Translations under genes and position numbers: made by a program
Notes under the pieces: model-generated
What the model saw: only the letters and a program-made list of their open reading frames with translations
What the model was told of the DNA's origin: nothing
Database searches by the model: none
Shown here: positions 1 to 64,000 of the stretch, one piece after another
How the letters are laid out: every line of letters begins with the position of its first letter
How positions within the stretch are numbered: position 1 is the stretch's first letter
Assembly (NCBI GenBank): GCA_018815325.1
Contig: JAHIYE010000026.1
Location: forward strand, 1-64,000
DNA: 64,000 nucleotides
Reading direction: 5' to 3'
Source: Gammaproteobacteria bacterium
GTDB lineage: Bacteria > Pseudomonadota > Gammaproteobacteria > Burkholderiales > Burkholderiaceae_C

Positions 1-504
1 ATTGCCTTCCAGACCAACATCCTGGCCTTGAACGCGGCGGTGGAAGCTGCCCGTGCGGGTGAGCAGGGCCGCGGCTTTGCGGTGGTGGCCTCCGAGGTGC
101 GCAGCCTGGCCGGTCGCTCAGCCGAAGCCGCCAAAGAGATCAAGACTCTGATTGGTGCGAGTGTGGAGCGGGTGGAGCAGGGTACTGCGCTGGTAGACAA
201 GGCGGGTACGACCATGACGGAGGTGGTGAACAGCATCCGCCGCGTGACTGACCTGATGGGCGAAATCAGTGCCGCGAGCAACGAGCAGAGCCAGGGCGTG
301 GAGCAGATCGGTGAGGCCGTCATCCAGATGGACCAGGTGACGCAGCAGAACGCCGCGCTGGTGGAGGAGATGGCTGCTGCGGCGAGCAGCCTCAAGAGCC
401 AGGCGCAGGAACTGGTCAGCACGGTGGCGGTGTTCAAGCTGCCACAACAGGCCGGCGTCACCATGCCCAGTTCAGCACAGATGCCCATGATTGCTTATCA
501 GTAA
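1..504 (+). CDS. Methyl-accepting chemotaxis protein, C-terminal part (cut by window edge)
   Basis: Only the cytoplasmic signalling end of this chemoreceptor lies in the window; the frame is open from base 1. The visible part begins in the highly conserved hairpin tip ([19 protein letters not shown]) that contacts CheA and CheW, then runs down the descending helix of the four-helix bundle with methylation-type Q/E pairs. It ends with a short tail, MIAYQ, without an xWxxF pentapeptide, so it has no evident CheR tether. It is very similar in DNA sequence to bases 2391-2827 of the receptor two genes downstream. cheW follows after 220 bases. The ligand-binding part is outside the window, so the stimulus is unknown. 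Confidence 0.93.
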
Positions 505-724
505 TCTGCACCTGTCGCCAAGCCAAAGCTGGTGTGGCGAATTTCAAACCCTCTGGGCTAGGTATCCGGTAGTTCGTCGCCGCAGTCCGTATCACGCCCA
601 CGATAGGATGTTGTCTGACACGAATATCGTGAAAAACCTACATGAATCTCGGTCAATTCTGATGGCAATGAGTAGGCGGACTTGTTACAGTGACCCAGTC
701 AAAACTGAGTAGAGCAAGACCCTC

Positions 725-1258
725 ATGAACACAACATCCACCGCTACTGAGGCTGTTTCGCATGAAGCGCAGCACGACACAAGCAAGGGCCTTAGCAGCC
801 GCGAATTCCTCACCTTCCGCCTGGGGCGCGAAGAATACGGCATCGACATCCTGAATGTGCAGGAAATACGAGGCTACAGCCCATCTACCCACATGGCCAA
901 CACGCCGGCGCATGTGCTGGGTGTGGTCAATCTACGTGGCGTCATCGTGCCCATCGTTGACTTGCGCATGAAGTTCGAGCTGGAAGACGTAGTCTATGGC
1001 GACCTGACCGTGACCATCGTGCTGAACATCGGTGAGCGCGTGATCGGTATCGTTGTCGACAGCGTGTCGGATGTGATCGAGCTGCAGGCCTCACAGATCC
1101 AGCCCGCTCCCGCGTTCAGTGGCGGCATAGGCACCGACCACATCACCGGCATTGGCACGATCAAAAGCGGTGACGAAGAGCGCATGCTGATACTCATCGA
1201 CATCGATCAACTCATGTCCAGTGCAGACATGGGCCTGGTTGGCTCAGTAGAGCACTAA
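725..1258 (+). CDS. cheW: Chemotaxis coupling protein CheW
   Basis: The 177-residue product is a single CheW domain, the adaptor linking receptors to the kinase CheA at the cytoplasmic face of the membrane. After a polar lead of about 25 residues, the SH3-like fold is recognisable from [20 protein letters not shown], the [18 protein letters not shown] segment and the C-terminal ILIDID strand. The length fits the family (about 160-180 residues). It lies between two receptor genes on the same strand, 34 bases before the second, so the three probably act as one chemotaxis set. The ATG is preceded only by a weak purine-rich stretch (gagcaag). Confidence 0.95.
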
Positions 1259-1292
1259 GCCGTATCACGACTACTTTAATTCTGGAGTCCAT

Positions 1293-3071
1293 ATGAATTT
1301 CATCAGAAACCTCAAAATAGGTGCCCGATTGGGCCTGGCTTTCGCACTGATTCTCCTGATCACTGCAGCCATGGCCGTGATCGGTGTGTGGCGTCTTGGC
1401 AGCCTCAAAGACACCAGCAAGCAAATCGCCACGGTCGAACTGCAACGCAGCTTGCTGTCACAACGCTGGGCCTCACAGATCAATATCAATTGGGTCCGGG
1501 CCTCGGCTGCACTCAAGACCACCGATGCGGTGTATATCGAAAACCTGCAAAAGGACATGGCTGCGACGTCCAAATCCATCAGTGGCGCTCAAAAACAGCT
1601 TGAATCGATGGTGCAGGGAGATGAACAAACCACACAGCTGATGGCATCCGTGGCCAAGGAACGTACCATCTATGTGGACGCACGGGCCGCGCTGATTAAA
1701 AAGCAGAAATCGGGCGAAAGCATTTCAGATGCCGTGGATCGTGAACTGCGTCCACTGGCTGAAAACTACCTCAAAGCGGTTGATGAGGTTGCCAAGCATG
1801 CCAGTGATACCTTGGCTGAGGTTCAGGACCGTGCGGAATCGGTAGCTAGCGTCAGCCAGGTGGCATTGAGTGCCGGTGCGGCGGTGTCGATCATCCTGGG
1901 CATCCTGCTCGCGATTTTGGCGACGCGCTCCATCACACGGCCCATCCAGCAGGCTGTCCAGTCAGCCGAATCCATCACTGGCGGCAATCTGGCCAACGAT
2001 ATCCAGGTGCAAGGCAATGACGAAGCGGCGCTCTTGCTCAAATCGCTATCCGCGATGCGGGAAAACCTCGCACGCATTGTCGGCAATGTACGCGAAGGCT
2101 CCGAAGGTGTTGCCACTGCGAGTTCCGAGATTGCCCAAGGCAACCACGACTTGTCAGCCCGTACCGAGCAGCAGGCCAGCGCGCTGCAGGAAACTGCGGC
2201 CTCCATGGAAGAGCTGAGCTCTACTGTGCGGCAAAACGCCGACAATGCCAAACAGGCCAACCAGCTCGCGCAAAGTGCCTCCACGGTGGCCATGCAGGGC
2301 GGCGAGGTGGTGTCTCAGGTGGTCGAGACCATGAAAGGCATCAACGATTCGAGCAAGAAGATCAACGACATCATCAGTGTGATCGATGGCATTGCCTTCC
2401 AGACCAACATCCTGGCCCTGAACGCGGCGGTGGAAGCCGCCCGTGCAGGTGAACAGGGTCGCGGCTTTGCCGTGGTGGCCTCCGAGGTGCGCTCGCTGGC
2501 CGGTCGCTCGGCCGAAGCCGCCAAAGAGATCAAGACCCTGATTGGTGCGAGCGTGGAGCGGGTCGAGCAGGGTACTGCATTGGTGGACCAGGCCGGCACC
2601 ACCATGACCGAGGTGGTCAGCAGCATCCGGCGCGTGACTGACATCATGGGCGAGATCAGTGCAGCCAGCATTGAGCAAAGCCAGGGTGTGGCACAGGTGG
2701 GCGAAGCCATCACCCAGATGGACCAGGCAACTCAGCAAAATGCAGCCCTGGTGGAAGAAATGGCCGCAGCGGCGAGCAGTCTCAAGAGCCAGGCGCAGGA
2801 ACTGGTCAGCACGGTGGCGGTGTTCACGTTGTCGCCTCAAGCGTCCGGCAAAAGCGGACCGGTTCCGGCGGCAGTACGCTCCAGTGCCCCCAAGAACCCA
2901 CCGTTTGCAGGCACCGAGCGTCGCAGCATTGCGCGCGATACGGCTAAAACCGCTCCAGCAAAACCCGCGAATACGAAGCCTGCAGCAGCAGCTTCTCCCA
3001 AACCCGTCCAGCCTGCTTCCAAAATGGCATCGAACGCTTCTCAAGGGGCTGATGATTGGGAGTCGTTCTAA
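1293..3071 (+). CDS. Methyl-accepting chemotaxis protein with CheR-binding pentapeptide
   Basis: A complete 592-residue transmembrane chemoreceptor. TM1 is about residues 11-33 and TM2 about 193-213. They flank a roughly 160-residue periplasmic part that looks like the four-helix-bundle Tar type. A HAMP domain follows ([14 protein letters not shown]), then the long signalling coiled coil with the conserved tip. The last 80 residues are a Pro/Ala/Lys-rich linker ending in DWESF, matching the xWxxF pentapeptide by which CheR and CheB are tethered to high-abundance receptors such as Tsr (NWETF). The start is chosen at ATG 1293, behind a ctggagt ribosome site. The ligand cannot be told from sequence. 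Confidence 0.95.
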
Positions 3072-3084
3072 GACATGGCAGCTC

Positions 3085-3110
3085 AAAACCGGGTAATTTC
3101 GATTACCCGG
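3085..3110 (-). terminator. Hairpin terminator of the Bug-gene remnant
   Basis: Perfect 8-bp inverted repeat CCGGGTAA (3089-3096) and TTACCCGG (3103-3110) around a 6-base loop. Read on the minus strand it is followed by four T residues, so it fits an intrinsic terminator for the remnant whose stop codon lies inside the stem. It may also help end transcription from the receptor gene on the plus strand. Confidence 0.55.
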
Positions 3111-3213
3111 CCTTGATGCCAGACTGTTTGACCACTTTGCCCCAGGTGTCGTACTCGCTCTGCATGTAGGCCTCGAGTTCAGCCTGGGTGCTGGGGCTGG
3201 TTGTCCAGCCCCA
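3103..3213 (-). pseudogene. 3' remnant of a Bug/TctC-family periplasmic receptor gene
   Basis: Reading the minus strand back from the TAA at 3103-3105 gives a C-terminal fragment: W-G-W-T-T-S-P-S-T, then AELEAYMQSEYDTWGKVV, then K-Q-S-G-I-K-A-G. This is the typical last segment of Bug (tripartite tricarboxylate receptor) proteins: a GW.. start, a PAEF/AELEA helix, and a W-x-KV-x-x-x-GIK end. Upstream the similarity stops abruptly near 3214 and the frame meets a stop at 3229-3231, so about 90% of the usual 320 residues are missing. Such genes are greatly expanded in Comamonadaceae. I infer a decayed gene; its terminator hairpin is still in place. Confidence 0.6.
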
Positions 3214-3306
3214 GTTATGTGTACACACTCAAAAAGGCGGTAGCAGGTCGGAACGTCGTCCGACCATGCCGAGTAACCCAGGGCTGTGTTCCATTCTTGA
3301 CCGTGC

Positions 3307-6186
3307 TCAAGCCAGCAGTTGTTTCAGCACATAGGGCAGGATGCCGCCGCTGCGGTAGTAATCCACCTCCACCGGGGTGTCGATGCGCAGGGTCAGCATC
3401 ACCTTCTGCTGGCTGCCGTCGGCGCGGGTGATCACCAGTTGTGCATCACTTTGTGGCTTGAGGTCATCACGCGGGATGATGTCGATCAGCTCCTGGCCTG
3501 TCAGGCCCAGCGACTCCCATGAATCCTTGCCCTTGAACTGCAGCGGCAGCACGCCCATGCCTACGAGGTTGCTGCGGTGGATGCGCTCGAAGCTGCGCGC
3601 CACCACCGCCTTGATACCCAACAGCTGAGTGCCCTTGGCGGCCCAGTCGCGGCTGGAGCCGGTGCCATATTCCTCGCCCGCAAACACCACAGTCGGGGTG
3701 CCGCGGCGCATGTATTGCATCGCAGCGTCGAAGATGGCCATTTTTTCACCGCTGGGCTGGAACAGCGTGACACCACCTTCCTCACGCGAGCCGTCGGCGC
3801 TGGCCGGAATCATGAGGTTCTTGATGCGCACGTTGGCAAAGGTGCCGCGCATCATCACGTCATGGTTGCCGCGCCGTGCACCATAGCTGTTGAAGTCGGC
3901 TTTTTGCACCCCATGCTTGACAAGCCACTGGCCGGCGGGCGAGCTTTCCTTGATGGCGCCGGCAGGAGAAATATGGTCGGTCGTGATCGAATCGCCGAAC
4001 AAGGCCATGATGCGTGCCATGCGCACGGTCGCGGTGTCAGCCTGGCCGGTGCTGGCCTTCTTGTCACCAAAATGCTCAAAGAATGGCGGCTCGGCGATAT
4101 AGGTGCTGCGGGGCCAGTTGTAGGCTGTACCACTGACGCCCGAGATGGCCTCCCACAGTTCGCCGGGCTCGGACTTGACCCGCGCGTAGTTGGCCTTGAA
4201 GGCCTTGCCGTTCATGGCGAACTTCAACAGCTTGTGGATTTCGTCGCTGCTGGGCCAGACATCTCCGAGGTACACGTCCCGGCCGCCTTTGCCCTTGCCC
4301 AGCGGCTCGGTCATCAGGTCACGGGTGACGGTGCCTGCAATCGCATAAGCCACCACCAGCGGCGGGCTGGCCAAAAAGTTGGCCTTGATGTTGGGGTGGA
4401 TACGGGCCTCGAAGTTGCGGTTGCCCGACAGCACGGCCGCACATACCAGGTCGTTCTGACTGATCAGGGCATTGAGCTCGGGCGTGAGGTCGCCCGAGTT
4501 GCCGATACAGGTGGTGCAGCCATAGCCCGCCAGTGCAAAGCCGAGCTTCTCCAGATAAGGCAGCAAGCCGGTTTCGGTCAGGTATTCGGTGACGATGCGC
4601 GAGCCGGGTGCCAGCGAAGTCTTGATGTGCGGCTGCACCTTCAGGCCGGCCTCAACCGCTTTTTTCGCCAGCAGGCCTGCGGCCAGCAGCACGCTGGGGT
4701 TGGAGGTGTTGGTGCAGCTGGTGATGGCGGCGATCAGGATGTCGCCATTACCAACGGTCACGTCCACCTCCTCACGGCTGCTCAGTTTGCCGGGCATGCG
4801 GGCCGTCTCGCGGCTGGGGCGGTTGGCCACCATTTCTTCCACGTCCCGGGCAGCGCCCATGGGCGCAGGCGGGTCCATCGGCCGGCCTGGTGCCGAGGCC
4901 GGTTCTGGGCGCAGGGGATAGCGGGGCATGAGCCGGTCTGCCGACTGGTTGAAACCATTCTCGGCAGACGACTTGCTGAACAGGGAGGCAAACTGGCGGC
5001 TCACCTGGCCAAGTTCGATGCGGTCCTGCGGGCGCTTGGGGCCGGCCAGACTGGGAGTGACCTTGCCCAGATCCAGCTTGACCACCTGCGAGTAATCAAT
5101 ATCCCCCGTCTTGGGCACACCAAACAGGCCCTGGGCCTTGAAATAAGCCTCAAAGGCCTGAATCTCGGCCTGCGTGCGGCCCGTGCCCGTGAAGTAATCA
5201 ATGGTTTTTTCGTCCACCGGGAAGAAGCCCATGGTGGCGCCGTACTCGGGCGCCATGTTGGCAATCGTGGCACGGTCAGGCAGGGCCAGGGTACGCGTGC
5301 CTTCGCCAAAGAACTCGACAAACTTGCCCACCACCTTGTGCTGGCGCAGGATTTCGGTCACGGTCAGCACGAGGTCGGTGGCGGTCACGCCTTCGCGCAA
5401 CCGCCCGCTCAGCTCGAAGCCCACCACGTCCGGCGTGAGGAAGTAGACCGGCTGGCCCAGCATGGCGGCCTCGGCCTCGATGCCGCCCACCCCCCAGCCC
5501 ACCACGCCAATGCCGTTGATCATGGTGGTGTGGCTGTCGGTGCCCACCAGGGTGTCGGGGTAATAGACGCCGTCCTGGGTCTTGTGCACACCGCGTGCGA
5601 GGTACTCCAGGTTGACCTGGTGCACGATGCCAAAGCCAGGTGGCACCACGCGGAAGGTGTCAAAGGCCTGCATGCCCCATTTCATGAACTCATAGCGCTC
5701 GCGGTTGCGGGAGAACTCCAGCTTCATGTTGAGGTCCAGCGAGTTCTTCTTGCCATAGTGGTCCACCATCACCGAATGGTCCACCACCAGGTCTACGGGC
5801 ACCAGCGGCTCTACGCGCTTGGGGTCTTTGCCCAATCTGGTGGCCGTGCTGCGCATAGCGGCCAGGTCCACCAGCAAGGGGACGCCCGTGAAGTCCTGCA
5901 GCACCACGCGCGAGACCACAAAGGGGATCTCCTGCGTGCGTTCCTTGCCGGCCTTCATGCGTGGCGCCCAGTTGGCCAGCTCGGCCACATGCTCGGGCGT
6001 GATGCGCCGACCATCGCAGTTGCGCAGCACAGACTCCAGCACGATGCGCACGCACACGGGCAGGCGTGTGATGCTGGGGAAGGTCTTGGCCAGCGCTGGC
6101 AGCGAGTACAGCATGCCACTCGATGAGGGGGAGCTTTTGAAGCTCTTCAGGGTGGATGCAAATGGGTGAGCAGATGGGGTGGCCAT
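3307..6186 (-). CDS. acnA: Aconitate hydratase A
   Basis: Aconitase interconverts citrate and isocitrate in the TCA cycle and carries a 4Fe-4S cluster. The product is 959 residues, about 70 longer than E. coli AcnA. The three cluster cysteines are visible: Cys491 in TSCTNTSNP, and Cys557 and Cys560 in [12 protein letters not shown]. The spacing of 66 between Cys491 and Cys557 equals that in E. coli. The extra length lies mainly in a Pro/Arg-rich stretch at about residues 405-475, just before the TSCTN motif. The C-terminal swivel domain ([15 protein letters not shown]) is intact. The start is set at 6186, where aaggagatcgcc precedes ATGGCCACC; longer readings upstream lack a ribosome site. 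2-methylisocitrate dehydratase AcnD is less likely given the length and AcnA-type motifs. Confidence 0.93.
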
Positions 6187-6250
6187 GGCGATCTCCTTCA
6201 GCGCAATCAAACAGGTGTTTTCCGGATCATTGTGACCCGATCGCTTCAAT

Positions 6251-6273
6251 CTGTAAAAAGCAGGGTTTTACAG
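6251..6273. promoter_or_regulatory. Candidate operator: 8-7-8 inverted repeat between acnA and the lyase gene
   Basis: CTGTAAAA (6251-6258) and TTTTACAG (6266-6273) form a perfect inverted repeat with a 7-base spacer. It sits in the 177-base region between the divergent starts of acnA and the DapA-family gene. The spacing and symmetry suit a dimeric regulator. No regulator gene is adjacent, so the binder is unknown. Confidence 0.4.
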
Positions 6274-6363
6274 GGAGGAGACAGTGCTAACCCGCCTGAA
6301 GCCACTTGAGCCTGCCACTAGAATAACCAGCACCAAGCAAGCCGTTGACCACAGGAGTGTGTT

Positions 6364-7299
6364 GTGAATAAACTGGATCGCACTGCCAAGGGCGTGTACC
6401 TGATTGCCGTGACCCCTTTCACCGAGGACGGTGCGCTCGATCTCGCCAGCACCGACCGCATGGTTGATTTCTACCTGGACTGCGGCGTCACGGGCCTGAC
6501 CATTCTGGGCATCATGGGCGAGGCCACCAAGCTCACGGCCGAAGAATCCCGCACCTTCGTCAAGCAGGTGCTGGCCCGGGCGGCCGGACGCGTGCCAGTC
6601 GTGGTGGGGGCCTCGGCAGCCGGCTTTGCGCCGATGAAGGAGCTCACGCAAAGCGTGATGGCCATGGGCGCGGCGGGTGTGATGGTGGCACCACCCTCTA
6701 CCGTGCGCACCGACGACCAGATCGTCGCGTATTTCGAGATGGTGAGCGAGACCCTGGGCAAGGACGTGCCCTGGGTGCTGCAGGACCATCCGGTATCCAC
6801 CGGTGTGCAGATGGCAACCAATGTCATCCTGCGCATTCTCAAGAACTCCCCCACCTGCGTGATGCTCAAGCACGAGGACTGCCCAGGCCTGGCCAAGCTC
6901 TCGGCCATCCGCACCGCCATCACCAAGGGCGAGCTGAACCGAATCTCCATCCTCACCGGCAACGGCGGCGGCCTGTTCCTGCCCGAAGAGCTCTCGCGCG
7001 GTGCCGACGGCGCCATGACCGGCTTTGCCTACCCCGAGATGATGGTGGAGGTGTGCAAGGCCCATGCGGCGGGCAAGGTCGAGCGGGCCCACGATATTTT
7101 TGACGCCTACCTGCCGCTGGCCCGTTACGAGCAGCAGCCCGGCATCGGCCTGGCCGTGCGCAAGCACATCATGGCGCAGCGCGGCGTCATTGCCTCGGCC
7201 GCCATCCGCAAGCCCGGCCCCAAGCTCTCGCCCGCCGATGTGGCGGACATCGAGCGCCTGACGCAGCGCCAGGTCAAGCGGCTGGCCGAGCTGGGCTGA
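6364..7299 (+). CDS. Dihydrodipicolinate synthase-family lyase/aldolase with altered active site
   Basis: A 311-residue (beta/alpha)8 class I aldolase-family protein. The Schiff-base lysine is clear: Lys169 in CVMLKHEDCPG. Residues that define true DapA are missing. The GTTGE loop is GIMGE (49-53), and the YNVP motif is QDHP (140-143), so the catalytic tyrosine and threonines are replaced. The tyrosine of the second YYN-type motif is also absent. It is therefore unlikely to make lysine precursor and more probably cleaves or dehydrates a 2-oxo acid. An RraA-type aldolase gene follows 58 bases downstream, suggesting joint catabolism of a hydroxy/oxo acid. The start is GTG 6364 after cacaggag. 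Confidence 0.85.
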   Translation: MNKLDRTAKGVYLIAVTPFTEDGALDLASTDRMVDFYLDCGVTGLTILGIMGEATKLTAEESRTFVKQVLARAAGRVPVVVGASAAGFAPMKELTQSVMAMGAAGVMVAPPSTVRTDDQIVAYFEMVSETLGKDVPWVLQDHPVSTGVQMATNVILRILKNSPTCVMLKHEDCPGLAKLSAIRTAITKGELNRISILTGNGGGLFLPEELSRGADGAMTGFAYPEMMVEVCKAHAAGKVERAHDIFDAYLPLARYEQQPGIGLAVRKHIMAQRGVIASAAIRKPGPKLSPADVADIERLTQRQVKRLAELG

Positions 7300-7357
7300 T
7301 GCCCGGCAGGTATGTACCTCTTTCAATCATGCAAAACAAAACCAACCCGGAGACAAC

Positions 7358-8083
7358 ATGACAACCCCCGTCAACATGCAGCTCGACCCCAAGGCCATTG
7401 AAATCCTCTCCAAGGTCACCACGGCCACGCTCACCACCATCCTGCTCAAGAAAGGCCTGCGCAACGTCTGGCTGCGCGGCACCAAGCCCTTGAAGGCTGG
7501 CCAGCCGCGCCTGGTGGGGCGTGCTTTCACGCTGCGCTTTGTGCCGGCACGCGAAGACCTAGCCACGCCCGAATCCTGGGCGTCTCCCATCTCTACCCGC
7601 GCCGCGATTGAGGACATGCCCGAAGGCTGCATCGCCGTGGTCGACTCCATGGGGGTGACGGATGCCGGCATCTTCGGCGACATCCTGTGCGCCCGCATGG
7701 GCAAGCGGGGCGTAGCCGCGCTCATCACCGACGGCGTGGTACGTGATGTGGCCGGCGTGCTGGCCACAGGCCTGCCCGTGTGGTGCAGCGGCGCGGCCGC
7801 GCCCCCGTCTGTCGCCGGCCTGACCTTTGTGGCCTGGCAGCAGCCCATCGGCTGCGGCGGTGTGGCTGTGTTCCCGGGTGACGTGGTGGTGGTGGACGAC
7901 GACGGCGCAGTGCTGATCCCCGCTGCCTACCTGGACGAGATGCTCACCCTGGCCCCCGAGCAGGAGCGACTGGAGGGCTGGATCATGGAGCAGGTGGAGC
8001 AGGGCGCTTCCTTGCCCGGGCTGTACCCGCCGAATGCAGAGAACAAGGCGCGGTATCAGGCGGATATGGCAAAGAAAGTGTGA
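7358..8083 (+). CDS. RraA-family protein, probable oxo-acid aldolase
   Basis: A 241-residue member of the RraA / 4-hydroxy-4-methyl-2-oxoglutarate aldolase family. The metal-site signature D-x20-R-D of active aldolases is present exactly: Asp108, Arg129, Asp130 (GDILCARMG to DGVVRD). This favours divalent-metal-dependent pyruvate aldolase or oxaloacetate decarboxylase activity over the RNase E inhibitor role first given to the family. It is about 80 residues longer than E. coli RraA, with an extra C-terminal helical region. A ggagacaac ribosome site precedes ATG 7358. It is likely co-transcribed with the preceding lyase gene. Confidence 0.85.
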   Translation: MTTPVNMQLDPKAIEILSKVTTATLTTILLKKGLRNVWLRGTKPLKAGQPRLVGRAFTLRFVPAREDLATPESWASPISTRAAIEDMPEGCIAVVDSMGVTDAGIFGDILCARMGKRGVAALITDGVVRDVAGVLATGLPVWCSGAAAPPSVAGLTFVAWQQPIGCGGVAVFPGDVVVVDDDGAVLIPAAYLDEMLTLAPEQERLEGWIMEQVEQGASLPGLYPPNAENKARYQADMAKKV

Positions 8084-8227
8084 CCTTGCAACTGCACGGT
8101 GTGCAGGGGGGGGATTGCAGCGTTCCCATATACCTTGCCCACGGGGGCCTGGGCTGGCGTTTGAGCAAAAGCGGATACAGGGATAGCGTAAGCGCGAAGT
8201 CAGTCGGCGGTCACAGATAATGACTGC

Positions 8228-9697
8228 ATGGATTTTGTCAATCTGCCTTTGCTTGCAGCTTCCGCGCTGGTGTTCATGAGCGTGTTGGCAGGCTTGTTCT
8301 CGGCTCGGATCGGATTTTCTTTTCTACTTGTTTTTTTGTTCGCCGGCATTCTTGCTGGTGAGGACGGTTTTGGCGGGTATCGTTTTGATAACTTCCACCT
8401 GAGTTTTTGGGTCGGCAATCTGGCGCTGGCCATCATCCTGCTCGACGGTGGCCTGCGCACGGCTTATGCGAGATTTCGTACGGGGCTACGGCCGGCATCG
8501 CTGTTGGCCACTTTCGGTGTGCTGGTGTGTGCGGGCATCACGGCCCTGGCTGGCATCTGGTTTGTCGGCCTTGACTGGCAAACGGCCATGCTTCTTGGCG
8601 CCATCGTAGGTTCAACAGACGCTGCGGCCGTGTTCGCGCTGTTGACGCGATCAGGAGTCACGCTTAATGAGCGTGTCGCCTCGACGCTTGAGATCGAGTC
8701 GGGCATCAACGATCCGATGGCGGTCTACCTGACGCTTGCTTTCATCGCCATTCTCGCGTCTGACCAGTTGACCTCCTCACCCTGGTTGACGATGGGGATG
8801 GCTTTCATTCAGCAGTTCGGCTGGGGGACACTGCTGGGGGTTATTGGCGGGTTCCTGATGGCGGAGTTGCTCAGACGAGTCGCATCGCGAGATGCCGGGG
8901 GCGGAATCCTGGCCTTGCTGATCGGCTCCGCGGGTCTGTCCTTGTTCGCCCTCACAGGGATCGTGGATGGGTCTGGTTTTCTCGCTGTCTACCTGTTTGG
9001 CTTGATCGTCGCGAATCGCGCGGCTGAGGCGGTAGAACCCACGTTAGCGGCCATGGACGGTTATGCCTGGCTTGCTCAAGCAGGGATGTTCCTCTTGCTT
9101 GGCTTGTTGGTGACGCCTTCAACCATGTTCGACTCGCTGGGCTCAGGCCTGGGGGTGGCCTTCGTATTGATTTTCGTGGCACGACCGGCGGCCGTGTGGT
9201 TATGCCTCGTGCCATTCCGCTTTACTGCGCGCGAAACCTGGTTCATCTCGTGGGTTGGATTGCGTGGTGCGGTGCCTATCGTACTTGCCTTGTTTCCGCT
9301 GCTGGCCAGCACACCACAGGCTGGATTGCTGTTCAACATCGCGTTCATGGTGGTTCTGACATCGTTGCTCACCCAGGGGTCAACCATCGGGTGGGTGGCT
9401 CGCAAACTGGGGGTGGCAATGCCAGACCCGGCTGATGAACAAGGGACACGAGCCATTTTTCAGGATTTTGCGCTCGATCCAACAGCATCGGTGGGCTCGG
9501 TATGCAGTTTTTATGGCTTGCCTGAGCCCACCCAGTCATCCATAGCGCTCAGTGACTGGATGGTCAGTGAGTTGCGCCGTGCGCCTGTTGCTGGTGACAT
9601 GGTGCGGATTGGATCGGCCGTCATGGTGGTTCGAGAAGTTGCGAATGGAAAAATTTCCAGTATCGGTCTTGGCTTACAAGTGGGGGGAGGCGACTGA
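8228..9697 (+). CDS. CPA1 cation/proton antiporter, NhaP2-like, short C terminus
   Basis: A 489-residue inner-membrane protein with about 12-13 predicted helices up to about residue 390. CPA1 motifs are clear: the GSTDAAAVF segment and ESGINDPMAVYL, with the conserved Asp of the ion site. It most resembles K+/H+ antiporter NhaP2 (CvrA). E. coli NhaP2 has about 578 residues with a TrkA_C/RCK-type domain plus a CorC/HlyC-like domain. Here only about 80 residues follow the membrane part, matching the second of these, so the nucleotide-sensing piece seems absent. It appears to be transcribed alone. Confidence 0.88.
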   Translation: MDFVNLPLLAASALVFMSVLAGLFSARIGFSFLLVFLFAGILAGEDGFGGYRFDNFHLSFWVGNLALAIILLDGGLRTAYARFRTGLRPASLLATFGVLVCAGITALAGIWFVGLDWQTAMLLGAIVGSTDAAAVFALLTRSGVTLNERVASTLEIESGINDPMAVYLTLAFIAILASDQLTSSPWLTMGMAFIQQFGWGTLLGVIGGFLMAELLRRVASRDAGGGILALLIGSAGLSLFALTGIVDGSGFLAVYLFGLIVANRAAEAVEPTLAAMDGYAWLAQAGMFLLLGLLVTPSTMFDSLGSGLGVAFVLIFVARPAAVWLCLVPFRFTARETWFISWVGLRGAVPIVLALFPLLASTPQAGLLFNIAFMVVLTSLLTQGSTIGWVARKLGVAMPDPADEQGTRAIFQDFALDPTASVGSVCSFYGLPEPTQSSIALSDWMVSELRRAPVAGDMVRIGSAVMVVREVANGKISSIGLGLQVGGGD

Positions 9698-9844
9698 CAA
9701 ATCAGCGTCAACAGCACAATGCGCACAGCAGCCGGTCTCATCATGCAGTTACAGCAACCTCCAGACTTTTGATCCACACCCGCGACTCTCGGCCCCGGTT
9801 GTAAAGGCCTAGGTCATCTTCAAGATCATGCGACACAGACAACT

Positions 9845-10327
9845 ATGCATATCTTCATCTCCCCAACTGACTTCCATGCCTGGTCCGAGCTGTTGTCGTT
9901 CTTGCGGGACGCTTTCGCGTACATGGATTCACGAATCGACCCGCCTTCATCTTTGCACCGCATGGAAGTCGAAGACCTGCGCAACAAGGCGAAAGAAGAA
10001 ACCTTGATCATCGCGACCGAGGGCGCGGAGTTGATCGGTTGCGCCTTCGTCGCCATCCGGGACGACTGTGCCTATGTTGGCAAGGTTGCGGTGGCGGGAA
10101 GTGGGCGTCGCAAAGGGGTTGCACGTGAGCTCATGGCAGCGGCTGAAGGCGTGGCCCGCCAGCACCAACGACCGTGCCTTGAACTCCAGACCCGGGTCGA
10201 ACTGCTTGAAAACCACAGAACCTTTGCCGCGCTGGGTTTCGAGAAGGTCGCCGAGACGGCGCATGCTGGTTACGGCAGGCCAACGAGCATCACCATGCGA
10301 AAGCCCCTGCCAGCAAATCCTGACTGA
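9845..10327 (+). CDS. GNAT-family N-acetyltransferase
   Basis: A 160-residue single-domain GNAT enzyme. Motif A, which binds acetyl-CoA pyrophosphate, is VGKVAVAGSGRRKGVARELM at about residues 78-97. Motif B follows as N-HRTFAALGFEKV, typical of the family. The substrate cannot be predicted. It stands alone between the antiporter and argA, which is on the other strand. The start is ATG 9845; no strong ribosome site is seen. Confidence 0.85.
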   Translation: MHIFISPTDFHAWSELLSFLRDAFAYMDSRIDPPSSLHRMEVEDLRNKAKEETLIIATEGAELIGCAFVAIRDDCAYVGKVAVAGSGRRKGVARELMAAAEGVARQHQRPCLELQTRVELLENHRTFAALGFEKVAETAHAGYGRPTSITMRKPLPANPD

Positions 10328-10391
10328 TTTTTCAACCTGAAGGCACTGCCTCGCTGACGCGTCTGACTACCTGCAGTAGCAGGTCGCCCCA

Positions 10392-11741
10392 TCACCCCAG
10401 CTTCTTCACCAGCACCAGCGACTTGCGGTCCCAGTTGTAGAGGCGGCGCCGCGCCTCGGGCAGGAAATCGGGGTCGGTCTGCACAAAGCCGCGTTTGAGG
10501 AACCAGTGCTTGGTGCGGGTGGTGAGCACAAAGATGCTGTTCAGCCCCATGGCGCGGGCACGCTGTTCGATGCGCTTCAAGACTCGTTCGCCGTCGCCCT
10601 GGCTTTGCGAATCCGGTGACACCGTCAACGCGGCCATCTCGGCCGTGTGCTGCTCGGGGTAGGGGTAGAGCGCGGCGCAGGCGAAGATGACGCCGTCGTG
10701 CTCCAGGATGGTGTAGTTGCCGATGTCGCGTTCGATCTCGGTGCGGCTGCGCTTGACCAGGGTGCCGTCTTTCTCAAACGGCTCGATCAGCTGCAGGATG
10801 CCGCCCACATCGTCGGCCTTGGCTTCGCGCAGGGCTTCGAGTTTCTCGTCCACCACCATGGTGCCGATGCCGTCGTGCACATAGATTTCCAGCAGCAGCG
10901 CACCGTCTACCGCAAAGGAGAGGATGTGGCTGCGCTCCACGCCACCCTTGCAGGCCTTGACGCAGTGCTGCAGGTAGAACGCGGTGTCGGTGGGCTGCCT
11001 GGCATCGGGCAGTTCGGCCAGCAGCTTCTCGGCCGCGGCCAGTGGCAGCTCGGTGTCAATGGGGTTGTCTTCGCTTTCCGGCTCACCGGGGTGGATGCGG
11101 ATGCCGGGGATCTCCGTGAGGAAGATCAGCTTGTCAGCCTGCAGGGCCGTGGCGACTGAGGTGGCGACTTCTTCCATGGTGAGGTTGAAGGCCTCGCCCG
11201 TGGGCGAGAAGCCAAAGGGCGAGAGCAGCACCATGGCGCCAAAGTCCAGCGAGCGCTTGATGCCGGCGGTGTCGAGCTTGCGCACCATGCCGGAGTGCTG
11301 GAAGTCCACCCCGTCCACAATGCCCACCGGGCGGGCCGTGATGAAGTTGCCCGAGATGACGCGCACCGTGGCGCCCGCCATGGGGGTATTGGGCAGGCCC
11401 TGGCTGAAGGCAGCCTCGATCTCATAACGCAACTGGCCGGCGGCCTCCTGCGCACAGTCCAGCGCCACCTCGTCGGTGATGCGCATGCCGTGGGAGTATT
11501 TGGCCTCGTGGCCCTTGGCCTTGAGCTGCTCGTTCACCTGCGGACGAAAGCCGTGCACCAGCACGATCTTCACACCCATGCTCTGGATCAGCGCCAGGTC
11601 CTGCGCGATGTGCGGCAGCTTGCCGGCGGCGATGGCTTCACCTGCAATACCCACGACAAAGGTCTTGCCACGGTGCATGTGGATATAGGGCGCCACCGAG
11701 CGGAACCAGGGCACGAAGGTGAAATTGAAGACAGAGGACAT
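10392..11741 (-). CDS. argA: Amino-acid N-acetyltransferase (N-acetylglutamate synthase)
   Basis: Catalyses acetyl-CoA + glutamate to N-acetylglutamate, the first step of arginine synthesis. The 449-residue product (E. coli ArgA 443) has an N-terminal amino-acid kinase-like domain (about residues 25-280, with VLVHGFRPQVNEQL), which binds arginine for feedback control in this family. A C-terminal GNAT domain follows (about 300-440, with LTVSPDSQSQGDGERVL). The start is put at 11741 (MSSVFNF), in line with family length. The gene is divergent from hrpA, with 72 bases between the starts. Confidence 0.93.
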   Translation of the reverse strand: MSSVFNFTFVPWFRSVAPYIHMHRGKTFVVGIAGEAIAAGKLPHIAQDLALIQSMGVKIVLVHGFRPQVNEQLKAKGHEAKYSHGMRITDEVALDCAQEAAGQLRYEIEAAFSQGLPNTPMAGATVRVISGNFITARPVGIVDGVDFQHSGMVRKLDTAGIKRSLDFGAMVLLSPFGFSPTGEAFNLTMEEVATSVATALQADKLIFLTEIPGIRIHPGEPESEDNPIDTELPLAAAEKLLAELPDARQPTDTAFYLQHCVKACKGGVERSHILSFAVDGALLLEIYVHDGIGTMVVDEKLEALREAKADDVGGILQLIEPFEKDGTLVKRSRTEIERDIGNYTILEHDGVIFACAALYPYPEQHTAEMAALTVSPDSQSQGDGERVLKRIEQRARAMGLNSIFVLTTRTKHWFLKRGFVQTDPDFLPEARRRLYNWDRKSLVLVKKLG

Positions 11742-11813
11742 GCGGCAATCAGTGGGCGGTGAGGATGGCTTGAGAGGCTGGGATAATCGCCAATTCTCTA
11801 CGAAGTTGCTACC

Positions 11814-14800
11814 TTGTCCCTTTCTCCCCTGAAAATCGAGTTCCCTGAAGCGCTGCCGGTGTCGGGTAAACGCGACGAGATCATGGCCGCCCTGCAGGCG
11901 CACCAGGTCATCATCGTCTGTGGCGAGACCGGTTCGGGCAAGACCACGCAGCTGCCCAAGATCGCCCTGGCCATGGGGCGCGGCAAGCTGAATTACCCGG
12001 CAGGCACGCGCGGCCTGCTCATCGGCCACACCCAGCCAAGGCGTATTGCAGCTAGCTCCGTGGCCAAGCGCATTGCCGAAGAACTCAAGACCCCGCTGGG
12101 CGATGTGGTGGGCTACAAGGTGCGCTTCCAGGACCGCCTGTCCAAGGACGCCTCAGTCAAGCTGATGACGGACGGCATTCTGCTGGCCGAGACCCAGACC
12201 GACCCGCTGCTCAAGGCCTACGACACCATCATCATTGACGAGGCGCACGAGCGCAGCCTCAACATCGACTTCCTGCTGGGCTACCTGCGCCAGATCCTGC
12301 CACGCCGGCCCGACCTGAAGATCATCGTGACCTCGGCCACGATCGATGCGCAGCGTTTTGCGGATCACTTTGCGTCGCGTAGCGGCCCGGCGCCGGGCCG
12401 CCCCAAGCCGGGTACGGCCTCTGGTTCCAGCGAAGCGCAGAACAAGCCTGCTCTTGGGGGCAGCGAACCACACGCAGTGGGTGAGCGTGGGGGTGATCTG
12501 GTGCCCGCGCCCGTCATCATGGTCTCGGGCCGCATGTTCCCGGTTGAGCAGCGCTACCGGCCGTTTGAAGAATCTCGCGAGTATGACCTCAACAACGCCA
12601 TTGCGGATGGGGTGGACGAACTCTGGCGCGATGCGCACCACAGCGGTGATATTCTGGTTTTTCTGCCGGGTGAGCGCGAAATCCGCGAAGCGGCCGACCA
12701 TTTGCGCAAGCATCTCTCGCACCACGCGGTGACGCGTAACGCCGAGGTGCTGCCGCTGTTTGCACGCCTGAGCCAGGCCGAGCAGGACCGTATTTTTGAC
12801 GGCCATACGGGCCGGCGCATTGTGCTGGCCACCAATGTGGCCGAGACCTCGCTCACCGTGCCCGGCATCCGCTATGTGATTGACGCAGGTACGGCAAGGG
12901 TCAAACGCTACAGTTTCCGTAGCAAGGTGGAGCAGTTGCTGGTCGAGCCGATCAGCCAGGCGGCGGCCAACCAGCGGGCCGGGCGTTGCGGCCGGGTGGC
13001 GGATGGCATCTGTATCCGGCTCTATGACGAAAAAGACTTTGCCGGGCGCGACCGGTTCTCTACCCCCGAGATATTGCGCTCCTCGCTGGCGGGGGTGATT
13101 TTGCGCATGAAGTCGCTGCACCTGGGTGTGGTGGAAGACTTCCCCTTTATCGAGGCCCCCTCGGGCCGGGCCATTGCGGACGGCTACCAGTTGCTGGCCG
13201 AGCTCGGCGCGGTGGATGAGGCCAATGAGCTCACGCCGATTGGTCGCGAGCTGGCCCGGATTCCGCTGGACCCGCGCGTGGGCCGCATGATTCTGGAGGC
13301 GCGGGACCGCCAGGCACTGGACGAGGTACTGATCATCGCGTCAGCCCTGTCAGTGCAGGACGTGCGCGACCGGCCCATGGAGATGCAGACCCAGGCGGAC
13401 CAGGCGCATGCCAAATTTGACGATGAGAAGAGCGAGTTCACCGGCTACCTGAAGCTGTGGAAGTGGATTCACGATGCGCGGGGTGACAAACATTCGCACC
13501 CGGCCGGCACGGCGGGCACTCACAAGCTGAGCAACCGCCAGTACGAACAGCTGCTGCGGCAGAACTTCATCAACATCCGGCGCATCCGCGAGTGGCGCGA
13601 TATCCACACCCAGCTGCACACCGTGGTGGCCGAGCACAAGTGGCGGCTCAATACCGTACCGGCTTCGTATGAGCAATTGCACCTGTCCATGCTCGCAGGC
13701 CTGCTGGGCAACATCGGCTGCAAGCTGGACGAGGCGGCCACTTCGGGCGAGTACCTGGGCGCGCGGGGCATCAAGTTCTTCCGCCATCCCGGTGCGCACC
13801 TGAGCAAGAAATCGGGGCGCTGGATTGTGGCGGCCGAGCTGGTAGAGACCACGCGCCTGTTTGGCCGCGGTGTTGCAGCCATCGAGCCGCAGTGGCTGGA
13901 GCAAGTGGGCAGCCATCTGCTCAAGAAGCAACTGCTCGACCCGCACTGGGAGAAGAAGGCGGCTGAGGTGGTGGCACTGGAGCGCGCCACGCTCTACGGC
14001 ATCGTGGTCTACAACGGCCGGCGCGTGAACTTTGGCCGGGTCGACCCGCAGGCAGCACGCGAGATTTTCATTCGCGAAGGCCTGGTGGGCGAGCAGTGGG
14101 ACACCAAGCTGCCCTTTCTTGCGGCCAACCACAAGCTCATCCGCCAGGTGGAGGAGCTGGAACACAAATCACGCCGGCAGGATGTGCTGGTGGACGACGA
14201 ACTGATCTACGCTTTCTACGACCAGCAGTTGCCGCCTGACGTGTGCAGCGGCCACAGCTTTGAGCGCTGGTACCGCGAAGCGCTGAAGCAGCAGCCCCAG
14301 TTGCTGATGCTCACGCGCGATGAGCTCATGCGCCACGAGGCGGCTGGCATCACCACCAACGCCTTTCCCAAGACCATCCGCCTGGGCGGGGTGGACTGCG
14401 CCGCCACCTACCTGCACGAGCCGGGCGACCCGAAGGACGGCCTGACCGTGACCGTGCCGCTGTTTGTGCTGAACCAGGTGAACGAGGATCAGTGCGAGTG
14501 GCTGGTGCCCGGCATGCTGAAGGACAAGATACAGGCCCTGCTCAAGAGCTTGCCGCAGCGCCCGCGCAGCCGCTTTGTGCCGCTGCCCGAGTCCGCCACG
14601 CGGCTGGCCGCCGAGATGAGTACGGCAGAAGCCTTTGGTCGCGATGGCCTGACCGATGCGCTGCTCAAGCAGGTGCGCGCCATCACGAGCCTGGATGTAA
14701 AGCGGACCGACTTCAAGCTCGACATGCTTCAGCCCCACCTGTTCATGAACTTCCGCGTGGTGGACGAGCATGGCCGGCAGCTCGGGCATGGGCGCAACCT

Positions 14801-15860
14801 GGGCGCGCTGAAGGCCGAGCTGGGCGCCAAGGCGCGCGGGGCCTTTCAGGCGCTGGCAGGCCTCAAGCTGGCAGACACCGTGGCGGCTGGAAAAAAGACG
14901 GAAAAAAATGAAGAAAATCAGCCTCTAGCCCTTTCCGGTATTGCGCATTTAGCTACTAAAAACGTAGCAGCCAAGGCTGATTCAACTGCAGCTGCGCCAA
15001 GCCTGCCGGCGGGGCAGCGCTACACCGCCTGGACTTTTGGCGAGTTGCCCGAGCTCATGGAAATCCGCAAGAGCGGGCAGACGCTGATTGGCTTTCCGGC
15101 ACTGATCGACCTGGGCGATGCGGTGAGCATCGAGGTGTTTGACGAGCCCGAGGCGGCTGCGGCCAAACACCGTGCCGGCCTGCGTCGCCTGTTTGCGCTG
15201 CAGATCAAGGATGCGCTGAAATACCTGGAGAAGAACATCCCGGATCTGCAGAAGATGGCGGTGGCTTATATGTCGCTGGGAACAGCGGATGAGTTGCGTG
15301 AGCAGATCATCGACGTGGCACTGGACCGCGCCTTTTTGCTCGACCCGCTGCCGGCGGATGAGTTTGACTTCAAGCGCCGGGTCGAGGAGGGGCGCGGCCG
15401 CCTGACCCTGATCGCCAACGAGGTGGCGCGCCTGACCGCCACCATCCTCACCGAATACGCGACCGCCGTGCGCAAGATCAAGGACACGAAGAACGCGCCT
15501 GAGGCCACGGCTGATTGCAGCCAGCAACTGCAGCGCCTGTGCCCGAAGCGCTTCGTCGCGCTCACGCCCTGGCCGCAGCTGCAGCACTTTGCCCGCTACC
15601 TGAAGGCCATCACGCTGCGACTCGAGAAATACCGGGCCGACCCGGCGCGCGATGCAACGCGCCTCGCCGAGCTGCGGCCGCAGGAGCAGCGCTACTGGCG
15701 CCTGGTGGCCGAGCGCAAGGGCGCGGTGGATGCGCGCATGCAGGAGCTGCGCTGGTTGCTGGAGGAGCTGCGCGTGAGCTTTTTTGCACAGGAGTTGCGC
15801 ACACCGCAGCCGGTGAGCGTAAAGCGGCTGGAGAAGGTATGGGCGCAACTGAACCAGTAA
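11814..15860 (+). CDS. hrpA: ATP-dependent RNA helicase HrpA with two in-frame repeat insertions
   Basis: A DEAH-box (SF2) RNA helicase of 1348 residues (E. coli 1300). Walker A (GETGSGKTT) starts near residue 41, DEAH is near 143, SAT near 173, and motif VI (QRAGRCGR) near 387. HA2, OB and the HrpA-specific C-terminal domains follow. The start appears to be TTG 11814: an in-frame stop lies at 11784, and no ATG occurs before residue 24. About 45 residues at roughly 188-232, between the SAT motif and the next strand (VIMVSGRMFPVEQRY), and about 18 at 1035-1052 are encoded by interspersed repeats, described separately. Both keep the frame. The role is probably in rRNA or mRNA remodelling, perhaps stalled ribosomes as in E. 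coli. Confidence 0.94.
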   Translation: MSLSPLKIEFPEALPVSGKRDEIMAALQAHQVIIVCGETGSGKTTQLPKIALAMGRGKLNYPAGTRGLLIGHTQPRRIAASSVAKRIAEELKTPLGDVVGYKVRFQDRLSKDASVKLMTDGILLAETQTDPLLKAYDTIIIDEAHERSLNIDFLLGYLRQILPRRPDLKIIVTSATIDAQRFADHFASRSGPAPGRPKPGTASGSSEAQNKPALGGSEPHAVGERGGDLVPAPVIMVSGRMFPVEQRYRPFEESREYDLNNAIADGVDELWRDAHHSGDILVFLPGEREIREAADHLRKHLSHHAVTRNAEVLPLFARLSQAEQDRIFDGHTGRRIVLATNVAETSLTVPGIRYVIDAGTARVKRYSFRSKVEQLLVEPISQAAANQRAGRCGRVADGICIRLYDEKDFAGRDRFSTPEILRSSLAGVILRMKSLHLGVVEDFPFIEAPSGRAIADGYQLLAELGAVDEANELTPIGRELARIPLDPRVGRMILEARDRQALDEVLIIASALSVQDVRDRPMEMQTQADQAHAKFDDEKSEFTGYLKLWKWIHDARGDKHSHPAGTAGTHKLSNRQYEQLLRQNFINIRRIREWRDIHTQLHTVVAEHKWRLNTVPASYEQLHLSMLAGLLGNIGCKLDEAATSGEYLGARGIKFFRHPGAHLSKKSGRWIVAAELVETTRLFGRGVAAIEPQWLEQVGSHLLKKQLLDPHWEKKAAEVVALERATLYGIVVYNGRRVNFGRVDPQAAREIFIREGLVGEQWDTKLPFLAANHKLIRQVEELEHKSRRQDVLVDDELIYAFYDQQLPPDVCSGHSFERWYREALKQQPQLLMLTRDELMRHEAAGITTNAFPKTIRLGGVDCAATYLHEPGDPKDGLTVTVPLFVLNQVNEDQCEWLVPGMLKDKIQALLKSLPQRPRSRFVPLPESATRLAAEMSTAEAFGRDGLTDALLKQVRAITSLDVKRTDFKLDMLQPHLFMNFRVVDEHGRQLGHGRNLGALKAELGAKARGAFQALAGLKLADTVAAGKKTEKNEENQPLALSGIAHLATKNVAAKADSTAAAPSLPAGQRYTAWTFGELPELMEIRKSGQTLIGFPALIDLGDAVSIEVFDEPEAAAAKHRAGLRRLFALQIKDALKYLEKNIPDLQKMAVAYMSLGTADELREQIIDVALDRAFLLDPLPADEFDFKRRVEEGRGRLTLIANEVARLTATILTEYATAVRKIKDTKNAPEATADCSQQLQRLCPKRFVALTPWPQLQHFARYLKAITLRLEKYRADPARDATRLAELRPQEQRYWRLVAERKGAVDARMQELRWLLEELRVSFFAQELRTPQPVSVKRLEKVWAQLNQ
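12385..12500 (+). repeat. GC-rich interspersed repeat inserted in hrpA
   Basis: This stretch has imperfect inverted arms: GCCGCCCCAAG near 12398 and CTTGGGGGCAGC near 12453. It ends with a CGCAGTGGGTGAGCGTGGGGG-like tail. I recognise the pattern as one common between genes of Comamonadaceae. Here it interrupts the helicase motor domain, encodes Gly/Pro/Ser-rich sequence (PAPGRPKPGTASGSSEAQ...) and keeps the frame. Enteric HrpA has only a few residues at this point. Confidence 0.55.
14917..14970 (+). repeat. AT-richer short interspersed repeat, copy 1 (inside hrpA)
   Basis: The stretch reads atcagcctctagcccttt, a variable middle, then agctactaaaaacgtagca, which can form a small hairpin (gctac/gtagc). 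It is AT-richer than its surroundings. The same arrangement occurs near 41510, 46851, 54214 and probably 58168. It lies in frame in a poorly conserved linker of HrpA. Confidence 0.6.
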
Positions 15861-15878
15861 GCGGGTGAGCTGAAGCCT

Positions 15879-16082
15879 TCAGGTATCGTGGAGCTTGCGA
15901 CGCACCTTGCCCCGCTGAGGCCAACAGCCGTAGCAAAGCATCACCGCCACCGGCAAGCCCAGGGCCAGCCAGGCCCACCAGTCACCCCAATGGTCGGAGA
16001 CCAGTGCAGACAACAAGCCGCTTGCGGTCAAAAAGCCGAGCAAGATGGGCCAGCGCCACAGATGTTTGAACTCGGGCGTCAT
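15879..16082 (-). CDS. Small membrane protein of the iron operon, unknown function
   Basis: A 67-residue protein with two predicted membrane helices (about residues 8-26 and 32-50) and a basic C terminus (PQRGKVRRKLHD). Its ATG overlaps the stop codon of the PepSY gene by four bases (ATGA), so it is probably translated by coupling as the last gene of the Fur-controlled operon. Short membrane proteins often accompany TonB receptor/PepSY pairs in this order, but I do not recognise a named family. A longer reading upstream exists but would overlap the PepSY gene heavily. Confidence 0.65.
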   Translation of the reverse strand: MTPEFKHLWRWPILLGFLTASGLLSALVSDHWGDWWAWLALGLPVAVMLCYGCWPQRGKVRRKLHDT

Positions 16083-17248
16083 GAGGCGCGTGCGGGTTGG
16101 GTATCCCCGATATTCCCGATGCTTTGCGTAGCTTCCTCCACCAGACTCTGCGGCTGCCGGCGTTTGAGCCACAAATACAGGCCACTGCCCAGTACCACGA
16201 TGGTGGCCAGGTCCAGCAGGGCCCAGAGAATCTTCATGGGCATGCCGCCATAGTCACCAAAGTGCAGGGGTTGTGACACCTTCAAGGCGGTTAGATACCA
16301 GGGCGTGGCGGGGACGGCGGTGACTTCTGCCGTGCGCGCATCGACCAGCACCGCCTGCAGCAGGCGGGAGGTCAGGGGTTCATTGCCCAGAAGGTAAAAA
16401 GTGTTGTGGTGCGGGCTGGAGAAACTCGTCCCTGGAAAAGCGATGAAGCGCAGCTTGCTCCCGGGTACCTGCTTCAGTGCCGCTTCCAGCGATGACTGGA
16501 GCGAGCCACGCTCCCCGGCCGGGACGATGGCCTGCCCTTGATACGGCGCGACCAGTTCGGCCAGCTGGTCGTGCCGCCAGTACTGGTAGAGCAGGTCGGC
16601 CCAGGTGTTGATGACGCCGGTGGCACCAACCACCAGCGCCCACACCAGCGTCACGATGCCGAGCAGGTTGTGCAGGTCCAGCCATTTCACGCGCGGTGAG
16701 CGTTCCCGCCGCACCGTGCCAAACTCCAGCTTGCGCATGAAGGGGGCATAGAGCACCACGCCGGAGATGATGGCCAGTATCAGCAGCAGCCCCATCAAGC
16801 CCAGGAACAGTTTGCCGGGCAGGCCGGCAAACAGGTCCACATGCAGCCTGAACATCACGTGCATGAAGCCCTCATTGACCGGAATATCTGTCACGACCTG
16901 CGCGCTGCGGGCATCCACCGCGATGGACTTGAAGTCGGTTGTGGGGGCGGGGGTGGGGGTGAGCGTGACAAACCAGAGCCCATCGCTGTCTTCATGCTGC
17001 GAGGCGAACTGCACCACCCGCTCTGGGTAGAGCGCCTGTGCGGCCGCCAGCACCCGGTCCAGGCTGGCGGGTGGGGTGCCCGCTGGCATGTCGGCTGCCT
17101 CCACCTCGGTGCCGAGCAGATGCCCGATTTCGTGGTGAAAAATCAGCGGCAAGCCGGTCAGGCACAGCAAGAGCATGAAGCCTGTGCAGACCAGGCTGCT
17201 CCATTTGTGCAGCCAGGACCAGGTTTTGAGGGTGCGTGCGCTGGCCAT
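16079..17248 (-). CDS. PepSY-associated transmembrane protein (iron uptake accessory)
   Basis: A 389-residue inner-membrane protein of the PepSY_TM type. The first helix (about residues 17-37) is preceded by a W-x-x-LHKW-x-S motif. A periplasmic PepSY region follows, then helices near 145-170, 195-215 and 345-370. Proteins of this kind are found next to siderophore receptors and are thought to reduce ferric siderophores or handle them at the inner membrane. The start codon is 5 bases after the receptor gene's stop, so the two are in one operon. The siderophore is not predictable. Confidence 0.85.
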   Translation of the reverse strand: MASARTLKTWSWLHKWSSLVCTGFMLLLCLTGLPLIFHHEIGHLLGTEVEAADMPAGTPPASLDRVLAAAQALYPERVVQFASQHEDSDGLWFVTLTPTPAPTTDFKSIAVDARSAQVVTDIPVNEGFMHVMFRLHVDLFAGLPGKLFLGLMGLLLILAIISGVVLYAPFMRKLEFGTVRRERSPRVKWLDLHNLLGIVTLVWALVVGATGVINTWADLLYQYWRHDQLAELVAPYQGQAIVPAGERGSLQSSLEAALKQVPGSKLRFIAFPGTSFSSPHHNTFYLLGNEPLTSRLLQAVLVDARTAEVTAVPATPWYLTALKVSQPLHFGDYGGMPMKILWALLDLATIVVLGSGLYLWLKRRQPQSLVEEATQSIGNIGDTQPARAS

Positions 17249-17253
17249 GTGAG

Positions 17254-19491
17254 TTAGAAGTCGACGCTGGCGCTGAGCCAGAAGGTGCGCGGTGCCCCCA
17301 CGACCAGATAGCCCTGGCCCGGGTAACCGCCTACCGACGCCCAGTAGTTCCGGTCGGTCAGGTTGTCGATGCGGGCACGCCAGGTCACCACATGGCCCTG
17401 CATCTCGGTCAGGTAACGTGCGCCAACGTCCAGGCGTGACCAGCCGGGCACTTCAAGCGTGTTGCTGGCATCGGCATAGCTGGCACCGGTGTGGACGAGG
17501 CGGCCATCGAGGGCCAGGCCAGGCAGGCCGGGCACATCCACTTCTGCGCCCAGGCTGGCCTGGAGTTTGGGTACACCGATCACACGCTTGCCTTCGGTGC
17601 TAGCCGAGCCGGTGCTTTGCTGGATGGCGTCCAGCCAGGTGACGCCGCCCAGCAGGCGCACACCACGGGTGAGCTCGCCGTGCACGGTGAGCTCCAGTCC
17701 TTGGTGGCGATCCCGGCCTTCCGAGGTGAAGACATTGGCGGCGTTGGTGAGCGAACGTGGCTTGGTGGTGGAGAAGAAGGCGATGCCGCCCCCTACGCGG
17801 CCGGCGTCGTACTTGACACCGATCTCCTGTTGTTTGGAGACATAGGGTGCGAGTTTTTCACCATTGTTGCTGGCGGTGCTTGGCGCGGTTTCGCCCTGGC
17901 TCAGGCCCTCGATGTAGTTGCCGTACAGGGACAACTGCTGGCTGGCCTTGTACACCAGGCCAGCCATGGGGCTGGTACGGCTTTGCACATAGTTGCTTGT
18001 GAGTGCGCCGGTGTTGTAGGCGTAGTTTTCGATGGCCAGTGTCTGCTCGCGTGCCCCGACGGTGAGCAACACACTGTCCTGTGCAAACGAGAGCGTGTCG
18101 CCCACGGCCAGGCTGGACATGCGGGTGCGCCCGGTGAGCGCCGGCGAGTCCAGCTTGTTGCCACTCGTGGCTGTGCCACTGAAGGCCGGCTGGGACCAGT
18201 AGATCGGTGAGTACAGGTTGTTGCTGAGCTTGTTGTTGAAGTCGTAGGTGTAGGCATTGTTGCGCTCCTTGCCGAAATGCGAAGCGCTGACCACCCATTC
18301 ATGGCCCACCGTGCCGGTGCGCAGCTTGCCGCGCAGGCCCAGTTCAGCGGTTTTCACCTTTTCTTCTGCGGTGTTGTCAAAGCGGTAGAAGTTGCCAGCG
18401 CCGGTGCTGGCGTTGGACACCGTCAGGTTGGCCAGCGAGTTGGCTTCCGTGCCAAGCCGGGTGCCTGCTGCGGCCCATGCGGTCAGGTCCTTGTTGATGT
18501 CGTATTCGGCCCTCAGGGTGCCAAAGGTGTCGCGCTCGTTGGAGTAGGACCAGGGCTGGGCAAAGTTTGTGCTGTTGTCCGGTACATTGGGCACGCTGGT
18601 CAGGCCACTCATGCTCACGTTGGTGCGGGTTTGCTTGAGTTGGTTGTCCTGCACGCCCAGATCAGCCGAGAGGCGCACGTCCCGGCTGCGCCAGTCCAGC
18701 CCGACGGAGAACAGGTCGAGGTGGTTCTTTTCTTCACTCACCCCGGTGCCGCCATCACGGGTGGCGGCATTGATGCGTATGCCGGTGCTCTGGTCCGGGC
18801 CAAAGCGGCGGGCCAGATCAGCGGACACGGTGCTGCCGCCCCCGCTGCCCGTGCCGACAGTGACGCGCGAGAGCGGCTCATTCGGCGCACGCTTGGGCAG
18901 CAGGTTGATACCGCCTCCCAGCCCACCGCCACCTGGGTTGGCACCGCTGAGAAAGGCCGAGGCACCGCGCAACACTTCGACGCGTTCGAACAGTTCGGTG
19001 GCGATGTACTGGCGTGGCAGCAGGCTGTACATGCCGTTGTAGGCCACGTCATCGGAGTTGAGAATGAAGCCGCGGATGAAATACGACTCCTGGAAGTTGC
19101 CGAAGCCCCGTGCCACGCGCACGGTGGGGTCGTTCTGCAGGACTTCGCCCACGCTTTTGGCCTGCCGGTCCTGAATCAGCTCGTTGGTGTAGCTGGTCAG
19201 GCTGAAAGGGACATCCTGGTTGTCCTTGGTGCCCAGAATGCCGGCGCGCGCACCGCGTGCCACCTGTCCGCCGGGATAGGCGGGCGACAGACCTTCGGCG
19301 GAGGCATCGGCGCTGGCCTTGACGGTCACAGGGGCCAGGGTCGTGCTGTCTTTCTCGGGAATGTCTTCTGCCTGTACCGCGCTGTGGGCCATGGCAGCCA
19401 GCGCTGCACACAAGGCCAGGGTCAGGGTTTTGGGTTCTGCCTTGCAGGATGGGCGAATGGGGGTGGCGTTTTGCAGTCCAGTTTTTTTCAT
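17254..19491 (-). CDS. TonB-dependent siderophore receptor
   Basis: A 745-residue outer-membrane receptor. It has a signal peptide ending near residue 41 (AHSAVQA), then a TonB-box/plug region starting about residue 52, with the plug motif ELFERVEVLRGASAFLSG. A 22-stranded barrel follows, ending in the terminal aromatic of SASVDF. The architecture matches FpvA/FhuE/FoxA-type ferric-siderophore receptors but without an N-terminal signalling domain, so no FecIR-type surface signalling is expected. A perfect Fur palindrome lies about 210 bases upstream. The start has a weak ribosome site and overlaps the stop of a short upstream frame. Confidence 0.92.
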   Translation of the reverse strand: MKKTGLQNATPIRPSCKAEPKTLTLALCAALAAMAHSAVQAEDIPEKDSTTLAPVTVKASADASAEGLSPAYPGGQVARGARAGILGTKDNQDVPFSLTSYTNELIQDRQAKSVGEVLQNDPTVRVARGFGNFQESYFIRGFILNSDDVAYNGMYSLLPRQYIATELFERVEVLRGASAFLSGANPGGGGLGGGINLLPKRAPNEPLSRVTVGTGSGGGSTVSADLARRFGPDQSTGIRINAATRDGGTGVSEEKNHLDLFSVGLDWRSRDVRLSADLGVQDNQLKQTRTNVSMSGLTSVPNVPDNSTNFAQPWSYSNERDTFGTLRAEYDINKDLTAWAAAGTRLGTEANSLANLTVSNASTGAGNFYRFDNTAEEKVKTAELGLRGKLRTGTVGHEWVVSASHFGKERNNAYTYDFNNKLSNNLYSPIYWSQPAFSGTATSGNKLDSPALTGRTRMSSLAVGDTLSFAQDSVLLTVGAREQTLAIENYAYNTGALTSNYVQSRTSPMAGLVYKASQQLSLYGNYIEGLSQGETAPSTASNNGEKLAPYVSKQQEIGVKYDAGRVGGGIAFFSTTKPRSLTNAANVFTSEGRDRHQGLELTVHGELTRGVRLLGGVTWLDAIQQSTGSASTEGKRVIGVPKLQASLGAEVDVPGLPGLALDGRLVHTGASYADASNTLEVPGWSRLDVGARYLTEMQGHVVTWRARIDNLTDRNYWASVGGYPGQGYLVVGAPRTFWLSASVDF

Positions 19492-19613
19492 GGGTAGCCT
19501 GTGTTGGTTGCAAGAAGGGGGGCGAGCATGCTGTGCCCATGGATGGCAAGCTGCTGCTCGTTTCTTGCTTCAAAACAGAGAAGAACCCAGTCTCGTGAAA
19601 AGCCTGGTGGCAC
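19488..19613 (-). CDS. Candidate leader ORF translationally coupled to the TonB receptor
   Basis: An open frame in the receptor's 5' leader stops with TGA at 19490-19488, overlapping the receptor ATG by four bases (ATGA). The frame extends up to an ATG at 19697, but that codon lies next to the likely -10 box (TATGAT at 19694-19689) and so would not be transcribed with a ribosome site. The first usable in-frame start I see is GTG 19613, giving 41 residues that include FEARNEQQLAIHGHSML. The receptor itself has a poor Shine-Dalgarno sequence, which fits coupling. I do not recognise the peptide. It could be chance. Confidence 0.35.
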   Translation of the reverse strand: MPPGFSRDWVLLCFEARNEQQLAIHGHSMLAPLLATNTGYP

Positions 19614-19698
19614 AGCCCGCTGTCGCCATGGCTGGCAAGCAGGTAGATGGCTGGCTCGAAGTCGTGTTAACTGGCTGGCTATTCCCGCATCATACACG

Positions 19699-19717
19699 AA
19701 TAAGAATCATTCTTATT
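19699..19717. promoter_or_regulatory. Fur box upstream of the TonB receptor operon
   Basis: AATAAGAAT-C-ATTCTTATT is a perfect 9-1-9 palindrome, closely matching the 19-bp Fur consensus. On the minus strand it lies just upstream of a TATGAT -10 box at 19689-19694, so bound Fur would occlude the promoter. Iron repression of the TonB receptor, PepSY and small membrane protein genes is inferred. Confidence 0.85.
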
Positions 19718-19878
19718 AAATTCACAGCAACTGGCATGAACCTGGGTATTCGTTGTTCGCAAAACGACGCTGCATGTGTGAATGAAGCGGGAAAGCATGC
19801 CGGCGCATGAAGTGGAACACTGCATGAGAATTTGTGGACACAGTGAACCGTTGAATTAAGCCCCTTGCGGCGCGCGTA

Positions 19879-19900
19879 TTTAGTATGTGTTCGTACTAAA
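19879..19900. promoter_or_regulatory. Candidate operator: 7-8-7 inverted repeat before the DMT gene
   Basis: TTTAGTA (19879-19885) and TACTAAA (19894-19900) form a perfect inverted repeat with an 8-base spacer, ending 8 bases before the ATG of the DMT exporter. A regulator bound there would block transcription or translation initiation. No regulator gene is adjacent. Confidence 0.4.
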
Positions 19901-19908
19901 CTTGGTCG

Positions 19909-20871
19909 ATGAGAGCCAGGGAACATTCCGCGGAATCACGCAGCAGCAATCTGACGCGACGCTTTGCGCTGATCAGGCGGCGTGCCAGCCGCCTTGACCC
20001 CACACTGCAGGGCCTGCTCTGGAGCATGGTGGCCGGGCTGAGCTTTATCCTGCTCAACGCCTTGCAGCGCTATCTGACCCTGCAAATCAACCCGCTGCAG
20101 TCGCAGTTCATGCGCTATTTCTGCGGCATGCTGGTGATGCTGCCTTTTGTTTGGCGGTCCGGGCTGGCCGCCTACCGCCCCCGTCACATTGGTGGTCAAT
20201 TCATACGGGGGGTGGTCCATACCGCCGGGCTGGGCCTGTGGTTTGTGGCTTTGCCTCGGGTTTCGCTGGCTGACGTCACGGCCATTGGCTTCACTACCCC
20301 CATCTTCATCATGCTCGGTGCCTGGCTGTTCCTGCGCGAACCAATGCGCTGGGAACGCTGGCTGGCATCCCTGATAGGGTTTTGTGGGGTGCTGATCGTG
20401 GTCGGCCCCCGGCTGTCAGGCACTGGCAACTACTACAGCCTGGTCATGCTGGCCTCGGCACCCGTGTTTGCGGCCTCCTTCCTGATCACCAAGGCACTGA
20501 CACGCTATGAGAAAGCCGGTGTCATTGTGCTGTGGCAGTCCATCACCATCACGGTACTGAGTTTGCCAATGGCGTTGCTGAACTGGCAGTCGCCGACGCT
20601 GGCGCAATGGTTGGGCTACCTGGTGTGCGGACTGCTGGGTAGTGGGGCGCATTATTGCCTGACGCGTTCCTACGGCGTGGCGGACATTTCTGCCACACAG
20701 TCGCTGAAGTTTCTCGATCTGATATGGGCCAGCTTTCTGGGATGGCTGGTATTTTCCGAACGCCCCAGTCAGTTCACCCTGATCGGTGGGGTGCTGATTT
20801 CAGCTTCCACGATCTGGGTTGCACGGCGCGAATCGCGTCGTCCGGTGATTCGAGAAAACAAGCCGCGCTGA
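19909..20871 (+). CDS. EamA/DMT-family transporter
   Basis: A 320-residue inner-membrane protein with ten predicted helices arranged as two EamA repeats (about residues 33-165 and 175-305). This is the drug/metabolite transporter superfamily of small-solute exporters (amino acids, metabolites). The substrate cannot be inferred. The N terminus is long and basic before the first helix, so translation could begin slightly later than ATG 19909. It is divergent from the Fur-controlled operon, with a 7-8-7 palindrome just ahead of the start. Confidence 0.85.
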   Translation: MRAREHSAESRSSNLTRRFALIRRRASRLDPTLQGLLWSMVAGLSFILLNALQRYLTLQINPLQSQFMRYFCGMLVMLPFVWRSGLAAYRPRHIGGQFIRGVVHTAGLGLWFVALPRVSLADVTAIGFTTPIFIMLGAWLFLREPMRWERWLASLIGFCGVLIVVGPRLSGTGNYYSLVMLASAPVFAASFLITKALTRYEKAGVIVLWQSITITVLSLPMALLNWQSPTLAQWLGYLVCGLLGSGAHYCLTRSYGVADISATQSLKFLDLIWASFLGWLVFSERPSQFTLIGGVLISASTIWVARRESRRPVIRENKPR

Positions 20872-20972
20872 CTTGCCGCCGCGGTTGCACAGGCCGGAGA
20901 TCTCAGCCCGGTCTCTGCGCATCTGGACATGCCACTAGTTGGCCATGGGCGAAAATATTTTTTCATCCCCCT

Positions 20973-21000
20973 GCATCCATACGCGAAATCACTGCGTTCT
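20973..21000 (+). promoter_or_regulatory. Candidate ECF sigma promoter of the first PF03640/sigma module
   Basis: GCATCC (20973-20978), a 16-base spacer, then CGTTCT (20995-21000), 56 bases before the start of the PF03640 gene. The -35-like hexamer resembles the CCATCC element of SigK-type promoters, and the linked anti-sigma factor is of RskA (anti-SigK) type. This would make the module autoregulated. The match is by eye only. Confidence 0.4.
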
Positions 21001-21056
21001 AGAGGAAGGACGCAATCGTGCGATCCCCAAACCCAAGTTTTCAGGAGTATGAAATC

Positions 21057-21458
21057 ATGAAAAAATCCCCTATTTTTGCAGCCCTTGTACTTTCCGTTTT
21101 TGCCGCAGGCGCAGTTCAGGCGCAGCCGGTCATGCGTGATGGCGCGCTGACAGACGCAGCAGGTCGCACGGTTTACACATTTGACAAGGACGAGGCAGGC
21201 AAGAGCAATTGCAGTGGTGGCTGCCTGACGCTCTGGCCCGCATTCACCGCCAAGCCCGACGCGGTTGCAAAGGGCGAGTTTGGTCTGATCGACGCCAATG
21301 GCGCGCGTCAATGGACCGTGAATGGCAAGCCGCTTTACTATTTTGCGGGTGATGCCAAGGCCGGTGAGCGCAATGGCGACGGCAAAGGCGGCGTATGGCA
21401 TGTGGTGGGTTCCAAGACAGCGGGTCAAGCTGCCGCCAAATCTGCATCGACGTACTGA
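21057..21458 (+). CDS. Secreted PF03640/COG4315-type protein of unknown function, first copy
   Basis: A 133-residue exported protein with a signal peptide of about 22 residues ending AQA; there is no lipobox cysteine. The mature part has two copies of the Yx[FWY]xxD motif that defines the family: YTFDKD (40-45) and YYFAGD (94-99). A CSGGC pair (Cys52, Cys56) and a LWP segment follow the first. The function is unknown. It is followed by an ECF sigma factor and an anti-sigma factor on the same strand, and a homologue occurs in the same arrangement at 60098-60502. The start is ATG 21057 after tcaggag; an upstream extension to 21018 would spoil the signal peptide. Confidence 0.88.
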   Translation: MKKSPIFAALVLSVFAAGAVQAQPVMRDGALTDAAGRTVYTFDKDEAGKSNCSGGCLTLWPAFTAKPDAVAKGEFGLIDANGARQWTVNGKPLYYFAGDAKAGERNGDGKGGVWHVVGSKTAGQAAAKSASTY

Positions 21459-21533
21459 GACGGCTCGGGGCGTGACCTGGGCATGCGTAAGCGCGGTATG
21501 CTCGGTCACCATGCTGACCAGAGATCGCCCCCT

Positions 21534-22103
21534 ATGGATGCCCGTGATGAAGTAAATCAACTGCTGTCGCGTATTGCGCTGCGAGATGCCAAGGCATTTG
21601 AAGCCCTCTACCGCTTGGTTGCCAGCCGGCTGATGGCGGTGGCCTTGCGCGTGGTGCAAGACCGTGCCGTGGCTGAGGACGTGCTGCAGGAGGTGTTTGT
21701 CACGGTCTGGAATCAATCCGCAGCGGCCGCACCGGGGCAGCATTTGACGCTGGCGTGGCTGTGCGTGGTCACGCGCAACCGGGCCATTGATCTGCTGCGC
21801 AGACGCAAACCCGAGCAGCCGTTGTATTGGCAGGATGAAAACGGCGAAGAGCAGTCGCATGATATTCAGGATGAGTCTGGCTCCCCCATGGAGCAGCTGT
21901 TGGCCCATGAAGACGGCGCGCAATTGGCGCACTGCATGGAGGCCCTGGAGCCCGAACCCAAGCGGGCACTGCTGCTGGCTTTTTACGATGGCTTGACTCA
22001 CCCCGAGATCGCCTTGCGCATGCAGCGACCGCTGGGCACTGTCAAGGCCTGGACACGGCGCAGCTTGATGCGGCTCAAAGGATGCATGGAGGCACTGGCA
22101 TGA
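21534..22103 (+). CDS. ECF-family RNA polymerase sigma factor (SigK-like)
   Basis: About 189 residues with sigma region 2 (FEALYRLVASRLMAVALRVV, then AEDVLQEVFVTVW) and region 4 (a PEPKRALLLAFYDGLTHPEIALRM helix-turn-helix). This is the minimal two-domain layout of extracytoplasmic-function sigma factors. Its stop overlaps the start of an RskA-like anti-sigma gene (ATGA), the usual coupling for a sigma/anti-sigma pair. The PF03640 gene upstream is a likely target or partner. The start is uncertain: ATG 21534 fits family length, while ATG 21483 would add 17 residues; neither has a strong ribosome site. Confidence 0.88.
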   Translation: MDARDEVNQLLSRIALRDAKAFEALYRLVASRLMAVALRVVQDRAVAEDVLQEVFVTVWNQSAAAAPGQHLTLAWLCVVTRNRAIDLLRRRKPEQPLYWQDENGEEQSHDIQDESGSPMEQLLAHEDGAQLAHCMEALEPEPKRALLLAFYDGLTHPEIALRMQRPLGTVKAWTRRSLMRLKGCMEALA

Positions 22104-22831
22104 ACTGGTACCAAAATCCATCAGCCATTGAACAGTTGGCTGCAGCCTATGTTGCGGGCACCCTTCAGGGCAGGGCGCGTGACCGGTTTGAGACCGTCAT
22201 GCGGCGCCAGCCAGCACTTGTCGCTGCGGTGAATGACTGGACCGATCGCCTGGCCCCGTTGCACCGCGCGTTACCTACCCAGGCACCCAGCGCTGAACTG
22301 TGGGGCAGGATTGTGAAGGCAACGGTGAAGGCTTCGGACACCGCCCCTGTGCCGGTGGCACCCTCCTGGTGGCGACGCTTGTTGAGCCCGGCGCCGGCCG
22401 GGGCACTGGCCGTGGGCTTGTTGGTGGGCGCATTGGTGCCGGCCGTGTGGCAAGCCCATGTGGCCTACCAGAGCGACATGGAGTTGCCAGACAGCTATGT
22501 GGGCGTACTGGCTACCGCGCAGGGCCAGCCGGGCCTGATCATCTCCAGCTTGCGGCGGGGCAAGGTTGTCGACATCAAGCAGGTCACGCCAGTGGCCGTG
22601 CCGCTTGGCCAGACACTGTACCTCTGGCGGATTGACAAGGCGGGCGCAGTAGCTGGGCTGGGCCCCATGCCTGACGGCAAGTGGACGCATTTGGCACTGC
22701 GCGAAACCGCAGAGCAGGTGTTTTTCCCCGCTGTGGAACTCGCTGTGTCGCTGGAGCCTTTGGGGACTCAGCCCGACGCTCCTACGCAGCCTTTTGTGTA
22801 CCGCGGGCTTTGCGGAAAGCTGTGGCGTTGA
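22100..22831 (+). CDS. RskA-like membrane anti-sigma factor
   Basis: A 243-residue single-pass membrane protein. The N-terminal sigma-binding domain has the RskA-type AAAYVAGTLQGRARDRFE segment (about 14-31). A transmembrane helix lies at about 98-117, and a periplasmic RskA-type domain of about 120 residues follows. No zinc-binding HxxxCxxC motif is present. It should hold the preceding ECF sigma factor at the membrane until regulated proteolysis or a periplasmic cue frees it. The ATG overlaps the sigma stop codon by four bases. Confidence 0.85.
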   Translation: MNWYQNPSAIEQLAAAYVAGTLQGRARDRFETVMRRQPALVAAVNDWTDRLAPLHRALPTQAPSAELWGRIVKATVKASDTAPVPVAPSWWRRLLSPAPAGALAVGLLVGALVPAVWQAHVAYQSDMELPDSYVGVLATAQGQPGLIISSLRRGKVVDIKQVTPVAVPLGQTLYLWRIDKAGAVAGLGPMPDGKWTHLALRETAEQVFFPAVELAVSLEPLGTQPDAPTQPFVYRGLCGKLWR

Positions 22832-22873
22832 GCTGAGCGGGGCCGGGTCTGACGCGGATCAGGCAGCCCGGCT

Positions 22874-24040
22874 TTACAGGCTGGCGAGCCTGGCGAGCGC
22901 GCTGTTGAGCGTCTCATCCTTCTTGGCAAAGCAGAAGCGCACCACGCGCTGGTCGAAGGCGTTGCCATAGAAGGCCGACAGGGGGATGGCGGCCACGCCA
23001 ATCTCGGTGGTCAACCACATGCAGAAATCGGCCTCGTTGAGATCGCTGACAGCCGAAATGTCCACACACTGGAAGTAGGTGCCCTCGCTGGGTAGCAGCT
23101 TGAAGCGGGTGCGCTTGAGGCCTTCGCGGAACAGGTCACGCTTGCGCTGGTAGAAGGCCGGCAATTCCAGGTAGGGCTTGGGGTCCGTCATGTAGGTGGC
23201 CAGACCGTATTGCACCGGGGTGTTGACGGTGAACACATTGAACTGGTGCACCTTGCGGAACTCGGCACTGAGGCTGGCCGGTGCGGCCACATAGCCGACC
23301 TTCCAGCCGGTCACATGGTAGGTCTTGCCAAAGCTCGAGACAATGAAGGCACGCGCGGCAAGGCCAGGGAAGCGGGCCGCACTCTGGTGCTGCTGGCCGT
23401 CGAACACCATGTGTTCATAAACCTCGTCGCTGATGAGCAGGATATCGGTGGGCGCCAGCATGTCCTGCAGCTTGAGCATGTCCTCGCGGCTCCAGACCGT
23501 GCCGCTGGGGTTGTGGGGCGAGTTGATGATGATGGCGCGGGTCTTGGGCGTGATGGCTGCAGCTATCTTGTCGAAGTCGGGCCGGAAGGTGCCAGGGGTG
23601 AGTGGCACACGCACCACCACGCCACCCGCCAGTTCGATATTGGGCACATAGCTGTCGTAGCAGGGCTCCAGCACGATGACCTCGTCACCGGGGTGCACGA
23701 TAGCCAGAACAGCGGTGAGGATGGCCTGGGTAGCACCTGCAGTGATGGTGATTTCTGTTGCGGGGTCATACGCATGGCCATACAGCGTCTTGACCTTGGC
23801 GGCCACGGCCTCGCGCAGTACAGGCACACCGGTCATCGGAGGATACTGGTTCAGGCCCTGGGTCATGGCGTCTGTCACGGCCTGAACCAGTTTGGGATCG
23901 CAATGAAAATCCGGGAAGCCCTGGCCCAGATTGACGGCACCTTTTTCGGTGGCCAGGCCGGACATGACGGTAAAAATGGTAGTGCCGACATGGGGCAGTC
24001 GGGAGACAAGCGCTGGCGTGCGGGGGGTAGCGGTGGTCAT
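22874..24040 (-). CDS. ybdL: PLP-dependent aminotransferase, methionine aminotransferase type
   Basis: A 388-residue fold-type I aminotransferase (E. coli YbdL 386). The PLP lysine is in SSFGKTYHVTGWKVGY. NPSGT and SDEVYEH motifs precede it, and the C-terminal substrate arginine lies in VVRFCFAKKDE. YbdL-type enzymes prefer methionine, histidine and phenylalanine and use 2-oxo acids as acceptors, so a role in methionine salvage is likely. The start is taken at 24040 (MTTATPRT). The longer upstream reading lacks a ribosome site. It ends 42 bases from the convergent anti-sigma gene. Confidence 0.88.
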   Translation of the reverse strand: MTTATPRTPALVSRLPHVGTTIFTVMSGLATEKGAVNLGQGFPDFHCDPKLVQAVTDAMTQGLNQYPPMTGVPVLREAVAAKVKTLYGHAYDPATEITITAGATQAILTAVLAIVHPGDEVIVLEPCYDSYVPNIELAGGVVVRVPLTPGTFRPDFDKIAAAITPKTRAIIINSPHNPSGTVWSREDMLKLQDMLAPTDILLISDEVYEHMVFDGQQHQSAARFPGLAARAFIVSSFGKTYHVTGWKVGYVAAPASLSAEFRKVHQFNVFTVNTPVQYGLATYMTDPKPYLELPAFYQRKRDLFREGLKRTRFKLLPSEGTYFQCVDISAVSDLNEADFCMWLTTEIGVAAIPLSAFYGNAFDQRVVRFCFAKKDETLNSALARLASL

Positions 24041-24097
24041 GGTGATCTTGGAGCAGAAGTACGGGGAGAAAGGGCTGCGGTCAGGAGGTCGCACGAC

Positions 24098-25051
24098 TTA
24101 CAGGTCGTAGTCGTTCGCGTGGCCGTCCATGGCTTTGGCAATCAGCTTGCGGTCGAGGCGGTCGCTCAGCAACTCGGCAAACTTGTAGACGAAGTTGCGC
24201 AGGTAGGCGCTGCGCTTGAAGGCGACGCGTGCCACGTTCTGGCCAAACAAATGACCGGCCGGACGCACCACGAGCCCGCTTTTGCCACCGTCTTCGAGAA
24301 TGTCCCGGGCGGCCATTTCGGCCACGATGCCGATGCCCAGGCCCAGGCGGACATAGGTCTTGATCACATCGGAGTCGATCGCTTCGAGGGCTATGCGGGG
24401 TTCGAGCTTGCGGATGGCAAAGGCGTGGTCAATCTTGGTACGACCCGTGAAAGACGGGTGGTAGGTGATGAGCGGCTCTTGCGCAATGTCCTCAAGTGTG
24501 AGCCGCTCTTTCTGGCACAGGGGGTGGGTACTCGGCAGGATGACCACATGCTGCCACTCATAGCAGGGCAGGGTGACCAGTTCCGAATAGTCAGCCAGCG
24601 ACTCAGTCGCGATGCCGATTTCAGCCACCTCGTCCAGCAGCATGCGGGCCACCTGAGCTGGTGAGCCCTGGTGCAGGCTGACGTTGACCTTGGGATAGGC
24701 TTGGCGCAGCTTGGCCACAGGTTCTGGCAACACATATCGGGCCTGGGTATGGGTGGTGGCAATCGACAGCGTGCCGCTGTCCTCGGCGCTGTATTGCTCG
24801 CCGATACGTTTGAGGTTGTTGACCTCACGCATGATGAGCTCGATGCTCTTGAGCACATGCTGGCCGGGCTCGGTGATGCGCTTGAGGCGCTTGCCATGAC
24901 GGGCGAAAATCTCAACGCCCAGCTCTTCTTCCAGTTCGATGATGGCCTTGGAGACACCGGGCTGGGAGGTGTGCAATGCCTTGGCCGCCTCGGTCAGGTT
25001 CAGGTTACGGCGGGTGGCCTCCTGAATAAACCGGAATTGATGCAGGTTCAT
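24098..25051 (-). CDS. cysB: LysR-family regulator CysB
   Basis: A 317-residue LysR-type regulator (E. coli CysB 324) with an N-terminal winged helix-turn-helix (FRFIQEATRRNLNLTEAAKALHTS onward) and a periplasmic-binding-like effector domain. The effector-site segment TTHTQARYVLP is typical of CysB/Cbl, which sense N-acetylserine and sulfate. It should activate sulfate assimilation genes in sulfur limitation. It follows cbiX, which supplies sirohaem for sulfite reductase, on the same strand 53 bases downstream, so the context fits. Confidence 0.92.
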   Translation of the reverse strand: MNLHQFRFIQEATRRNLNLTEAAKALHTSQPGVSKAIIELEEELGVEIFARHGKRLKRITEPGQHVLKSIELIMREVNNLKRIGEQYSAEDSGTLSIATTHTQARYVLPEPVAKLRQAYPKVNVSLHQGSPAQVARMLLDEVAEIGIATESLADYSELVTLPCYEWQHVVILPSTHPLCQKERLTLEDIAQEPLITYHPSFTGRTKIDHAFAIRKLEPRIALEAIDSDVIKTYVRLGLGIGIVAEMAARDILEDGGKSGLVVRPAGHLFGQNVARVAFKRSAYLRNFVYKFAELLSDRLDRKLIAKAMDGHANDYDL

Positions 25052-25104
25052 ATTGAATTTGACCTAAAGATTGCATTCATTATCCACCACACTTAATGAA
25101 CGTG

Positions 25105-25473
25105 TCAGGAAAGTGCGATGTCTGCCATCAAGTCCAACAAGCGGGAATCCTCCCCCACAGCAGGCTGAAGACTGAAGGTGATGTTGGGGTAGCGCTGCAC
25201 CAGATCACCCATCAGCTGCGGCAGATCCTCGCGCGCATGCTTGCCAACCCCGAGAAACAGGGGCAGTACGGAAATGGACGAGACGCCTGTCGCGACCAGT
25301 TCGGCCACGGCTGTAGGCAGGTCGGGCGTGGTCAATTCAAGGTAGGCGCAGCGCACCTGCGTCTGCGGGGAGCGGGTCTGAATGCGCTCGGCCACGGATT
25401 CCATGGGCTTGCGCCATAGTGGATCTCTGGAGCCGTGGGCAAACAGGACAATACCAATACCGGGTGTGCTCAT
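25105..25473 (-). CDS. cbiX: Sirohydrochlorin cobalto/ferrochelatase (CbiX/SirB, short form)
   Basis: A 122-residue single-domain class II chelatase. The metal-binding N-terminal motif (GIVLFAHGSRDPLW) and second histidine region (LFLGVGKHAREDLP) are present. CbiX-short enzymes insert Fe2+ or Co2+ into sirohydrochlorin. Placed beside cysB, sirohaem for assimilatory sulfite reductase is the likely product. It begins 9 bases after the lptG stop and is probably co-transcribed with lptF-lptG. Confidence 0.9.
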   Translation of the reverse strand: MSTPGIGIVLFAHGSRDPLWRKPMESVAERIQTRSPQTQVRCAYLELTTPDLPTAVAELVATGVSSISVLPLFLGVGKHAREDLPQLMGDLVQRYPNITFSLQPAVGEDSRLLDLMADIALS

Positions 25474-25482
25474 GAGGTGCGA

Positions 25483-26589
25483 CTACCTTCTCAAAACCAG
25501 CCAGCCAAACGCGGTGAGTGACAGGACGGAATAAATCAGGCCCGGGAGTGCTGCCGTGAGCCAGGGTGCCCAGTTCTGCAGATTGCCAACATAGCCAAAC
25601 ACGTTGTTGAGCAGGAAAAAGCTGATGCCAGCGAGCACGCCGCCAAAGACATAAGTGGTGATACCGCCAGAGCGGAAATGCAGGTAGGCAAACGGCAATG
25701 CCAGCACCACCATCACCAGACAACTCAGCGGGTAGAAGACCTTTTTCCAGAACTCGATCTCGTAACGCTGTGAGGTCTGCTTGTTGGCATCCAGGTGGCG
25801 CATGTACTGGAACAGGTCAATCGTGCTCATGCGCTCGGGTTTGAGCAAAGCTGCTGAGACCATCTCGGCACTGATTTGTGTAGGCCAGCGGAACTGGGGC
25901 AACTCCGCGCGTTCGATGCGTGCCTTCTCACTGTCCGCCGTGCTGAATTCACTGCGCGTGACCTGTTGCAACAGCCAGGCGTCATCGTCGGCGAACTCGG
26001 CTGTCTTGGCCTGGGTCATGGACATCAGGTAACCATGGCTGTCGAATTCGAAGATCCGTACGCTGCCCATGCCACCATCCGGGGTGAGTGCGCCCACATT
26101 GACCGCGAACTGGGTGTAACGCTGCCGCTCCTTGAGCCAGGCGCCTGTCTGCCCCACGGTGATGCGGCCCTGGTAGCGTGCCTTGAGCAACTGGGCGGTA
26201 CGGTCAGCCACGGGGGAAACATAATCACCGATGGCAAAGGTGAGTACGACAAAGCCTGTACCCAGCACAAGGAGGGTGCGCAAGGCACGCCAGGGTCCAA
26301 GACCGCTGGTGCGAAGAATCGTGAACTCTGAACTATGCGCAAAGCGTGCCATCACGAAAATGGTGCCGATCAGCACGGTGATGGGCAGCAGTTCATACAG
26401 GTGACTCGGGATCAGCAGGCTCACATAAGTCAATGCATGCACGAGCGTATAGCCGGCTGCCGCATCGCGCCCGAGAGCCTGCAGCTCCTCCACAAAATCA
26501 AAGAAAAAGAACAAGGCCAGAAAGCCCAGCGTAACGAACGCGACGGACGCGTAAATTTCACGGTAGATGAGACGCCTGATGGTTTTCAA
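25483..26589 (-). CDS. lptG: LPS export permease LptG
   Basis: A 368-residue inner-membrane subunit of the LptB2FG transporter that extracts lipopolysaccharide towards LptC-A-D. It has helices at about 12-35, 60-85 and 100-120, a periplasmic beta-jellyroll (about 130-270), then three helices at the C terminus. The start is a TTG (26589-26587) that overlaps the lptF stop (TTGA), which gives a product of family length beginning (M)KTIRRLIYREI. Coupled synthesis with LptF is implied. Confidence 0.92.
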   Translation of the reverse strand: MKTIRRLIYREIYASVAFVTLGFLALFFFFDFVEELQALGRDAAAGYTLVHALTYVSLLIPSHLYELLPITVLIGTIFVMARFAHSSEFTILRTSGLGPWRALRTLLVLGTGFVVLTFAIGDYVSPVADRTAQLLKARYQGRITVGQTGAWLKERQRYTQFAVNVGALTPDGGMGSVRIFEFDSHGYLMSMTQAKTAEFADDDAWLLQQVTRSEFSTADSEKARIERAELPQFRWPTQISAEMVSAALLKPERMSTIDLFQYMRHLDANKQTSQRYEIEFWKKVFYPLSCLVMVVLALPFAYLHFRSGGITTYVFGGVLAGISFFLLNNVFGYVGNLQNWAPWLTAALPGLIYSVLSLTAFGWLVLRR

Positions 26590-27695
26590 ACTGCGGCGCT
26601 CCCTGAAGCCGGCTGACGTCTGCCGTGCGTTCGCCAGCCCCAGTTGTAATGGCGTTTGGCCAGCCACAGCAGCCCCAGCAGGAACACGCCGCCATGCAAG
26701 CCTGCCAGAAAGCCGGCGAAGCTGATCTGCCCATGGCTGATCCAGCTCTGCCCCAGATTGAGCAGGTTGAAATACACCACAAATGTGAACATCGAAAACA
26801 CCATGTTGCCGCTTCGCCCCACCCGTGGATTCGCACTGGAGGCTGCCACGGCAATGATCACGAAATTGATGGCTGCCAGTGCCATGCCCAGGCGCCATGC
26901 CAATTCTGCGAGGTGGGCCGGGTTGGGGTTGCTCAGCAGCGCCAGCGTGGGCAGGGTGTTGGCGGGAATGTAGTTCGGGCCGTTCAGGCCGTTAGCCCCG
27001 ATGTTGGTACCGTATTCCTCGAACTCACTGATCTTCAGGTCGGGCTTGCCGATGTCACTTTCCAGGCGCTGGCCATAACTCAGCATCAGCATGCTTTCTC
27101 CAGTCCGGTTTTCAACGCGTCCGCTACGGGCTGAGGTGATGGTCTGCTTGCCGCGTTCCGTGGAGGCAATGAAGACGTTGTTGCCCGTCTTGTTGCCGGT
27201 CAGGTCCTTTTCGACAAAGAACACCCGGTTGCCATTGGCCGATTCCTGGAATTGCCCCGGCTCGATGCGGTCAAGGTCGCCGCGCTGTTCATAGTGGGAC
27301 TTCATGTCCTCGATCTGCTGGTTGGACCAGGGCAGCACCAGCATGGCCAGCGCCATCACGACCAGCAGCACCGGCCAGGCAAACCTGAACAAGGGCCGCA
27401 GCAGGCCGGCCAGTCCCATTCCGCTGGAAAACCAGATCACCATCTCGCTGTCCCGGTACATGCGTGACAGGGTGCCTACAATCGAGATGAAGAGACTCAT
27501 GGTGAGAATCGTGGGCATGTAGGCCAGCACGGTAAAGCCCATCACCAGCATCACGTCCGAGGGGTTGAAGCTGCCGCGAGAGGCCTGGCCCAGGGTGCGG
27601 ATCAGCGTCATCGTCATGACGACCGTGACCAGCACGATCAGCGTGGCGCCAAAACTGCGTGCCAGTTCCTTGCGGATAGAGGAATGGAATAACAT
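26586..27695 (-). CDS. lptF: LPS export permease LptF
   Basis: A 369-residue partner of LptG in the inner-membrane LPS exporter, with the same six-helix plus periplasmic jellyroll plan. The N terminus (MLFHSSIRKELARSFGATL) is typical. It shares a 4-base overlap with lptG and is divergent from pepA with only 23 bases between the two ATGs, so its promoter must overlap pepA. No Shine-Dalgarno sequence is seen before the ATG. Confidence 0.92.
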   Translation of the reverse strand: MLFHSSIRKELARSFGATLIVLVTVVMTMTLIRTLGQASRGSFNPSDVMLVMGFTVLAYMPTILTMSLFISIVGTLSRMYRDSEMVIWFSSGMGLAGLLRPLFRFAWPVLLVVMALAMLVLPWSNQQIEDMKSHYEQRGDLDRIEPGQFQESANGNRVFFVEKDLTGNKTGNNVFIASTERGKQTITSARSGRVENRTGESMLMLSYGQRLESDIGKPDLKISEFEEYGTNIGANGLNGPNYIPANTLPTLALLSNPNPAHLAELAWRLGMALAAINFVIIAVAASSANPRVGRSGNMVFSMFTFVVYFNLLNLGQSWISHGQISFAGFLAGLHGGVFLLGLLWLAKRHYNWGWRTHGRRQPASGSAAV

Positions 27696-27718
27696 TGTGC
27701 AAAAGGAAAACCCGAATT

Positions 27719-29209
27719 ATGAACTTTGAATTCAAGACATTGGACCTTGTGGCCATTGCGGCCGAAAAATCTGATGCGCTGATCGTGTTGCTCACCGATG
27801 CCTACAAGCCCGGCAAGGGCGAACTCGCCGGGCTCATCGCCAAAGCCCTCAAGGCGGGGGACCTGGAAACCAAGACCGGTAAATCGCTGCAGCTCTATCA
27901 GCCCTCAGGTGCTGCCAGCAAACATGTCGTTCTTGTCGGTGCGGGTGATGGTTCACCCAAACAGGTGCGCAAAGCCGTGATGGCTGCGGTGGGGGCCATC
28001 AAGTCTGCAGGGGCCAAAAAACTGAGTCTTGGCTTTGCCGCGCCAGCCACTGCTGGCGCCTTAAGGGCGGCTGTGCTCGCTGCTGCAGATGCCAGTTATG
28101 TCTACACCACCACCAAGTCAAAACCGCAAGGCCGGGCACTGACACATGTGTTGATTGGTGCCCAGGGCAGTGCTGACCTCAAGCCTGCCTTTGACCTGGC
28201 GGTTGGCGCGGTCAAAGGGATCGAACTGGCCAAGGAGTGGGGCAACCGGCCGCCCAACCATGCCACGCCCACCTTGCTGTCGCATGCGGCCAAAGAACTG
28301 GCCAAACACAGCAAAATCAGCTGCGAGGTACTGGGACCCAAACAGGTTGCCAAACTCGGCATGGGCTCATTCATGGCCGTGGCCCAGGGCTCGCGGCAGG
28401 AGTTGCGCTTCATCGTGCTGCGCTACGACGGCGCAGCCAAGTCCCAGGCCCCCACGGTGCTGGTGGGCAAGGGCATCACCTTCGATACCGGTGGTATCTC
28501 CATCAAGCCGGCGGCCGAGATGGATGAGATGAAATACGACATGTGCGGGGCGGCCAGCGTGCTGGGAGTCTTCCGTTCACTGGCTGAACTCAAGCCCAAT
28601 ATCAACGTGGTGGGGCTGATACCCTCCTGCGAAAACATGCCGGACGGGCTGGCCGTCAAACCCGGTGATGTGGTCACCAGCATGAGCGGACAGACCATCG
28701 AGGTACTCAATACCGATGCCGAGGGTCGCCTGATCTTGTGTGATGCCCTGACCTACGCGGAACGCTTCAAGCCCGCAGCGGTGATCGACATTGCGACCCT
28801 GACGGGTGCCTGCGTGATTGCGCTGGGTGCGGTACGCAGCGGCATGTTCACTGAAAACGAAGAACTGGCCGAACAGTTGAGCAAGGCCGGTGAGTCTTCG
28901 CTTGACCTCTGCTGGCGCATGCCGCTGGACGAGGAATATGCCGAAGGGCTCAAAACCCATTTTGCCGATGTGGCGAACGTGGCGGGAAGGGCAGGTGGTG
29001 CCATCACGGCGGCCAAATTCCTGCAACGCTTTACGGCCAAGTTTTCCTGGGCGCACCTGGATATTGCCGGCACCGCCTGGAAGAGTGGCGCAGCCAAAGG
29101 GGCCACCGGGCGCCCTGTGGGCCTGTTGTTGGACTTCCTGCTGGCGCAAACAGCCAAGGCGCAGGTGTCCACCAAGCATGCCAAGCAAAGCCGGGCCAAA
29201 GCAGCCTGA
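27719..29209 (+). CDS. pepA: Cytosol leucyl aminopeptidase PepA
   Basis: A 496-residue M17 metallo-aminopeptidase. The two-metal active site is in the C-terminal half: VGKGITFDTGG (Lys, Asp) and the family signature NTDAEGRLILCDAL. It removes N-terminal residues from peptides; in E. coli PepA also binds DNA at carAB and cer, which is not evident from sequence here. The start is ATG 27719 with aaaagg 14 bases ahead; an earlier frame extension from 27695 overlaps lptF. holC follows 15 bases downstream, a conserved order. Confidence 0.95.
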   Translation: MNFEFKTLDLVAIAAEKSDALIVLLTDAYKPGKGELAGLIAKALKAGDLETKTGKSLQLYQPSGAASKHVVLVGAGDGSPKQVRKAVMAAVGAIKSAGAKKLSLGFAAPATAGALRAAVLAAADASYVYTTTKSKPQGRALTHVLIGAQGSADLKPAFDLAVGAVKGIELAKEWGNRPPNHATPTLLSHAAKELAKHSKISCEVLGPKQVAKLGMGSFMAVAQGSRQELRFIVLRYDGAAKSQAPTVLVGKGITFDTGGISIKPAAEMDEMKYDMCGAASVLGVFRSLAELKPNINVVGLIPSCENMPDGLAVKPGDVVTSMSGQTIEVLNTDAEGRLILCDALTYAERFKPAAVIDIATLTGACVIALGAVRSGMFTENEELAEQLSKAGESSLDLCWRMPLDEEYAEGLKTHFADVANVAGRAGGAITAAKFLQRFTAKFSWAHLDIAGTAWKSGAAKGATGRPVGLLLDFLLAQTAKAQVSTKHAKQSRAKAA

Positions 29210-29224
29210 TCCTTGACTGTTCCC

Positions 29225-29659
29225 ATGACCGAAGTGGCTTTTCATTTCAACGCGCCGGACAAACTGGCCTACGTCTGCCGTTTGTTGCGCAAGGCGGTGG
29301 GCGCAGGTGCCCGGGTGGTGGTGACGGGGGAGTCACAGACCCTGAGGCGACTCGACGCTTTGTTGTGGACGTTTTCTCCCACTGATTTCGTGCCACATTG
29401 CCTGCAGCACGGGGATGCCACACAAGTGGCCCATTCGCCGGTGATACTGGCTGAATCCACACAGGACACGCCACACCATCAGGTACTGTTGAATTTGGGG
29501 GAGCCGGTGCCGGGTGGATTCGAGCGCTTTGAACGGCTGATTGAAGTGGTGGGCCTGGATGACGAAGAACGACAGGTGGCACGCAGCCGCTGGAAGCATT
29601 ACGCTGATCGCGGCTATGCCATTACCCGGCATGATCTGGCTTTGAAAGGTTCTCACTGA
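29225..29659 (+). CDS. holC: DNA polymerase III chi subunit HolC
   Basis: A 144-residue protein of the HolC family, the clamp-loader accessory subunit that links the psi subunit to SSB. The pattern EVAFHFNAPDKLAYVCRLLRKA and the C-terminal VARSRWKHYADRGY-I-RHDL match the family, whose members are about 140-150 residues. It lies directly after pepA, as in many proteobacteria. The stop overlaps the next ATG by one base (TGATG). Confidence 0.92.
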   Translation: MTEVAFHFNAPDKLAYVCRLLRKAVGAGARVVVTGESQTLRRLDALLWTFSPTDFVPHCLQHGDATQVAHSPVILAESTQDTPHHQVLLNLGEPVPGGFERFERLIEVVGLDDEERQVARSRWKHYADRGYAITRHDLALKGSH

Positions 29660-29964
29660 TGCCGTCAACCCCCAGAAACCTGCCACGTTTTCTACCCACC
29701 TTGACGGAAGTGGTGCATACGCCAACGGCTATGACCGTGCCGCGGCAGCCGATTCACTCGACCGAGCAAATCATTGATCGGGTGATGCAGCGGCTTGACG
29801 TGTCGCTTGAGTCCCGCGTCAAGCAGACGCTCGACACCGTGGTACTCGAACAACTCGATGCCCTGGAGACACGCTTGCGAGATGAACTGCAGCAGGTACT
29901 GCGTGAGGCCGTGACGGAAGCTGTCACCCTTCAACTGGAAGCTGCCAGGCAAAAGACCGAGTAG
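29659..29964 (+). CDS. Small coiled-coil protein of unknown function
   Basis: A 101-residue acidic, helix-rich protein. After a Pro/Thr-rich lead of about 35 residues it forms a likely amphipathic helix or coiled coil (IIDRVMQRLDVSLESRVK through to the C terminus). There is no signal peptide, membrane segment or known motif. It begins one base inside the holC stop, so it is translationally linked to holC, suggesting a replication-related or housekeeping role. I do not recognise the family. Confidence 0.7.
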   Translation: MPSTPRNLPRFLPTLTEVVHTPTAMTVPRQPIHSTEQIIDRVMQRLDVSLESRVKQTLDTVVLEQLDALETRLRDELQQVLREAVTEAVTLQLEAARQKTE

Positions 29965-30082
29965 CTCAGGTGCATCCCTATGGTGATGGCCTGAAATTTG
30001 CGTTACTGTTTACGGTCTTGAGTTATTTCAAGCAATTCGATACACATTCCTCGTGTTTCCCCTAGCTCATTTGGAGGTTTCT

Positions 30083-31210
30083 ATGAAAAATAAACTGAAA
30101 ATCACCGTCGCTGCTGCTGTGGCATTGGCATCCGGCATCGCGCTGGCACAGGAGGTCGTCAAGATTGGCCATGTGGCACCTGTTTCGGGCGCCCAGGCAG
30201 CCTATGGGAAGGACAATGAAAACGGTGCGCGCATGGCCGTTGAAGAAATGAATGCTGCCGGTGTCATGATCGGGGGCAAGAAATACAAGATCGAACTGCT
30301 GGCGGAAGACGATGCAGCCGACCCGAAACAGGGCACGGCGGTTGCACAAAAACTGTGCGACTCCAACGTGGCTGGTGTGGTGGGCCACCTGAACTCGGGT
30401 ACCACGATTCCCGCCTCCAGGATCTATAACAATTGCGGTGTGGCGATGATCACTCCGTCTGCCACCAACCCCGACCTGACCAAGCCGGGCTACAAGACGA
30501 CGTTCCGCCTGCTGGCCAATGACAATGCCCTTGGCGCAGGCCTGGCCTTTTATGCAGCCGACAAGCTCAAACTCAAGCGCATTGCCGTCATCGATGACCG
30601 CACGGCCTATGGCCAGGGTGTGGCTGCCGTGTTCAAGAAAACAGCCGCTGAAAAAGGCATCACCATCGTTGACGAGCAGTTCACAACCGACAAGAGCGTG
30701 GACTTCATGTCGATTCTGACGGCCATCAAGTCCAAGAATCCGGACGGCGTCTTCTATGGCGGCATGGATCCCCAAGCAGGTCCAATGCTGCGCCAGATGG
30801 AGCAGCTGGGTCTTACCAAAGTCAAGTATTTTGGCGGTGACGGCATCTGCACGATGAACCTCATCAAGCAGGCCGCTGGCGCGAAGACGCTGGAAAACGT
30901 GATTTGTGCCGAGGGTGGTGCTTCGCTCGACAAAATGCCTGGTGGCACGGCCTGGAAAAAACGTTACGACGAAAAATTCCCTGGCCAGTTTCAGGTCTAT
31001 GCCCCCTATGTATATGACGCCATGTATGTGCTGGTGGACGCCATGAAGCGCGCAGGCAGTATCAAGCCCAAGGACTATCTGCCCAAGCTGGCTGCTACCA
31101 ACTTCAATGGCGTGACCACCAATGTGCAGTTTGAGCCCAATGGCGAGCTCAAGAACCCTGCCATTACTCTTTACACCTACAAGGGTGACAAGAAGATCCC
31201 CCTGAACTGA
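30083..31210 (+). CDS. livK: Branched-chain amino acid ABC transporter substrate-binding protein
   Basis: A 375-residue periplasmic binding protein of the Leu/Ile/Val type (type I fold). The signal peptide ends near residue 23 (ALAQ). The mature start VVKIGHVAPVSGAQAAYGKD and the DRTAYGQGVA segment are characteristic. The matching LivH/M/G/F genes are not in the window, so it must work with a transporter encoded elsewhere or as an extra binding protein. ATG 30083 has a strong ggagg ribosome site. A terminator follows directly, so it is a single-gene unit. The gene symbol is by family; the exact ligand is open. Confidence 0.85.
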   Translation: MKNKLKITVAAAVALASGIALAQEVVKIGHVAPVSGAQAAYGKDNENGARMAVEEMNAAGVMIGGKKYKIELLAEDDAADPKQGTAVAQKLCDSNVAGVVGHLNSGTTIPASRIYNNCGVAMITPSATNPDLTKPGYKTTFRLLANDNALGAGLAFYAADKLKLKRIAVIDDRTAYGQGVAAVFKKTAAEKGITIVDEQFTTDKSVDFMSILTAIKSKNPDGVFYGGMDPQAGPMLRQMEQLGLTKVKYFGGDGICTMNLIKQAAGAKTLENVICAEGGASLDKMPGGTAWKKRYDEKFPGQFQVYAPYVYDAMYVLVDAMKRAGSIKPKDYLPKLAATNFNGVTTNVQFEPNGELKNPAITLYTYKGDKKIPLN

Positions 31211-31230
31211 GTTGACTTGCAAGAGTCAAA

Positions 31231-31255
31231 AAAGCCGCCGCGAGGCGGCTTTTTT
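31231..31255 (+). terminator. Rho-independent terminator of livK
   Basis: AAAGCCGCC and GGCGGCTTT pair around a GCGA tetraloop (31231-31252), followed by a T run. It lies 20 bases after the livK stop. Confidence 0.93.
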
Positions 31256-31315
31256 ATGCGCGACCTGCAGCATCGGGGAAAATCTGGGCTGGCCTCGGTT
31301 AAACTACTGAGTTCT

Positions 31316-31405
31316 GGAGAGGTGGATGAGCGGTTTAAGTCGCACGCCTGGAAAGCGTGTGAGGGGTTATACCCTCCGCGGGTTCGAATCCCGCCCTCTC
31401 CGCCA
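31316..31405 (+). tRNA. tRNA-Ser, anticodon GGA
   Basis: A 90-base tRNA with a 7-bp acceptor stem (GGAGAGG / CCTCTCC), encoded CCA end, a long class II variable arm as in serine tRNAs, and the T-loop GGTTCGAATCC. The anticodon stem CACGC/GCGTG encloses CTGGAAA, anticodon GGA, which reads UCC and UCU. It stands alone. Confidence 0.95.
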
Positions 31406-31452
31406 GAATCCGGGGTGCATCAGTCTCCAACTGAATCAGTCACCCCCCTGAG

Positions 31453-31486
31453 AGCCCTTTGATGGAAACGTCAAAGGGCTTTCTTG
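31453..31486 (+). terminator. Terminator downstream of tRNA-Ser
   Basis: A 10-bp stem AGCCCTTTGA (31453-31462) and TCAAAGGGCT (31471-31480), loop TGGAAACG, followed by TTCTTG. It separates the tRNA unit from the riboswitch region that starts about 90 bases later. Confidence 0.8.
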
Positions 31487-31576
31487 TTTCCCGCTCACCG
31501 ACAGTCAGTCCAATGACAGGGATAGCAGCCTCGCATCCACAGGCTGTGCATGAAAGGGATTCCGCTAGAATCAGCA

Positions 31577-31680
31577 TTGCTCCGGGGTGCAATGCCTTGT
31601 CACAAGTGGCAAGCAATAGCTGAGATGGTTTTACCGAACCCGTGAACTTGAATCGGATCATGCCGACGTAAGAAGAGCTG
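31577..31680 (+). promoter_or_regulatory. TPP riboswitch (THI element)
   Basis: The stretch carries the conserved blocks of the thiamine pyrophosphate aptamer in order: CTCCGGGGTGC (31580-31590), a variable P3 arm, GCTGAGAT (31619-31626), then ACCCGTGAACTTGAATCGG (from about 31638) and the P5 closure CGG-ATCATG-CCG with GACGTAAG. P1 is closed by GCTC (31579-31582) and GAGC (31675-31678). The CUGAGA T-loop motif that recognises the pyrimidine of TPP is intact. It lies 157 bases before the first gene of the luxE-like operon, so that operon should be turned off by TPP. Confidence 0.92.
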
Positions 31681-31699
31681 TCAGGAAATCTCCCATAAC

Positions 31700-31754
31700 C
31701 TGTCACATCTTTCGAGGCATGTTTGCAACCATGCAATCGAAAGCAGGATGACAG
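31700..31754 (+). promoter_or_regulatory. Candidate expression platform of the TPP riboswitch
   Basis: A long hairpin: CTGTCA (31700-31705) can pair with TGACAG (31749-31754). Inside it CTTTCGA (31709-31715) pairs with TCGAAAG (31737-31743), and GCATG (31717-31721) pairs with CATGC (31730-31734). No T run follows, so it is not an intrinsic terminator. CTGTCA also occurs at 31678-31683, at the 3' side of P1, and at 31830-31835, between the ribosome site and the ATG. TGACAG therefore has three possible partners, which would allow translational switching. This is inference from complementarity. Confidence 0.4.
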
Positions 31755-31836
31755 TGTTCTCCCCTCAGTGTAATAACTCGCTGCTGCTACCAAGCCATGT
31801 AATGCCATCCGGCAGGCGTGCAGGAAGGGCTGTCAA

Positions 31837-32916
31837 ATGATCCCCTCCTCGTTGCTGACCGACTTGCTGGCCTGCATTGCCTCGGACGATGCTTCGGACG
31901 AAGCGTTTGATCAGATGGCTCTGGCCCTATTCGCCTACCAGTATCAGAACAACCTGCCGTTTCAGCGTTTTTGTCAGCAGCGGGGCAAAACCCAGCGCAC
32001 GGTCCGGCACTGGACGGACATTCCGGCCGTTCCCATCAACGGCTTCAAGGACTTGACGCTGAGTTGTGTGCCCATAGAACAGGCTGAGCGCGTCTTCATG
32101 ACCAGTGGTACCACGCGGGGGGATGTCAAGGGTCGGCATTTTCATCCCAGCCTGAGTGTCTATGACGCGTCGATGACTCAAAACTTTGCTGAGCGCTTCA
32201 TGCTCGGTGAAGAAAAAATCCGCATGGGCATTCTGTTTCCCTCGGAGCGTGAGATGCCCAACTCGTCATTGGCGCATTACCTGTCCCTGGCGGTGCAGAC
32301 TTTTGGTACGCCAGAGAGTCATTACCTGTTGACGCCCAATGGACTGGACGATGAGCGCGTGCTGGCTGAGCTCGAACGCGCAGAACGGTTGGGCGAGCCC
32401 TATGCTTTGCTCGGGGCGAGTTACAGCTTTGTCCATTTGATTGATATGCTGCAGCAGCAAGGCCGGCGCTATAGGCTGCCGCCGGGCAGCCGCGTGCTGG
32501 ATACGGGGGGCTTCAAGGGGCAGTCACGTGAAGTGGCGATGGAAGATTTTTATGCGCAGCTGTCTTCCACGCTGGGCATTCCCCGCAGTGACTGCATCAA
32601 TATGTATGGCATGACCGAGCTCAGCACCCAGTTCTATGATGCGGGCAATGCGACCTTGCCCTCCGTCAAGTCCGGCCCGCACTGGATACGCAGCCGCGTG
32701 CTCGACCCCTTGAGCGGGCTGGAAGTGCCGCCCGGAGAGCAGGGCATCCTGGCGCATTGCGACCTCGGCAACTTCAATTCCGTCACCACCATCCTGACCG
32801 AGGATGTGGGCGTGGCTGTGGACGGCGGTTTTCTTCTGCTCGGTCGCGCGCAAGGGAGTGTAGCCAAGGGATGCTCACTGGCGGTAGAAGAGTTTTTGCA
32901 GGCAGCCAGAGCATGA
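31837..32916 (+). CDS. LuxE-like acyl-protein synthetase (carboxylate-activating enzyme)
   Basis: A 359-residue ANL-superfamily enzyme most like LuxE, which adenylates a carboxylic acid and holds the acyl group on a cysteine for reduction. The ATP-binding loop SGTTRGDVKG is at 90-99 and the A5-type YGMTE at 257-261. The C-terminal KGCSLAVEE contains Cys346, in the place of the LuxE acyl-carrying cysteine. The first gene after a TPP riboswitch, it has an aggaagg ribosome site 10 bases before ATG 31837. Its stop overlaps the luxC-like start (ATGA). No luciferase genes are present, so light production is not suggested. The substrate is unknown; a thiamine-related acid is inferred from the riboswitch. 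Confidence 0.82.
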   Translation: MIPSSLLTDLLACIASDDASDEAFDQMALALFAYQYQNNLPFQRFCQQRGKTQRTVRHWTDIPAVPINGFKDLTLSCVPIEQAERVFMTSGTTRGDVKGRHFHPSLSVYDASMTQNFAERFMLGEEKIRMGILFPSEREMPNSSLAHYLSLAVQTFGTPESHYLLTPNGLDDERVLAELERAERLGEPYALLGASYSFVHLIDMLQQQGRRYRLPPGSRVLDTGGFKGQSREVAMEDFYAQLSSTLGIPRSDCINMYGMTELSTQFYDAGNATLPSVKSGPHWIRSRVLDPLSGLEVPPGEQGILAHCDLGNFNSVTTILTEDVGVAVDGGFLLLGRAQGSVAKGCSLAVEEFLQAARA

Positions 32917-34367
32917 ACACGATGAAAGAGGTCGCTGGTTACCTGCCGGGCTTGGCGCCCACCGACCTGCAATGGCAGACCCTGAGGTTTGACAACCGGG
33001 GAGAGCGACTGGAGGTCGCTGTACCTGTGCTGACCGAGGCGCAAATTGCCGAGCTGGCGACACGGGTACGCGCCGCGAGCCGCAGGGTCTTGCAGTCCAT
33101 GACGGTATCTGACATCGTGCAAGTACTGGACCGGGCGGTAGCGCGCCTGCTGGACACGCAGGACCCTTATCGCCAGAAAGCCGAGCGTCTGCTGCCACTG
33201 GTGACTGGCTACGACGCAGAAATGGTGCGCCTGGGTCTGACGGGCTATCTGAAGACCTTTCGCCAACCCCAGTTACAGCGCTTTCTGGTGGAGGACTTTG
33301 GCAACCCGCTTTTACTGGATGCGTTCCAGCCACGCGCCACAGGCGGCTTCACACGTGCCTATGGGGCCGAGTTGTCGGTTCATGTCTGGGCCGGCAATGT
33401 GCCCGGACTACCCTTGTGGAGTCTGATATCGAGCCTGCTCGTGAAGTCGGGCACGGTAGGCAAGCTAGCCAGCGCCGAGCCCCTGTTTGCGGGCTGGTTT
33501 GCGCAACTGCTGGTGGAGGTCGAACCCGCACTGGCCGATTGCCTGGCCGTCGTCTGGTGGAAGGGCGGTGATGAGGCGCAGGAAAAAGCCTTCTTCAGGC
33601 AGGCCGATGTGGTGCTGGCCTATGGTGGCAACACCTCGCTGGAGAAGATGCGTGACTTGGTGCCCATCACGACACGCTTCCTGCCACATGGCCACAAGCT
33701 CAGCCTGGGCATGGTGTCACGGCAGGCGCTCGACGCCCGCCAGGCCCTGAAAACCGCGCAGCTGGCCGCCCATGACGTGATGCGCTATGACCAGCAGGGC
33801 TGTTATTCGCCACACCTGTTTTACGTCGAGCGCGGCGGGAAAATTTCACCTGAAGATTTCTCCCGTTATCTGGCCAACGAACTGGCCTGCTTCGAGCAGA
33901 AATATCCCCGGCGCGAGCTGACGCTGACGGAAACAGTCAGTCTGGCGCAATGGCGCCAGACCGAGGAGCTCAAAAGCGTCTCGGTGTCAGGGATGGATGT
34001 GTCCGGCGAGGGCGGCTGGACCGTGGTGTACTGCGACGCCCTACAGGAGTTGGCGCCCAGTGGCCTGGACCGCACGGTGCGGGTGGTCGCCGTGGCTGAT
34101 CTGGCGCAGGTCATTCCGCTGATAACACCGCACCGGACCTTGCTGCAGACGGTTGGACTGGCCGCAGCGCCGCGTGAACTGTTTGCGCTGGCGAACCTGC
34201 TGGGGGCTGCGGGTGTGACACGCATTTGTGCCGTGGGACAGATGACAGCGCCGCAGGCAGGCTGGCACCACGATGGCCGCTTCAGCCTGCTGGACCTCGT
34301 GCAGATGGTTGATATCGATGCCTCGGCTGAAGCCGCCAGCGAAGCATTTGCATCTTATGTGGACTAG
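32913..34367 (+). CDS. LuxC-like acyl-CoA/acyl-protein reductase
   Basis: A 484-residue protein of the LuxC family (PF05893), an aldehyde-dehydrogenase-fold reductase that takes the acyl group from LuxE onto a cysteine and reduces it to aldehyde with NADPH. The LuxC pattern VHVWAGNVPGLPLWSL is at about 156-171. The catalytic cysteine is Cys297 in DQQGCYSPHLFYVE. Length and layout match lux-operon LuxC (about 480). It is coupled to the LuxE-like gene by an ATGA overlap, so the two should form a carboxylic acid reductase. An ABC transporter ATPase gene follows after 17 bases. Confidence 0.85.
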   Translation: MNTMKEVAGYLPGLAPTDLQWQTLRFDNRGERLEVAVPVLTEAQIAELATRVRAASRRVLQSMTVSDIVQVLDRAVARLLDTQDPYRQKAERLLPLVTGYDAEMVRLGLTGYLKTFRQPQLQRFLVEDFGNPLLLDAFQPRATGGFTRAYGAELSVHVWAGNVPGLPLWSLISSLLVKSGTVGKLASAEPLFAGWFAQLLVEVEPALADCLAVVWWKGGDEAQEKAFFRQADVVLAYGGNTSLEKMRDLVPITTRFLPHGHKLSLGMVSRQALDARQALKTAQLAAHDVMRYDQQGCYSPHLFYVERGGKISPEDFSRYLANELACFEQKYPRRELTLTETVSLAQWRQTEELKSVSVSGMDVSGEGGWTVVYCDALQELAPSGLDRTVRVVAVADLAQVIPLITPHRTLLQTVGLAAAPRELFALANLLGAAGVTRICAVGQMTAPQAGWHHDGRFSLLDLVQMVDIDASAEAASEAFASYVD

Positions 34368-34384
34368 GAACAGGCCCTAACAGC

Positions 34385-35131
34385 ATGAGTTTCCTGGACA
34401 TGCATCAGGTGAGCTACAACTACCGCGGCCAGATGCTGGTGGTACAGGCCGTGGACTGGACCATTGCGCGCGGCGAGTTCCATTGCCTGGTCGGGCGTAG
34501 CGGTTGCGGCAAGACGACCCTGCTCAAGCTGGCGGCCGGGCTGCTCAAGCCGGATGCGGGCACGATCACGCTGGATGGCCAGCGGCTGGTCAAGCCAGGT
34601 CCGCAACTGGGCTATGTGTTCCAGTCGCCGACCTTGCTGGAATGGCGCACCGTGCTGGACAACATTCTTTTGCCGATTGCCTTGCAGCGCGAACCTGCGG
34701 GGCCAGACCTGGCCAGGGCAGCGGACTTGCTGGCTCTCATGGGCTTGTCGGACTATGGTGGGCGCTATCCGGGCGAGTTGTCGGGTGGTCAGCAGAGCCG
34801 GGTGGCCATCGCCAGGGCGCTGATTCTCGAACCGGCCTTGCTGCTGCTGGATGAGCCTTTTGCAGCGCTGGATGCCATCACGCGTGAAGAGTTGCAGGAT
34901 GATCTGCTGAATATCTGTCATCTTGGTCAGACCTCCGTATTCTTCGTGACCCATGACATTACGGAAGCCGTGTACCTGGCTGACCGGGTGGCGGTCATGG
35001 CGGAGGGCCGGATTCGGCTGGACCTGAAGGTTGATTTGCCCAAGCCACGCCGACGGGATGCCCGCTATGGCGCAGATTTCAATGCGCGTTGCGCCCGTGT
35101 GCGCCATGCCATGGATGGAGCACTGGCATGA
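34385..35131 (+). CDS. ABC transporter ATP-binding protein (ThiZ/SsuB-like)
   Basis: A 248-residue ATPase of the nitrate/taurine/NMT1 importer class. Walker A is GRSGCGKTT (about 38-46), the signature is LSGGQQ (about 136-141), and Walker B with its catalytic Glu is LLLLDEP; the H-loop is FFVTHD. Its stop overlaps the permease start (ATGA). With the permease and an NMT1-like binding protein it forms an importer under TPP riboswitch control, analogous to ThiXYZ, which imports pyrimidine precursors of thiamine. Confidence 0.92.
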   Translation: MSFLDMHQVSYNYRGQMLVVQAVDWTIARGEFHCLVGRSGCGKTTLLKLAAGLLKPDAGTITLDGQRLVKPGPQLGYVFQSPTLLEWRTVLDNILLPIALQREPAGPDLARAADLLALMGLSDYGGRYPGELSGGQQSRVAIARALILEPALLLLDEPFAALDAITREELQDDLLNICHLGQTSVFFVTHDITEAVYLADRVAVMAEGRIRLDLKVDLPKPRRRDARYGADFNARCARVRHAMDGALA

Positions 35132-35886
35132 GCCGAGTCATCTCACTGCTCTTGCTGCTCGGGTTGCTGCTCGGGTGGGAAATGGCTTCGCAAGCATCCC
35201 GACTTTCCGCACTGGTTCTACCGGCACCGTCCGTGATTGGGTTGACGCTCTGGCATGGCATTCTCTCCGGTTACTTCTGGCCGCATCTCGTGCATACGGG
35301 GACCGAGCTGTTTCTGGGGCTGACCCTGGGTGGCCTGTTCGGTTTTTTTTCGGGGATCGCGATGGGGGAGTCTGAATTCCTGCGGCGCGTACTGTTTCCC
35401 TATGTGGTGACCAGTCAGGTCGTGCCTAAACTGGCCCTGGCGCCCCTGTTCATTGTCTGGTTTGGTTTTGGCATGACATCGACTGTGGTGATCACTGCGC
35501 TGATCTGCTTTTTCCCCTTGATGGAAAACACGGTCACCAGCTTGCAGCAGGTCGACCTTCAAAAACTGGAACTGTTCCGCATGTTGGGGGCGACACGCCT
35601 GCAAACCCTCCTGCGACTGAAGATTCCCGCGGGCTTGCCGGGCATCATGGCCGGCTTGCGCGTGGCGGTTGTTCTGGCGCTGGTGGGGGCGGTGGTCGGC
35701 GAATTCATCGGTGGCAGCAAGGGTTTGGGGGCATTGATCATTGCCTCGCAAGGGATGATGGATACACCGCTCATGTTTGCTGTGCTTCTGATCATCACCT
35801 TATTGGGTTTGCTGGTTTATCAAATGGCAATCGCGGTAGAGAGGTTCTTTCTCTCGCCGCATTTAAAAAACAGGGAAAAGGAATAG
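35128..35886 (+). CDS. ABC transporter permease (ThiX/SsuC-like)
   Basis: A 252-residue inner-membrane protein with about six helices and the BPD_transp_1 fold. The EAA loop that docks the ATPase is visible near LEL-FRMLGATRLQTLLRLKIP (about 150-170). The start is set at ATG 35128, which overlaps the ATPase stop. The binding-protein gene begins 4 bases after its stop. It is the membrane channel of the inferred thiamine-precursor importer. Confidence 0.9.
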   Translation: MSRVISLLLLLGLLLGWEMASQASRLSALVLPAPSVIGLTLWHGILSGYFWPHLVHTGTELFLGLTLGGLFGFFSGIAMGESEFLRRVLFPYVVTSQVVPKLALAPLFIVWFGFGMTSTVVITALICFFPLMENTVTSLQQVDLQKLELFRMLGATRLQTLLRLKIPAGLPGIMAGLRVAVVLALVGAVVGEFIGGSKGLGALIIASQGMMDTPLMFAVLLIITLLGLLVYQMAIAVERFFLSPHLKNREKE

Positions 35887-35890
35887 AGGA

Positions 35891-36889
35891 ATGAAGAAGT
35901 CAATGACGAAATCCATGTTCTCGTTCGTGGCTGCAGCGCTCTTTGCGTTGGGTGCAACGAGCATCAGCCAGGCTGCCGGCCCGGACAAGGTCGCGGTGGC
36001 TGGCTGGAGTCAGCCGATTTCGGAAATCACCAACCTGCTGGTCGATGGGGACAAAGGCTTCTTCAAGGCCAAGGGCCTGGAGCTGACCTACGTGCCGGGT
36101 GCCGGTGGTGGTGATGCGATCCGCAACATGCTGACCGGTCAGGCTCAGGTGGCATTTACCGACCCCGGCTCCTTCTTTGCCGCTCTGGACAAGGGAGAAA
36201 AGCTGCGTGCTATCTACGATATCTATCCTCAAAACGTGTTCAATGTGGTATCGCTCAAGAGCAGCAACATCACTAGGCCTGCGGATTTGAAAGGCAAGAA
36301 AATTGGCGTCTACAGCCTCTCCAGCGGAACGCGCCAGAATCTGCTGGTGTTGTTGCACCAGGCCGGTCTCACTGAGGCGGATGTCACGATAGTGGTCACA
36401 GGCCTGCTGAACTTCGCCCCCTTGATACAGGGGCAGGTGGATGCAACAGCCGCTACGGACACGGGCCTGCTAGTGGCCAGGCAAAAGGGAGTGGGGGATG
36501 TCAATGTCATGGAGGTTCGCAATTACCTGAACATTTCCAGCGACATGTTCGTGGTGACGGAGGAGACTTACCAGAACAGAAAAGACCTGTTGAAACGTTT
36601 TCTGGCGGCCTACCGCGACAGTGCAGCCTGGATGATCCAGAACCCGGATGAGGCTGCCGCCCTGGCGGTGAAGCGCACCATCAATGGCAAGGATCTGGCT
36701 GTGAACCGCGAAGTCATCCAGCTGCGCAATGTATCCAGTGTTTCACCCATGACCAAGGCGCACGGGCTGGGCGCATTTGACTTGGTGGTGTTGCAGAAAG
36801 CGGCCGAGACCTATAAAAAACTGGGCATGGTCCAGCGAGACATCAGGGTGGCTGACGTTGTCAGCCAGGATCTCTTGCCGCAGAAATAA
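35891..36889 (+). CDS. NMT1/THI5-like ABC substrate-binding protein
   Basis: A 332-residue periplasmic protein. Its signal peptide ends near residue 28 (SISQA). The mature part is a type II binding fold of the SsuA/THI5 class, with the ligand-site patterns GWSQPISEITNLLVDGDKG, TGQAQVAFTDPGS and DLKGKKIGVYSLSSGT. ThiY of this class binds N-formylaminomethyl pyrimidine. The eukaryotic THI5 CCCFC motif is absent, as expected for a transporter component. With the riboswitch, this points to uptake of a pyrimidine or thiazole moiety or its acid. A second in-frame ATG at 35903 could also serve as start. Confidence 0.88.
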   Translation: MKKSMTKSMFSFVAAALFALGATSISQAAGPDKVAVAGWSQPISEITNLLVDGDKGFFKAKGLELTYVPGAGGGDAIRNMLTGQAQVAFTDPGSFFAALDKGEKLRAIYDIYPQNVFNVVSLKSSNITRPADLKGKKIGVYSLSSGTRQNLLVLLHQAGLTEADVTIVVTGLLNFAPLIQGQVDATAATDTGLLVARQKGVGDVNVMEVRNYLNISSDMFVVTEETYQNRKDLLKRFLAAYRDSAAWMIQNPDEAAALAVKRTINGKDLAVNREVIQLRNVSSVSPMTKAHGLGAFDLVVLQKAAETYKKLGMVQRDIRVADVVSQDLLPQK

Positions 36890-36902
36890 AACCCCATCCA
36901 TC

Positions 36903-37670
36903 ATGCAATTCAAGGGCAAGGTCATTTTGGTCACCGGTGCGAGTCGGGGTATCGGCGCAGCGATCGCAAAAGCCTTTGCGACTGAGGGCGGGACGGTGGC
37001 CGTCAACTACCTGCAAAACGCGCAGGCAGCAGAGGCCGTAGTCAATGACTGTCGGCAGGCCGGCGGCGATGCCTGGGCGATCCAGGCTGACGTGAGCTCC
37101 GAGCCCGCCGTGAAGGCGATGGTCGAGCAGGTAATGAACGAGATGGGGCGTATCGATGTGCTGGTCAATAACGCGTTTGCAAGCTACAGCTTCGACCCGG
37201 AGCAGCGCAGCATGTTCTGGGAAACCTCCTGGGCCGACTACCAGCGCCAGCTCGACGGCGCATTGAAGTCAACCTTCGGTGTTTGCCAGGCTGTGCTGCC
37301 GCATTTCAGAAAACGCAGCAGCGGCGCGATCGTCAACATGGTGAGCGACCTGGTGGAGCGCCCCACGGTGCCGTACCACGACTACACAACAGCCAAGTCG
37401 GCGTTGATCGGCTTCAGCCGCAACCTCGCGGCGGAACTGGGGCCCCTGGGCATCCGGGTCAACTGCGTGGCGCCGGGGCTGGTGTATCCGACAGCGGCGA
37501 GCCGGCAGACCCGTGAGGAGGTGAAGGACATGATCACAGCCCAGACCCCCTTGCGTCGTATCGCCAATCCCGGGGACGTGGCCGGCCCCGTGTTGTTTCT
37601 GGCCTCGGACTGGAGTCGCTTCATGACAGGGCAGACCCTGTTTGTCGACGGTGGCCTGGTGATGAAGTAA
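36903..37670 (+). CDS. Short-chain dehydrogenase/reductase, last gene of the TPP-regulated operon
   Basis: A 255-residue classical SDR. The NAD(P)-binding motif TGASRGIG is at 11-18, NNA at 89-91, and the catalytic triad Ser148, Tyr161, Lys165 (Y-TTA-K) is in place. It is annotated like FabG-type 3-oxoacyl reductases by overall sequence, but context suggests a different substrate. It follows the binding-protein gene after 13 bases, and would suit reduction of the aldehyde made by the LuxE/LuxC pair to an alcohol. The start is ATG 36903, since a longer reading overlaps the previous gene. Confidence 0.88.
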   Translation: MQFKGKVILVTGASRGIGAAIAKAFATEGGTVAVNYLQNAQAAEAVVNDCRQAGGDAWAIQADVSSEPAVKAMVEQVMNEMGRIDVLVNNAFASYSFDPEQRSMFWETSWADYQRQLDGALKSTFGVCQAVLPHFRKRSSGAIVNMVSDLVERPTVPYHDYTTAKSALIGFSRNLAAELGPLGIRVNCVAPGLVYPTAASRQTREEVKDMITAQTPLRRIANPGDVAGPVLFLASDWSRFMTGQTLFVDGGLVMK

Positions 37671-37693
37671 ACCGACTCCGGTCAACGTGTGAC

Positions 37694-38602
37694 TTACTTC
37701 GGAACCTGCACCATCTTCATGGCCGAGCCGATCAGGGTGGCTACTTCGGTCATGTTGCTGGGCACGATCAGGGTGGTGGTAGCGTCTGCGGCTACCTTGC
37801 TGTAGGCCTCGACGGCTTTTTCGGCCACCTTGAGCTGTACGGCTTCGGCACCGCCGGGCTGGCGAATGGCTGCTGCCACGCGTTCAATGGCCTGGGCATT
37901 GGCTTCGGCCACCGCCAGAATGGCACCGGCCTCACCTTGTGCGTTGTTGATGGCCGCCTGCTTCTCACCTTCGGAGCGGGCGATGAAGGCCTCACGTTCA
38001 CCGGTAGCGATGTTGATCTGTTCCTGGCGGCGTCCTTCCGAGGCTGCAATCAGCGCACGTTTCTCGCGCTCAGCCGTGATCTGGGCCTGCATGGCATGCA
38101 GGATTTCCTTCGGCGGCGTCAGGTCCTTGATCTCGTAGCGCAACACCTTGACGCCCCAGTTCAGGGCCGCCTCATCAATGGCTTGAACCACCTGGGCATT
38201 GATGATGTCACGCTCTTCAAAGGTCTTGTCCAGTTCCAGTTTGCCGATCACGCTGCGCAACGAGGTTTGTGCGAGCTGGGTCACGGCCATGATGTAGTTG
38301 GAGGAGCCGTAGCTGGCGCGCATCGGATCGGTTACCTGGAAATACAGGATGCCGTCTACCTGCAGCTGGGTGTTGTCGCGCGTGATGCAGATCTGGCTGG
38401 GCACATCGAGTGGAATCTCCTTGAGGCTGTGCTTGTAGGCCACCTTGTCGATAAAAGGCACCAGAAAGTTAAGGCCAGGAGCCAGGGAGCCATGGTACTT
38501 TCCCAGTCGCTCGATCACCCAGGCATTCTGCTGCGGCACGACCTTGATGGAGCGCGTGATGAAGATGGCGGCAATGACCGCGATGAGAATGGCGATTTCC
38601 AT
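37694..38602 (-). CDS. qmcA: SPFH/band 7 membrane protein QmcA
   Basis: A 302-residue protein (E. coli QmcA 305) with an N-terminal membrane anchor (about 2-20), a band 7/SPFH domain (about 20-180) and a long C-terminal coiled coil (about 185-265) rich in Ala/Glu/Arg. Such proteins oligomerise in the inner membrane and are linked to protease control and membrane microdomains. An nfeD gene lies 12 bases upstream on the same strand, the standard partner. Confidence 0.92.
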   Translation of the reverse strand: MEIAILIAVIAAIFITRSIKVVPQQNAWVIERLGKYHGSLAPGLNFLVPFIDKVAYKHSLKEIPLDVPSQICITRDNTQLQVDGILYFQVTDPMRASYGSSNYIMAVTQLAQTSLRSVIGKLELDKTFEERDIINAQVVQAIDEAALNWGVKVLRYEIKDLTPPKEILHAMQAQITAEREKRALIAASEGRRQEQINIATGEREAFIARSEGEKQAAINNAQGEAGAILAVAEANAQAIERVAAAIRQPGGAEAVQLKVAEKAVEAYSKVAADATTTLIVPSNMTEVATLIGSAMKMVQVPK

Positions 38603-38614
38603 AAGATTCCTTGG

Positions 38615-39040
38615 TTAGATTTTATCGACCAGCAGGCGGCTGCCGATGAGTTCGGCAACCCGGTGTGCCCCTGCGGAAGGGGTGACGCCGGGGCGATGAA
38701 TGGCGGTCCAGGTGGCACCACGGTAATGGACGGAGGCAGATCCGTCCGGGTTCCAGGTCTCGACCTGAACGGTTTCGCCCACATCCAGGTTGACGCTTCG
38801 GTCAGCCCGGGCTGAGGGGTCGGCAGGGCGTCTTTTCTTGATCAGGTAAAAAACCACGACAGCACCACCGCCCACGATGGCGGCAACCACCAGCTGGATC
38901 ACCTGACCACCGCCCGCATGCGCTGCGAGTGCTGCGGCAGCCATACCCACGGCGAGCATGAGCAGGTAAAAAGTACCCGTGAGCAGTTCGAGCAGGACCG
39001 CAGAGCCTGCGAGCAGCCACCAGATCGTCGATTCGGCCAT
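38615..39040 (-). CDS. NfeD-family membrane protein
   Basis: A 141-residue short NfeD protein (YbbK/QmcA partner type). It has two or three helices in the first 70 residues, then a soluble OB-fold domain (about 80-138, with VGETVQVETWNPDGSASVHYRGATW). It pairs with the SPFH protein encoded immediately downstream. The gene is divergent from the decarboxylase gene. A GTCCCA-TTG-TGGGAC palindrome lies at 39071-39085 in the shared region. Confidence 0.9.
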   Translation of the reverse strand: MAESTIWWLLAGSAVLLELLTGTFYLLMLAVGMAAAALAAHAGGGQVIQLVVAAIVGGGAVVVFYLIKKRRPADPSARADRSVNLDVGETVQVETWNPDGSASVHYRGATWTAIHRPGVTPSAGAHRVAELIGSRLLVDKI

Positions 39041-39111
39041 GTGTTGTGAGCTCCCGGATGGTTTGTCAGGGTCCCATTGTGGGACAAAAGTGAGGCCGAT
39101 GCTGGATGGAG

Positions 39112-39129
39112 GTGTAATAAGTCTTACAC
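39112..39129. promoter_or_regulatory. Candidate operator: inverted repeat before the decarboxylase gene
   Basis: GTGTAA (39112-39117) and TTACAC (39124-39129) form a 6-6-6 palindrome 43 bases before the decarboxylase ATG. A second palindrome, GTCCCA-TTG-TGGGAC, lies at 39071-39085. Either may be a regulator site; no adjacent regulator is present. Confidence 0.3.
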
Positions 39130-39172
39130 TTCGCGCCTATTTCCTTTTTTTCGCCCGACCGTTGGAGTCCTC

Positions 39173-41458
39173 ATGAAATTTCGTTTTCCCATCGTCATCA
39201 TCGACGAAGACTTTCGTTCCGAGAACACCTCGGGTCTGGGAATTCGCGCGTTGGCCCAGGCCATCGAATCCGAAGGCTTCGAGGTGCTGGGCGTGACCAG
39301 CTACGGCGACCTGAGCCAGTTCGCCCAGCAGCAAAGCCGCGCCAGCGCCTTCATCCTGTCGATTGACGACGAGGAATTCACCCAGGGTGCGCCAGGCGCG
39401 GACCTCGATCCCGCCGTGCTCAATTTGCGTCACTTTATTGAGGAAGTGCGGCGCAAGAACCTCGACGTGCCGATTTACGTGTACGGAGAGACCAAGACCT
39501 CACGCCACATTCCCAACGACATCCTGCGCGAGCTTCATGGTTTCATTCACATGTTCGAGGACACGCCGGAATTCGTGGCCCGGCACATCCTGCGTGAGGC
39601 CAAGAGCTATCTGGAGGGCGTGCAGCCGCCATTCTTCAAGGCGCTGCTGGACTATGCCGAGGATGGCTCCTATTCATGGCACTGCCCGGGTCACTCGGGT
39701 GGCGTGGCCTTCCTGAAGAGCCCGGTGGGGCAGATGTTCCACCAGTTTTTTGGCGAGAACATGCTGCGGGCCGACGTCTGCAATGCGGTGGAAGAACTGG
39801 GCCAGTTGCTTGACCATGACGGACCGGTGGGCGCGTCGGAACGCAATGCTGCACGCATCTTCAATGCAGATCACTGCTTTTTTGTGACTAATGGCACCTC
39901 CACCTCCAACAAGATGGTGTGGCACCACACGGTGGCGCCGGGTGATGTGGTGGTGGTGGACCGCAACTGCCACAAATCGATTCTGCACGCCATCATCATG
40001 ACGGGCTCAATCCCCGTGTTCCTCAAACCTACGCGCAACCATTTCGGCATCATCGGGCCTATCCCCCAGAGCGAGTTCGAGCCCGCGTCGATCCAGGCCA
40101 AGATTGCGGCCAACCCGCTTCTCAAGGGGGTTGATGCGAGCAAGGTCAAGCCTCGGGTACTCACGATCACCCAATCCACCTACGACGGCGTGCTCTACAA
40201 CACCGAAACCATCAAGGGCATGCTCGACGGCTACATCGAAAACCTGCATTTCGACGAGGCCTGGTTGCCGCATGCGGCTTTCCATCCCTTCTATGGCAGC
40301 TACCATGCCATGGGCAAGCGGCGCGTGCGCCCCAAGCACTCGGTGGTTTATGCGACCCAGTCGATCCACAAGCTGCTCGCAGGTATCAGCCAGGCCAGTC
40401 AGGTTCTGGTGCAGGATTCGCAGACCACCAAGCTCGACCGGCACCTCTTCAACGAGGCCTACCTGATGCACACCTCCACCAGTCCGCAGTACAGCATCAT
40501 CGCGAGTTGCGATGTGGCTGCGGCGATGATGGAGCCCCCCGGCGGCACCGCACTGGTGGACGAGAGCATTGCCGAGGCACTGGATTTCCGCCGCGCCATG
40601 CGCAAGGTGGACGAGGAATATGGCGAAGACTGGTGGTTCAAGGTGTGGGGGCCCGAGAAACTGGCCGACGAGGGGGTTGGTCGCTCGGATGACTGGATTC
40701 TCAAAGGTGAATCCAGGAACGCCAAAGCCGGCGTGAACTGGCATGGCTTCGGCCGGATCAACACGGGCTTCAACATGCTCGACCCGATCAAGTCGACTGT
40801 GGTGACCCCGGGCATGGACCTCAACGGCCGCTTTGCCAAAACCGGCATTCCGGCCAGCATTCTCACCAAGTTCCTGGCTGAGCATGGGGTGGTGGTGGAG
40901 AAAACCGGTCTCTACAGCTTCTTCATCATGTTCACCATCGGCATCACCAAGGGCCGCTGGAACAGCATGCTGACTGCGCTGCAGCAGTTCAAGGACGACT
41001 ACGACAAGAACCAGCCGATGTGGCGCGTGTTGCCGGAGTTCTGCCAGAAGTACCCGAAATACGAGCGCATGGGGCTGGCCGACCTGTGCCAGAAAATCCA
41101 CAGCCTGTATGCCAAGTACGACATCGCGCGCCTGACAACCGACATGTACCTCAGTGATCTCACGCCGGCCATGAATCCCAGCGATGCCTATGCCCATATT
41201 GCGCACCGCAAGACCGAGCGCGTCGAAATCGACAAACTTGAAGGACGCATCACCGTCGGCCTGGTCACCCCTTACCCGCCAGGTATTCCGTTGTTGATCC
41301 CGGGCGAAGTGTTCAACAAGAAAATCGTCGACTACCTCAAGTTCTCGCGCGAATTCAACGCCCAGTGTCCGGGCTTCGAGACCGATATCCACGGCCTGGT
41401 GGAGGAAGAAGACGCCCTGGGCATCAAGCATTACTACGCCGACTGCGTCAAGCAATAG
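39173..41458 (+). CDS. Biodegradative-type arginine/lysine/ornithine decarboxylase
   Basis: A 761-residue fold-type I PLP decarboxylase. An N-terminal receiver-like wing domain (about 1-125, IVIIDEDFRSENTSGLGIRAL) precedes the PLP domain. The Schiff-base lysine is in ATQSIHKLLAGISQAS (around residue 400). Length and domains match the E. coli LdcC/AdiA/SpeC group, so it makes cadaverine, agmatine or putrescine; sequence reading does not settle which. The gene is single, with a ttggag ribosome site and a terminator behind it. Confidence 0.9.
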   Translation: MKFRFPIVIIDEDFRSENTSGLGIRALAQAIESEGFEVLGVTSYGDLSQFAQQQSRASAFILSIDDEEFTQGAPGADLDPAVLNLRHFIEEVRRKNLDVPIYVYGETKTSRHIPNDILRELHGFIHMFEDTPEFVARHILREAKSYLEGVQPPFFKALLDYAEDGSYSWHCPGHSGGVAFLKSPVGQMFHQFFGENMLRADVCNAVEELGQLLDHDGPVGASERNAARIFNADHCFFVTNGTSTSNKMVWHHTVAPGDVVVVDRNCHKSILHAIIMTGSIPVFLKPTRNHFGIIGPIPQSEFEPASIQAKIAANPLLKGVDASKVKPRVLTITQSTYDGVLYNTETIKGMLDGYIENLHFDEAWLPHAAFHPFYGSYHAMGKRRVRPKHSVVYATQSIHKLLAGISQASQVLVQDSQTTKLDRHLFNEAYLMHTSTSPQYSIIASCDVAAAMMEPPGGTALVDESIAEALDFRRAMRKVDEEYGEDWWFKVWGPEKLADEGVGRSDDWILKGESRNAKAGVNWHGFGRINTGFNMLDPIKSTVVTPGMDLNGRFAKTGIPASILTKFLAEHGVVVEKTGLYSFFIMFTIGITKGRWNSMLTALQQFKDDYDKNQPMWRVLPEFCQKYPKYERMGLADLCQKIHSLYAKYDIARLTTDMYLSDLTPAMNPSDAYAHIAHRKTERVEIDKLEGRITVGLVTPYPPGIPLLIPGEVFNKKIVDYLKFSREFNAQCPGFETDIHGLVEEEDALGIKHYYADCVKQ

Positions 41459-41480
41459 GCAGCAAGCACGAGTCCATGCA

Positions 41481-41509
41481 AAACGCCCGCTGACAGCGGG
41501 CGTTTTTTT
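41481..41509 (+). terminator. Rho-independent terminator of the decarboxylase gene
   Basis: ACGCCCGCT (41483-41491) and AGCGGGCGT (41495-41503) pair around a GAC loop and are followed by a run of T. It lies about 25 bases after the stop codon. Confidence 0.92.
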
Positions 41510-41566
41510 GCTATCAATAAAGTAGCTACTCAGGCAATATGAATAAGGGCTATAGCCTGTTTTTAT
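41510..41566 (-). repeat. Short interspersed repeat, copy 2 (between genes)
   Basis: On the minus strand this reads ggctatagccctt, a variable middle, then gagtagctactttattgatagca, matching the pattern of the copy in hrpA. It fills the space between the decarboxylase terminator and the fabI stop codon. Confidence 0.55.
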
Positions 41567-41572
41567 GGCTGA

Positions 41573-42370
41573 TCACGACTCCACAATGGCCACGGCGGTC
41601 TGGCTGAAACCACCATCCACATAGGTGATCTCGGCTGTCACACCGCCCGCCAGATCGCTCAGCAGGAAGGCAGCCACATTGCCGACATCCTCGATGGTGA
41701 CGTTGCGGCGAATCGGCGAGGCGTTGGCCACCACATTGAGCAGCTTGCCAAAATCCTTGATGCCGCTGGCCGCCAGTGTCTTGATGGGGCCGGCGCTGAT
41801 GCCGTTGACGCGCATGCTGCGACCGTCCGGCAGGTGACCAACGGCTTCGGCCAGATAACGCACCGAGGCCTCCAGGCTGGCTTTGGCCAGCCCCATGGTG
41901 TTGTAGTTCGGAATCGCTCGCAGGGCGCCCAGGTAGCTCAGTGTCAGCAGGGCAGACTTGTCGTTGAGGTAGGGCAGGGCCGCCTTGGCCATGCCAGGGA
42001 AGCTGTAGGCGCTGATGTCGTGGGCGATGCGGAAATTCTCGCGCGTGATGCCCTCGAGGAAGTTGCCGGCAATGGCCTCACGCGGGGCAAAGCCGATCGC
42101 GTGCACAAAGCCGTCGAATTTGGGCCAGTGGGAGGACAAATCCCTGAACAGCGCCTCGATCTGGGCGTCGTCTCCCACATCGCAGTCAAAGATCAATTTG
42201 GAGTCGAAGTCGGCGGCAAACTCGGTGATGCGCTCCTTGAAACGCTCGCCTACATAGCTGAAGGCCAGTTCGGCACCCTGTGCGCGGCAGGCCTTGGCAA
42301 CGCCATAGGCAATGGAGCGGTTGCTCAGCACACCGGTGATCAGAAATTTTTTGCCTGTCAGGAATCCCAT
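41573..42370 (-). CDS. fabI: Enoyl-[acyl-carrier-protein] reductase FabI
   Basis: A 265-residue SDR-type enoyl-ACP reductase (NADH), last step of fatty acid elongation. The divergent FabI nucleotide site [20 protein letters not shown] is near the N terminus. The active-site Tyr and Lys are in [14 protein letters not shown], the FabI Y-x6-K spacing, not Y-x3-K. The start is 42370 ([10 protein letters not shown]) with ggaag about 10 bases ahead; a reading 5 residues longer is possible. A CCCTGG-TGAA-CCAGGG palindrome at 42400-42415 lies upstream. Confidence 0.95.
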
Positions 42371-42492
42371 TGTTTTATCTTCCATGGTTGTTGAGTTCAC
42401 CCTGGTGAACCAGGGAACTGTCCATTCGTTCGAGGCTGGCATTTTTGCCCGCTTGGGTCAAACCGCAGTGACAGTTGATGCAGAATTGTCGC

Positions 42493-44346
42493 ATGCGAAT
42501 TTTGTGGCCAATACTAATACTCCTGCTGAGCATTTCCTGCCCCTCCTGGGCGCTTCATGCCTATGCACAGTTTGGCGACATCAAGTACCCGGCCGGGTTT
42601 GCGCACTTCGACTATGTCAATCCCGATGCACCCAAAGGTGGTGAGATTTCACTGGTCTCGCCCACCCGGCTCTCCAACTTTGACAAGTACAACCCTTTCA
42701 CGCTCAAGGGCAGTCCACCACCCAACCTGATCGGCTTCGTCTTTGAGAGCCTGTTGACAGGCACGCTGGACGAACCCACCACGGCTTATGGTCTGCTGGC
42801 CGAGGATGTGCAAGTGGCACCCGATGGCCTGTCGGCCACGTTCCGGCTCAATCCGCTGGCACGCTTTCACAATGGCGAGCCGGTGCTGGCGGTGGATGTG
42901 AAGCATTCGTTCGACCGACTGACTTCCAGGGAGGCGGCCCCCCAATTCCGCACCATCTTTGGCGAAATCAAGGGCGTGAGCATTCTGGGTGAGCGGCTGG
43001 TGCGCTTCGACTTCAAGCGCGCGAATGCCGAGCTGCCGCTGATCGCAGGCAGCCTGCCGGTCTTCAGTCGCCAGTGGGGCATGGAAAACGGCAAGCTCAA
43101 ACCGCTGGACCAGATCGTCACCGACACCCCTCTGGGCAGTGGCCCCTACAAGATTGGCAAGGTCAACTTCGGCAAGGACATCAGCTACGTACGCGACCCC
43201 CTGTACTGGGCGCGTGATATCAACGTACGGCGCGGCATGTTCAATTTTGACCGCATTACCTTCAAGATATACAAGGACAACACGGCGCAGCTGGAAGCCT
43301 TCAAGGCCGGCGAATTCGACTACATCCAGGCCTTCATCGCGCGCGAATGGGCCCGGGCCTATACCGGGCGTGACTTCAACAACGGCAAGCTCATCAAGAA
43401 AGAACTCAAGCACGGTAACGCGGGTGATTTCCAGGGTTTTCTGTTCAACACCCGCTTGCCCAAGTTTCAGGATGCCCGGGTGCGTGAGGCCATTGGTCTG
43501 GCGATGGACTTCGAGTGGCTCAATCGCCAGCTGTTCTACAACGCGTATACCCGGGTGCGTGGTTTCTTCGTGGCCAGCGACTTCGAAGCCACGGGCCTGC
43601 CCGGACCGGATGAACTGGCAGTGCTGGCCCCCTTGAAAGACAGGTTGCCACCCGAGGTGTTCAGCCAGCCGGTGCCATTGCCGCCCGTAACCCAGCTTGA
43701 CCCGGCTTCCGGGCACACCTTGCGAGACAACCTGCGTCGCGCCAAGGCCTTGCTGGCCGAGGCCGGCTGGACCTACCAGGACGGCGCATTGCGCAATGCA
43801 GCAGGAGAGGCACTGAGCATCGAGTTCCTGGACAATTCCGGCTCGATGGGGCGCGTGGTCACGCCTTATGCCAAGAACCTCGAAAAACTCGGCATCACGG
43901 TGAACTACAAGGTGATCGACTTTGCCATCCTGCAAAAGCGCATGGATGTCTTCGATTTCGAGATCATCAGCAACCGCTATGTGGGCAGCGAAGCCCCGGG
44001 CACGGAGCTGCTCGAGCGCTTTGGCTCCAGGGCTGCGGGCACGGAAGGTTCGAGCAACGTCATTGGCGTCAAGAGCCCGGTGGTGGATGCCTTGCTGGAC
44101 AAGGTGATGTCGGCACACAAACGGCCGGAGCTCGTGGCCAGCCTGCGCTCGCTCGACCGGGTGCTGCGTCACCAGCACCTCGTGGTACCGCACTGGTACA
44201 GCAGCACCTTCCGCGTGGCCTACCGGGCCGGGCGTTTCGAGCAACCGGCGGTGACGCCGCGCTACTACCAGCCGGACAGCTGGATCACCGCCACCTGGTG
44301 GGCCACGTCGGCCAACCGTGATGCCTTGCAGAAAGCCGCTCCCTGA
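42493..44346 (+). CDS. yejA: Peptide ABC transporter substrate-binding protein YejA
   Basis: A 617-residue periplasmic family 5 solute-binding protein with a signal peptide (MRILWPILILLLSISCPSWA). The mature start (LHAYAQFGDIKYPAGFAHFDYVNPDAPKGG in pieces) is typical of YejA, which is longer than OppA. YejABEF imports oligopeptides and, in E. coli, microcin C. The start is uncertain among TTG 42475, ATG 42478 and ATG 42493; the last gives the best signal peptide. yejB begins 2 bases after the stop. Confidence 0.9.
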   Translation: MRILWPILILLLSISCPSWALHAYAQFGDIKYPAGFAHFDYVNPDAPKGGEISLVSPTRLSNFDKYNPFTLKGSPPPNLIGFVFESLLTGTLDEPTTAYGLLAEDVQVAPDGLSATFRLNPLARFHNGEPVLAVDVKHSFDRLTSREAAPQFRTIFGEIKGVSILGERLVRFDFKRANAELPLIAGSLPVFSRQWGMENGKLKPLDQIVTDTPLGSGPYKIGKVNFGKDISYVRDPLYWARDINVRRGMFNFDRITFKIYKDNTAQLEAFKAGEFDYIQAFIAREWARAYTGRDFNNGKLIKKELKHGNAGDFQGFLFNTRLPKFQDARVREAIGLAMDFEWLNRQLFYNAYTRVRGFFVASDFEATGLPGPDELAVLAPLKDRLPPEVFSQPVPLPPVTQLDPASGHTLRDNLRRAKALLAEAGWTYQDGALRNAAGEALSIEFLDNSGSMGRVVTPYAKNLEKLGITVNYKVIDFAILQKRMDVFDFEIISNRYVGSEAPGTELLERFGSRAAGTEGSSNVIGVKSPVVDALLDKVMSAHKRPELVASLRSLDRVLRHQHLVVPHWYSSTFRVAYRAGRFEQPAVTPRYYQPDSWITATWWATSANRDALQKAAP

Positions 44347-44348
44347 CC

Positions 44349-45383
44349 ATGGTTGCCTACATCCTCAAGCGCCTGCTGCTCATGATCCCGACCCTGTTCG
44401 GGGTCTTGCTGCTGACCTTTGTGGTTATCCAGTTCGTGCCGGGCGGGCCAGTAGAGCAGATGGTGGCGCAACTGCAAGGACGGGACACGGGCGGCGAGGG
44501 CGCTGCAGCAACCGGTGCCGGTTACCGTGGCCGCCAGGGCGTGGACGCGGCGCGCATCGCCGAAATCCGCGAGCTCTATGGCTTTGACAAGCCGGCGCCC
44601 GAGCGTTTTGTGCAGATGCTGGGGCAGTTCGCGCGCTTTGACCTGGGCAAGAGTTTTTTTTACCCCAAAGATGTGTGGACGCTCGTGAAGGAAAAAATGC
44701 CGGTTTCGATCAGCCTGGGTTTGTGGACCTTTTTCCTGAGTTACCTGATCTCGGTGCCGCTGGGCATTGCCAAGGCGGTGCGCGCCGGTACCCGCTTCGA
44801 CACGGTCACCAGCCTGCTGGTGCTGGTGGGCTATGCGATTCCGGGCTTTGTACTGGGTGTGGCCTTGCTGGTGATTTTTGGTGGTCAGCTGCAATGGTTC
44901 CCGCTGCGTGGATTGACCTCCAGCAACTGGGACTCGCTGAGTTGGGGCGCAAAGATCGTGGACTACCTCTGGCATATCACCTTGCCCATCACAGCCAGCG
45001 TACTCGGGGCGTTCGCTGTGACGACGATGCTGACGAAGAATGCCTTTCTCGAGGAAATCCGCAAACAATATGTTCTGACGGCCCGCGCCAAGGGACTGGA
45101 GGAGCGCCGGGTGCTGTGGCGACACGTATTCCGTAATGCGCTGATTCCTTTGGTGACGGGCTTTCCCGCCGCCTTTATTGGTGCTTTTTTCACGGGCTCG
45201 CTCCTGATCGAAACCCTGTTTTCGCTTGATGGGCTGGGCCTGCTGTCTTATGAGTCGGTGATCCGGCGCGACTATCCTGTGGTGCTGGGCACGCTCTATT
45301 TGTTCACCCTGATTGGGCTGGTGACCAAGCTGATCTCGGATCTTTGCTACGTATGGGTTGATCCCCGCGTGAAGTTTGACTGA
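44349..45383 (+). CDS. yejB: Peptide ABC transporter permease YejB
   Basis: A 344-residue DppB-type permease with six helices. The N-terminal MVAYILKRLLLMIPTLFGV helix and the EAA loop (YVLTARAKGLEERRVLWRHV) are clear. It carries an extra periplasmic Gly/Ala-rich loop after TM1 (about 45-65). It lies between yejA and yejE with 1-2 base spacings, in a single operon. Confidence 0.92.
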   Translation: MVAYILKRLLLMIPTLFGVLLLTFVVIQFVPGGPVEQMVAQLQGRDTGGEGAAATGAGYRGRQGVDAARIAEIRELYGFDKPAPERFVQMLGQFARFDLGKSFFYPKDVWTLVKEKMPVSISLGLWTFFLSYLISVPLGIAKAVRAGTRFDTVTSLLVLVGYAIPGFVLGVALLVIFGGQLQWFPLRGLTSSNWDSLSWGAKIVDYLWHITLPITASVLGAFAVTTMLTKNAFLEEIRKQYVLTARAKGLEERRVLWRHVFRNALIPLVTGFPAAFIGAFFTGSLLIETLFSLDGLGLLSYESVIRRDYPVVLGTLYLFTLIGLVTKLISDLCYVWVDPRVKFD

Positions 45384-45384
45384 T

Positions 45385-46485
45385 ATGAGCCCTGTTTCCT
45401 TGTCACCCTCGCAGCGAGCCTGGCGACGCTTCAGGCGCAACCGTCTGGGTTTCTGGAGCCTGCTGATCTTTTCCACGCTGTTCGTGCTGAGTCTCGGAGC
45501 GGAGTTGATTTCAAATGACAAGCCGCTGATTGCCCGTTACGAGGGGCAGTGGCATGTACCTATTCTCATCAGCGAGCCGGAGACCACATATGGCGGTGAT
45601 TTTCAGACGCCTACCGACTATCTGGACCCCTTCATACAGCAACAGTTTCGCCAACCCGGGAACTGGGCGCTGTACCCACCCAACCCCTACCACCACAGCA
45701 CCATCAACTATTTCGCCAAAGAGCCCAACCCCTCGGGTCCTTCGCGCGACAACTGGCTGGGCACTGATGACCGGGGGCGCGATGTGGTGGCCCGGTTGCT
45801 CTATGGCTTTCGTATTTCGGTGCTGTTTGCGCTGGCGCTGACCTTCATCGGGGTCGTGCTGGGCATCATCACAGGTGCGATCCAGGGCTTTTTTGCGGGC
45901 AAGACCGATTTGCTGTTCCAGCGTTTTATCGAGATCTGGGGCTCCATGCCCGAGCTCTACCTGCTGATCATCTTTGCCGCGCTGTTCGATCCGAGTATCG
46001 GCTTGCTGCTGGTGCTCTTGAGCCTGTTCGGCTGGATGGGGCTGTCCGACTATGTGCGCGCCGAGTTTTTGCGCAACCGCCAACTCGACTATGTGCGTGC
46101 CGCCCGTGCACTGGGTCTGTCGAACTGGCAAATCATCTGGCGCCACATCCTGCCCAACAGCCTCACGCCGGTGGTGACTTTTCTGCCGTTTCGCATGAGT
46201 GCTGCCATCCTGGCGCTGACCTCGCTCGACTTCCTGGGGCTGGGGGTGCCACCCGGCACGCCCTCGCTGGGCGAGTTGCTGGCGCAGGGCAAGAACAACA
46301 TCGATGCCTGGTGGATTTCGCTCTCCACCTTCGCCGTGCTCGTGATCACGCTGCTGCTGCTGACCTTCATGGGAGATGCGCTCAGGGATGCGCTCGATCC
46401 GCGCAAGGCGGATCAGTCGCCTGTTGATCCGCTGCCGGATGCACCTGTACCGGCAGATTCATCTGCAGCAAAGGCCGCGCCATGA
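45385..46485 (+). CDS. yejE: Peptide ABC transporter permease YejE
   Basis: A 366-residue DppC-type permease. After a short cytoplasmic lead with RFRRNRLGFWSLLIF, a large periplasmic loop (about 50-130) precedes the membrane domain. The NWLGTDDRGRDVVARLLYG motif and EAA loop (YVRAARALGLSNWQIIWRHI) are diagnostic. ATG 45385 is one base after the yejB stop. The stop overlaps the yejF start (ATGA). Confidence 0.92.
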   Translation: MSPVSLSPSQRAWRRFRRNRLGFWSLLIFSTLFVLSLGAELISNDKPLIARYEGQWHVPILISEPETTYGGDFQTPTDYLDPFIQQQFRQPGNWALYPPNPYHHSTINYFAKEPNPSGPSRDNWLGTDDRGRDVVARLLYGFRISVLFALALTFIGVVLGIITGAIQGFFAGKTDLLFQRFIEIWGSMPELYLLIIFAALFDPSIGLLLVLLSLFGWMGLSDYVRAEFLRNRQLDYVRAARALGLSNWQIIWRHILPNSLTPVVTFLPFRMSAAILALTSLDFLGLGVPPGTPSLGELLAQGKNNIDAWWISLSTFAVLVITLLLLTFMGDALRDALDPRKADQSPVDPLPDAPVPADSSAAKAAP

Positions 46486-48104
46486 GTCCCGTGACAACAA
46501 CGGTCCCTGCGCTGCTCGATGTCAAAGGCCTGCGCATTGCCTTTGGTGGCAAGGCCGTGGTGCATGGCATCGATTTCTCGATCGCCCCCGGCGAAAAGCT
46601 GGCCCTGGTAGGCGAATCCGGCTCGGGCAAGACCGTCACGGCCCTGAGCCTGCTGCGTCTGGTGCAGGATGCGCATGTCAGCGGACAGGCGCTGTTGTCG
46701 ACAGCCGGCAGCGGGGTCGATCTGCTCTCGCTACCTGAGCGGGATCTGCGCCGCATCCGTGGCGAAGACGTCGCGATGATCTTTCAGGAGCCGATGACGG
46801 CGCTCAACCCACTGTTCACCGTAGGCGACCAGATTGCTGAAGTTCTGGAGATAAAAAAGGGCTTGACCCGCGCAGAGTCTTCGCAACTAGCTATTGAATT
46901 GCTAGCAAAAACAGGCATTCCCGAGCCTGAACGGCGGGCACGTTCATTCCCGCACCAGCTCAGCGGTGGCCAGCGGCAGCGCGCCATGATTGCCATGGCG
47001 CTGGCCTGTGCCCCCAAGCTGCTGCTGGCCGACGAGCCCACCACGGCGCTGGATGTGAGTTTGCGCGGACAGATTCTGGACCTGCTCGATGAGTTGCAGC
47101 AAGCCAATGGCATGGCCGTGTTGATGATCACGCACGATTTGAATCTGGTGCGCCGCTTTGCCGACCGGGTGGTGGTCATGGAAAACGGGTACATCGTGGA
47201 GCAGGGGTCGGTGTCTGAGGTGTTTGAGCGACCCCAGCATGCGTACACACGCCGACTGATCGACAGCAAACCGGTTCGCGACCTGCTGGAAGTGCCTGTT
47301 GCAGCATCCACGCCCCCCCTGATGTCTGCGCAAGGCTTGCGGGTGAGCTACCCGACTCCGCTAGCCGGCTTCAAGGGCTGGTTTCACCATGGCGAGTTCG
47401 TGGCGCTCAAGGCAGTCGATTTCAGCATCCTGCCCGGACAGACCCTGGGTGTGGTGGGCGAATCCGGTTCGGGCAAGTCCACGCTGGCGTTGGCGGCCCT
47501 GGGGCTGTTGCCATCGGGCGGCAGCTTGACGCTGGCTGGGCAATCCTGGATTGACCCTGCGGCCAATCACCAAGCCATGCGCCGCACGATCCAGGTGGTG
47601 TTCCAGGACCCGTTCTCGTCACTGTCGCCGCGCCTCACGGTGGAGGAAATTGTGGGCGAGGGACTGCTGGTGCACGAGCCAGGCCTGCCTGCCGCCCAGC
47701 GGCGCGAGCGCGTGCTGGCGGCGCTGGCCGAGGTGGGCTTGGGAGACGCCCAGTTTCCGGGCCTGATGCAGCGTTATCCGCATGAATTCTCGGGTGGCCA
47801 GCGCCAGCGCATGGCGATAGCCCGTGCGCTGATCATCCAGCCACGCATGCTGGTGCTTGATGAACCCACTAGCGCACTGGATGTGACCATCCAGAAACAG
47901 GTGCTGCAACTGCTGCAAACCCTGCAGCGTGAGCGGGGTTTGAGCTACCTGCTCATCACCCATGATGTCGACGTGATCCGGGCCATGGCGCACCAGGTGA
48001 TCGTCATGAAGGACGGCGCCATTGTCGAGTCGGGGTCTGTCGATCAGGTATTTGGCACGCCCCAGCACGATTACACGCAAACATTGCTTGCGGCAGCGGG
48101 ATAA
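46482..48104 (+). CDS. yejF: Peptide ABC transporter fused ATPase YejF
   Basis: A 540-residue protein with two complete ATPase halves. The first has Walker A GESGSGKT (about 46-53), LSGGQ (about 161) and LLADEPTTALD. The second has GESGSGKS near 327 and FSGGQRQRMAIARALI. It powers YejB/YejE. Between Walker A and the signature of the first half, residues about 124-145 are encoded by a copy of the short interspersed repeat, without loss of frame. Confidence 0.93.
   Translation: MSPVTTTVPALLDVKGLRIAFGGKAVVHGIDFSIAPGEKLALVGESGSGKTVTALSLLRLVQDAHVSGQALLSTAGSGVDLLSLPERDLRRIRGEDVAMIFQEPMTALNPLFTVGDQIAEVLEIKKGLTRAESSQLAIELLAKTGIPEPERRARSFPHQLSGGQRQRAMIAMALACAPKLLLADEPTTALDVSLRGQILDLLDELQQANGMAVLMITHDLNLVRRFADRVVVMENGYIVEQGSVSEVFERPQHAYTRRLIDSKPVRDLLEVPVAASTPPLMSAQGLRVSYPTPLAGFKGWFHHGEFVALKAVDFSILPGQTLGVVGESGSGKSTLALAALGLLPSGGSLTLAGQSWIDPAANHQAMRRTIQVVFQDPFSSLSPRLTVEEIVGEGLLVHEPGLPAAQRRERVLAALAEVGLGDAQFPGLMQRYPHEFSGGQRQRMAIARALIIQPRMLVLDEPTSALDVTIQKQVLQLLQTLQRERGLSYLLITHDVDVIRAMAHQVIVMKDGAIVESGSVDQVFGTPQHDYTQTLLAAAG
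46851..46915 (+). repeat. Short interspersed repeat, copy 3 (inside yejF)
   Basis: The stretch includes aagggcttgaccc, a middle part, then ctagctattgaattgctagcaaaaacaggc, where ctagc/gctag arms form a hairpin. It is AT-richer than the surrounding gene and matches the layout of the hrpA and truB copies. It encodes a linker in the helical subdomain of the first ATPase half. Confidence 0.5.
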
Positions 48105-48141
48105 ATCCTTGAAAATCAAGGCACTTAGGTGAATATTCGGG

Positions 48142-48147
48142 TATAAT
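48142..48147 (+). promoter_or_regulatory. Candidate -10 box of the rimP-nusA-infB operon
   Basis: A perfect TATAAT lies 106 bases before rimP. No good -35 hexamer is seen 16-18 bases upstream. A start around 48154 would put the hairpin at 48161-48200 at the very 5' end of the transcript. Confidence 0.45.
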
Positions 48148-48160
48148 TTGTCGCATTCAC

Positions 48161-48200
48161 GACCAAGCGGGCGGGTATTTACCGCCCGTTTTTTTTGGTC
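48161..48200 (+). terminator. Leader terminator/attenuator before rimP-nusA-infB
   Basis: CGGGCGG (48168-48174) and CCGCCCG (48182-48188) pair around GTATTTA, followed by eight T residues (48189-48196): a full intrinsic terminator. Outer GACCAA (48161-48166) can pair with TTGGTC (48195-48200). It lies between a TATAAT box and the first gene, so it may attenuate the operon that encodes NusA, which itself affects termination. It could also end read-through from yejF. Confidence 0.7.
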
Positions 48201-48247
48201 GATTGTTTTGTGTGTTGAGTCCCCACGAGGGGCATGGCAGGGGTGAC

Positions 48248-48829
48248 GTGGCTGTACAGGAAATCATCGAGCAGACCGTGACCGGTTTGGGTTACGACCT
48301 GGTGGAGGTGGATCGCTCTGCCGGAGGGCTGCTGCGCATCACGATCGATTTGCCCTGGGATCCGGCTGTGCCTGAGCAGTTTGTGAATGTGGAAGATTGC
48401 GAGAAGGTCACACGCCAGCTGCAGTTTGCGCTGGAGGTGGATGGGGTCGAGTACAAGCGGCTTGAGGTGTCCTCGCCGGGTATCGACCGTCCCTTGCGCG
48501 GGCAGAAGGATTTTGAGCGTTTTGTGGGTCACGTGATCGACATCACGCTGAAGGCGCCCATGGGTGTCGCGGCGGCGGGCCAGGTGAGTGCGAATCGCAA
48601 GAAGTTTCGCGGCACGCTGGAGCGTACTGGCACCGAGGGGCAGGCCGCAGGATGGCAGATCGTCTGGAGCGACGAACCACCGGTGAAGCCCGGTCAGCGG
48701 ATCAGCAAGAAGCGGGTGCCGCCGCCCTTGCAGGCGCTGGGTTTTACGCTGGATGAGTTGCGTGAAGCGCGGCTGGCGCCTATTGTGAGTTTCAAGGGCC
48801 GGGGTGCCGAGGCCTCGCCGGCTGCCTGA
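48248..48829 (+). CDS. rimP: Ribosome maturation factor RimP
   Basis: A 193-residue protein with the RimP N-terminal alpha/beta domain (EVDRSAGGLLRITID, VSSPGIDRPLRGQKDF) and C-terminal SH3-like domain. It is needed for 30S maturation. It is longer than E. coli RimP (about 150) because of an extended loop in the second half (NRKKFRGTLERTGTEGQAAG). The GTG start at 48248 is chosen because aggggtgac precedes it and family N termini begin VQEIIEQTV. First gene of the nusA operon. Confidence 0.92.
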   Translation: MAVQEIIEQTVTGLGYDLVEVDRSAGGLLRITIDLPWDPAVPEQFVNVEDCEKVTRQLQFALEVDGVEYKRLEVSSPGIDRPLRGQKDFERFVGHVIDITLKAPMGVAAAGQVSANRKKFRGTLERTGTEGQAAGWQIVWSDEPPVKPGQRISKKRVPPPLQALGFTLDELREARLAPIVSFKGRGAEASPAA

Positions 48830-48961
48830 GCGGGCTCGGTGCACCGGCACCGGCATGATGAATTTGTTTGGGTTTTTTGAACTGATGTGTTGCTCGGAAG
48901 AGAGCCTGCAGCAAGATCGCTCGCAGGTTTTCTCCGTGGTTTGAATTAGGAGAGTAATGGC

Positions 48962-50458
48962 ATGAATCGCGAATTATTGATGCTCGTAGAAGCGATTTCA
49001 CGTGAGAAAAGCGTGGAACGTGACGTGGTGCTCGGCGCCGTGGAGGCCGCGCTGGCGCAAGCCACAAAAAAGCTGCACTCCGGTGATGTGGACATCCGTG
49101 TGGCTGTCGATCGCGACAGTGGCGATTACGAAACCTTCCGTCGTTGGCATGTGGTGCCTGACGAAGCGGGTCTGCAGTTGCCAGACCAGGAAATCCTCCT
49201 GTTCGAAGCCAAGGAGCAGATTCCTGACATCGAGGTGGACGAATACATCGAAGAGCCGGTCGACTCTGTGCCGATCGGCCGCATTGGCGCCATGGCCGCC
49301 AAGCAGGTGATCCTGCAGAAGATTCGCGATGCCGAGCGCGAGATGCTGCTCAACGACTTCATGTCACGCGGCGACAAGATCTTCGTGGGCACCGTCAAAC
49401 GCATGGACAAGGGCGACCTCATCGTCGAGAGCGGCCGCGTCGAAGGGCGCCTGCGTCGCACCGAGATGATTCCGAAGGAAAACCTGCGTACCGGTGACCG
49501 CGTTCGCGCCATGATCATGGAGGTGGACCTCACACTGCGTGGCGCGCCCATCATCCTGTCGCGCTCGGCCCCCGAGTTCATGATCGAGCTGTTCCGCCAG
49601 GAGGTGCCCGAGATCGAACAGGGCCTGCTGGAGATCAAATCCTGCGCCCGTGACGCCGGCTCGCGTGCCAAGATTGCCGTGCTGTCGCATGACAAGCGCG
49701 TGGACCCGATTGGCACCTGTGTTGGCGTGCGGGGGACCCGTGTCAACGGCGTGACCAACGAACTCGCCGGCGAACGCGTGGACATCGTGCTGTGGAGCGA
49801 GGACCCGGCCCAGTTCGTGATCGGAGCCCTGGCTCCGGCGAATGTCTCGTCCATCGTGGTGGATGAAGAGCGCCATGCGATGGATGTGGTGGTTGACGAG
49901 GAGAACCTCGCCATCGCAATCGGTCGCGGCGGCCAGAACGTTCGTCTGGCTTCCGAACTCACCGGCTGGAAGATCAACATCATGGATGCCGCCGAGTCGG
50001 CCCAGAAGCAGGCTGACGAGACCGACTCAGGTCGCAAGCTCTTCATGGAAAAGCTCGATGTGGACGAGGAAATCGCCGACATCCTGATCTCCGAAGGCTT
50101 CACCAGCCTGGAAGAGATTGCCTACGTGCCCCTGCAGGAAATGCTTGAGATCGAAAGCTTCGATGAAGACACGATCAACGAGTTGCGTACGCGTGCCAAG
50201 GATGCCTTGCTGACGATGGAAATCGCGCGCGAGGAAAGCGTCGAAGAAGCCGCGAAGGATCTGCTGGATCTCGAAGGGCTGACGCCTGAGCTGATCGCCA
50301 AGCTGGCGGAAAGCAACATTCACACGCGCGACGACCTGGCCGATCTGGCCGTCGATGAACTCACAGAAATTACCGGCCAGTCTGAGGACGAGGCCAAGAC
50401 CCTGATCATGAAAGCGCGCGAGCATTGGTTTGCCAATGACGCCGCTTCTCAAGAGTAA
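48962..50458 (+). CDS. nusA: Transcription termination/antitermination factor NusA
   Basis: A 498-residue protein (E. coli 495) with the N-terminal RNA-polymerase-binding domain, S1 (about 135-200), KH1 and KH2 (about 205-345, with [11 protein letters not shown] and [14 protein letters not shown]) and two acidic repeats at the C terminus. It regulates pausing, termination and rRNA antitermination. An aggag ribosome site lies 12-16 bases ahead of ATG 48962. In E. coli this operon is autoregulated by NusA; the leader terminator upstream of rimP would suit that. Confidence 0.96.
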
Positions 50459-50482
50459 TGGTCATGAAAGGTTACACAAGAT

Positions 50483-53335
50483 ATGTCCAGTACGACCGTC
50501 GCCGAGTTTGCTGCAGAACTCAAGAAATCCACCGAAACGCTGCTCGAGCAGCTTAAATCGGCAGGTGTTGCCAAGTCATCAGAAAGCGACAAGCTGACCG
50601 ATGCAGACAAGCACAGCCTGCTGAATTACCTGCAAGCCAGTCACGGTACCGCCAGCCCTGAGCGCAAGAAGATCACGCTGGTCAAGAAATCGACCACCGA
50701 GATCAAGCAGGCCGATGCCACGGGCAAGGCGCGCACCATCCAGGTGGAGGTGCGCAAGAAGCGCACCTTCATTCGCCGCGACGACGGTGCCGAAAGCACA
50801 CCTGAAACCAGCGAATCCGAGCAGGAAGCTGAAGTCGTGCCGCAAGTCGACACGGCCGAGTTGCAGCGTCGCGAGGAAGAAGCACGCCGCCAGGCTGAGT
50901 TGATCCGCCGCCAGGAAGAAGAGCTGGCCGAGCGTCGTCGCCAGCGTGAGGCGCAGGAAGAGGCCGAGCGCGCAGCCCAGGAGAAGACAGCGGCAGAGGC
51001 ATTGCAGGCCAAGAAAGAGCAGGCAAGCGTCGCCACCGTGTCTGATGCCAAGGTGGAAGCACCGGCAGAAGAGCCGGCGTCCGCCAAGGAAGAAGCTGCC
51101 AGTCAGGAACTGGCACGGGTCAAGAAAGCCAAAGCCGCGCATGCGGAAGAAGAAGCCGCACGTGCCGCTGATCTTGGGGACCGTCGACGCAAGGCAGAAG
51201 CAGAGGCCGCAGCCATCCGTTCGATGATGGCTACACCCAACAAGAAAGTGCTGGTTGCGAAAAAACCTGAAGAAGCCAAGACGGCTGCCAAAGGCGCGAT
51301 CAAGGGCACCTTGCACAAACCCGCCGGCGCACCCGCTGCCAAGACGGCGCAGGCCACCCCCTCCAGCGGAGCTGCAGGTGCAGGCAAAGAAGTCAAATCT
51401 GCCAAGTTGTCCTCGAGCTGGGCCGGTGATCCGGCCAAGAAAAAGGGCATCCCCACCCGTGGTGACTCCAGCGGCGGCGTGGGACGCGGTGGCTGGCGCA
51501 GTGGTCCGAGAGGTCGGCGCGGCGGTCATGACCGTGACCAGCATGATGACCACGCGCAGGCTGCGCCGGTCGAGGCACGCGTGATCGAAGTGCACGTGCC
51601 GGAGACAATTACCGTGGCCGAATTGGCTCACAAAATGGCCGTCAAGGCATCCGAGGTCATCAAGCATTTGATGAAACTGGGCCAGATGGTCACGATCAAC
51701 CAGCCGCTCGACCAGGACACCGCCATGATTGTGGTGGAGGAAATGGGGCACAAAGCCATCGTCGCTGCGCTCGATGATCCGGAAGCCTTTACCGCTGACG
51801 AGGTGGCACAACAGGATTCCGAATTCCTGCCGCGTGCGCCCGTGGTGACTGTCATGGGCCACGTGGACCACGGCAAAACCTCGCTGCTGGATTACATCCG
51901 CCGTGCCAAAGTCGCGTCGGGTGAGGCAGGTGGCATTACCCAGCACATCGGGGCTTACCATGTGGAGACGCCGCGCGGCATGATCTCCTTTCTCGATACC
52001 CCTGGTCACGAAGCCTTCACGGCCATGCGTGCGCGGGGTGCCAAGGCGACCGACATTGTGATTCTGGTGGTGGCGGCTGATGACGGCGTGATGCCACAGA
52101 CCAAGGAGGCCATCAAGCACGCCAAGGCGGCCGGTGTTCCCATCGTGGTGGCGATCAACAAGATCGACAAACCCGATTCCAACCCTGACCGTGTCAAGCA
52201 GGAGCTGGTCACTGAAGAGGTCGTGCCGGAGGAGTTCGGTGGTGATTCACCCTTCGTCGCCGTGTCCGCCAAGACGGGCCAGGGCATTGATGACCTGCTT
52301 GAGCAGGTGCTGTTGCAGGCTGAAGTGCTGGAACTCAAGGCGCCCGTCGACGCCATGGCCAAAGGCCTGGTCATCGAGGCACAGCTCGACAAGGGCCGTG
52401 GCCCTGTGGCGACCGTGCTGATCCAGTCCGGTACGCTCAAGACGGGTGACGTGGTGCTGGCTGGCTCGACCTATGGTCGCGTGCGCGCCATGCTCGACGA
52501 GAACGGCAAGCCGATCAAGTCGGCCGGTCCTTCCATTCCCGTGGAAATTCAGGGTTTGACGGAAGTGCCGCAGGCCGGTGATGAGTTCATGGTGATGGCA
52601 GACGAGAAGCGCGCCCGTGAAATCGCTACCTACCGCGCTGGCAAGTTCCGCAACACCAAGCTGGCCAAGCAACAGGCCGCCAAGCTCGAAAACATGTTCA
52701 CGGACATGACGGCGGGCGAGGTCAAGATGGTACCCATCATCGTCAAGGCCGATGTGCAAGGTTCCCAGGAAGCTTTGGCGCAATCGCTGCTCAAGCTGTC
52801 GACTGACGAGGTCAAGGTGCAACTGGTCTATGCCGGTGTAGGTGGCATCAGCGAGTCGGACATCAACCTGGCGATTGCCTCCAAGGCCGTTGTCATTGGC
52901 TTCAACACGCGCGCCGATGCCGGTGCACGCAAGCTGGCCGAAAGCAATGGCGTGGACATCCGTTACTACAACATCATTTACGACGCCGTCGATGAGTTGA
53001 AAGCCGCGATGTCGGGCATGCTGGCCCCGGAGAAGAAGGAAGAGATCATCGGCATGGCCGAGATTCGCACCGTCTTCGTGGCCTCCAAGATCGGTACGGT
53101 CGCCGGCTGTATGGTGACCGCAGGCTTTGTCACCCGCAACGCGCATTTCCGCTTGCTGCGTGACAATGTGGTGGTCTACACGGGAGAGCTCGATTCGCTC
53201 AAGCGCATGAAAGACGATGTGCGCGAAGTCAAGGAAGGCTTCGAGTGCGGTATCAAGCTCAAGAACTACAACGACATCAAGGTCAATGACCAGTTGGAGT
53301 TCTTCGAGGTCAAGGAAATCGCCCGTACCCTGTAA
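50483..53335 (+). CDS. infB: Translation initiation factor IF-2
   Basis: A 950-residue GTPase that brings initiator tRNA to the 30S subunit. It has an IF2_N domain at the start ([20 protein letters not shown]) and a long charged Ala/Glu/Arg/Lys linker (about 95-300). A Gly/Arg-rich stretch (about 328-350) and a second IF2_N-like domain follow. The G domain starts near residue 458 ([18 protein letters not shown]), then domains II-IV. The reading frame is clean throughout. It follows nusA by 24 bases. Confidence 0.96.
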
Positions 53336-53351
53336 AGGGAACGCTTTCATC

Positions 53352-53726
53352 GTGCGCAAGAAGTCCTCAACCCCCAACCGCGGTTTCCGCGTGGCCGATC
53401 AGATCCAGCGCGATCTGACCGAGTTGATCGCGCGCGAGCTCAAGGATCCACGGGTGGGCATGGTCACGATCCAGTCGGTGGAGGTGACGCCGGACTATGC
53501 GCACGCCAAGGTTTACTTCAGTCTGCTCAAGGGTAGTCCGGAGGAGACCACGGAAGGCCTGAATCAGGCGGCCGGTTTCCTGCGTGCGGGCCTGTTCAAG
53601 CGCCTGCACATCCACACGGTGCCTACCTTGCATTTCCTGTTCGACCGTACCACGGAGCGTGCTGCCGACATGAATGCACTGATTGCGCAGGCAGTCGCCT
53701 CGCGCTCCAAGAACGAAGAGGAATAG
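53352..53726 (+). CDS. rbfA: Ribosome-binding factor A
   Basis: A 124-residue KH-type protein that helps 16S rRNA 5'-end maturation and cold adaptation. The family pattern [20 protein letters not shown] and VYFSLL is intact. The GTG start at 53352 lies 16 bases after infB. truB follows 3 bases after the stop. Confidence 0.94.
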
Positions 53727-53729
53727 ACC

Positions 53730-54695
53730 GTGAATGCGCCGCGTGCACGGGTTGCCAGGCGCCCCGTGCACGGGGTGCTGCTGCTGGACAAGCCATTGGG
53801 TCTGTCGAGCAATGAGGCCTTGCAAAAAGCCAAGTGGCTGTTGCGGGCCGAGAAGGCGGGCCACACCGGTACGCTCGATCCGCTGGCCACGGGTGTGCTG
53901 CCGCTGTGCTTTGGTGCGGCTACCAAGTTCAGCCAGCTGCATCTGGATGCCGACAAAAGCTACGAAGCGACTGCGCGCCTGGGTGTGAAGACGAGCACGG
54001 GAGATGCTGAAGGTGAGGTGCTTGCCGAGCGACCGGTGGCGGTGACGCCCGGGATGATTGAGGCTGTGGCCCACCGTTTTACCGGGCCTATTGAACAGGT
54101 GCCGCCCATGCACAGCGCCTTGAAGAAGGATGGCAAGGCGCTTTATGAGTATGCGCGTGCCGGTATTGAGGTGGAGCGGGCTGCCCGGAGCGTCACGATT
54201 CATGAGTTGAAAGTGATCCCAGCCCTTCAGGATAAAGCGCATCCAGCTATTAAAATGATAGTGAAGTGCAGCAAGGGAACCTATATCCGCACGCTGGGAG
54301 AAGACATCGGTGAGGCGCTGGGTTGTGGCGCCCACCTGACGGCCTTGCGCCGCACGGCCACCGGCGCGTTCGATCAGTCGCAATGTGTGACGCTCGAGAC
54401 GCTGGCGGCCATGACAGAGGAAGAGCGCCTGGCGTGCCTGCTGCCGGTGGAGTCGCTTTTGAGCGATCACACGGTTGTCACGCTGGACACGGAGAATGCA
54501 GGTCGGTTTTTGAGTGGCGTACGCCGCCGCGGAAGCTGGCCTGATGCAGAGGCTGTCGCCGTATTCGGTGAGCAGCCACGCGCCTTGCTGGGCTCTGCCC
54601 ATGTCAAGGCGGGGGAACTTATACCGAAACGTTTGTTGAGTCCGCTGGAAATTGTCCAGTCACAGGCGCAACAGGCAGAGCTGGAACAGATTTAA
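53730..54695 (+). CDS. truB: tRNA pseudouridine(55) synthase TruB
   Basis: A 321-residue pseudouridine synthase for U55 of tRNA. The catalytic aspartate is Asp50 in GHTGTLDPLATGVLPL. The conserved CSKGTYIRTLGEDIG motif and a C-terminal PUA-like region are present. Just before CSKGTYIR, residues about 162-178 are encoded by a copy of the short interspersed repeat, in frame. The GTG start is 3 bases after rbfA. Confidence 0.94.
   Translation: MNAPRARVARRPVHGVLLLDKPLGLSSNEALQKAKWLLRAEKAGHTGTLDPLATGVLPLCFGAATKFSQLHLDADKSYEATARLGVKTSTGDAEGEVLAERPVAVTPGMIEAVAHRFTGPIEQVPPMHSALKKDGKALYEYARAGIEVERAARSVTIHELKVIPALQDKAHPAIKMIVKCSKGTYIRTLGEDIGEALGCGAHLTALRRTATGAFDQSQCVTLETLAAMTEEERLACLLPVESLLSDHTVVTLDTENAGRFLSGVRRRGSWPDAEAVAVFGEQPRALLGSAHVKAGELIPKRLLSPLEIVQSQAQQAELEQI
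54214..54262 (+). repeat. Short interspersed repeat, copy 4 (inside truB)
   Basis: It reads atcccagcccttcaggat, then aaagcgcatccagctattaa and aatgatagt. This aligns well with the hrpA copy (block order cagcc..ccctt..gcgcat..agctaNtaaaa..tag). It sits in a surface loop just before a strictly conserved TruB motif and keeps the frame. Confidence 0.6.
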
Positions 54696-54706
54696 GAAAG
54701 TGAACC

Positions 54707-56530
54707 ATGAGCAATAAACAAATTCGCAATATCGCCATCATCGCCCACGTTGACCATGGCAAAACCACCATGGTTGACCAGTTGCTGCGTCAGTCAGGCA
54801 CCTTTGCCGACCACGAAAAAGTGGTCGACACCGTGATGGACAACAATGCCATCGAAAAAGAGCGTGGCATCACGATTCTGGCCAAGAACTGCGCCGTGAC
54901 CTGGGAAGGTACGCACATCAATATCGTTGACACCCCCGGTCACGCCGACTTCGGCGGTGAAGTGGAGCGTGCCCTGTCCATGGTGGACGGCGTGGTGCTG
55001 CTGATCGACGCGCAGGAAGGCCCCATGCCACAGACGCGCTTTGTGACCAAGAAGGCATTGGCCCTGGGTCTGAAGCCCATCGTGGTGGTGAACAAGGTGG
55101 ACAAACCGGGCGCCAACCCCGACAAGGTCATCAACGCCGCTTTCGACCTGTTTGACAAGCTCGGTGCGACCGATGAACAACTGGATTTCCCCGTGGTCTA
55201 TGCCTCGGGCATCAACGGCTGGTCGTCGATGGAGGAGGGCGCGCCCGGTGAGCAGTGGGGCCCCGACATGTCGGCCCTGTTCAATACCGTGCTCAAGCAT
55301 GTGCCAGCCCAGACCGGCGACGCTGCTGCGCCGCTGCAGTTGCAGATTTCTGCGCTCGACTTTTCGACCTTTGTGGGTCGCATCGGGGTGGGCCGTATCA
55401 GCCAGGGCACGATCAAGCCCATGATGGACGTGGTGGTGATGGAGGGCCCTGAGGGCAAGCCAGTCAAGGGCCGCATCAATCAGGTACTGACCTTCCAGGG
55501 CCTGGAGCGCGTGCAGACCAAGGAAGCCGGCCCGGGCGAGATCGTGTTGATCAACGGCATTGATGAGATTGGCATCGGCGTGACCATCACCGACCCGGCC
55601 AACCCGGCGCCATTGCCGATGCTGAAGGTCGACGAGCCGACCCTGACCATGAATTTCTGCGTCAACACCAGTCCGCTGGCCGGTCGCGAAGGCAAGTACG
55701 TTACGAGCCGCCAGATCTGGGATCGCCTGCAAAAGGAGCTGCAGCACAACGTGGCCCTGCGCGTGAAGGAAACCGACGAAGAGGGTATCTTTGAAGTCAT
55801 GGGTCGTGGTGAACTGCACCTGACCATCCTGCTGGAAAACATGCGCCGCGAAGGTTACGAGCTCGCCGTGTCTAAGCCCCGCGTCGTGTTCAAGGACGTG
55901 AATGGCGAGAAACATGAGCCTATCGAATTGGTCACGGCCGACATCGAAGAGCAGCACCAGGGCGGCGTGATGCAGGCCCTGGGCGAACGCAAGGGCGAGT
56001 TGGTGAACATGGAGCCGGATGGCCGGGGTCGTGTCCGTCTCGAATACCGCATTCCGGCACGTGGCCTGATCGGGTTTTCCAACGAATTCCTGAACCTGAC
56101 GCGCGGCTCCGGCCTGATTGCCAACATCTTTGACGGCTACGAGCCGCACAAGGGTGACATTGGCGGGCGCAAGAACGGCGTGTTGATTTCTATGGACGCG
56201 GGTGAGATCTTCACCTACGCTCTGGGCAAGCTGGACGACCGTGGCCGCATGTTCGTCAAGGCCAATGACCCGGTGTACGAAGGCATGATCGTCGGCATCC
56301 ACAGCCGCGACAACGACCTGGTGGTCAATGCCACGCGTACCAAGCAGTTGACCAACTTCCGCGTCAGCGGCAAGGAAGATGCGATCAAGATCACGCCGCC
56401 GATCGAATGCACGCTGGAATATGGCGTGGAGTTCATCGAGGACGATGAGCTGGTCGAAATCACGCCCAAGTCGGTCCGCCTTCGCAAGCGTTTCCTCACC
56501 GAGAGCGAGCGCAAGCGCGCCGGCCGCTGA
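54707..56530 (+). CDS. typA: Ribosome-associated GTPase TypA/BipA
   Basis: A 607-residue translational GTPase (E. coli 607). G1 is [15 protein letters not shown]2 lies in [12 protein letters not shown]3 is [11 protein letters not shown], and G4 is NKVDKPGA. Domains II, III, V and the BipA-specific C-terminal domain follow. It assists 50S assembly under stress and at low temperature. It begins 11 bases after truB and may belong to the same transcript. Confidence 0.96.
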
Positions 56531-56563
56531 TCAAGTCGTGACGCCACCCGGGAAGCCCTCCCC

Positions 56564-57481
56564 ATGAGGCTGACGCATTCACGTGCGGTCTGGCTGATGG
56601 TGGCGGCCCCACTGATGTGGTCGATCGCTGGCGTGGTGACACGCCAGCTGGAGCAGGCCCGCAGCTTTGAGGTCACCTTCTGGCGCAGCTTCTTTACGGC
56701 GCTCTCGCTGCTGGTGATCCTGCCGCTATGGCAGGGGCGTGGCGTGTTTGCACGCATGCCCTGGGGCCGGGCGGCGTTCTGGGTTTCCGGTGTGGGCTGG
56801 AGCATCATGTTCACAGCCTTCATGGTGGCGCTGACGCTCACCACGGTCGCCAACGTGCTCATCACCCTGGCCATTGGCCCTTTGCTGACGGCCCTGATCG
56901 CGCGGCTGGTGCTGGGCCAGCCGATTGCCCTGCGGACCTGGGGGGCCATAGCGGCCGGTGGTCTTGGGGTGGGCTATATGTACAGCGCCCAGCTCATGCT
57001 CGGTGACGCCTCAGCCATCGTGGGCTCGCTCGTGGCCTTGTGCGTGCCGGTGGCGGCTGCGATCAACTTCACGGTGGTGCAACGTAGCCAGGCTGAGGGC
57101 CATGCACGCATTGACCTCGTGCCTTCGGTGCTGCTGGGGGCTGTCATTTCGGCACTGCTCACGCTGCCGCTGGCCTGGCCGCTTAGCGCGAGTGCCACCG
57201 ACATCAGCTGGCTGGCCCTGCTGGGCCTGGTGCAGCTGGCGATTCCCTGCACCCTGCTCGTGATCTGCGCGCGGGTTTTGCAGGCTCCAGAAATCTCCTT
57301 GCTGGCCCTGCTTGAAATTATTTTTGGCATCCTGTGGGCCTGGCTTGGCGCGGGTGAAACACCCTCGTTCCAGGTGCTGCTTGGCGGCACGCTCGTGGTC
57401 GGTGCGCTGGCCACCAACGAATTGCTGGCCTGGCGTGAGCGCATGTTCCTGCGCCAACCCTCGTCTTCACCGCTTTCTTGA
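56564..57481 (+). CDS. EamA/DMT-family transporter
   Basis: A 305-residue membrane protein with ten predicted helices in two EamA halves. The second half contains EISLLALLEIIFGILWAWLGAGE, the typical DMT pattern. The substrate is unknown. It is not closely similar to the DMT protein encoded at 19909. It lies 33 bases after typA and about 26 bases before the hydrolase gene, so it may be co-transcribed with either. Confidence 0.85.
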   Translation: MRLTHSRAVWLMVAAPLMWSIAGVVTRQLEQARSFEVTFWRSFFTALSLLVILPLWQGRGVFARMPWGRAAFWVSGVGWSIMFTAFMVALTLTTVANVLITLAIGPLLTALIARLVLGQPIALRTWGAIAAGGLGVGYMYSAQLMLGDASAIVGSLVALCVPVAAAINFTVVQRSQAEGHARIDLVPSVLLGAVISALLTLPLAWPLSASATDISWLALLGLVQLAIPCTLLVICARVLQAPEISLLALLEIIFGILWAWLGAGETPSFQVLLGGTLVVGALATNELLAWRERMFLRQPSSSPLS

Positions 57482-57507
57482 ATCCATTGCACCATTCCCT
57501 GACAAAC

Positions 57508-58620
57508 ATGAGTGACATCCACACCGAAATCCGTGGCCAGGTCGGCCTGATTACCCTCAACCGCCCGCGCGCATTGAACGCACTGTCGCTGCCCATGATC
57601 CGTGACCTCGCAGCCGCCTTGATGGCCTGGCGTGACGATCCTGCAGTTCGGGCCGTGGCCATTCGTGGCACAGGCAAGACAGGTCCGGCTGGAAGCCCGG
57701 CACCGTTTGGGGCTTTTTGTGCAGGCGGTGATATCCGCTTTTTTCACCAGGCCGTGTTGCGGGGGGATGCCGAGCTGGAGGATTTTTTCACCGAGGAATA
57801 CAGCCTCAACCACCTGATTCACCACTATCCCAAACCCTACATCGCCTTCATGGACGGCATCGTGATGGGGGGCGGCATGGGCATCAGCCAAGGGGCCCGG
57901 CTGCGCATCGTCACCGAGCGTACCAAGATGGCCATGCCGGAGACCCATATCGGCCTGTTCCCCGACGTGGGCGGTGGCTATTTTCTGAGTCGCTGCCCCG
58001 GACGAAGCGGTGAATGGCTGGCACTGACGGGCGACATGATCAGCCCGCAGGAGGCCATCGGCCTGGGGCTGGCGGATGGCTTGATGGACTCGGGGCGCTT
58101 GCCCGAAGCCTGGGAGGCCCTGACCCAGCTGGACTTTGCCAATGCCAACGCGTTGTCAAGCTGGTTCGCTACATATTCGATAGCAGACAGCGCAAAGCAG
58201 CCGGAGGCCATGGCCGAAATTGATCACTTTTTTGCAGCCGATTCCGTCGCCGCCCTCATCGAGCAGCTCGAAGCCGCAAGTTCGGAATGGGCGCAGACAA
58301 CGGCGACCGTGCTGCGCCAGCGTTCGCCGCTGTTGCTGCAGGTGACGCTGGAGCAGATCCGGCGCGCACGCACCATGTCGCTGGCCGATGACTTGCGCAT
58401 GGAGCGCGACATGGTGCGGCATTGTTTCAACGCACGTCATCTGGACCGCTTTGGGCCGGCGACCGACACGATGGAGGGCATCCGTGCGCTGGCCGTGGAC
58501 AAGGACCATCACCCGAGGTGGAAACCGGCACGGATCGAGGAGGTCACACCCGATCAGGTCGCACCTTTCTTTGAGTCACCCTGGCCGGTACATGCTCACC
58601 CTTTGCGGGCATTGAGCTGA
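57508..58620 (+). CDS. 3-hydroxyisobutyryl-CoA hydrolase (enoyl-CoA hydratase family)
   Basis: A 370-residue crotonase-fold enzyme, longer than plain enoyl-CoA hydratases and with the HIBCH layout. The oxyanion-hole segment FCAGGDIR follows a long loop. MDGIVMGGGMGIS and the ETHIGLFPDVGGGYFLSR block (catalytic Glu, Asp) are diagnostic, with the C-terminal PRWKPARIEEVT helix. It releases CoA from 3-hydroxyisobutyryl-CoA in valine breakdown. ATG 57508 is chosen; a TTG at 57478 overlaps the previous stop and would add 10 residues. A repeat-like segment encodes part of a helix around residue 222-230. Confidence 0.87.
   Translation: MSDIHTEIRGQVGLITLNRPRALNALSLPMIRDLAAALMAWRDDPAVRAVAIRGTGKTGPAGSPAPFGAFCAGGDIRFFHQAVLRGDAELEDFFTEEYSLNHLIHHYPKPYIAFMDGIVMGGGMGISQGARLRIVTERTKMAMPETHIGLFPDVGGGYFLSRCPGRSGEWLALTGDMISPQEAIGLGLADGLMDSGRLPEAWEALTQLDFANANALSSWFATYSIADSAKQPEAMAEIDHFFAADSVAALIEQLEAASSEWAQTTATVLRQRSPLLLQVTLEQIRRARTMSLADDLRMERDMVRHCFNARHLDRFGPATDTMEGIRALAVDKDHHPRWKPARIEEVTPDQVAPFFESPWPVHAHPLRALS
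58168..58196 (-). repeat. Possible short interspersed repeat, copy 5 (inside the CoA hydrolase gene)
   Basis: gctacatattcgatagcagacagcgc resembles the hairpin arm of the other copies read on the minus strand (gctat..tgtagc). It is short and lacks the second half, so it is a weak case. Confidence 0.35.
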
Positions 58621-58630
58621 ATCCAGCCGC

Positions 58631-59479
58631 TCAGAGCTGGTGATAGACGGCTTCGGCCAGCCTGAGCAGGTCTTCGCGAGACAGCGGGCCTGACAGGGCA
58701 TAACCAAAGCCCTGGTCTACCCAGTAAAAACCTGGCACTGCGCCCTCGGCCGAGAACCTGAAGGCGGTTTCACCCCGGCCTGGTGGCTGTTTTGTGGCCA
58801 TGGCACCGAGGTACAGCGTGACGCGCTGACCTTCGGCATTCTGGAACATGAACTGCGCACGGTCACCCGCCTCACCGGGCAGCAGCCGGCCACCCAGCAA
58901 GTCAAAGCCCTGCGCTGACAGCTTGGGCACCTTGAGCGGCTTGCCCAGGCGCTTGGACAGCCATTGCACCAGGTGCTCCTGTTGCGCGGCAGTGACTTCC
59001 ACCGGATGGCGCACCTCAGGCGCATAGACCGTATGGGCCAGCACGGCCTGATGCATGAATGCACGACCATTGCCAGTGCTTGTTTGGGAAAGCAGTTGTG
59101 CCGGCATGGCGGATGGTGTCATCCATGCCCCATGCGACAGCCAGCCCAGGCCAAAAGCCAGCATGACGCTCGCGGCCATGCCGCCCCAGCGGGTCCAGCG
59201 AACGGCTTGCTGCTGGGCGCGGCTTGCCTGGCGGCTCGCCATCAGCAGTGACTGCGGCACGGGCTCGTCCAGCACATCGCGGTGCAGCCCACGCAGGCTG
59301 TCGCGTTGTTCTTGCCAGGCCTGCAGCGTAGCCTGGGCTGCAGGGTCGTGTTGCAGACGGGCTTCAAGCGAGTGGCGTTGCGTCTCAGACAGCCGCCCAT
59401 CAAGCAAGGCGTGCAGGTCGTCTTCACGGATGACATCAGGGCGGTCGGTTGGCATGCGGGTGTTTCGTAGGGTATTCAT
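58631..59479 (-). CDS. Membrane anti-sigma factor (RsiW/COG5662 type)
   Basis: A 282-residue single-pass membrane protein. The N-terminal part (about 18-70) carries the DDLHALLDGRLSETQRHSLEARL pattern of short anti-sigma domains. A membrane helix lies at about 98-118 and a periplasmic domain of about 160 residues follows. The zinc motif HxxxCxxC is lacking. The ATG overlaps the ECF sigma stop (ATGA). It is of a different type from the RskA-like protein of the first module, although the gene order is the same. Confidence 0.82.
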   Translation of the reverse strand: MNTLRNTRMPTDRPDVIREDDLHALLDGRLSETQRHSLEARLQHDPAAQATLQAWQEQRDSLRGLHRDVLDEPVPQSLLMASRQASRAQQQAVRWTRWGGMAASVMLAFGLGWLSHGAWMTPSAMPAQLLSQTSTGNGRAFMHQAVLAHTVYAPEVRHPVEVTAAQQEHLVQWLSKRLGKPLKVPKLSAQGFDLLGGRLLPGEAGDRAQFMFQNAEGQRVTLYLGAMATKQPPGRGETAFRFSAEGAVPGFYWVDQGFGYALSGPLSREDLLRLAEAVYHQL

Positions 59480-60033
59480 TTCAATCGACGCAACAAAGGT
59501 GCCTCACTCGCAGTGGCGACGGGCTCGGCGACCGGGGAGGGCGTGGGATGCTGGGCCGCCTCACCCATCAGTTCACGCAGCCGGCTTCGGGCCCTCGACA
59601 GGCGTGACATCACGGTACCCATGGCCACGCCAGTGACTTTAGCCACCTCCTCATAAGACAGGTCTTCCAGTGTGACCAGCAAGAGCACCGCACGCTGATC
59701 ATCTGGCAGTCGCAAAAGACAGCGCTGCAGGTCGATACGGACATCGGTCGGGTTATCTGGCGCCTTCAGCTCATGGGCCACCTCATCCACATCGACGAGG
59801 GGTGCCGCAGAGGCACGTCGCACGGCCTGGCGGACCTGGCTGACATAGAGGTTGTGCATGACCGTGAACAGCCAGGCACGAAGATCGGTCCCCGCGAGCC
59901 ACAAACGCCATCTGGAGCAGGCCCGCTCCAGTGTGTCCTGCACCAGGTCGTCTGCCGCCCAGGCATCCCCGGTCAGTGCGCGGGCGTAGCGTCTCAGACT
60001 GGGGATGTGGTCAATGACGGGCTGAAAGTTCAT
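59476..60033 (-). CDS. ECF-family RNA polymerase sigma factor
   Basis: A 185-residue sigma factor with region 2 (LRRYARALTGDAWAADDLVQDTLERA) and region 4 (LPDDQRAVLLLVTLEDLSYEEVAKVTGVAMGTVMSRL). About 30 residues of Pro/Ala-rich tail follow. It is coupled by a 4-base overlap to the anti-sigma gene and preceded, 64 bases upstream, by a PF03640 gene, its likely regulon partner. It is not a close copy of the ECF factor at 21534-22103. Confidence 0.92.
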   Translation of the reverse strand: MNFQPVIDHIPSLRRYARALTGDAWAADDLVQDTLERACSRWRLWLAGTDLRAWLFTVMHNLYVSQVRQAVRRASAAPLVDVDEVAHELKAPDNPTDVRIDLQRCLLRLPDDQRAVLLLVTLEDLSYEEVAKVTGVAMGTVMSRLSRARSRLRELMGEAAQHPTPSPVAEPVATASEAPLLRRLK

Positions 60034-60097
60034 GGGAGTGGCTCAGGCCCAGAGCTTAACGGCACAAGCCACCTTCAGCACAGTCGGGCCAGGCGGC

Positions 60098-60502
60098 TCA
60101 AGGCGTGGCGACATGCCAGACTTTGAGGACGCCGTCACCGGTCTTGTCGCCCGGCTTGCTGTCCTTGACCCAGTAGTACAGGGGCTTGCCCTTCATGGCC
60201 CATTGTTTCTTGCCATCGTCGCGGGTGATGATGCTGTAGTCACCCGTGGGCTTGTCGGTCTCGGCGGCCATCAGCGGCGGCCAGTTGGCAGCGCAGGGGC
60301 CGTTACAGGCGGATTTGCCGTTGCCAGCCATGTCCTTGTCAAAGGTGTACAGCGTCATGCCGTTGGGTCCGGTCAGGACGCCATCGGCCACCATGGCGGG
60401 TGCGGAGGGCGACATGGAGGCACAGCCGCCCAGGATGGCAGCAGCTGTCAGGGCGAGAGCAAGTGTGGTGCGGCGGGCACGGGAAGCAGCCGAGAAGGTC
60501 AT
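60098..60502 (-). CDS. PF03640/COG4315-type lipoprotein of unknown function, second copy
   Basis: A 134-residue protein with a lipoprotein signal ending ILGG-Cys27. The mature part has the two family motifs YTFDKD (52-57) and YYWVKD (109-114) and the CNGPC pair (Cys66, Cys70) followed by NWPPL, the same plan as the copy at 21057-21458. The two differ in sorting: this one has a lipobox, the first has not. The start is ATG 60502 after ctggag. A candidate ECF promoter lies 45 bases upstream, and the sigma and anti-sigma genes follow. Confidence 0.88.
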   Translation of the reverse strand: MTFSAASRARRTTLALALTAAAILGGCASMSPSAPAMVADGVLTGPNGMTLYTFDKDMAGNGKSACNGPCAANWPPLMAAETDKPTGDYSIITRDDGKKQWAMKGKPLYYWVKDSKPGDKTGDGVLKVWHVATP

Positions 60503-60546
60503 GATTTTCTCCAGTTGTAGGCAACACAAAAGCGTGTGCAACCGGA

Positions 60547-60574
60547 TAAACGCTGCCGTCCCTCGGTTTATTCC
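60547..60574 (-). promoter_or_regulatory. Candidate ECF sigma promoter of the second PF03640/sigma module
   Basis: On the minus strand GGAAT (60574-60570), a 17-base spacer, then CGTTTA (60552-60547), 45 bases before the PF03640 ATG. The GGAA-type -35 and CGT-type -10 fit ECF promoters, suggesting autoregulation of the module. The match is by eye. Confidence 0.5.
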
Positions 60575-60600
60575 ATGCAGGCAGAAAATAGTCTGAAAAT

Positions 60601-61083
60601 CTAGCGGTTGTGGGTTTTCATGGCGCGTTCGACCTCGCGTTTGCCTTCGCGGTCCTTGATGGTGTCGCGCTTGTCATGCTCGGCCTTGCCCTTGGCCAGG
60701 GCAATCTCGCACTTCACCTTGCCATTCTTCCAGTGCAGGTTCAGCGGCACCAGGGTGTGGCCCTTTTGCTCCACCTTGCCGATCAGCCGCTTGATTTCTG
60801 CCTTGTTGAGCAATAGCTTCTTGGTGCGGACCGAGTCGGGGTTGATGTGGGTCGAGGCCGAGAGCAGAGGGTTGATCTGGCAGCCGATCAGGAATAACTC
60901 GCCATTGCGGATCACCACATAGCCGTCGGTGAGCTGCACCTTGCCTTCGCGCAGCGATTTGATCTCCCAGCCTTGCAGCACCATGCCGGCCTCAAAGCGC
61001 TCTTCAATGAAATAATTGAAGATGGCCTTCTTGTTGTCGGCGATCCGGGTTGATTTGGTGGTGGTGTCGGGTTTCTTGGCCAT
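60601..61083 (-). CDS. smpB: SsrA-binding protein SmpB
   Basis: A 160-residue tmRNA-binding protein for ribosome rescue by trans-translation. The OB-fold core ([35 protein letters not shown]) and the basic C-terminal tail ([19 protein letters not shown]) that enters the mRNA channel are both present. It is divergent from ratA, the conserved arrangement. The start is 61083 (MAKKPDT). Confidence 0.96.
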
Positions 61084-61151
61084 GGGGTACAAATGGGGGC
61101 GAGGTGACTGCAGACAAGGCTTGTCTACAATTCCACGCAACCCTGCATTCT

Positions 61152-61595
61152 ATGAAAACCGTTCACAAGTCCGTTCTGCTCTGGTTCAGCCCCGAAGAAA
61201 TGTATGCCCTGGTCACTGCGGTGGCCGACTACCCGAAGTTCCTGCCCTGGTGCGACCAGGCACGCGTGCTGAGCGAGGACATGCATGGCATGCGAGCCGA
61301 AGTGGGTATCGCTTTCAGTGGCATCCGCCAGAGCTTCATTACCCAGAACACGCATGTGCCGGGCCGCAAGGTGGCCATGAAACTGGTCAACGGACCGTTC
61401 TCCCGGCTTGATGGCGAGTGGACTTTTTCCCCGCTGCAGGATCCCAGCCAGCGCGCCTGCAAGGTCGAGTTGACGCTTCAATACGGTTTTAGCAACGCTT
61501 TGCTGGGCAAACTGATTGGACCGGTGTTCGACAAGATCGCCGGCAGCCTGGTCGACGCCTTCGTCAAACGGGCCGAACAGGTCTACGGTGACTGA
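61152..61595 (+). CDS. ratA: START-fold protein RatA (coenzyme Q-binding type)
   Basis: A 147-residue single-domain polyketide cyclase/START-like protein. The family pattern MKTVHKSVLLWFSPEEMYALVTAVADYPKFLPWC in pieces and the C-terminal amphipathic helix (IAGSLVDAFVKRAEQVYG) are clear. It is related to yeast Coq10; E. coli RatA has been described both as a 50S-binding toxin and as a ubiquinone-related protein. Divergent from smpB and followed one base later by ratB. Confidence 0.92.
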   Translation: MKTVHKSVLLWFSPEEMYALVTAVADYPKFLPWCDQARVLSEDMHGMRAEVGIAFSGIRQSFITQNTHVPGRKVAMKLVNGPFSRLDGEWTFSPLQDPSQRACKVELTLQYGFSNALLGKLIGPVFDKIAGSLVDAFVKRAEQVYGD

Positions 61596-61596
61596 G

Positions 61597-61932
61597 ATGG
61601 CCATCACGGTGAATGTGCTGTATTCGCCTGGCCCCAGGCTGGTAGAGGAGATGCAGGTCGAGCTCACTTCCAGCGCCCGTGTGATGGATGCCTTACAAGC
61701 CAGTGGTCTGCTGCTGCGCCATCCTGAACTTGACGTGAGCCAACTGAGTGTGGGTATCTGGGGGCGCAAGGCCGGGCTCAGGCAACTGCTCAGAGACAGG
61801 GACCGGGTGGAGGTTTATCGCCCGCTCAAGGTAGACCCCAAGGTGGCGCGGCGCGAGCGCTTTGTCAAACAGGGAGCCCGTACCACGGGCCTGTTTGCAA
61901 AAAAGCGTGCCGGCGCGAAGGCCGGTTACTGA
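61597..61932 (+). CDS. ratB: RatB/RnfH-family ubiquitin-like protein
   Basis: A 111-residue beta-grasp protein of the RnfH family (UPF0125), usually encoded next to ratA. The pattern ITVNVLYSPGPRLVEEMQVEL and a VGIWGRKAGLRQLLRDRDRVEVYRPL-type core are typical. The basic tail of about 30 residues (KKRAGAKAGY) extends it. The function is unknown. ATG 61597 is one base after the ratA stop; GTG 61588 is an alternative. Confidence 0.88.
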   Translation: MAITVNVLYSPGPRLVEEMQVELTSSARVMDALQASGLLLRHPELDVSQLSVGIWGRKAGLRQLLRDRDRVEVYRPLKVDPKVARRERFVKQGARTTGLFAKKRAGAKAGY

Positions 61933-61960
61933 AAGGAGGATACGGCGGCCTGTGCTGGAC

Positions 61961-62467
61961 TTATCTGCAGTCTGAGTCGATCGTGGACTGCAGCCGCTGC
62001 ATTTCAGCCGCCCGCGCGGCATCGTCCAGCACTTCACGTTCGCCATTGGCGTTGGTTTTGAATATCCGCATACCCGCATCCAGGTTGGCTTTGCCGCGTT
62101 GGGCTCGCTCGCAGTTGTCGCGTCGAATTTGTGCCGCCTTTTCTTCTTCGGCCTTGCGCTTGGCCGCTTCGGCTTCCTCGGCCTTGCGCTTCTTGGCCAG
62201 CAACTCCTTGTCCTCGCCGCTGACTTTGGCGACAGATGGGCTGCTTGTCGCGACGGCGGCGTCAGAAGACCCGCTGCGTGCATCAGATGGTGGCGGGCTG
62301 GCCTTGCTCCCCTGGCGCAGGATGTTTTTCTCGGGAATATCGGGCGGTGGCGGGCGATCGCTGAACACCTTGCGTCCATTCGGATCCACCCATTGCCATT
62401 GGGCGAGGGCTGACAGGCTGACAACACAGGCTGCAGCCCCTACAAGCAGAATTCGAATCAACTTCAT
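61961..62467 (-). CDS. DUF4124-containing periplasmic protein
   Basis: A 168-residue exported protein with a signal peptide of about 22 residues (LSALA). A DUF4124 segment follows (QWQWVDPNGRKVFSDRPPPPDIP), then a Ser/Pro linker and a charged coiled coil of Lys/Glu/Ala (about 90-125). Two cysteines lie near the C terminus. The function is unknown. It is convergent with ratB and divergent from guaB, a common location in Burkholderiales. Confidence 0.85.
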   Translation of the reverse strand: MKLIRILLVGAAACVVSLSALAQWQWVDPNGRKVFSDRPPPPDIPEKNILRQGSKASPPPSDARSGSSDAAVATSSPSVAKVSGEDKELLAKKRKAEEAEAAKRKAEEEKAAQIRRDNCERAQRGKANLDAGMRIFKTNANGEREVLDDAARAAEMQRLQSTIDSDCR

Positions 62468-62609
62468 GCGGTCAGTGTAGCGCCGACAAGGCGCCATGGG
62501 TGGCCCGTAACTTCATGTCACATTTTCCGGCGGACGGGGTGGGAATAGCGCCCGGCTTGGGGCGGGCGCCGCGACCGCGGGTACAATCCTTTTTTTGGAG
62601 CTTTCAAAC

Positions 62610-64000
62610 ATGCGCCTCCTCGGCAAAGCGCTCACCTTCGACGATGTATTGTTGGTGCCAGCGTTCTCTCAAGTCCTGCCCAAGGACACCTCTCTAGCGA
62701 CCCGCTTTTCCCGCAATATCGCCCTGAACCTGCCACTCGTGTCCGCCGCGATGGACACCGTGACGGAAGCCCGTTTGGCCATTGCCATTGCGCAGGAAGG
62801 CGGCATGGGCATCGTGCACAAGAACCTGACACCGGCGGAGCAGGCTGCGCAGGTCGCCAAGGTCAAGCGCTATGAGTCCGGCGTGCTGCGCGACCCGGTG
62901 GTCATCACCCCGTCCCACACGGTTTACCAGGTGCTGCAACTGTCCGAGCAACTCGGTGTGTCGGGATTCCCGGTCATCGATGGCGGCAAGGTCGTCGGTA
63001 TCGTTACAGCGCGAGACCTGCGGTTCGAGACTCGTTACGACATCCCGGTTAGCCAGATCATGACCCCGCGCGAGCGGCTCGTCACGGTGCCCGAAGGCAC
63101 CACGCTGGAAAAAGCCAAGGCCTTGCTCAACAAGCACAAGATTGAGCGTCTGCTGGTCGTCAACGATGCGTTTCAACTCAAGGGCCTGATCACCGTCAAG
63201 GACATCACCAAGCAGACCAGCTTCCCGAATGCCGCGCGCGACGCCCATGGCAAATTGCGAGTGGGTGCTGCGGTCGGTGTGGGCGAGGGTACCGAGGAGC
63301 GGGTCGAGGCCCTGGTCAAGGCCGGTGTGGACGCCATCGTGGTGGACACGGCCCATGGCCACAGCAAGGGTGTGATTGAACGCGTGCGCTGGGTCAAGCA
63401 GAACTACCCCCAGATTGACGTGGTCGGTGGCAACATTGCCACCGGTGCAGCGGCGCTGGCGCTGGCCGAGGCGGGCGCGGATGCGGTTAAGGTCGGCATC
63501 GGTCCTGGCTCGATCTGTACCACCCGCATCGTGGCCGGTGTGGGCGTGCCGCAAATCATGGCCATCGACAGCGTTGCTACTGCGCTCAAAGGCAGCGGTA
63601 TTCCACTGATTGCCGACGGCGGCATCCGCTACAGCGGCGATATTTCCAAGGCCATTGCGGCGGGCGCAAGCACCGTCATGATGGGTGGCATGTTCGCCGG
63701 CACCGAGGAGGCGCCGGGCGAGGTCATCCTGTTCCAGGGCCGTAGCTACAAGAGCTACCGTGGCATGGGCTCGATCGGCGCCATGCAGCAGGGCAGCGCC
63801 GACCGTTACTTTCAGGAGTCGACTACCGGCAACCCCAATGCCGACAAGCTGGTGCCTGAAGGTATCGAGGGCCGCGTACCCTACAAGGGCTCCATGGTGT
63901 CCATCGTGTTCCAGATGGCAGGCGGCGTCCGTGCCAGCATGGGCTACTGTGGCTGTGCCACGATTGACGAGATGAAAGAGAAGGCGGAGTTTGTGGAAAT
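62610..64000 (+). CDS. guaB: IMP dehydrogenase, cut by window edge
   Basis: The first 463 codons of GuaB, which oxidises IMP to XMP with NAD+ in GMP synthesis. Family length is about 488-490, so about 25 residues are missing. The N-terminal [11 protein letters not shown], the pair of CBS domains (about 95-205) and the catalytic cysteine loop [11 protein letters not shown] are visible, as is the flap region RYFQE. ATG 62610 has ttggag ahead. A TACAAT box at 62582-62587 may be the -10. Confidence 0.96.

What the first reader, a model, noticed from the sequence alone, without database searches (positions are those of the whole stretch)
31577..37670. TPP-riboswitch operon joining a LuxE/LuxC carboxylic-acid reductase to a ThiXYZ-like importer and an SDR
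Seen: a full TPP aptamer followed by six same-strand genes with overlaps or short gaps. The first two are LuxE-like (ATP loop 90-99, Cys346) and LuxC-like (Cys297). The rest are an ABC importer of the NMT1/THI5 class and an SDR with an intact Ser-Tyr-Lys triad. No luxA/luxB is present. Known: LuxE activates an acid, LuxC reduces it to aldehyde, and ThiXYZ imports pyrimidine precursors of thiamine. Inference: the operon salvages a thiamine breakdown product carrying a carboxylate, such as 4-amino-2-methylpyrimidine-5-carboxylate or a thiazole acetate, taking it from acid to aldehyde to alcohol (HMP or hydroxyethylthiazole). I do not know a described pathway of this form.
Basis: partly seen in the sequence, partly recalled or inferred. 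Interest (0 to 1): 0.92.

Follow-up and report, generated by a model that had tools for sequence, protein, structure and literature searches.

The report
Vitamin B1 acid-salvage operon
A vitamin-B1-controlled set of genes, built from relatives of the enzymes that make aldehyde for bacterial light, probably lets bacteria take up an acid form of the vitamin's pyrimidine half and turn it back into usable vitamin precursor, a salvage route for which our searches found no published description.

Summary
In detail: a TPP riboswitch (RF00059, 59.5 bits, gathering score 54.3) precedes six packed genes encoding LuxE-like, LuxC-like, ABC ATPase, permease, NMT1-type binding protein and SDR. It is no one-off. 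A scan of named genomes gave 357 relatives of the LuxE protein; of the best 80 loci, 74 hold all six genes in order and 6 end at a contig edge. A TPP riboswitch match lies upstream in 35 of 36 same-family holder genomes (16 over the gathering score, 19 at 47-54 bits). The evidence points to HMP: 2 of 36 holders have full-length thiM, needed to use HET, while 35 have thiG; among thiC-lacking genomes 10 of 11 holders keep thiG against 9 of 92 tested non-holders; some loci read [TPP]-thiD-luxE-luxC-ABC-SDR-thiE; in Lactobacillaceae and Niallia plasmids a nucleobase permease replaces the ABC importer while LuxE-LuxC-SDR stay; the binding protein's best folds bind thiamin and formylaminopyrimidine. 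Best reading: uptake of an acid, most simply 4-amino-2-methylpyrimidine-5-carboxylate, and its reduction to HMP. Substrate and activity are inferred, not shown.

The parts
31573..31691 (+). TPP riboswitch aptamer (THI element)
   Evidence: RF00059, 59.5 bits over gathering score 54.3, full model
31692..31836 (+). leader / candidate expression platform: CTGTCA at 31678-31683, 31700-31705 and 31830-31835 (next to the ribosome-binding site AGGAAGGG 31822-31829), complementary TGACAG at 31749-31754; no terminator-like site here
   Evidence: read; MFE fold of the leader not unusual, z -1.08; terminator scan. Switching by masking the ribosome-binding site is inference
31837..32916 (+). LuxE-like acid-activating protein (acyl-protein synthetase family), 359 aa
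   Evidence: PF04443 73.9 bits; family profile A1 aligns to LuxE of 7xc6; S90-T93 and Cys346 in 23 of 23
32913..34367 (+). LuxC-like acyl reductase, 484 aa
   Evidence: PF05893 304.8 bits; aligns to LuxC of 7xc6; Cys297 in 24 of 24
34385..35131 (+). ABC importer ATPase
   Evidence: PF00005 115.3 bits
35128..35886 (+). ABC importer permease
   Evidence: PF00528 104.2 bits
35891..36889 (+). NMT1/THI5-family periplasmic binding protein
   Evidence: PF09084 174.7 bits; model pLDDT 89.9; best folds 4nmy thiamin-bound and 3ix1 formylaminopyrimidine-binding protein
36903..37670 (+). SDR (proposed aldehyde reductase giving HMP)
   Evidence: PF13561 213.5 bits; NF006393 294.6 bits, cut-off 292; Tyr161/Lys165 in 22 of 22, Ser or Thr at 148

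Best explanation
The operon is a TPP-riboswitch-controlled salvage module for the pyrimidine half of thiamine. Proposed steps: (1) when TPP is low the riboswitch lets the operon be expressed; (2) the ABC importer brings in a carboxylated pyrimidine, most simply 4-amino-2-methylpyrimidine-5-carboxylate; (3) LuxE activates the carboxylate with ATP and holds it as a thioester on Cys346; (4) LuxC takes it onto Cys297 and reduces it with NAD(P)H to the aldehyde; (5) the SDR reduces the aldehyde to HMP; (6) ThiD phosphorylates HMP and ThiE joins it to thiazole phosphate made through ThiO/S/G. Shown here: riboswitch match, gene set, conserved catalytic residues, conserved order, link to the pyrimidine branch by gene context and co-occurrence. 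Inferred: the identity of the acid, the enzyme activities and the importer ligand.
For: (a) RF00059 match upstream on the same strand in 35 of 36 family holder genomes (gaps), 16 over the gathering score and 19 at 47.2-54.2 bits; in the three with a gap of about 1 kb (G120, G347, G410) thiD fills it. (b) 74 of 80 named loci have all six genes in order; the other 6 run off the contig. (c) thiG strong in 35 of 36 holders; full-length thiM (HET kinase) in 2 of 36. (d) thiC missing in 11 of 36 holders, of which 10 keep thiG, the exception being a 55% complete genome; of 92 thiC-lacking non-holders tested (of 131), 9 keep thiG; Fisher p 3.9e-8; within five genera that hold both kinds, exact p 0.0028. 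(e) thiD next before luxE in 8 of 80 named loci; L096 reads thiD-luxE-luxC-ABC-SDR-thiO-thiS-thiG-thiE. (f) Lactobacillaceae plasmids L129 and L130 read [TPP]-NCS2 nucleobase permease-luxE-luxC-SDR, and Niallia L132 reads [TPP][TPP]-thiW-NCS2 permease-luxE-luxC-SDR. (g) The two Pantoea plasmids examined, L128 and L134, hold [TPP]-luxE-luxC-SDR only, which marks the three enzymes as the core. (h) The binding-protein model's top two PDB fold matches bind thiamin and formylaminopyrimidine.
Against: No substrate is shown. 25 of 36 holders also have thiC, so the module is often redundant. 9 of 92 tested thiC-lacking non-holders keep thiG without this LuxE. The segment of ThiY that aligns as TYINHE is ATDTGL here, so the pocket differs from ThiY; that this segment binds the pyrimidine in ThiY is recalled. 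In four Bacillus/Neobacillus loci the operon follows thiM-thiD-thiE-[thiW], which by itself could suggest a thiazole role. One locus in the 80 (L104) shows neither a riboswitch over the gathering score nor a thi neighbour. The acid was not among the vitamers measured in PMC10881298 (passages seen); that it is a mammalian thiamine catabolite is recalled, and one search found no paper for it.
Confidence: 0.66

Rival explanations
1. The module salvages a thiazole acid (4-methylthiazole-5-acetate) to HET.
For: In four Bacillus/Neobacillus loci the operon follows thiM, thiD, thiE and thiW (ThiW confirmed in L068 and L079).
Against: thiM full length in only 2 of 36 family holders, so HET would be unusable in most; thiG kept in 35 of 36; none of the 36 holders is thiC-plus and thiG-minus; a nucleobase permease in place of the ABC importer.
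Confidence: 0.06
2. The module reduces a carboxylated whole thiamine (thiamine acetic acid) back to thiamine.
For: Best fold match of the binding protein is thiamin-bound 4nmy.
Against: If whole thiamine were supplied, thiC-lacking holders would not need thiG, yet 10 of 11 keep it.
Confidence: 0.04
3. A thiC-independent supply of HMP that starts from an imported acid other than the ready-made methylpyrimidine carboxylate, for example a larger thiamine breakdown product carrying it.
For: Same co-occurrence data; the importer pocket segment differs from ThiY.
Against: Three enzymes that only activate and reduce a carboxylate cannot build a pyrimidine ring (knowledge of the families).
Confidence: 0.12
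4. The importer brings in a known pyrimidine vitamer (HMP, aminopyrimidine, formylaminopyrimidine) and the LuxE-LuxC-SDR genes serve another acid, for example a fatty acid.
For: NMT1 family and fold neighbours; LuxC/LuxE of luminous bacteria act on fatty acids (recalled; family names).
Against: LuxE-LuxC-SDR stay together under TPP riboswitches when the importer is replaced (L129, L130, L132) or absent (L128, L134); the lux equivalog cut-offs are missed by far, 70.7 against 550 and 103.6 against 750 bits.
Confidence: 0.1

Closest known systems
ThiXYZ pyrimidine-precursor importer (ThiY, PDB 3ix1)
   Same: Three-part ABC importer with an NMT1/THI5-family binding protein; fold match rank 2; TPP control of thiXYZ is recalled
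   Different: 17% identity in the fold alignment; aligned pocket segment differs; here linked to LuxE-LuxC-SDR in the loci examined
LuxC-LuxE fatty acid reductase of luminous bacteria (PDB 7xc6)
   Same: Same two families, Cys residues conserved, adjacent genes
   Different: No luciferase in the operon; far below the LuxE and LuxC equivalog cut-offs; TPP riboswitch; SDR in the operon
TenA/YlmB salvage of aminopyrimidine and formylaminopyrimidine to HMP (recalled; AmMP and FAMP as pyrimidine vitamers and tenA as salvage gene seen in passages of PMC10881298)
   Same: Turns a thiamine breakdown pyrimidine into HMP
   Different: Hydrolysis of an amine or amide, not reduction of a carboxylate; no such gene among the six
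ThiC de novo HMP phosphate synthesis
   Same: Feeds the same branch; missing in 11 of 36 family holders
   Different: Synthesis from AIR (abstract of PMC11117688 seen), not salvage

Membership tests
TPP riboswitch (RF00059) | covariance-model score at or over the gathering score | tested here: met
   59.5 against 54.3 bits
TPP riboswitch (RF00059) | TPP binding that changes expression | not testable with these tools
   needs in-line probing or reporter assay
LuxE Pfam family PF04443 | score over curated cut-off | tested here: met
   73.9 against 24.9 bits
Luminescence LuxE proper (NF052244) | score over equivalog cut-off | tested here: not met
   70.7 against 550 bits
LuxC Pfam family PF05893 | score over curated cut-off and acyl-accepting Cys | tested here: met
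   304.8 against 21 bits; Cys297 in 24 of 24, in the aligned region of 7xc6; its role is recalled
Luminescence LuxC proper (NF052251) | score over equivalog cut-off | tested here: not met
   103.6 against 750 bits
lux operon | luciferase genes luxA and luxB beside luxC/luxE | tested here: not met
   none among the six genes or three neighbours; rest of genome not searched
ThiXYZ importer | NMT1-family binding protein, permease, ATPase | tested here: met
ThiXYZ importer | ThiY pyrimidine-binding residues | tested here: inconclusive
   aligned segment TYINHE of 3ix1 is ATDTGL here; role of that segment recalled
ThiXYZ importer | binds a thiamine pyrimidine precursor | not testable with these tools
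   ligand binding assay needed
HMP salvage module | enriched where thiC is lost and thiazole synthesis kept | tested here: met
   10 of 11 against 9 of 92, p 3.9e-8; within-genus p 0.0028
HET salvage module | HET kinase thiM in holders | tested here: not met
   full length in 2 of 36 family holders; present beside the operon in 4 Bacillus/Neobacillus loci

The most novel reading that the evidence does not exclude
A route to the thiamine pyrimidine beside ThiC and the TenA/YlmB salvage: an unrecognised vitamer, 4-amino-2-methylpyrimidine-5-carboxylate, is taken up and reduced to HMP by a repurposed Lux-type carboxylic acid reductase plus an SDR. The three-enzyme core occurs in several phyla on chromosomes and plasmids with interchangeable importers and stands in for thiC in freshwater and soil Burkholderiales now counted as HMP auxotrophs.
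Probability: 0.55. Interest if true: 0.87.

Novelty: new variant of a known kind. Interest (0 to 1): 0.82.

Why it matters
Many aquatic bacteria lack thiC and are taken to depend on dissolved HMP. Passages of PMC12637900 describe Limnohabitans as lacking thiC and carrying pyrimidine importers such as thiY; the three Limnohabitans holder genomes examined here also lack thiC. If the operon works as proposed, such bacteria can use an oxidised vitamer that the vitamer survey we looked at did not measure, which changes who depends on whom for vitamin B1. It would also give a physiological role to LuxE/LuxC relatives now annotated as long-chain fatty acid CoA ligase or tagged with bioluminescence, and a small, easily tested enzyme set.

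Tried and rejected
Thiazole salvage: rejected as the main reading after thiM and thiG counts. Thiamine-acid salvage: rejected because thiC-lacking holders keep thiG. Auxotrophy of the window's own genome: rejected, thiC, thiG, thiO, thiE and thiD are present. Transcription terminator after the aptamer: none found between aptamer and luxE; the leader fold is not unusual. Foreign base composition: operon GC 0.596 against window 0.608, no island signal. Single transfer between phyla from the LuxE tree: not shown; Bacillota and Pseudomonadota rows each need one label change. A literature match: searches gave none in their listings; the 2002 THI-element survey that I recall as likely prior art on TPP-regulated genes is not held, so earlier notice of these genes there cannot be excluded. 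Sampling: thiG was tested in 92 of 131 thiC-lacking non-holders (12 and 80 of the remaining 119, every third left out).
Full report
What is there. The window carries an RF00059 TPP aptamer at 31573-31691, followed after 145 bases by six packed genes on the same strand ending at 37670. Pfam and NCBIfam identify them as LuxE-like, LuxC-like, ABC ATPase, ABC permease, NMT1/THI5-family binding protein and SDR. The residues that the Lux mechanism needs (roles recalled) are conserved: residues 90-93 (SGTT) and Cys346 of LuxE in 23 of 23 aligned orthologs, Cys297 of LuxC in 24 of 24, and Tyr161/Lys165 of the SDR in 22 of 22, with Ser (17) or Thr (5) at position 148. Both Lux-like proteins align with the solved LuxC-LuxE complex 7xc6 but fall far below the cut-offs for luminescence LuxE and LuxC. 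The flanks examined are ordinary: a periplasmic ligand-binding protein and a tRNA-Ser upstream, SPFH and NfeD genes downstream on the other strand.

Own genome. The genome (3.86 Mb, 27 contigs) has three TPP riboswitches: one before thiC, one between thiD and thiO-thiS-thiG-thiE, and this one. It therefore has the marker genes for making both halves of thiamine. The LuxE tree places the window beside Rhodoferax and Polaromonas sequences; the genome itself is unnamed.

Conservation. In 399 genomes of the same family, 36 (the window's own included) carry the LuxE ortholog at E <= 1e-20 and 51-100% identity, in 20 of 141 genera. A profile scan of named genomes found 357 relatives at E <= 1e-3, of which the best 80 were kept; these are mostly Burkholderiales, with some Alphaproteobacteria, Bacillaceae and Desulfotomaculum relatives. 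In 74 of the 80 the six genes stand in the same order; the remaining 6 are cut by contig ends. An RF00059 match lies upstream on the same strand in 35 of 36 family holders: 16 over the gathering score and 19 below it at 47.2-54.2 bits. The exception, G116, has its luxE 240 bases from a contig end and is 55% complete. The gap between aptamer and luxE is 61-161 bases in 32 and 902-1039 bases in three, and in those three thiD fills the gap. In the named loci a crude search for CTGAGA within 700 bases upstream succeeded in 70 of 80; eight of the ten misses have thiD upstream, one contig starts 59 bases upstream (L119), and L104 shows no riboswitch over the gathering score. Four of five long thiD-first loci scanned have a riboswitch over the gathering score upstream of thiD (L086, L106, L122, L126), the fifth (L096) none.

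Which half of thiamine. Four lines point to the pyrimidine. First, kinases: full-length thiM was found in 2 of 36 holders and 0 of 28 non-holders (one further holder, G120, has a 27.8-bit partial match); strong thiG was found in 35 of 36 holders (in G395 it is partial). Holders can make thiazole and mostly cannot use HET. Second, co-loss: thiC is present in 257 of 399 family genomes. Of 11 holders without thiC, 10 keep thiG. Of 131 non-holders without thiC, 92 were tested and 9 keep thiG (12 tested, 80). Fisher p is 3.9e-8, and 3.1e-8 when only genomes at least 90% complete are used, 9 of 9 against 6 of 68. Because genomes are related, I also compared within the five genera in which tested thiC-lacking genomes are of both kinds; the exact p is 0.0028, with the caution that the one non-holder of genus g154 is 58% complete. 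So where thiC is gone, thiazole synthesis is mostly kept where this operon, or in nine tested genomes some other source, can supply the pyrimidine. Third, neighbours: thiD, the HMP kinase gene, precedes luxE in 8 of 80 named loci (seven titled Ramlibacter, one a Betaproteobacteria MAG); L096 reads thiD-luxE-luxC-ABC-SDR-thiO-thiS-thiG-thiE, and in six loci (L087, L091, L097, L100, L109, L119, two of them titled Limnohabitans) the operon lies beside thiD and thiO/thiG/thiE matches. In all, 19 of 80 loci have a match to one of nine thi query proteins within the fetched flanks; 61 do not. Of 42 named holder genomes examined, 8 lack thiC, three of them Limnohabitans and two Ramlibacter (completeness not told there). 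Fourth, transporter replacement: on one Lactiplantibacillus and one Levilactobacillus plasmid a TPP riboswitch is followed by an NCS2 nucleobase permease (PF00860), luxE, luxC and SDR; Niallia has two TPP riboswitches, thiW, a PF00860 permease, luxE, luxC and SDR; the two Pantoea plasmids examined have riboswitch, luxE, luxC and SDR alone. The constant part is LuxE-LuxC-SDR. Of eight plasmid loci examined (of 27 plasmid records with a match), seven have RF00059 over the gathering score and the eighth, Priestia, has it at 49.0 bits.

Importer. The binding protein (model pLDDT 89.9) has as its two best PDB fold matches by E-value a thiamin-bound protein (4nmy) and the formylaminopyrimidine-binding ThiY (3ix1), ahead of 3qsl, sulfonate-binding proteins and Thi5. 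Sequence identity is low (21% and 17%), and the stretch that reads TYINHE in 3ix1 aligns with ATDTGL here, so the ligand is probably related to, but not the same as, that of ThiY.

Mechanism proposed. Activation of a carboxylate, reduction to aldehyde, and reduction to alcohol is what would turn 4-amino-2-methylpyrimidine-5-carboxylate into HMP, the substrate of ThiD. The chemistry follows from what is known of the LuxE/LuxC and SDR families; the substrate is inferred from the genetic link to the HMP branch. In four Bacillus/Neobacillus loci the operon follows thiM-thiD-thiE and thiW. There thiW (confirmed in L068 and L079) and thiM could serve the thiazole half while this operon serves the pyrimidine half; this is a reading, not a test, and taken alone the arrangement would also fit a thiazole role.

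Prior art. Full-text searches for LuxE/LuxC with TPP riboswitch or thiamin, and for acyl-CoA reductase with thiamin terms, listed no relevant paper. The library is partial and the 2002 survey of THI elements could not be read. Passages of PMC12637900 state that Limnohabitans lack thiC and have thiV-, thiY- or cytX-type importers; passages of PMC10881298 list the vitamers measured, without the pyrimidine acid; passages of PMC11452348 state that HMP auxotrophy is the commonest form of thiamin auxotrophy.

Limits. All functional statements about enzymes and ligand are inference. 25 of 36 holders have thiC, so the module is often supplementary. Nine tested thiC-lacking genomes keep thiG without it, three of them under 90% complete. 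Genome counts are not independent events. The binding protein was the only part modelled.

Noticed in passing
L132:5697-5805 and 5884-5993: Niallia taxi megaplasmid has two TPP riboswitches in tandem before thiW, a PF00860 permease and the luxE-luxC-SDR genes.
   Followed up: partly
L127:7983-13819; L128:7974-11321; L131:8028-13869: Public annotation calls the LuxE-like gene long-chain fatty acid CoA ligase and tags the LuxC-like gene with bioluminescence, although a TPP riboswitch match lies upstream in each (below the gathering score in L127).
   Followed up: yes
L133:8001-11252: The Pseudomonas silvicola plasmid copy of luxE-luxC-SDR matches in several pieces behind a riboswitch match over the gathering score: decayed copy or sequencing errors.
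   Followed up: no
window 31678-31835: CTGTCA occurs three times in and after the aptamer, the last next to the ribosome-binding site, with one TGACAG between them, a possible switch that hides the start of luxE.
   Followed up: partly
L112: In Variovorax sp. WS11 the six-gene operon lies on a plasmid by its record title.
   Followed up: no
window 31316-31405: A tRNA-Ser (GGA) gene ends 167 bases before the riboswitch; whether the operon entered beside it was not tested.
   Followed up: no
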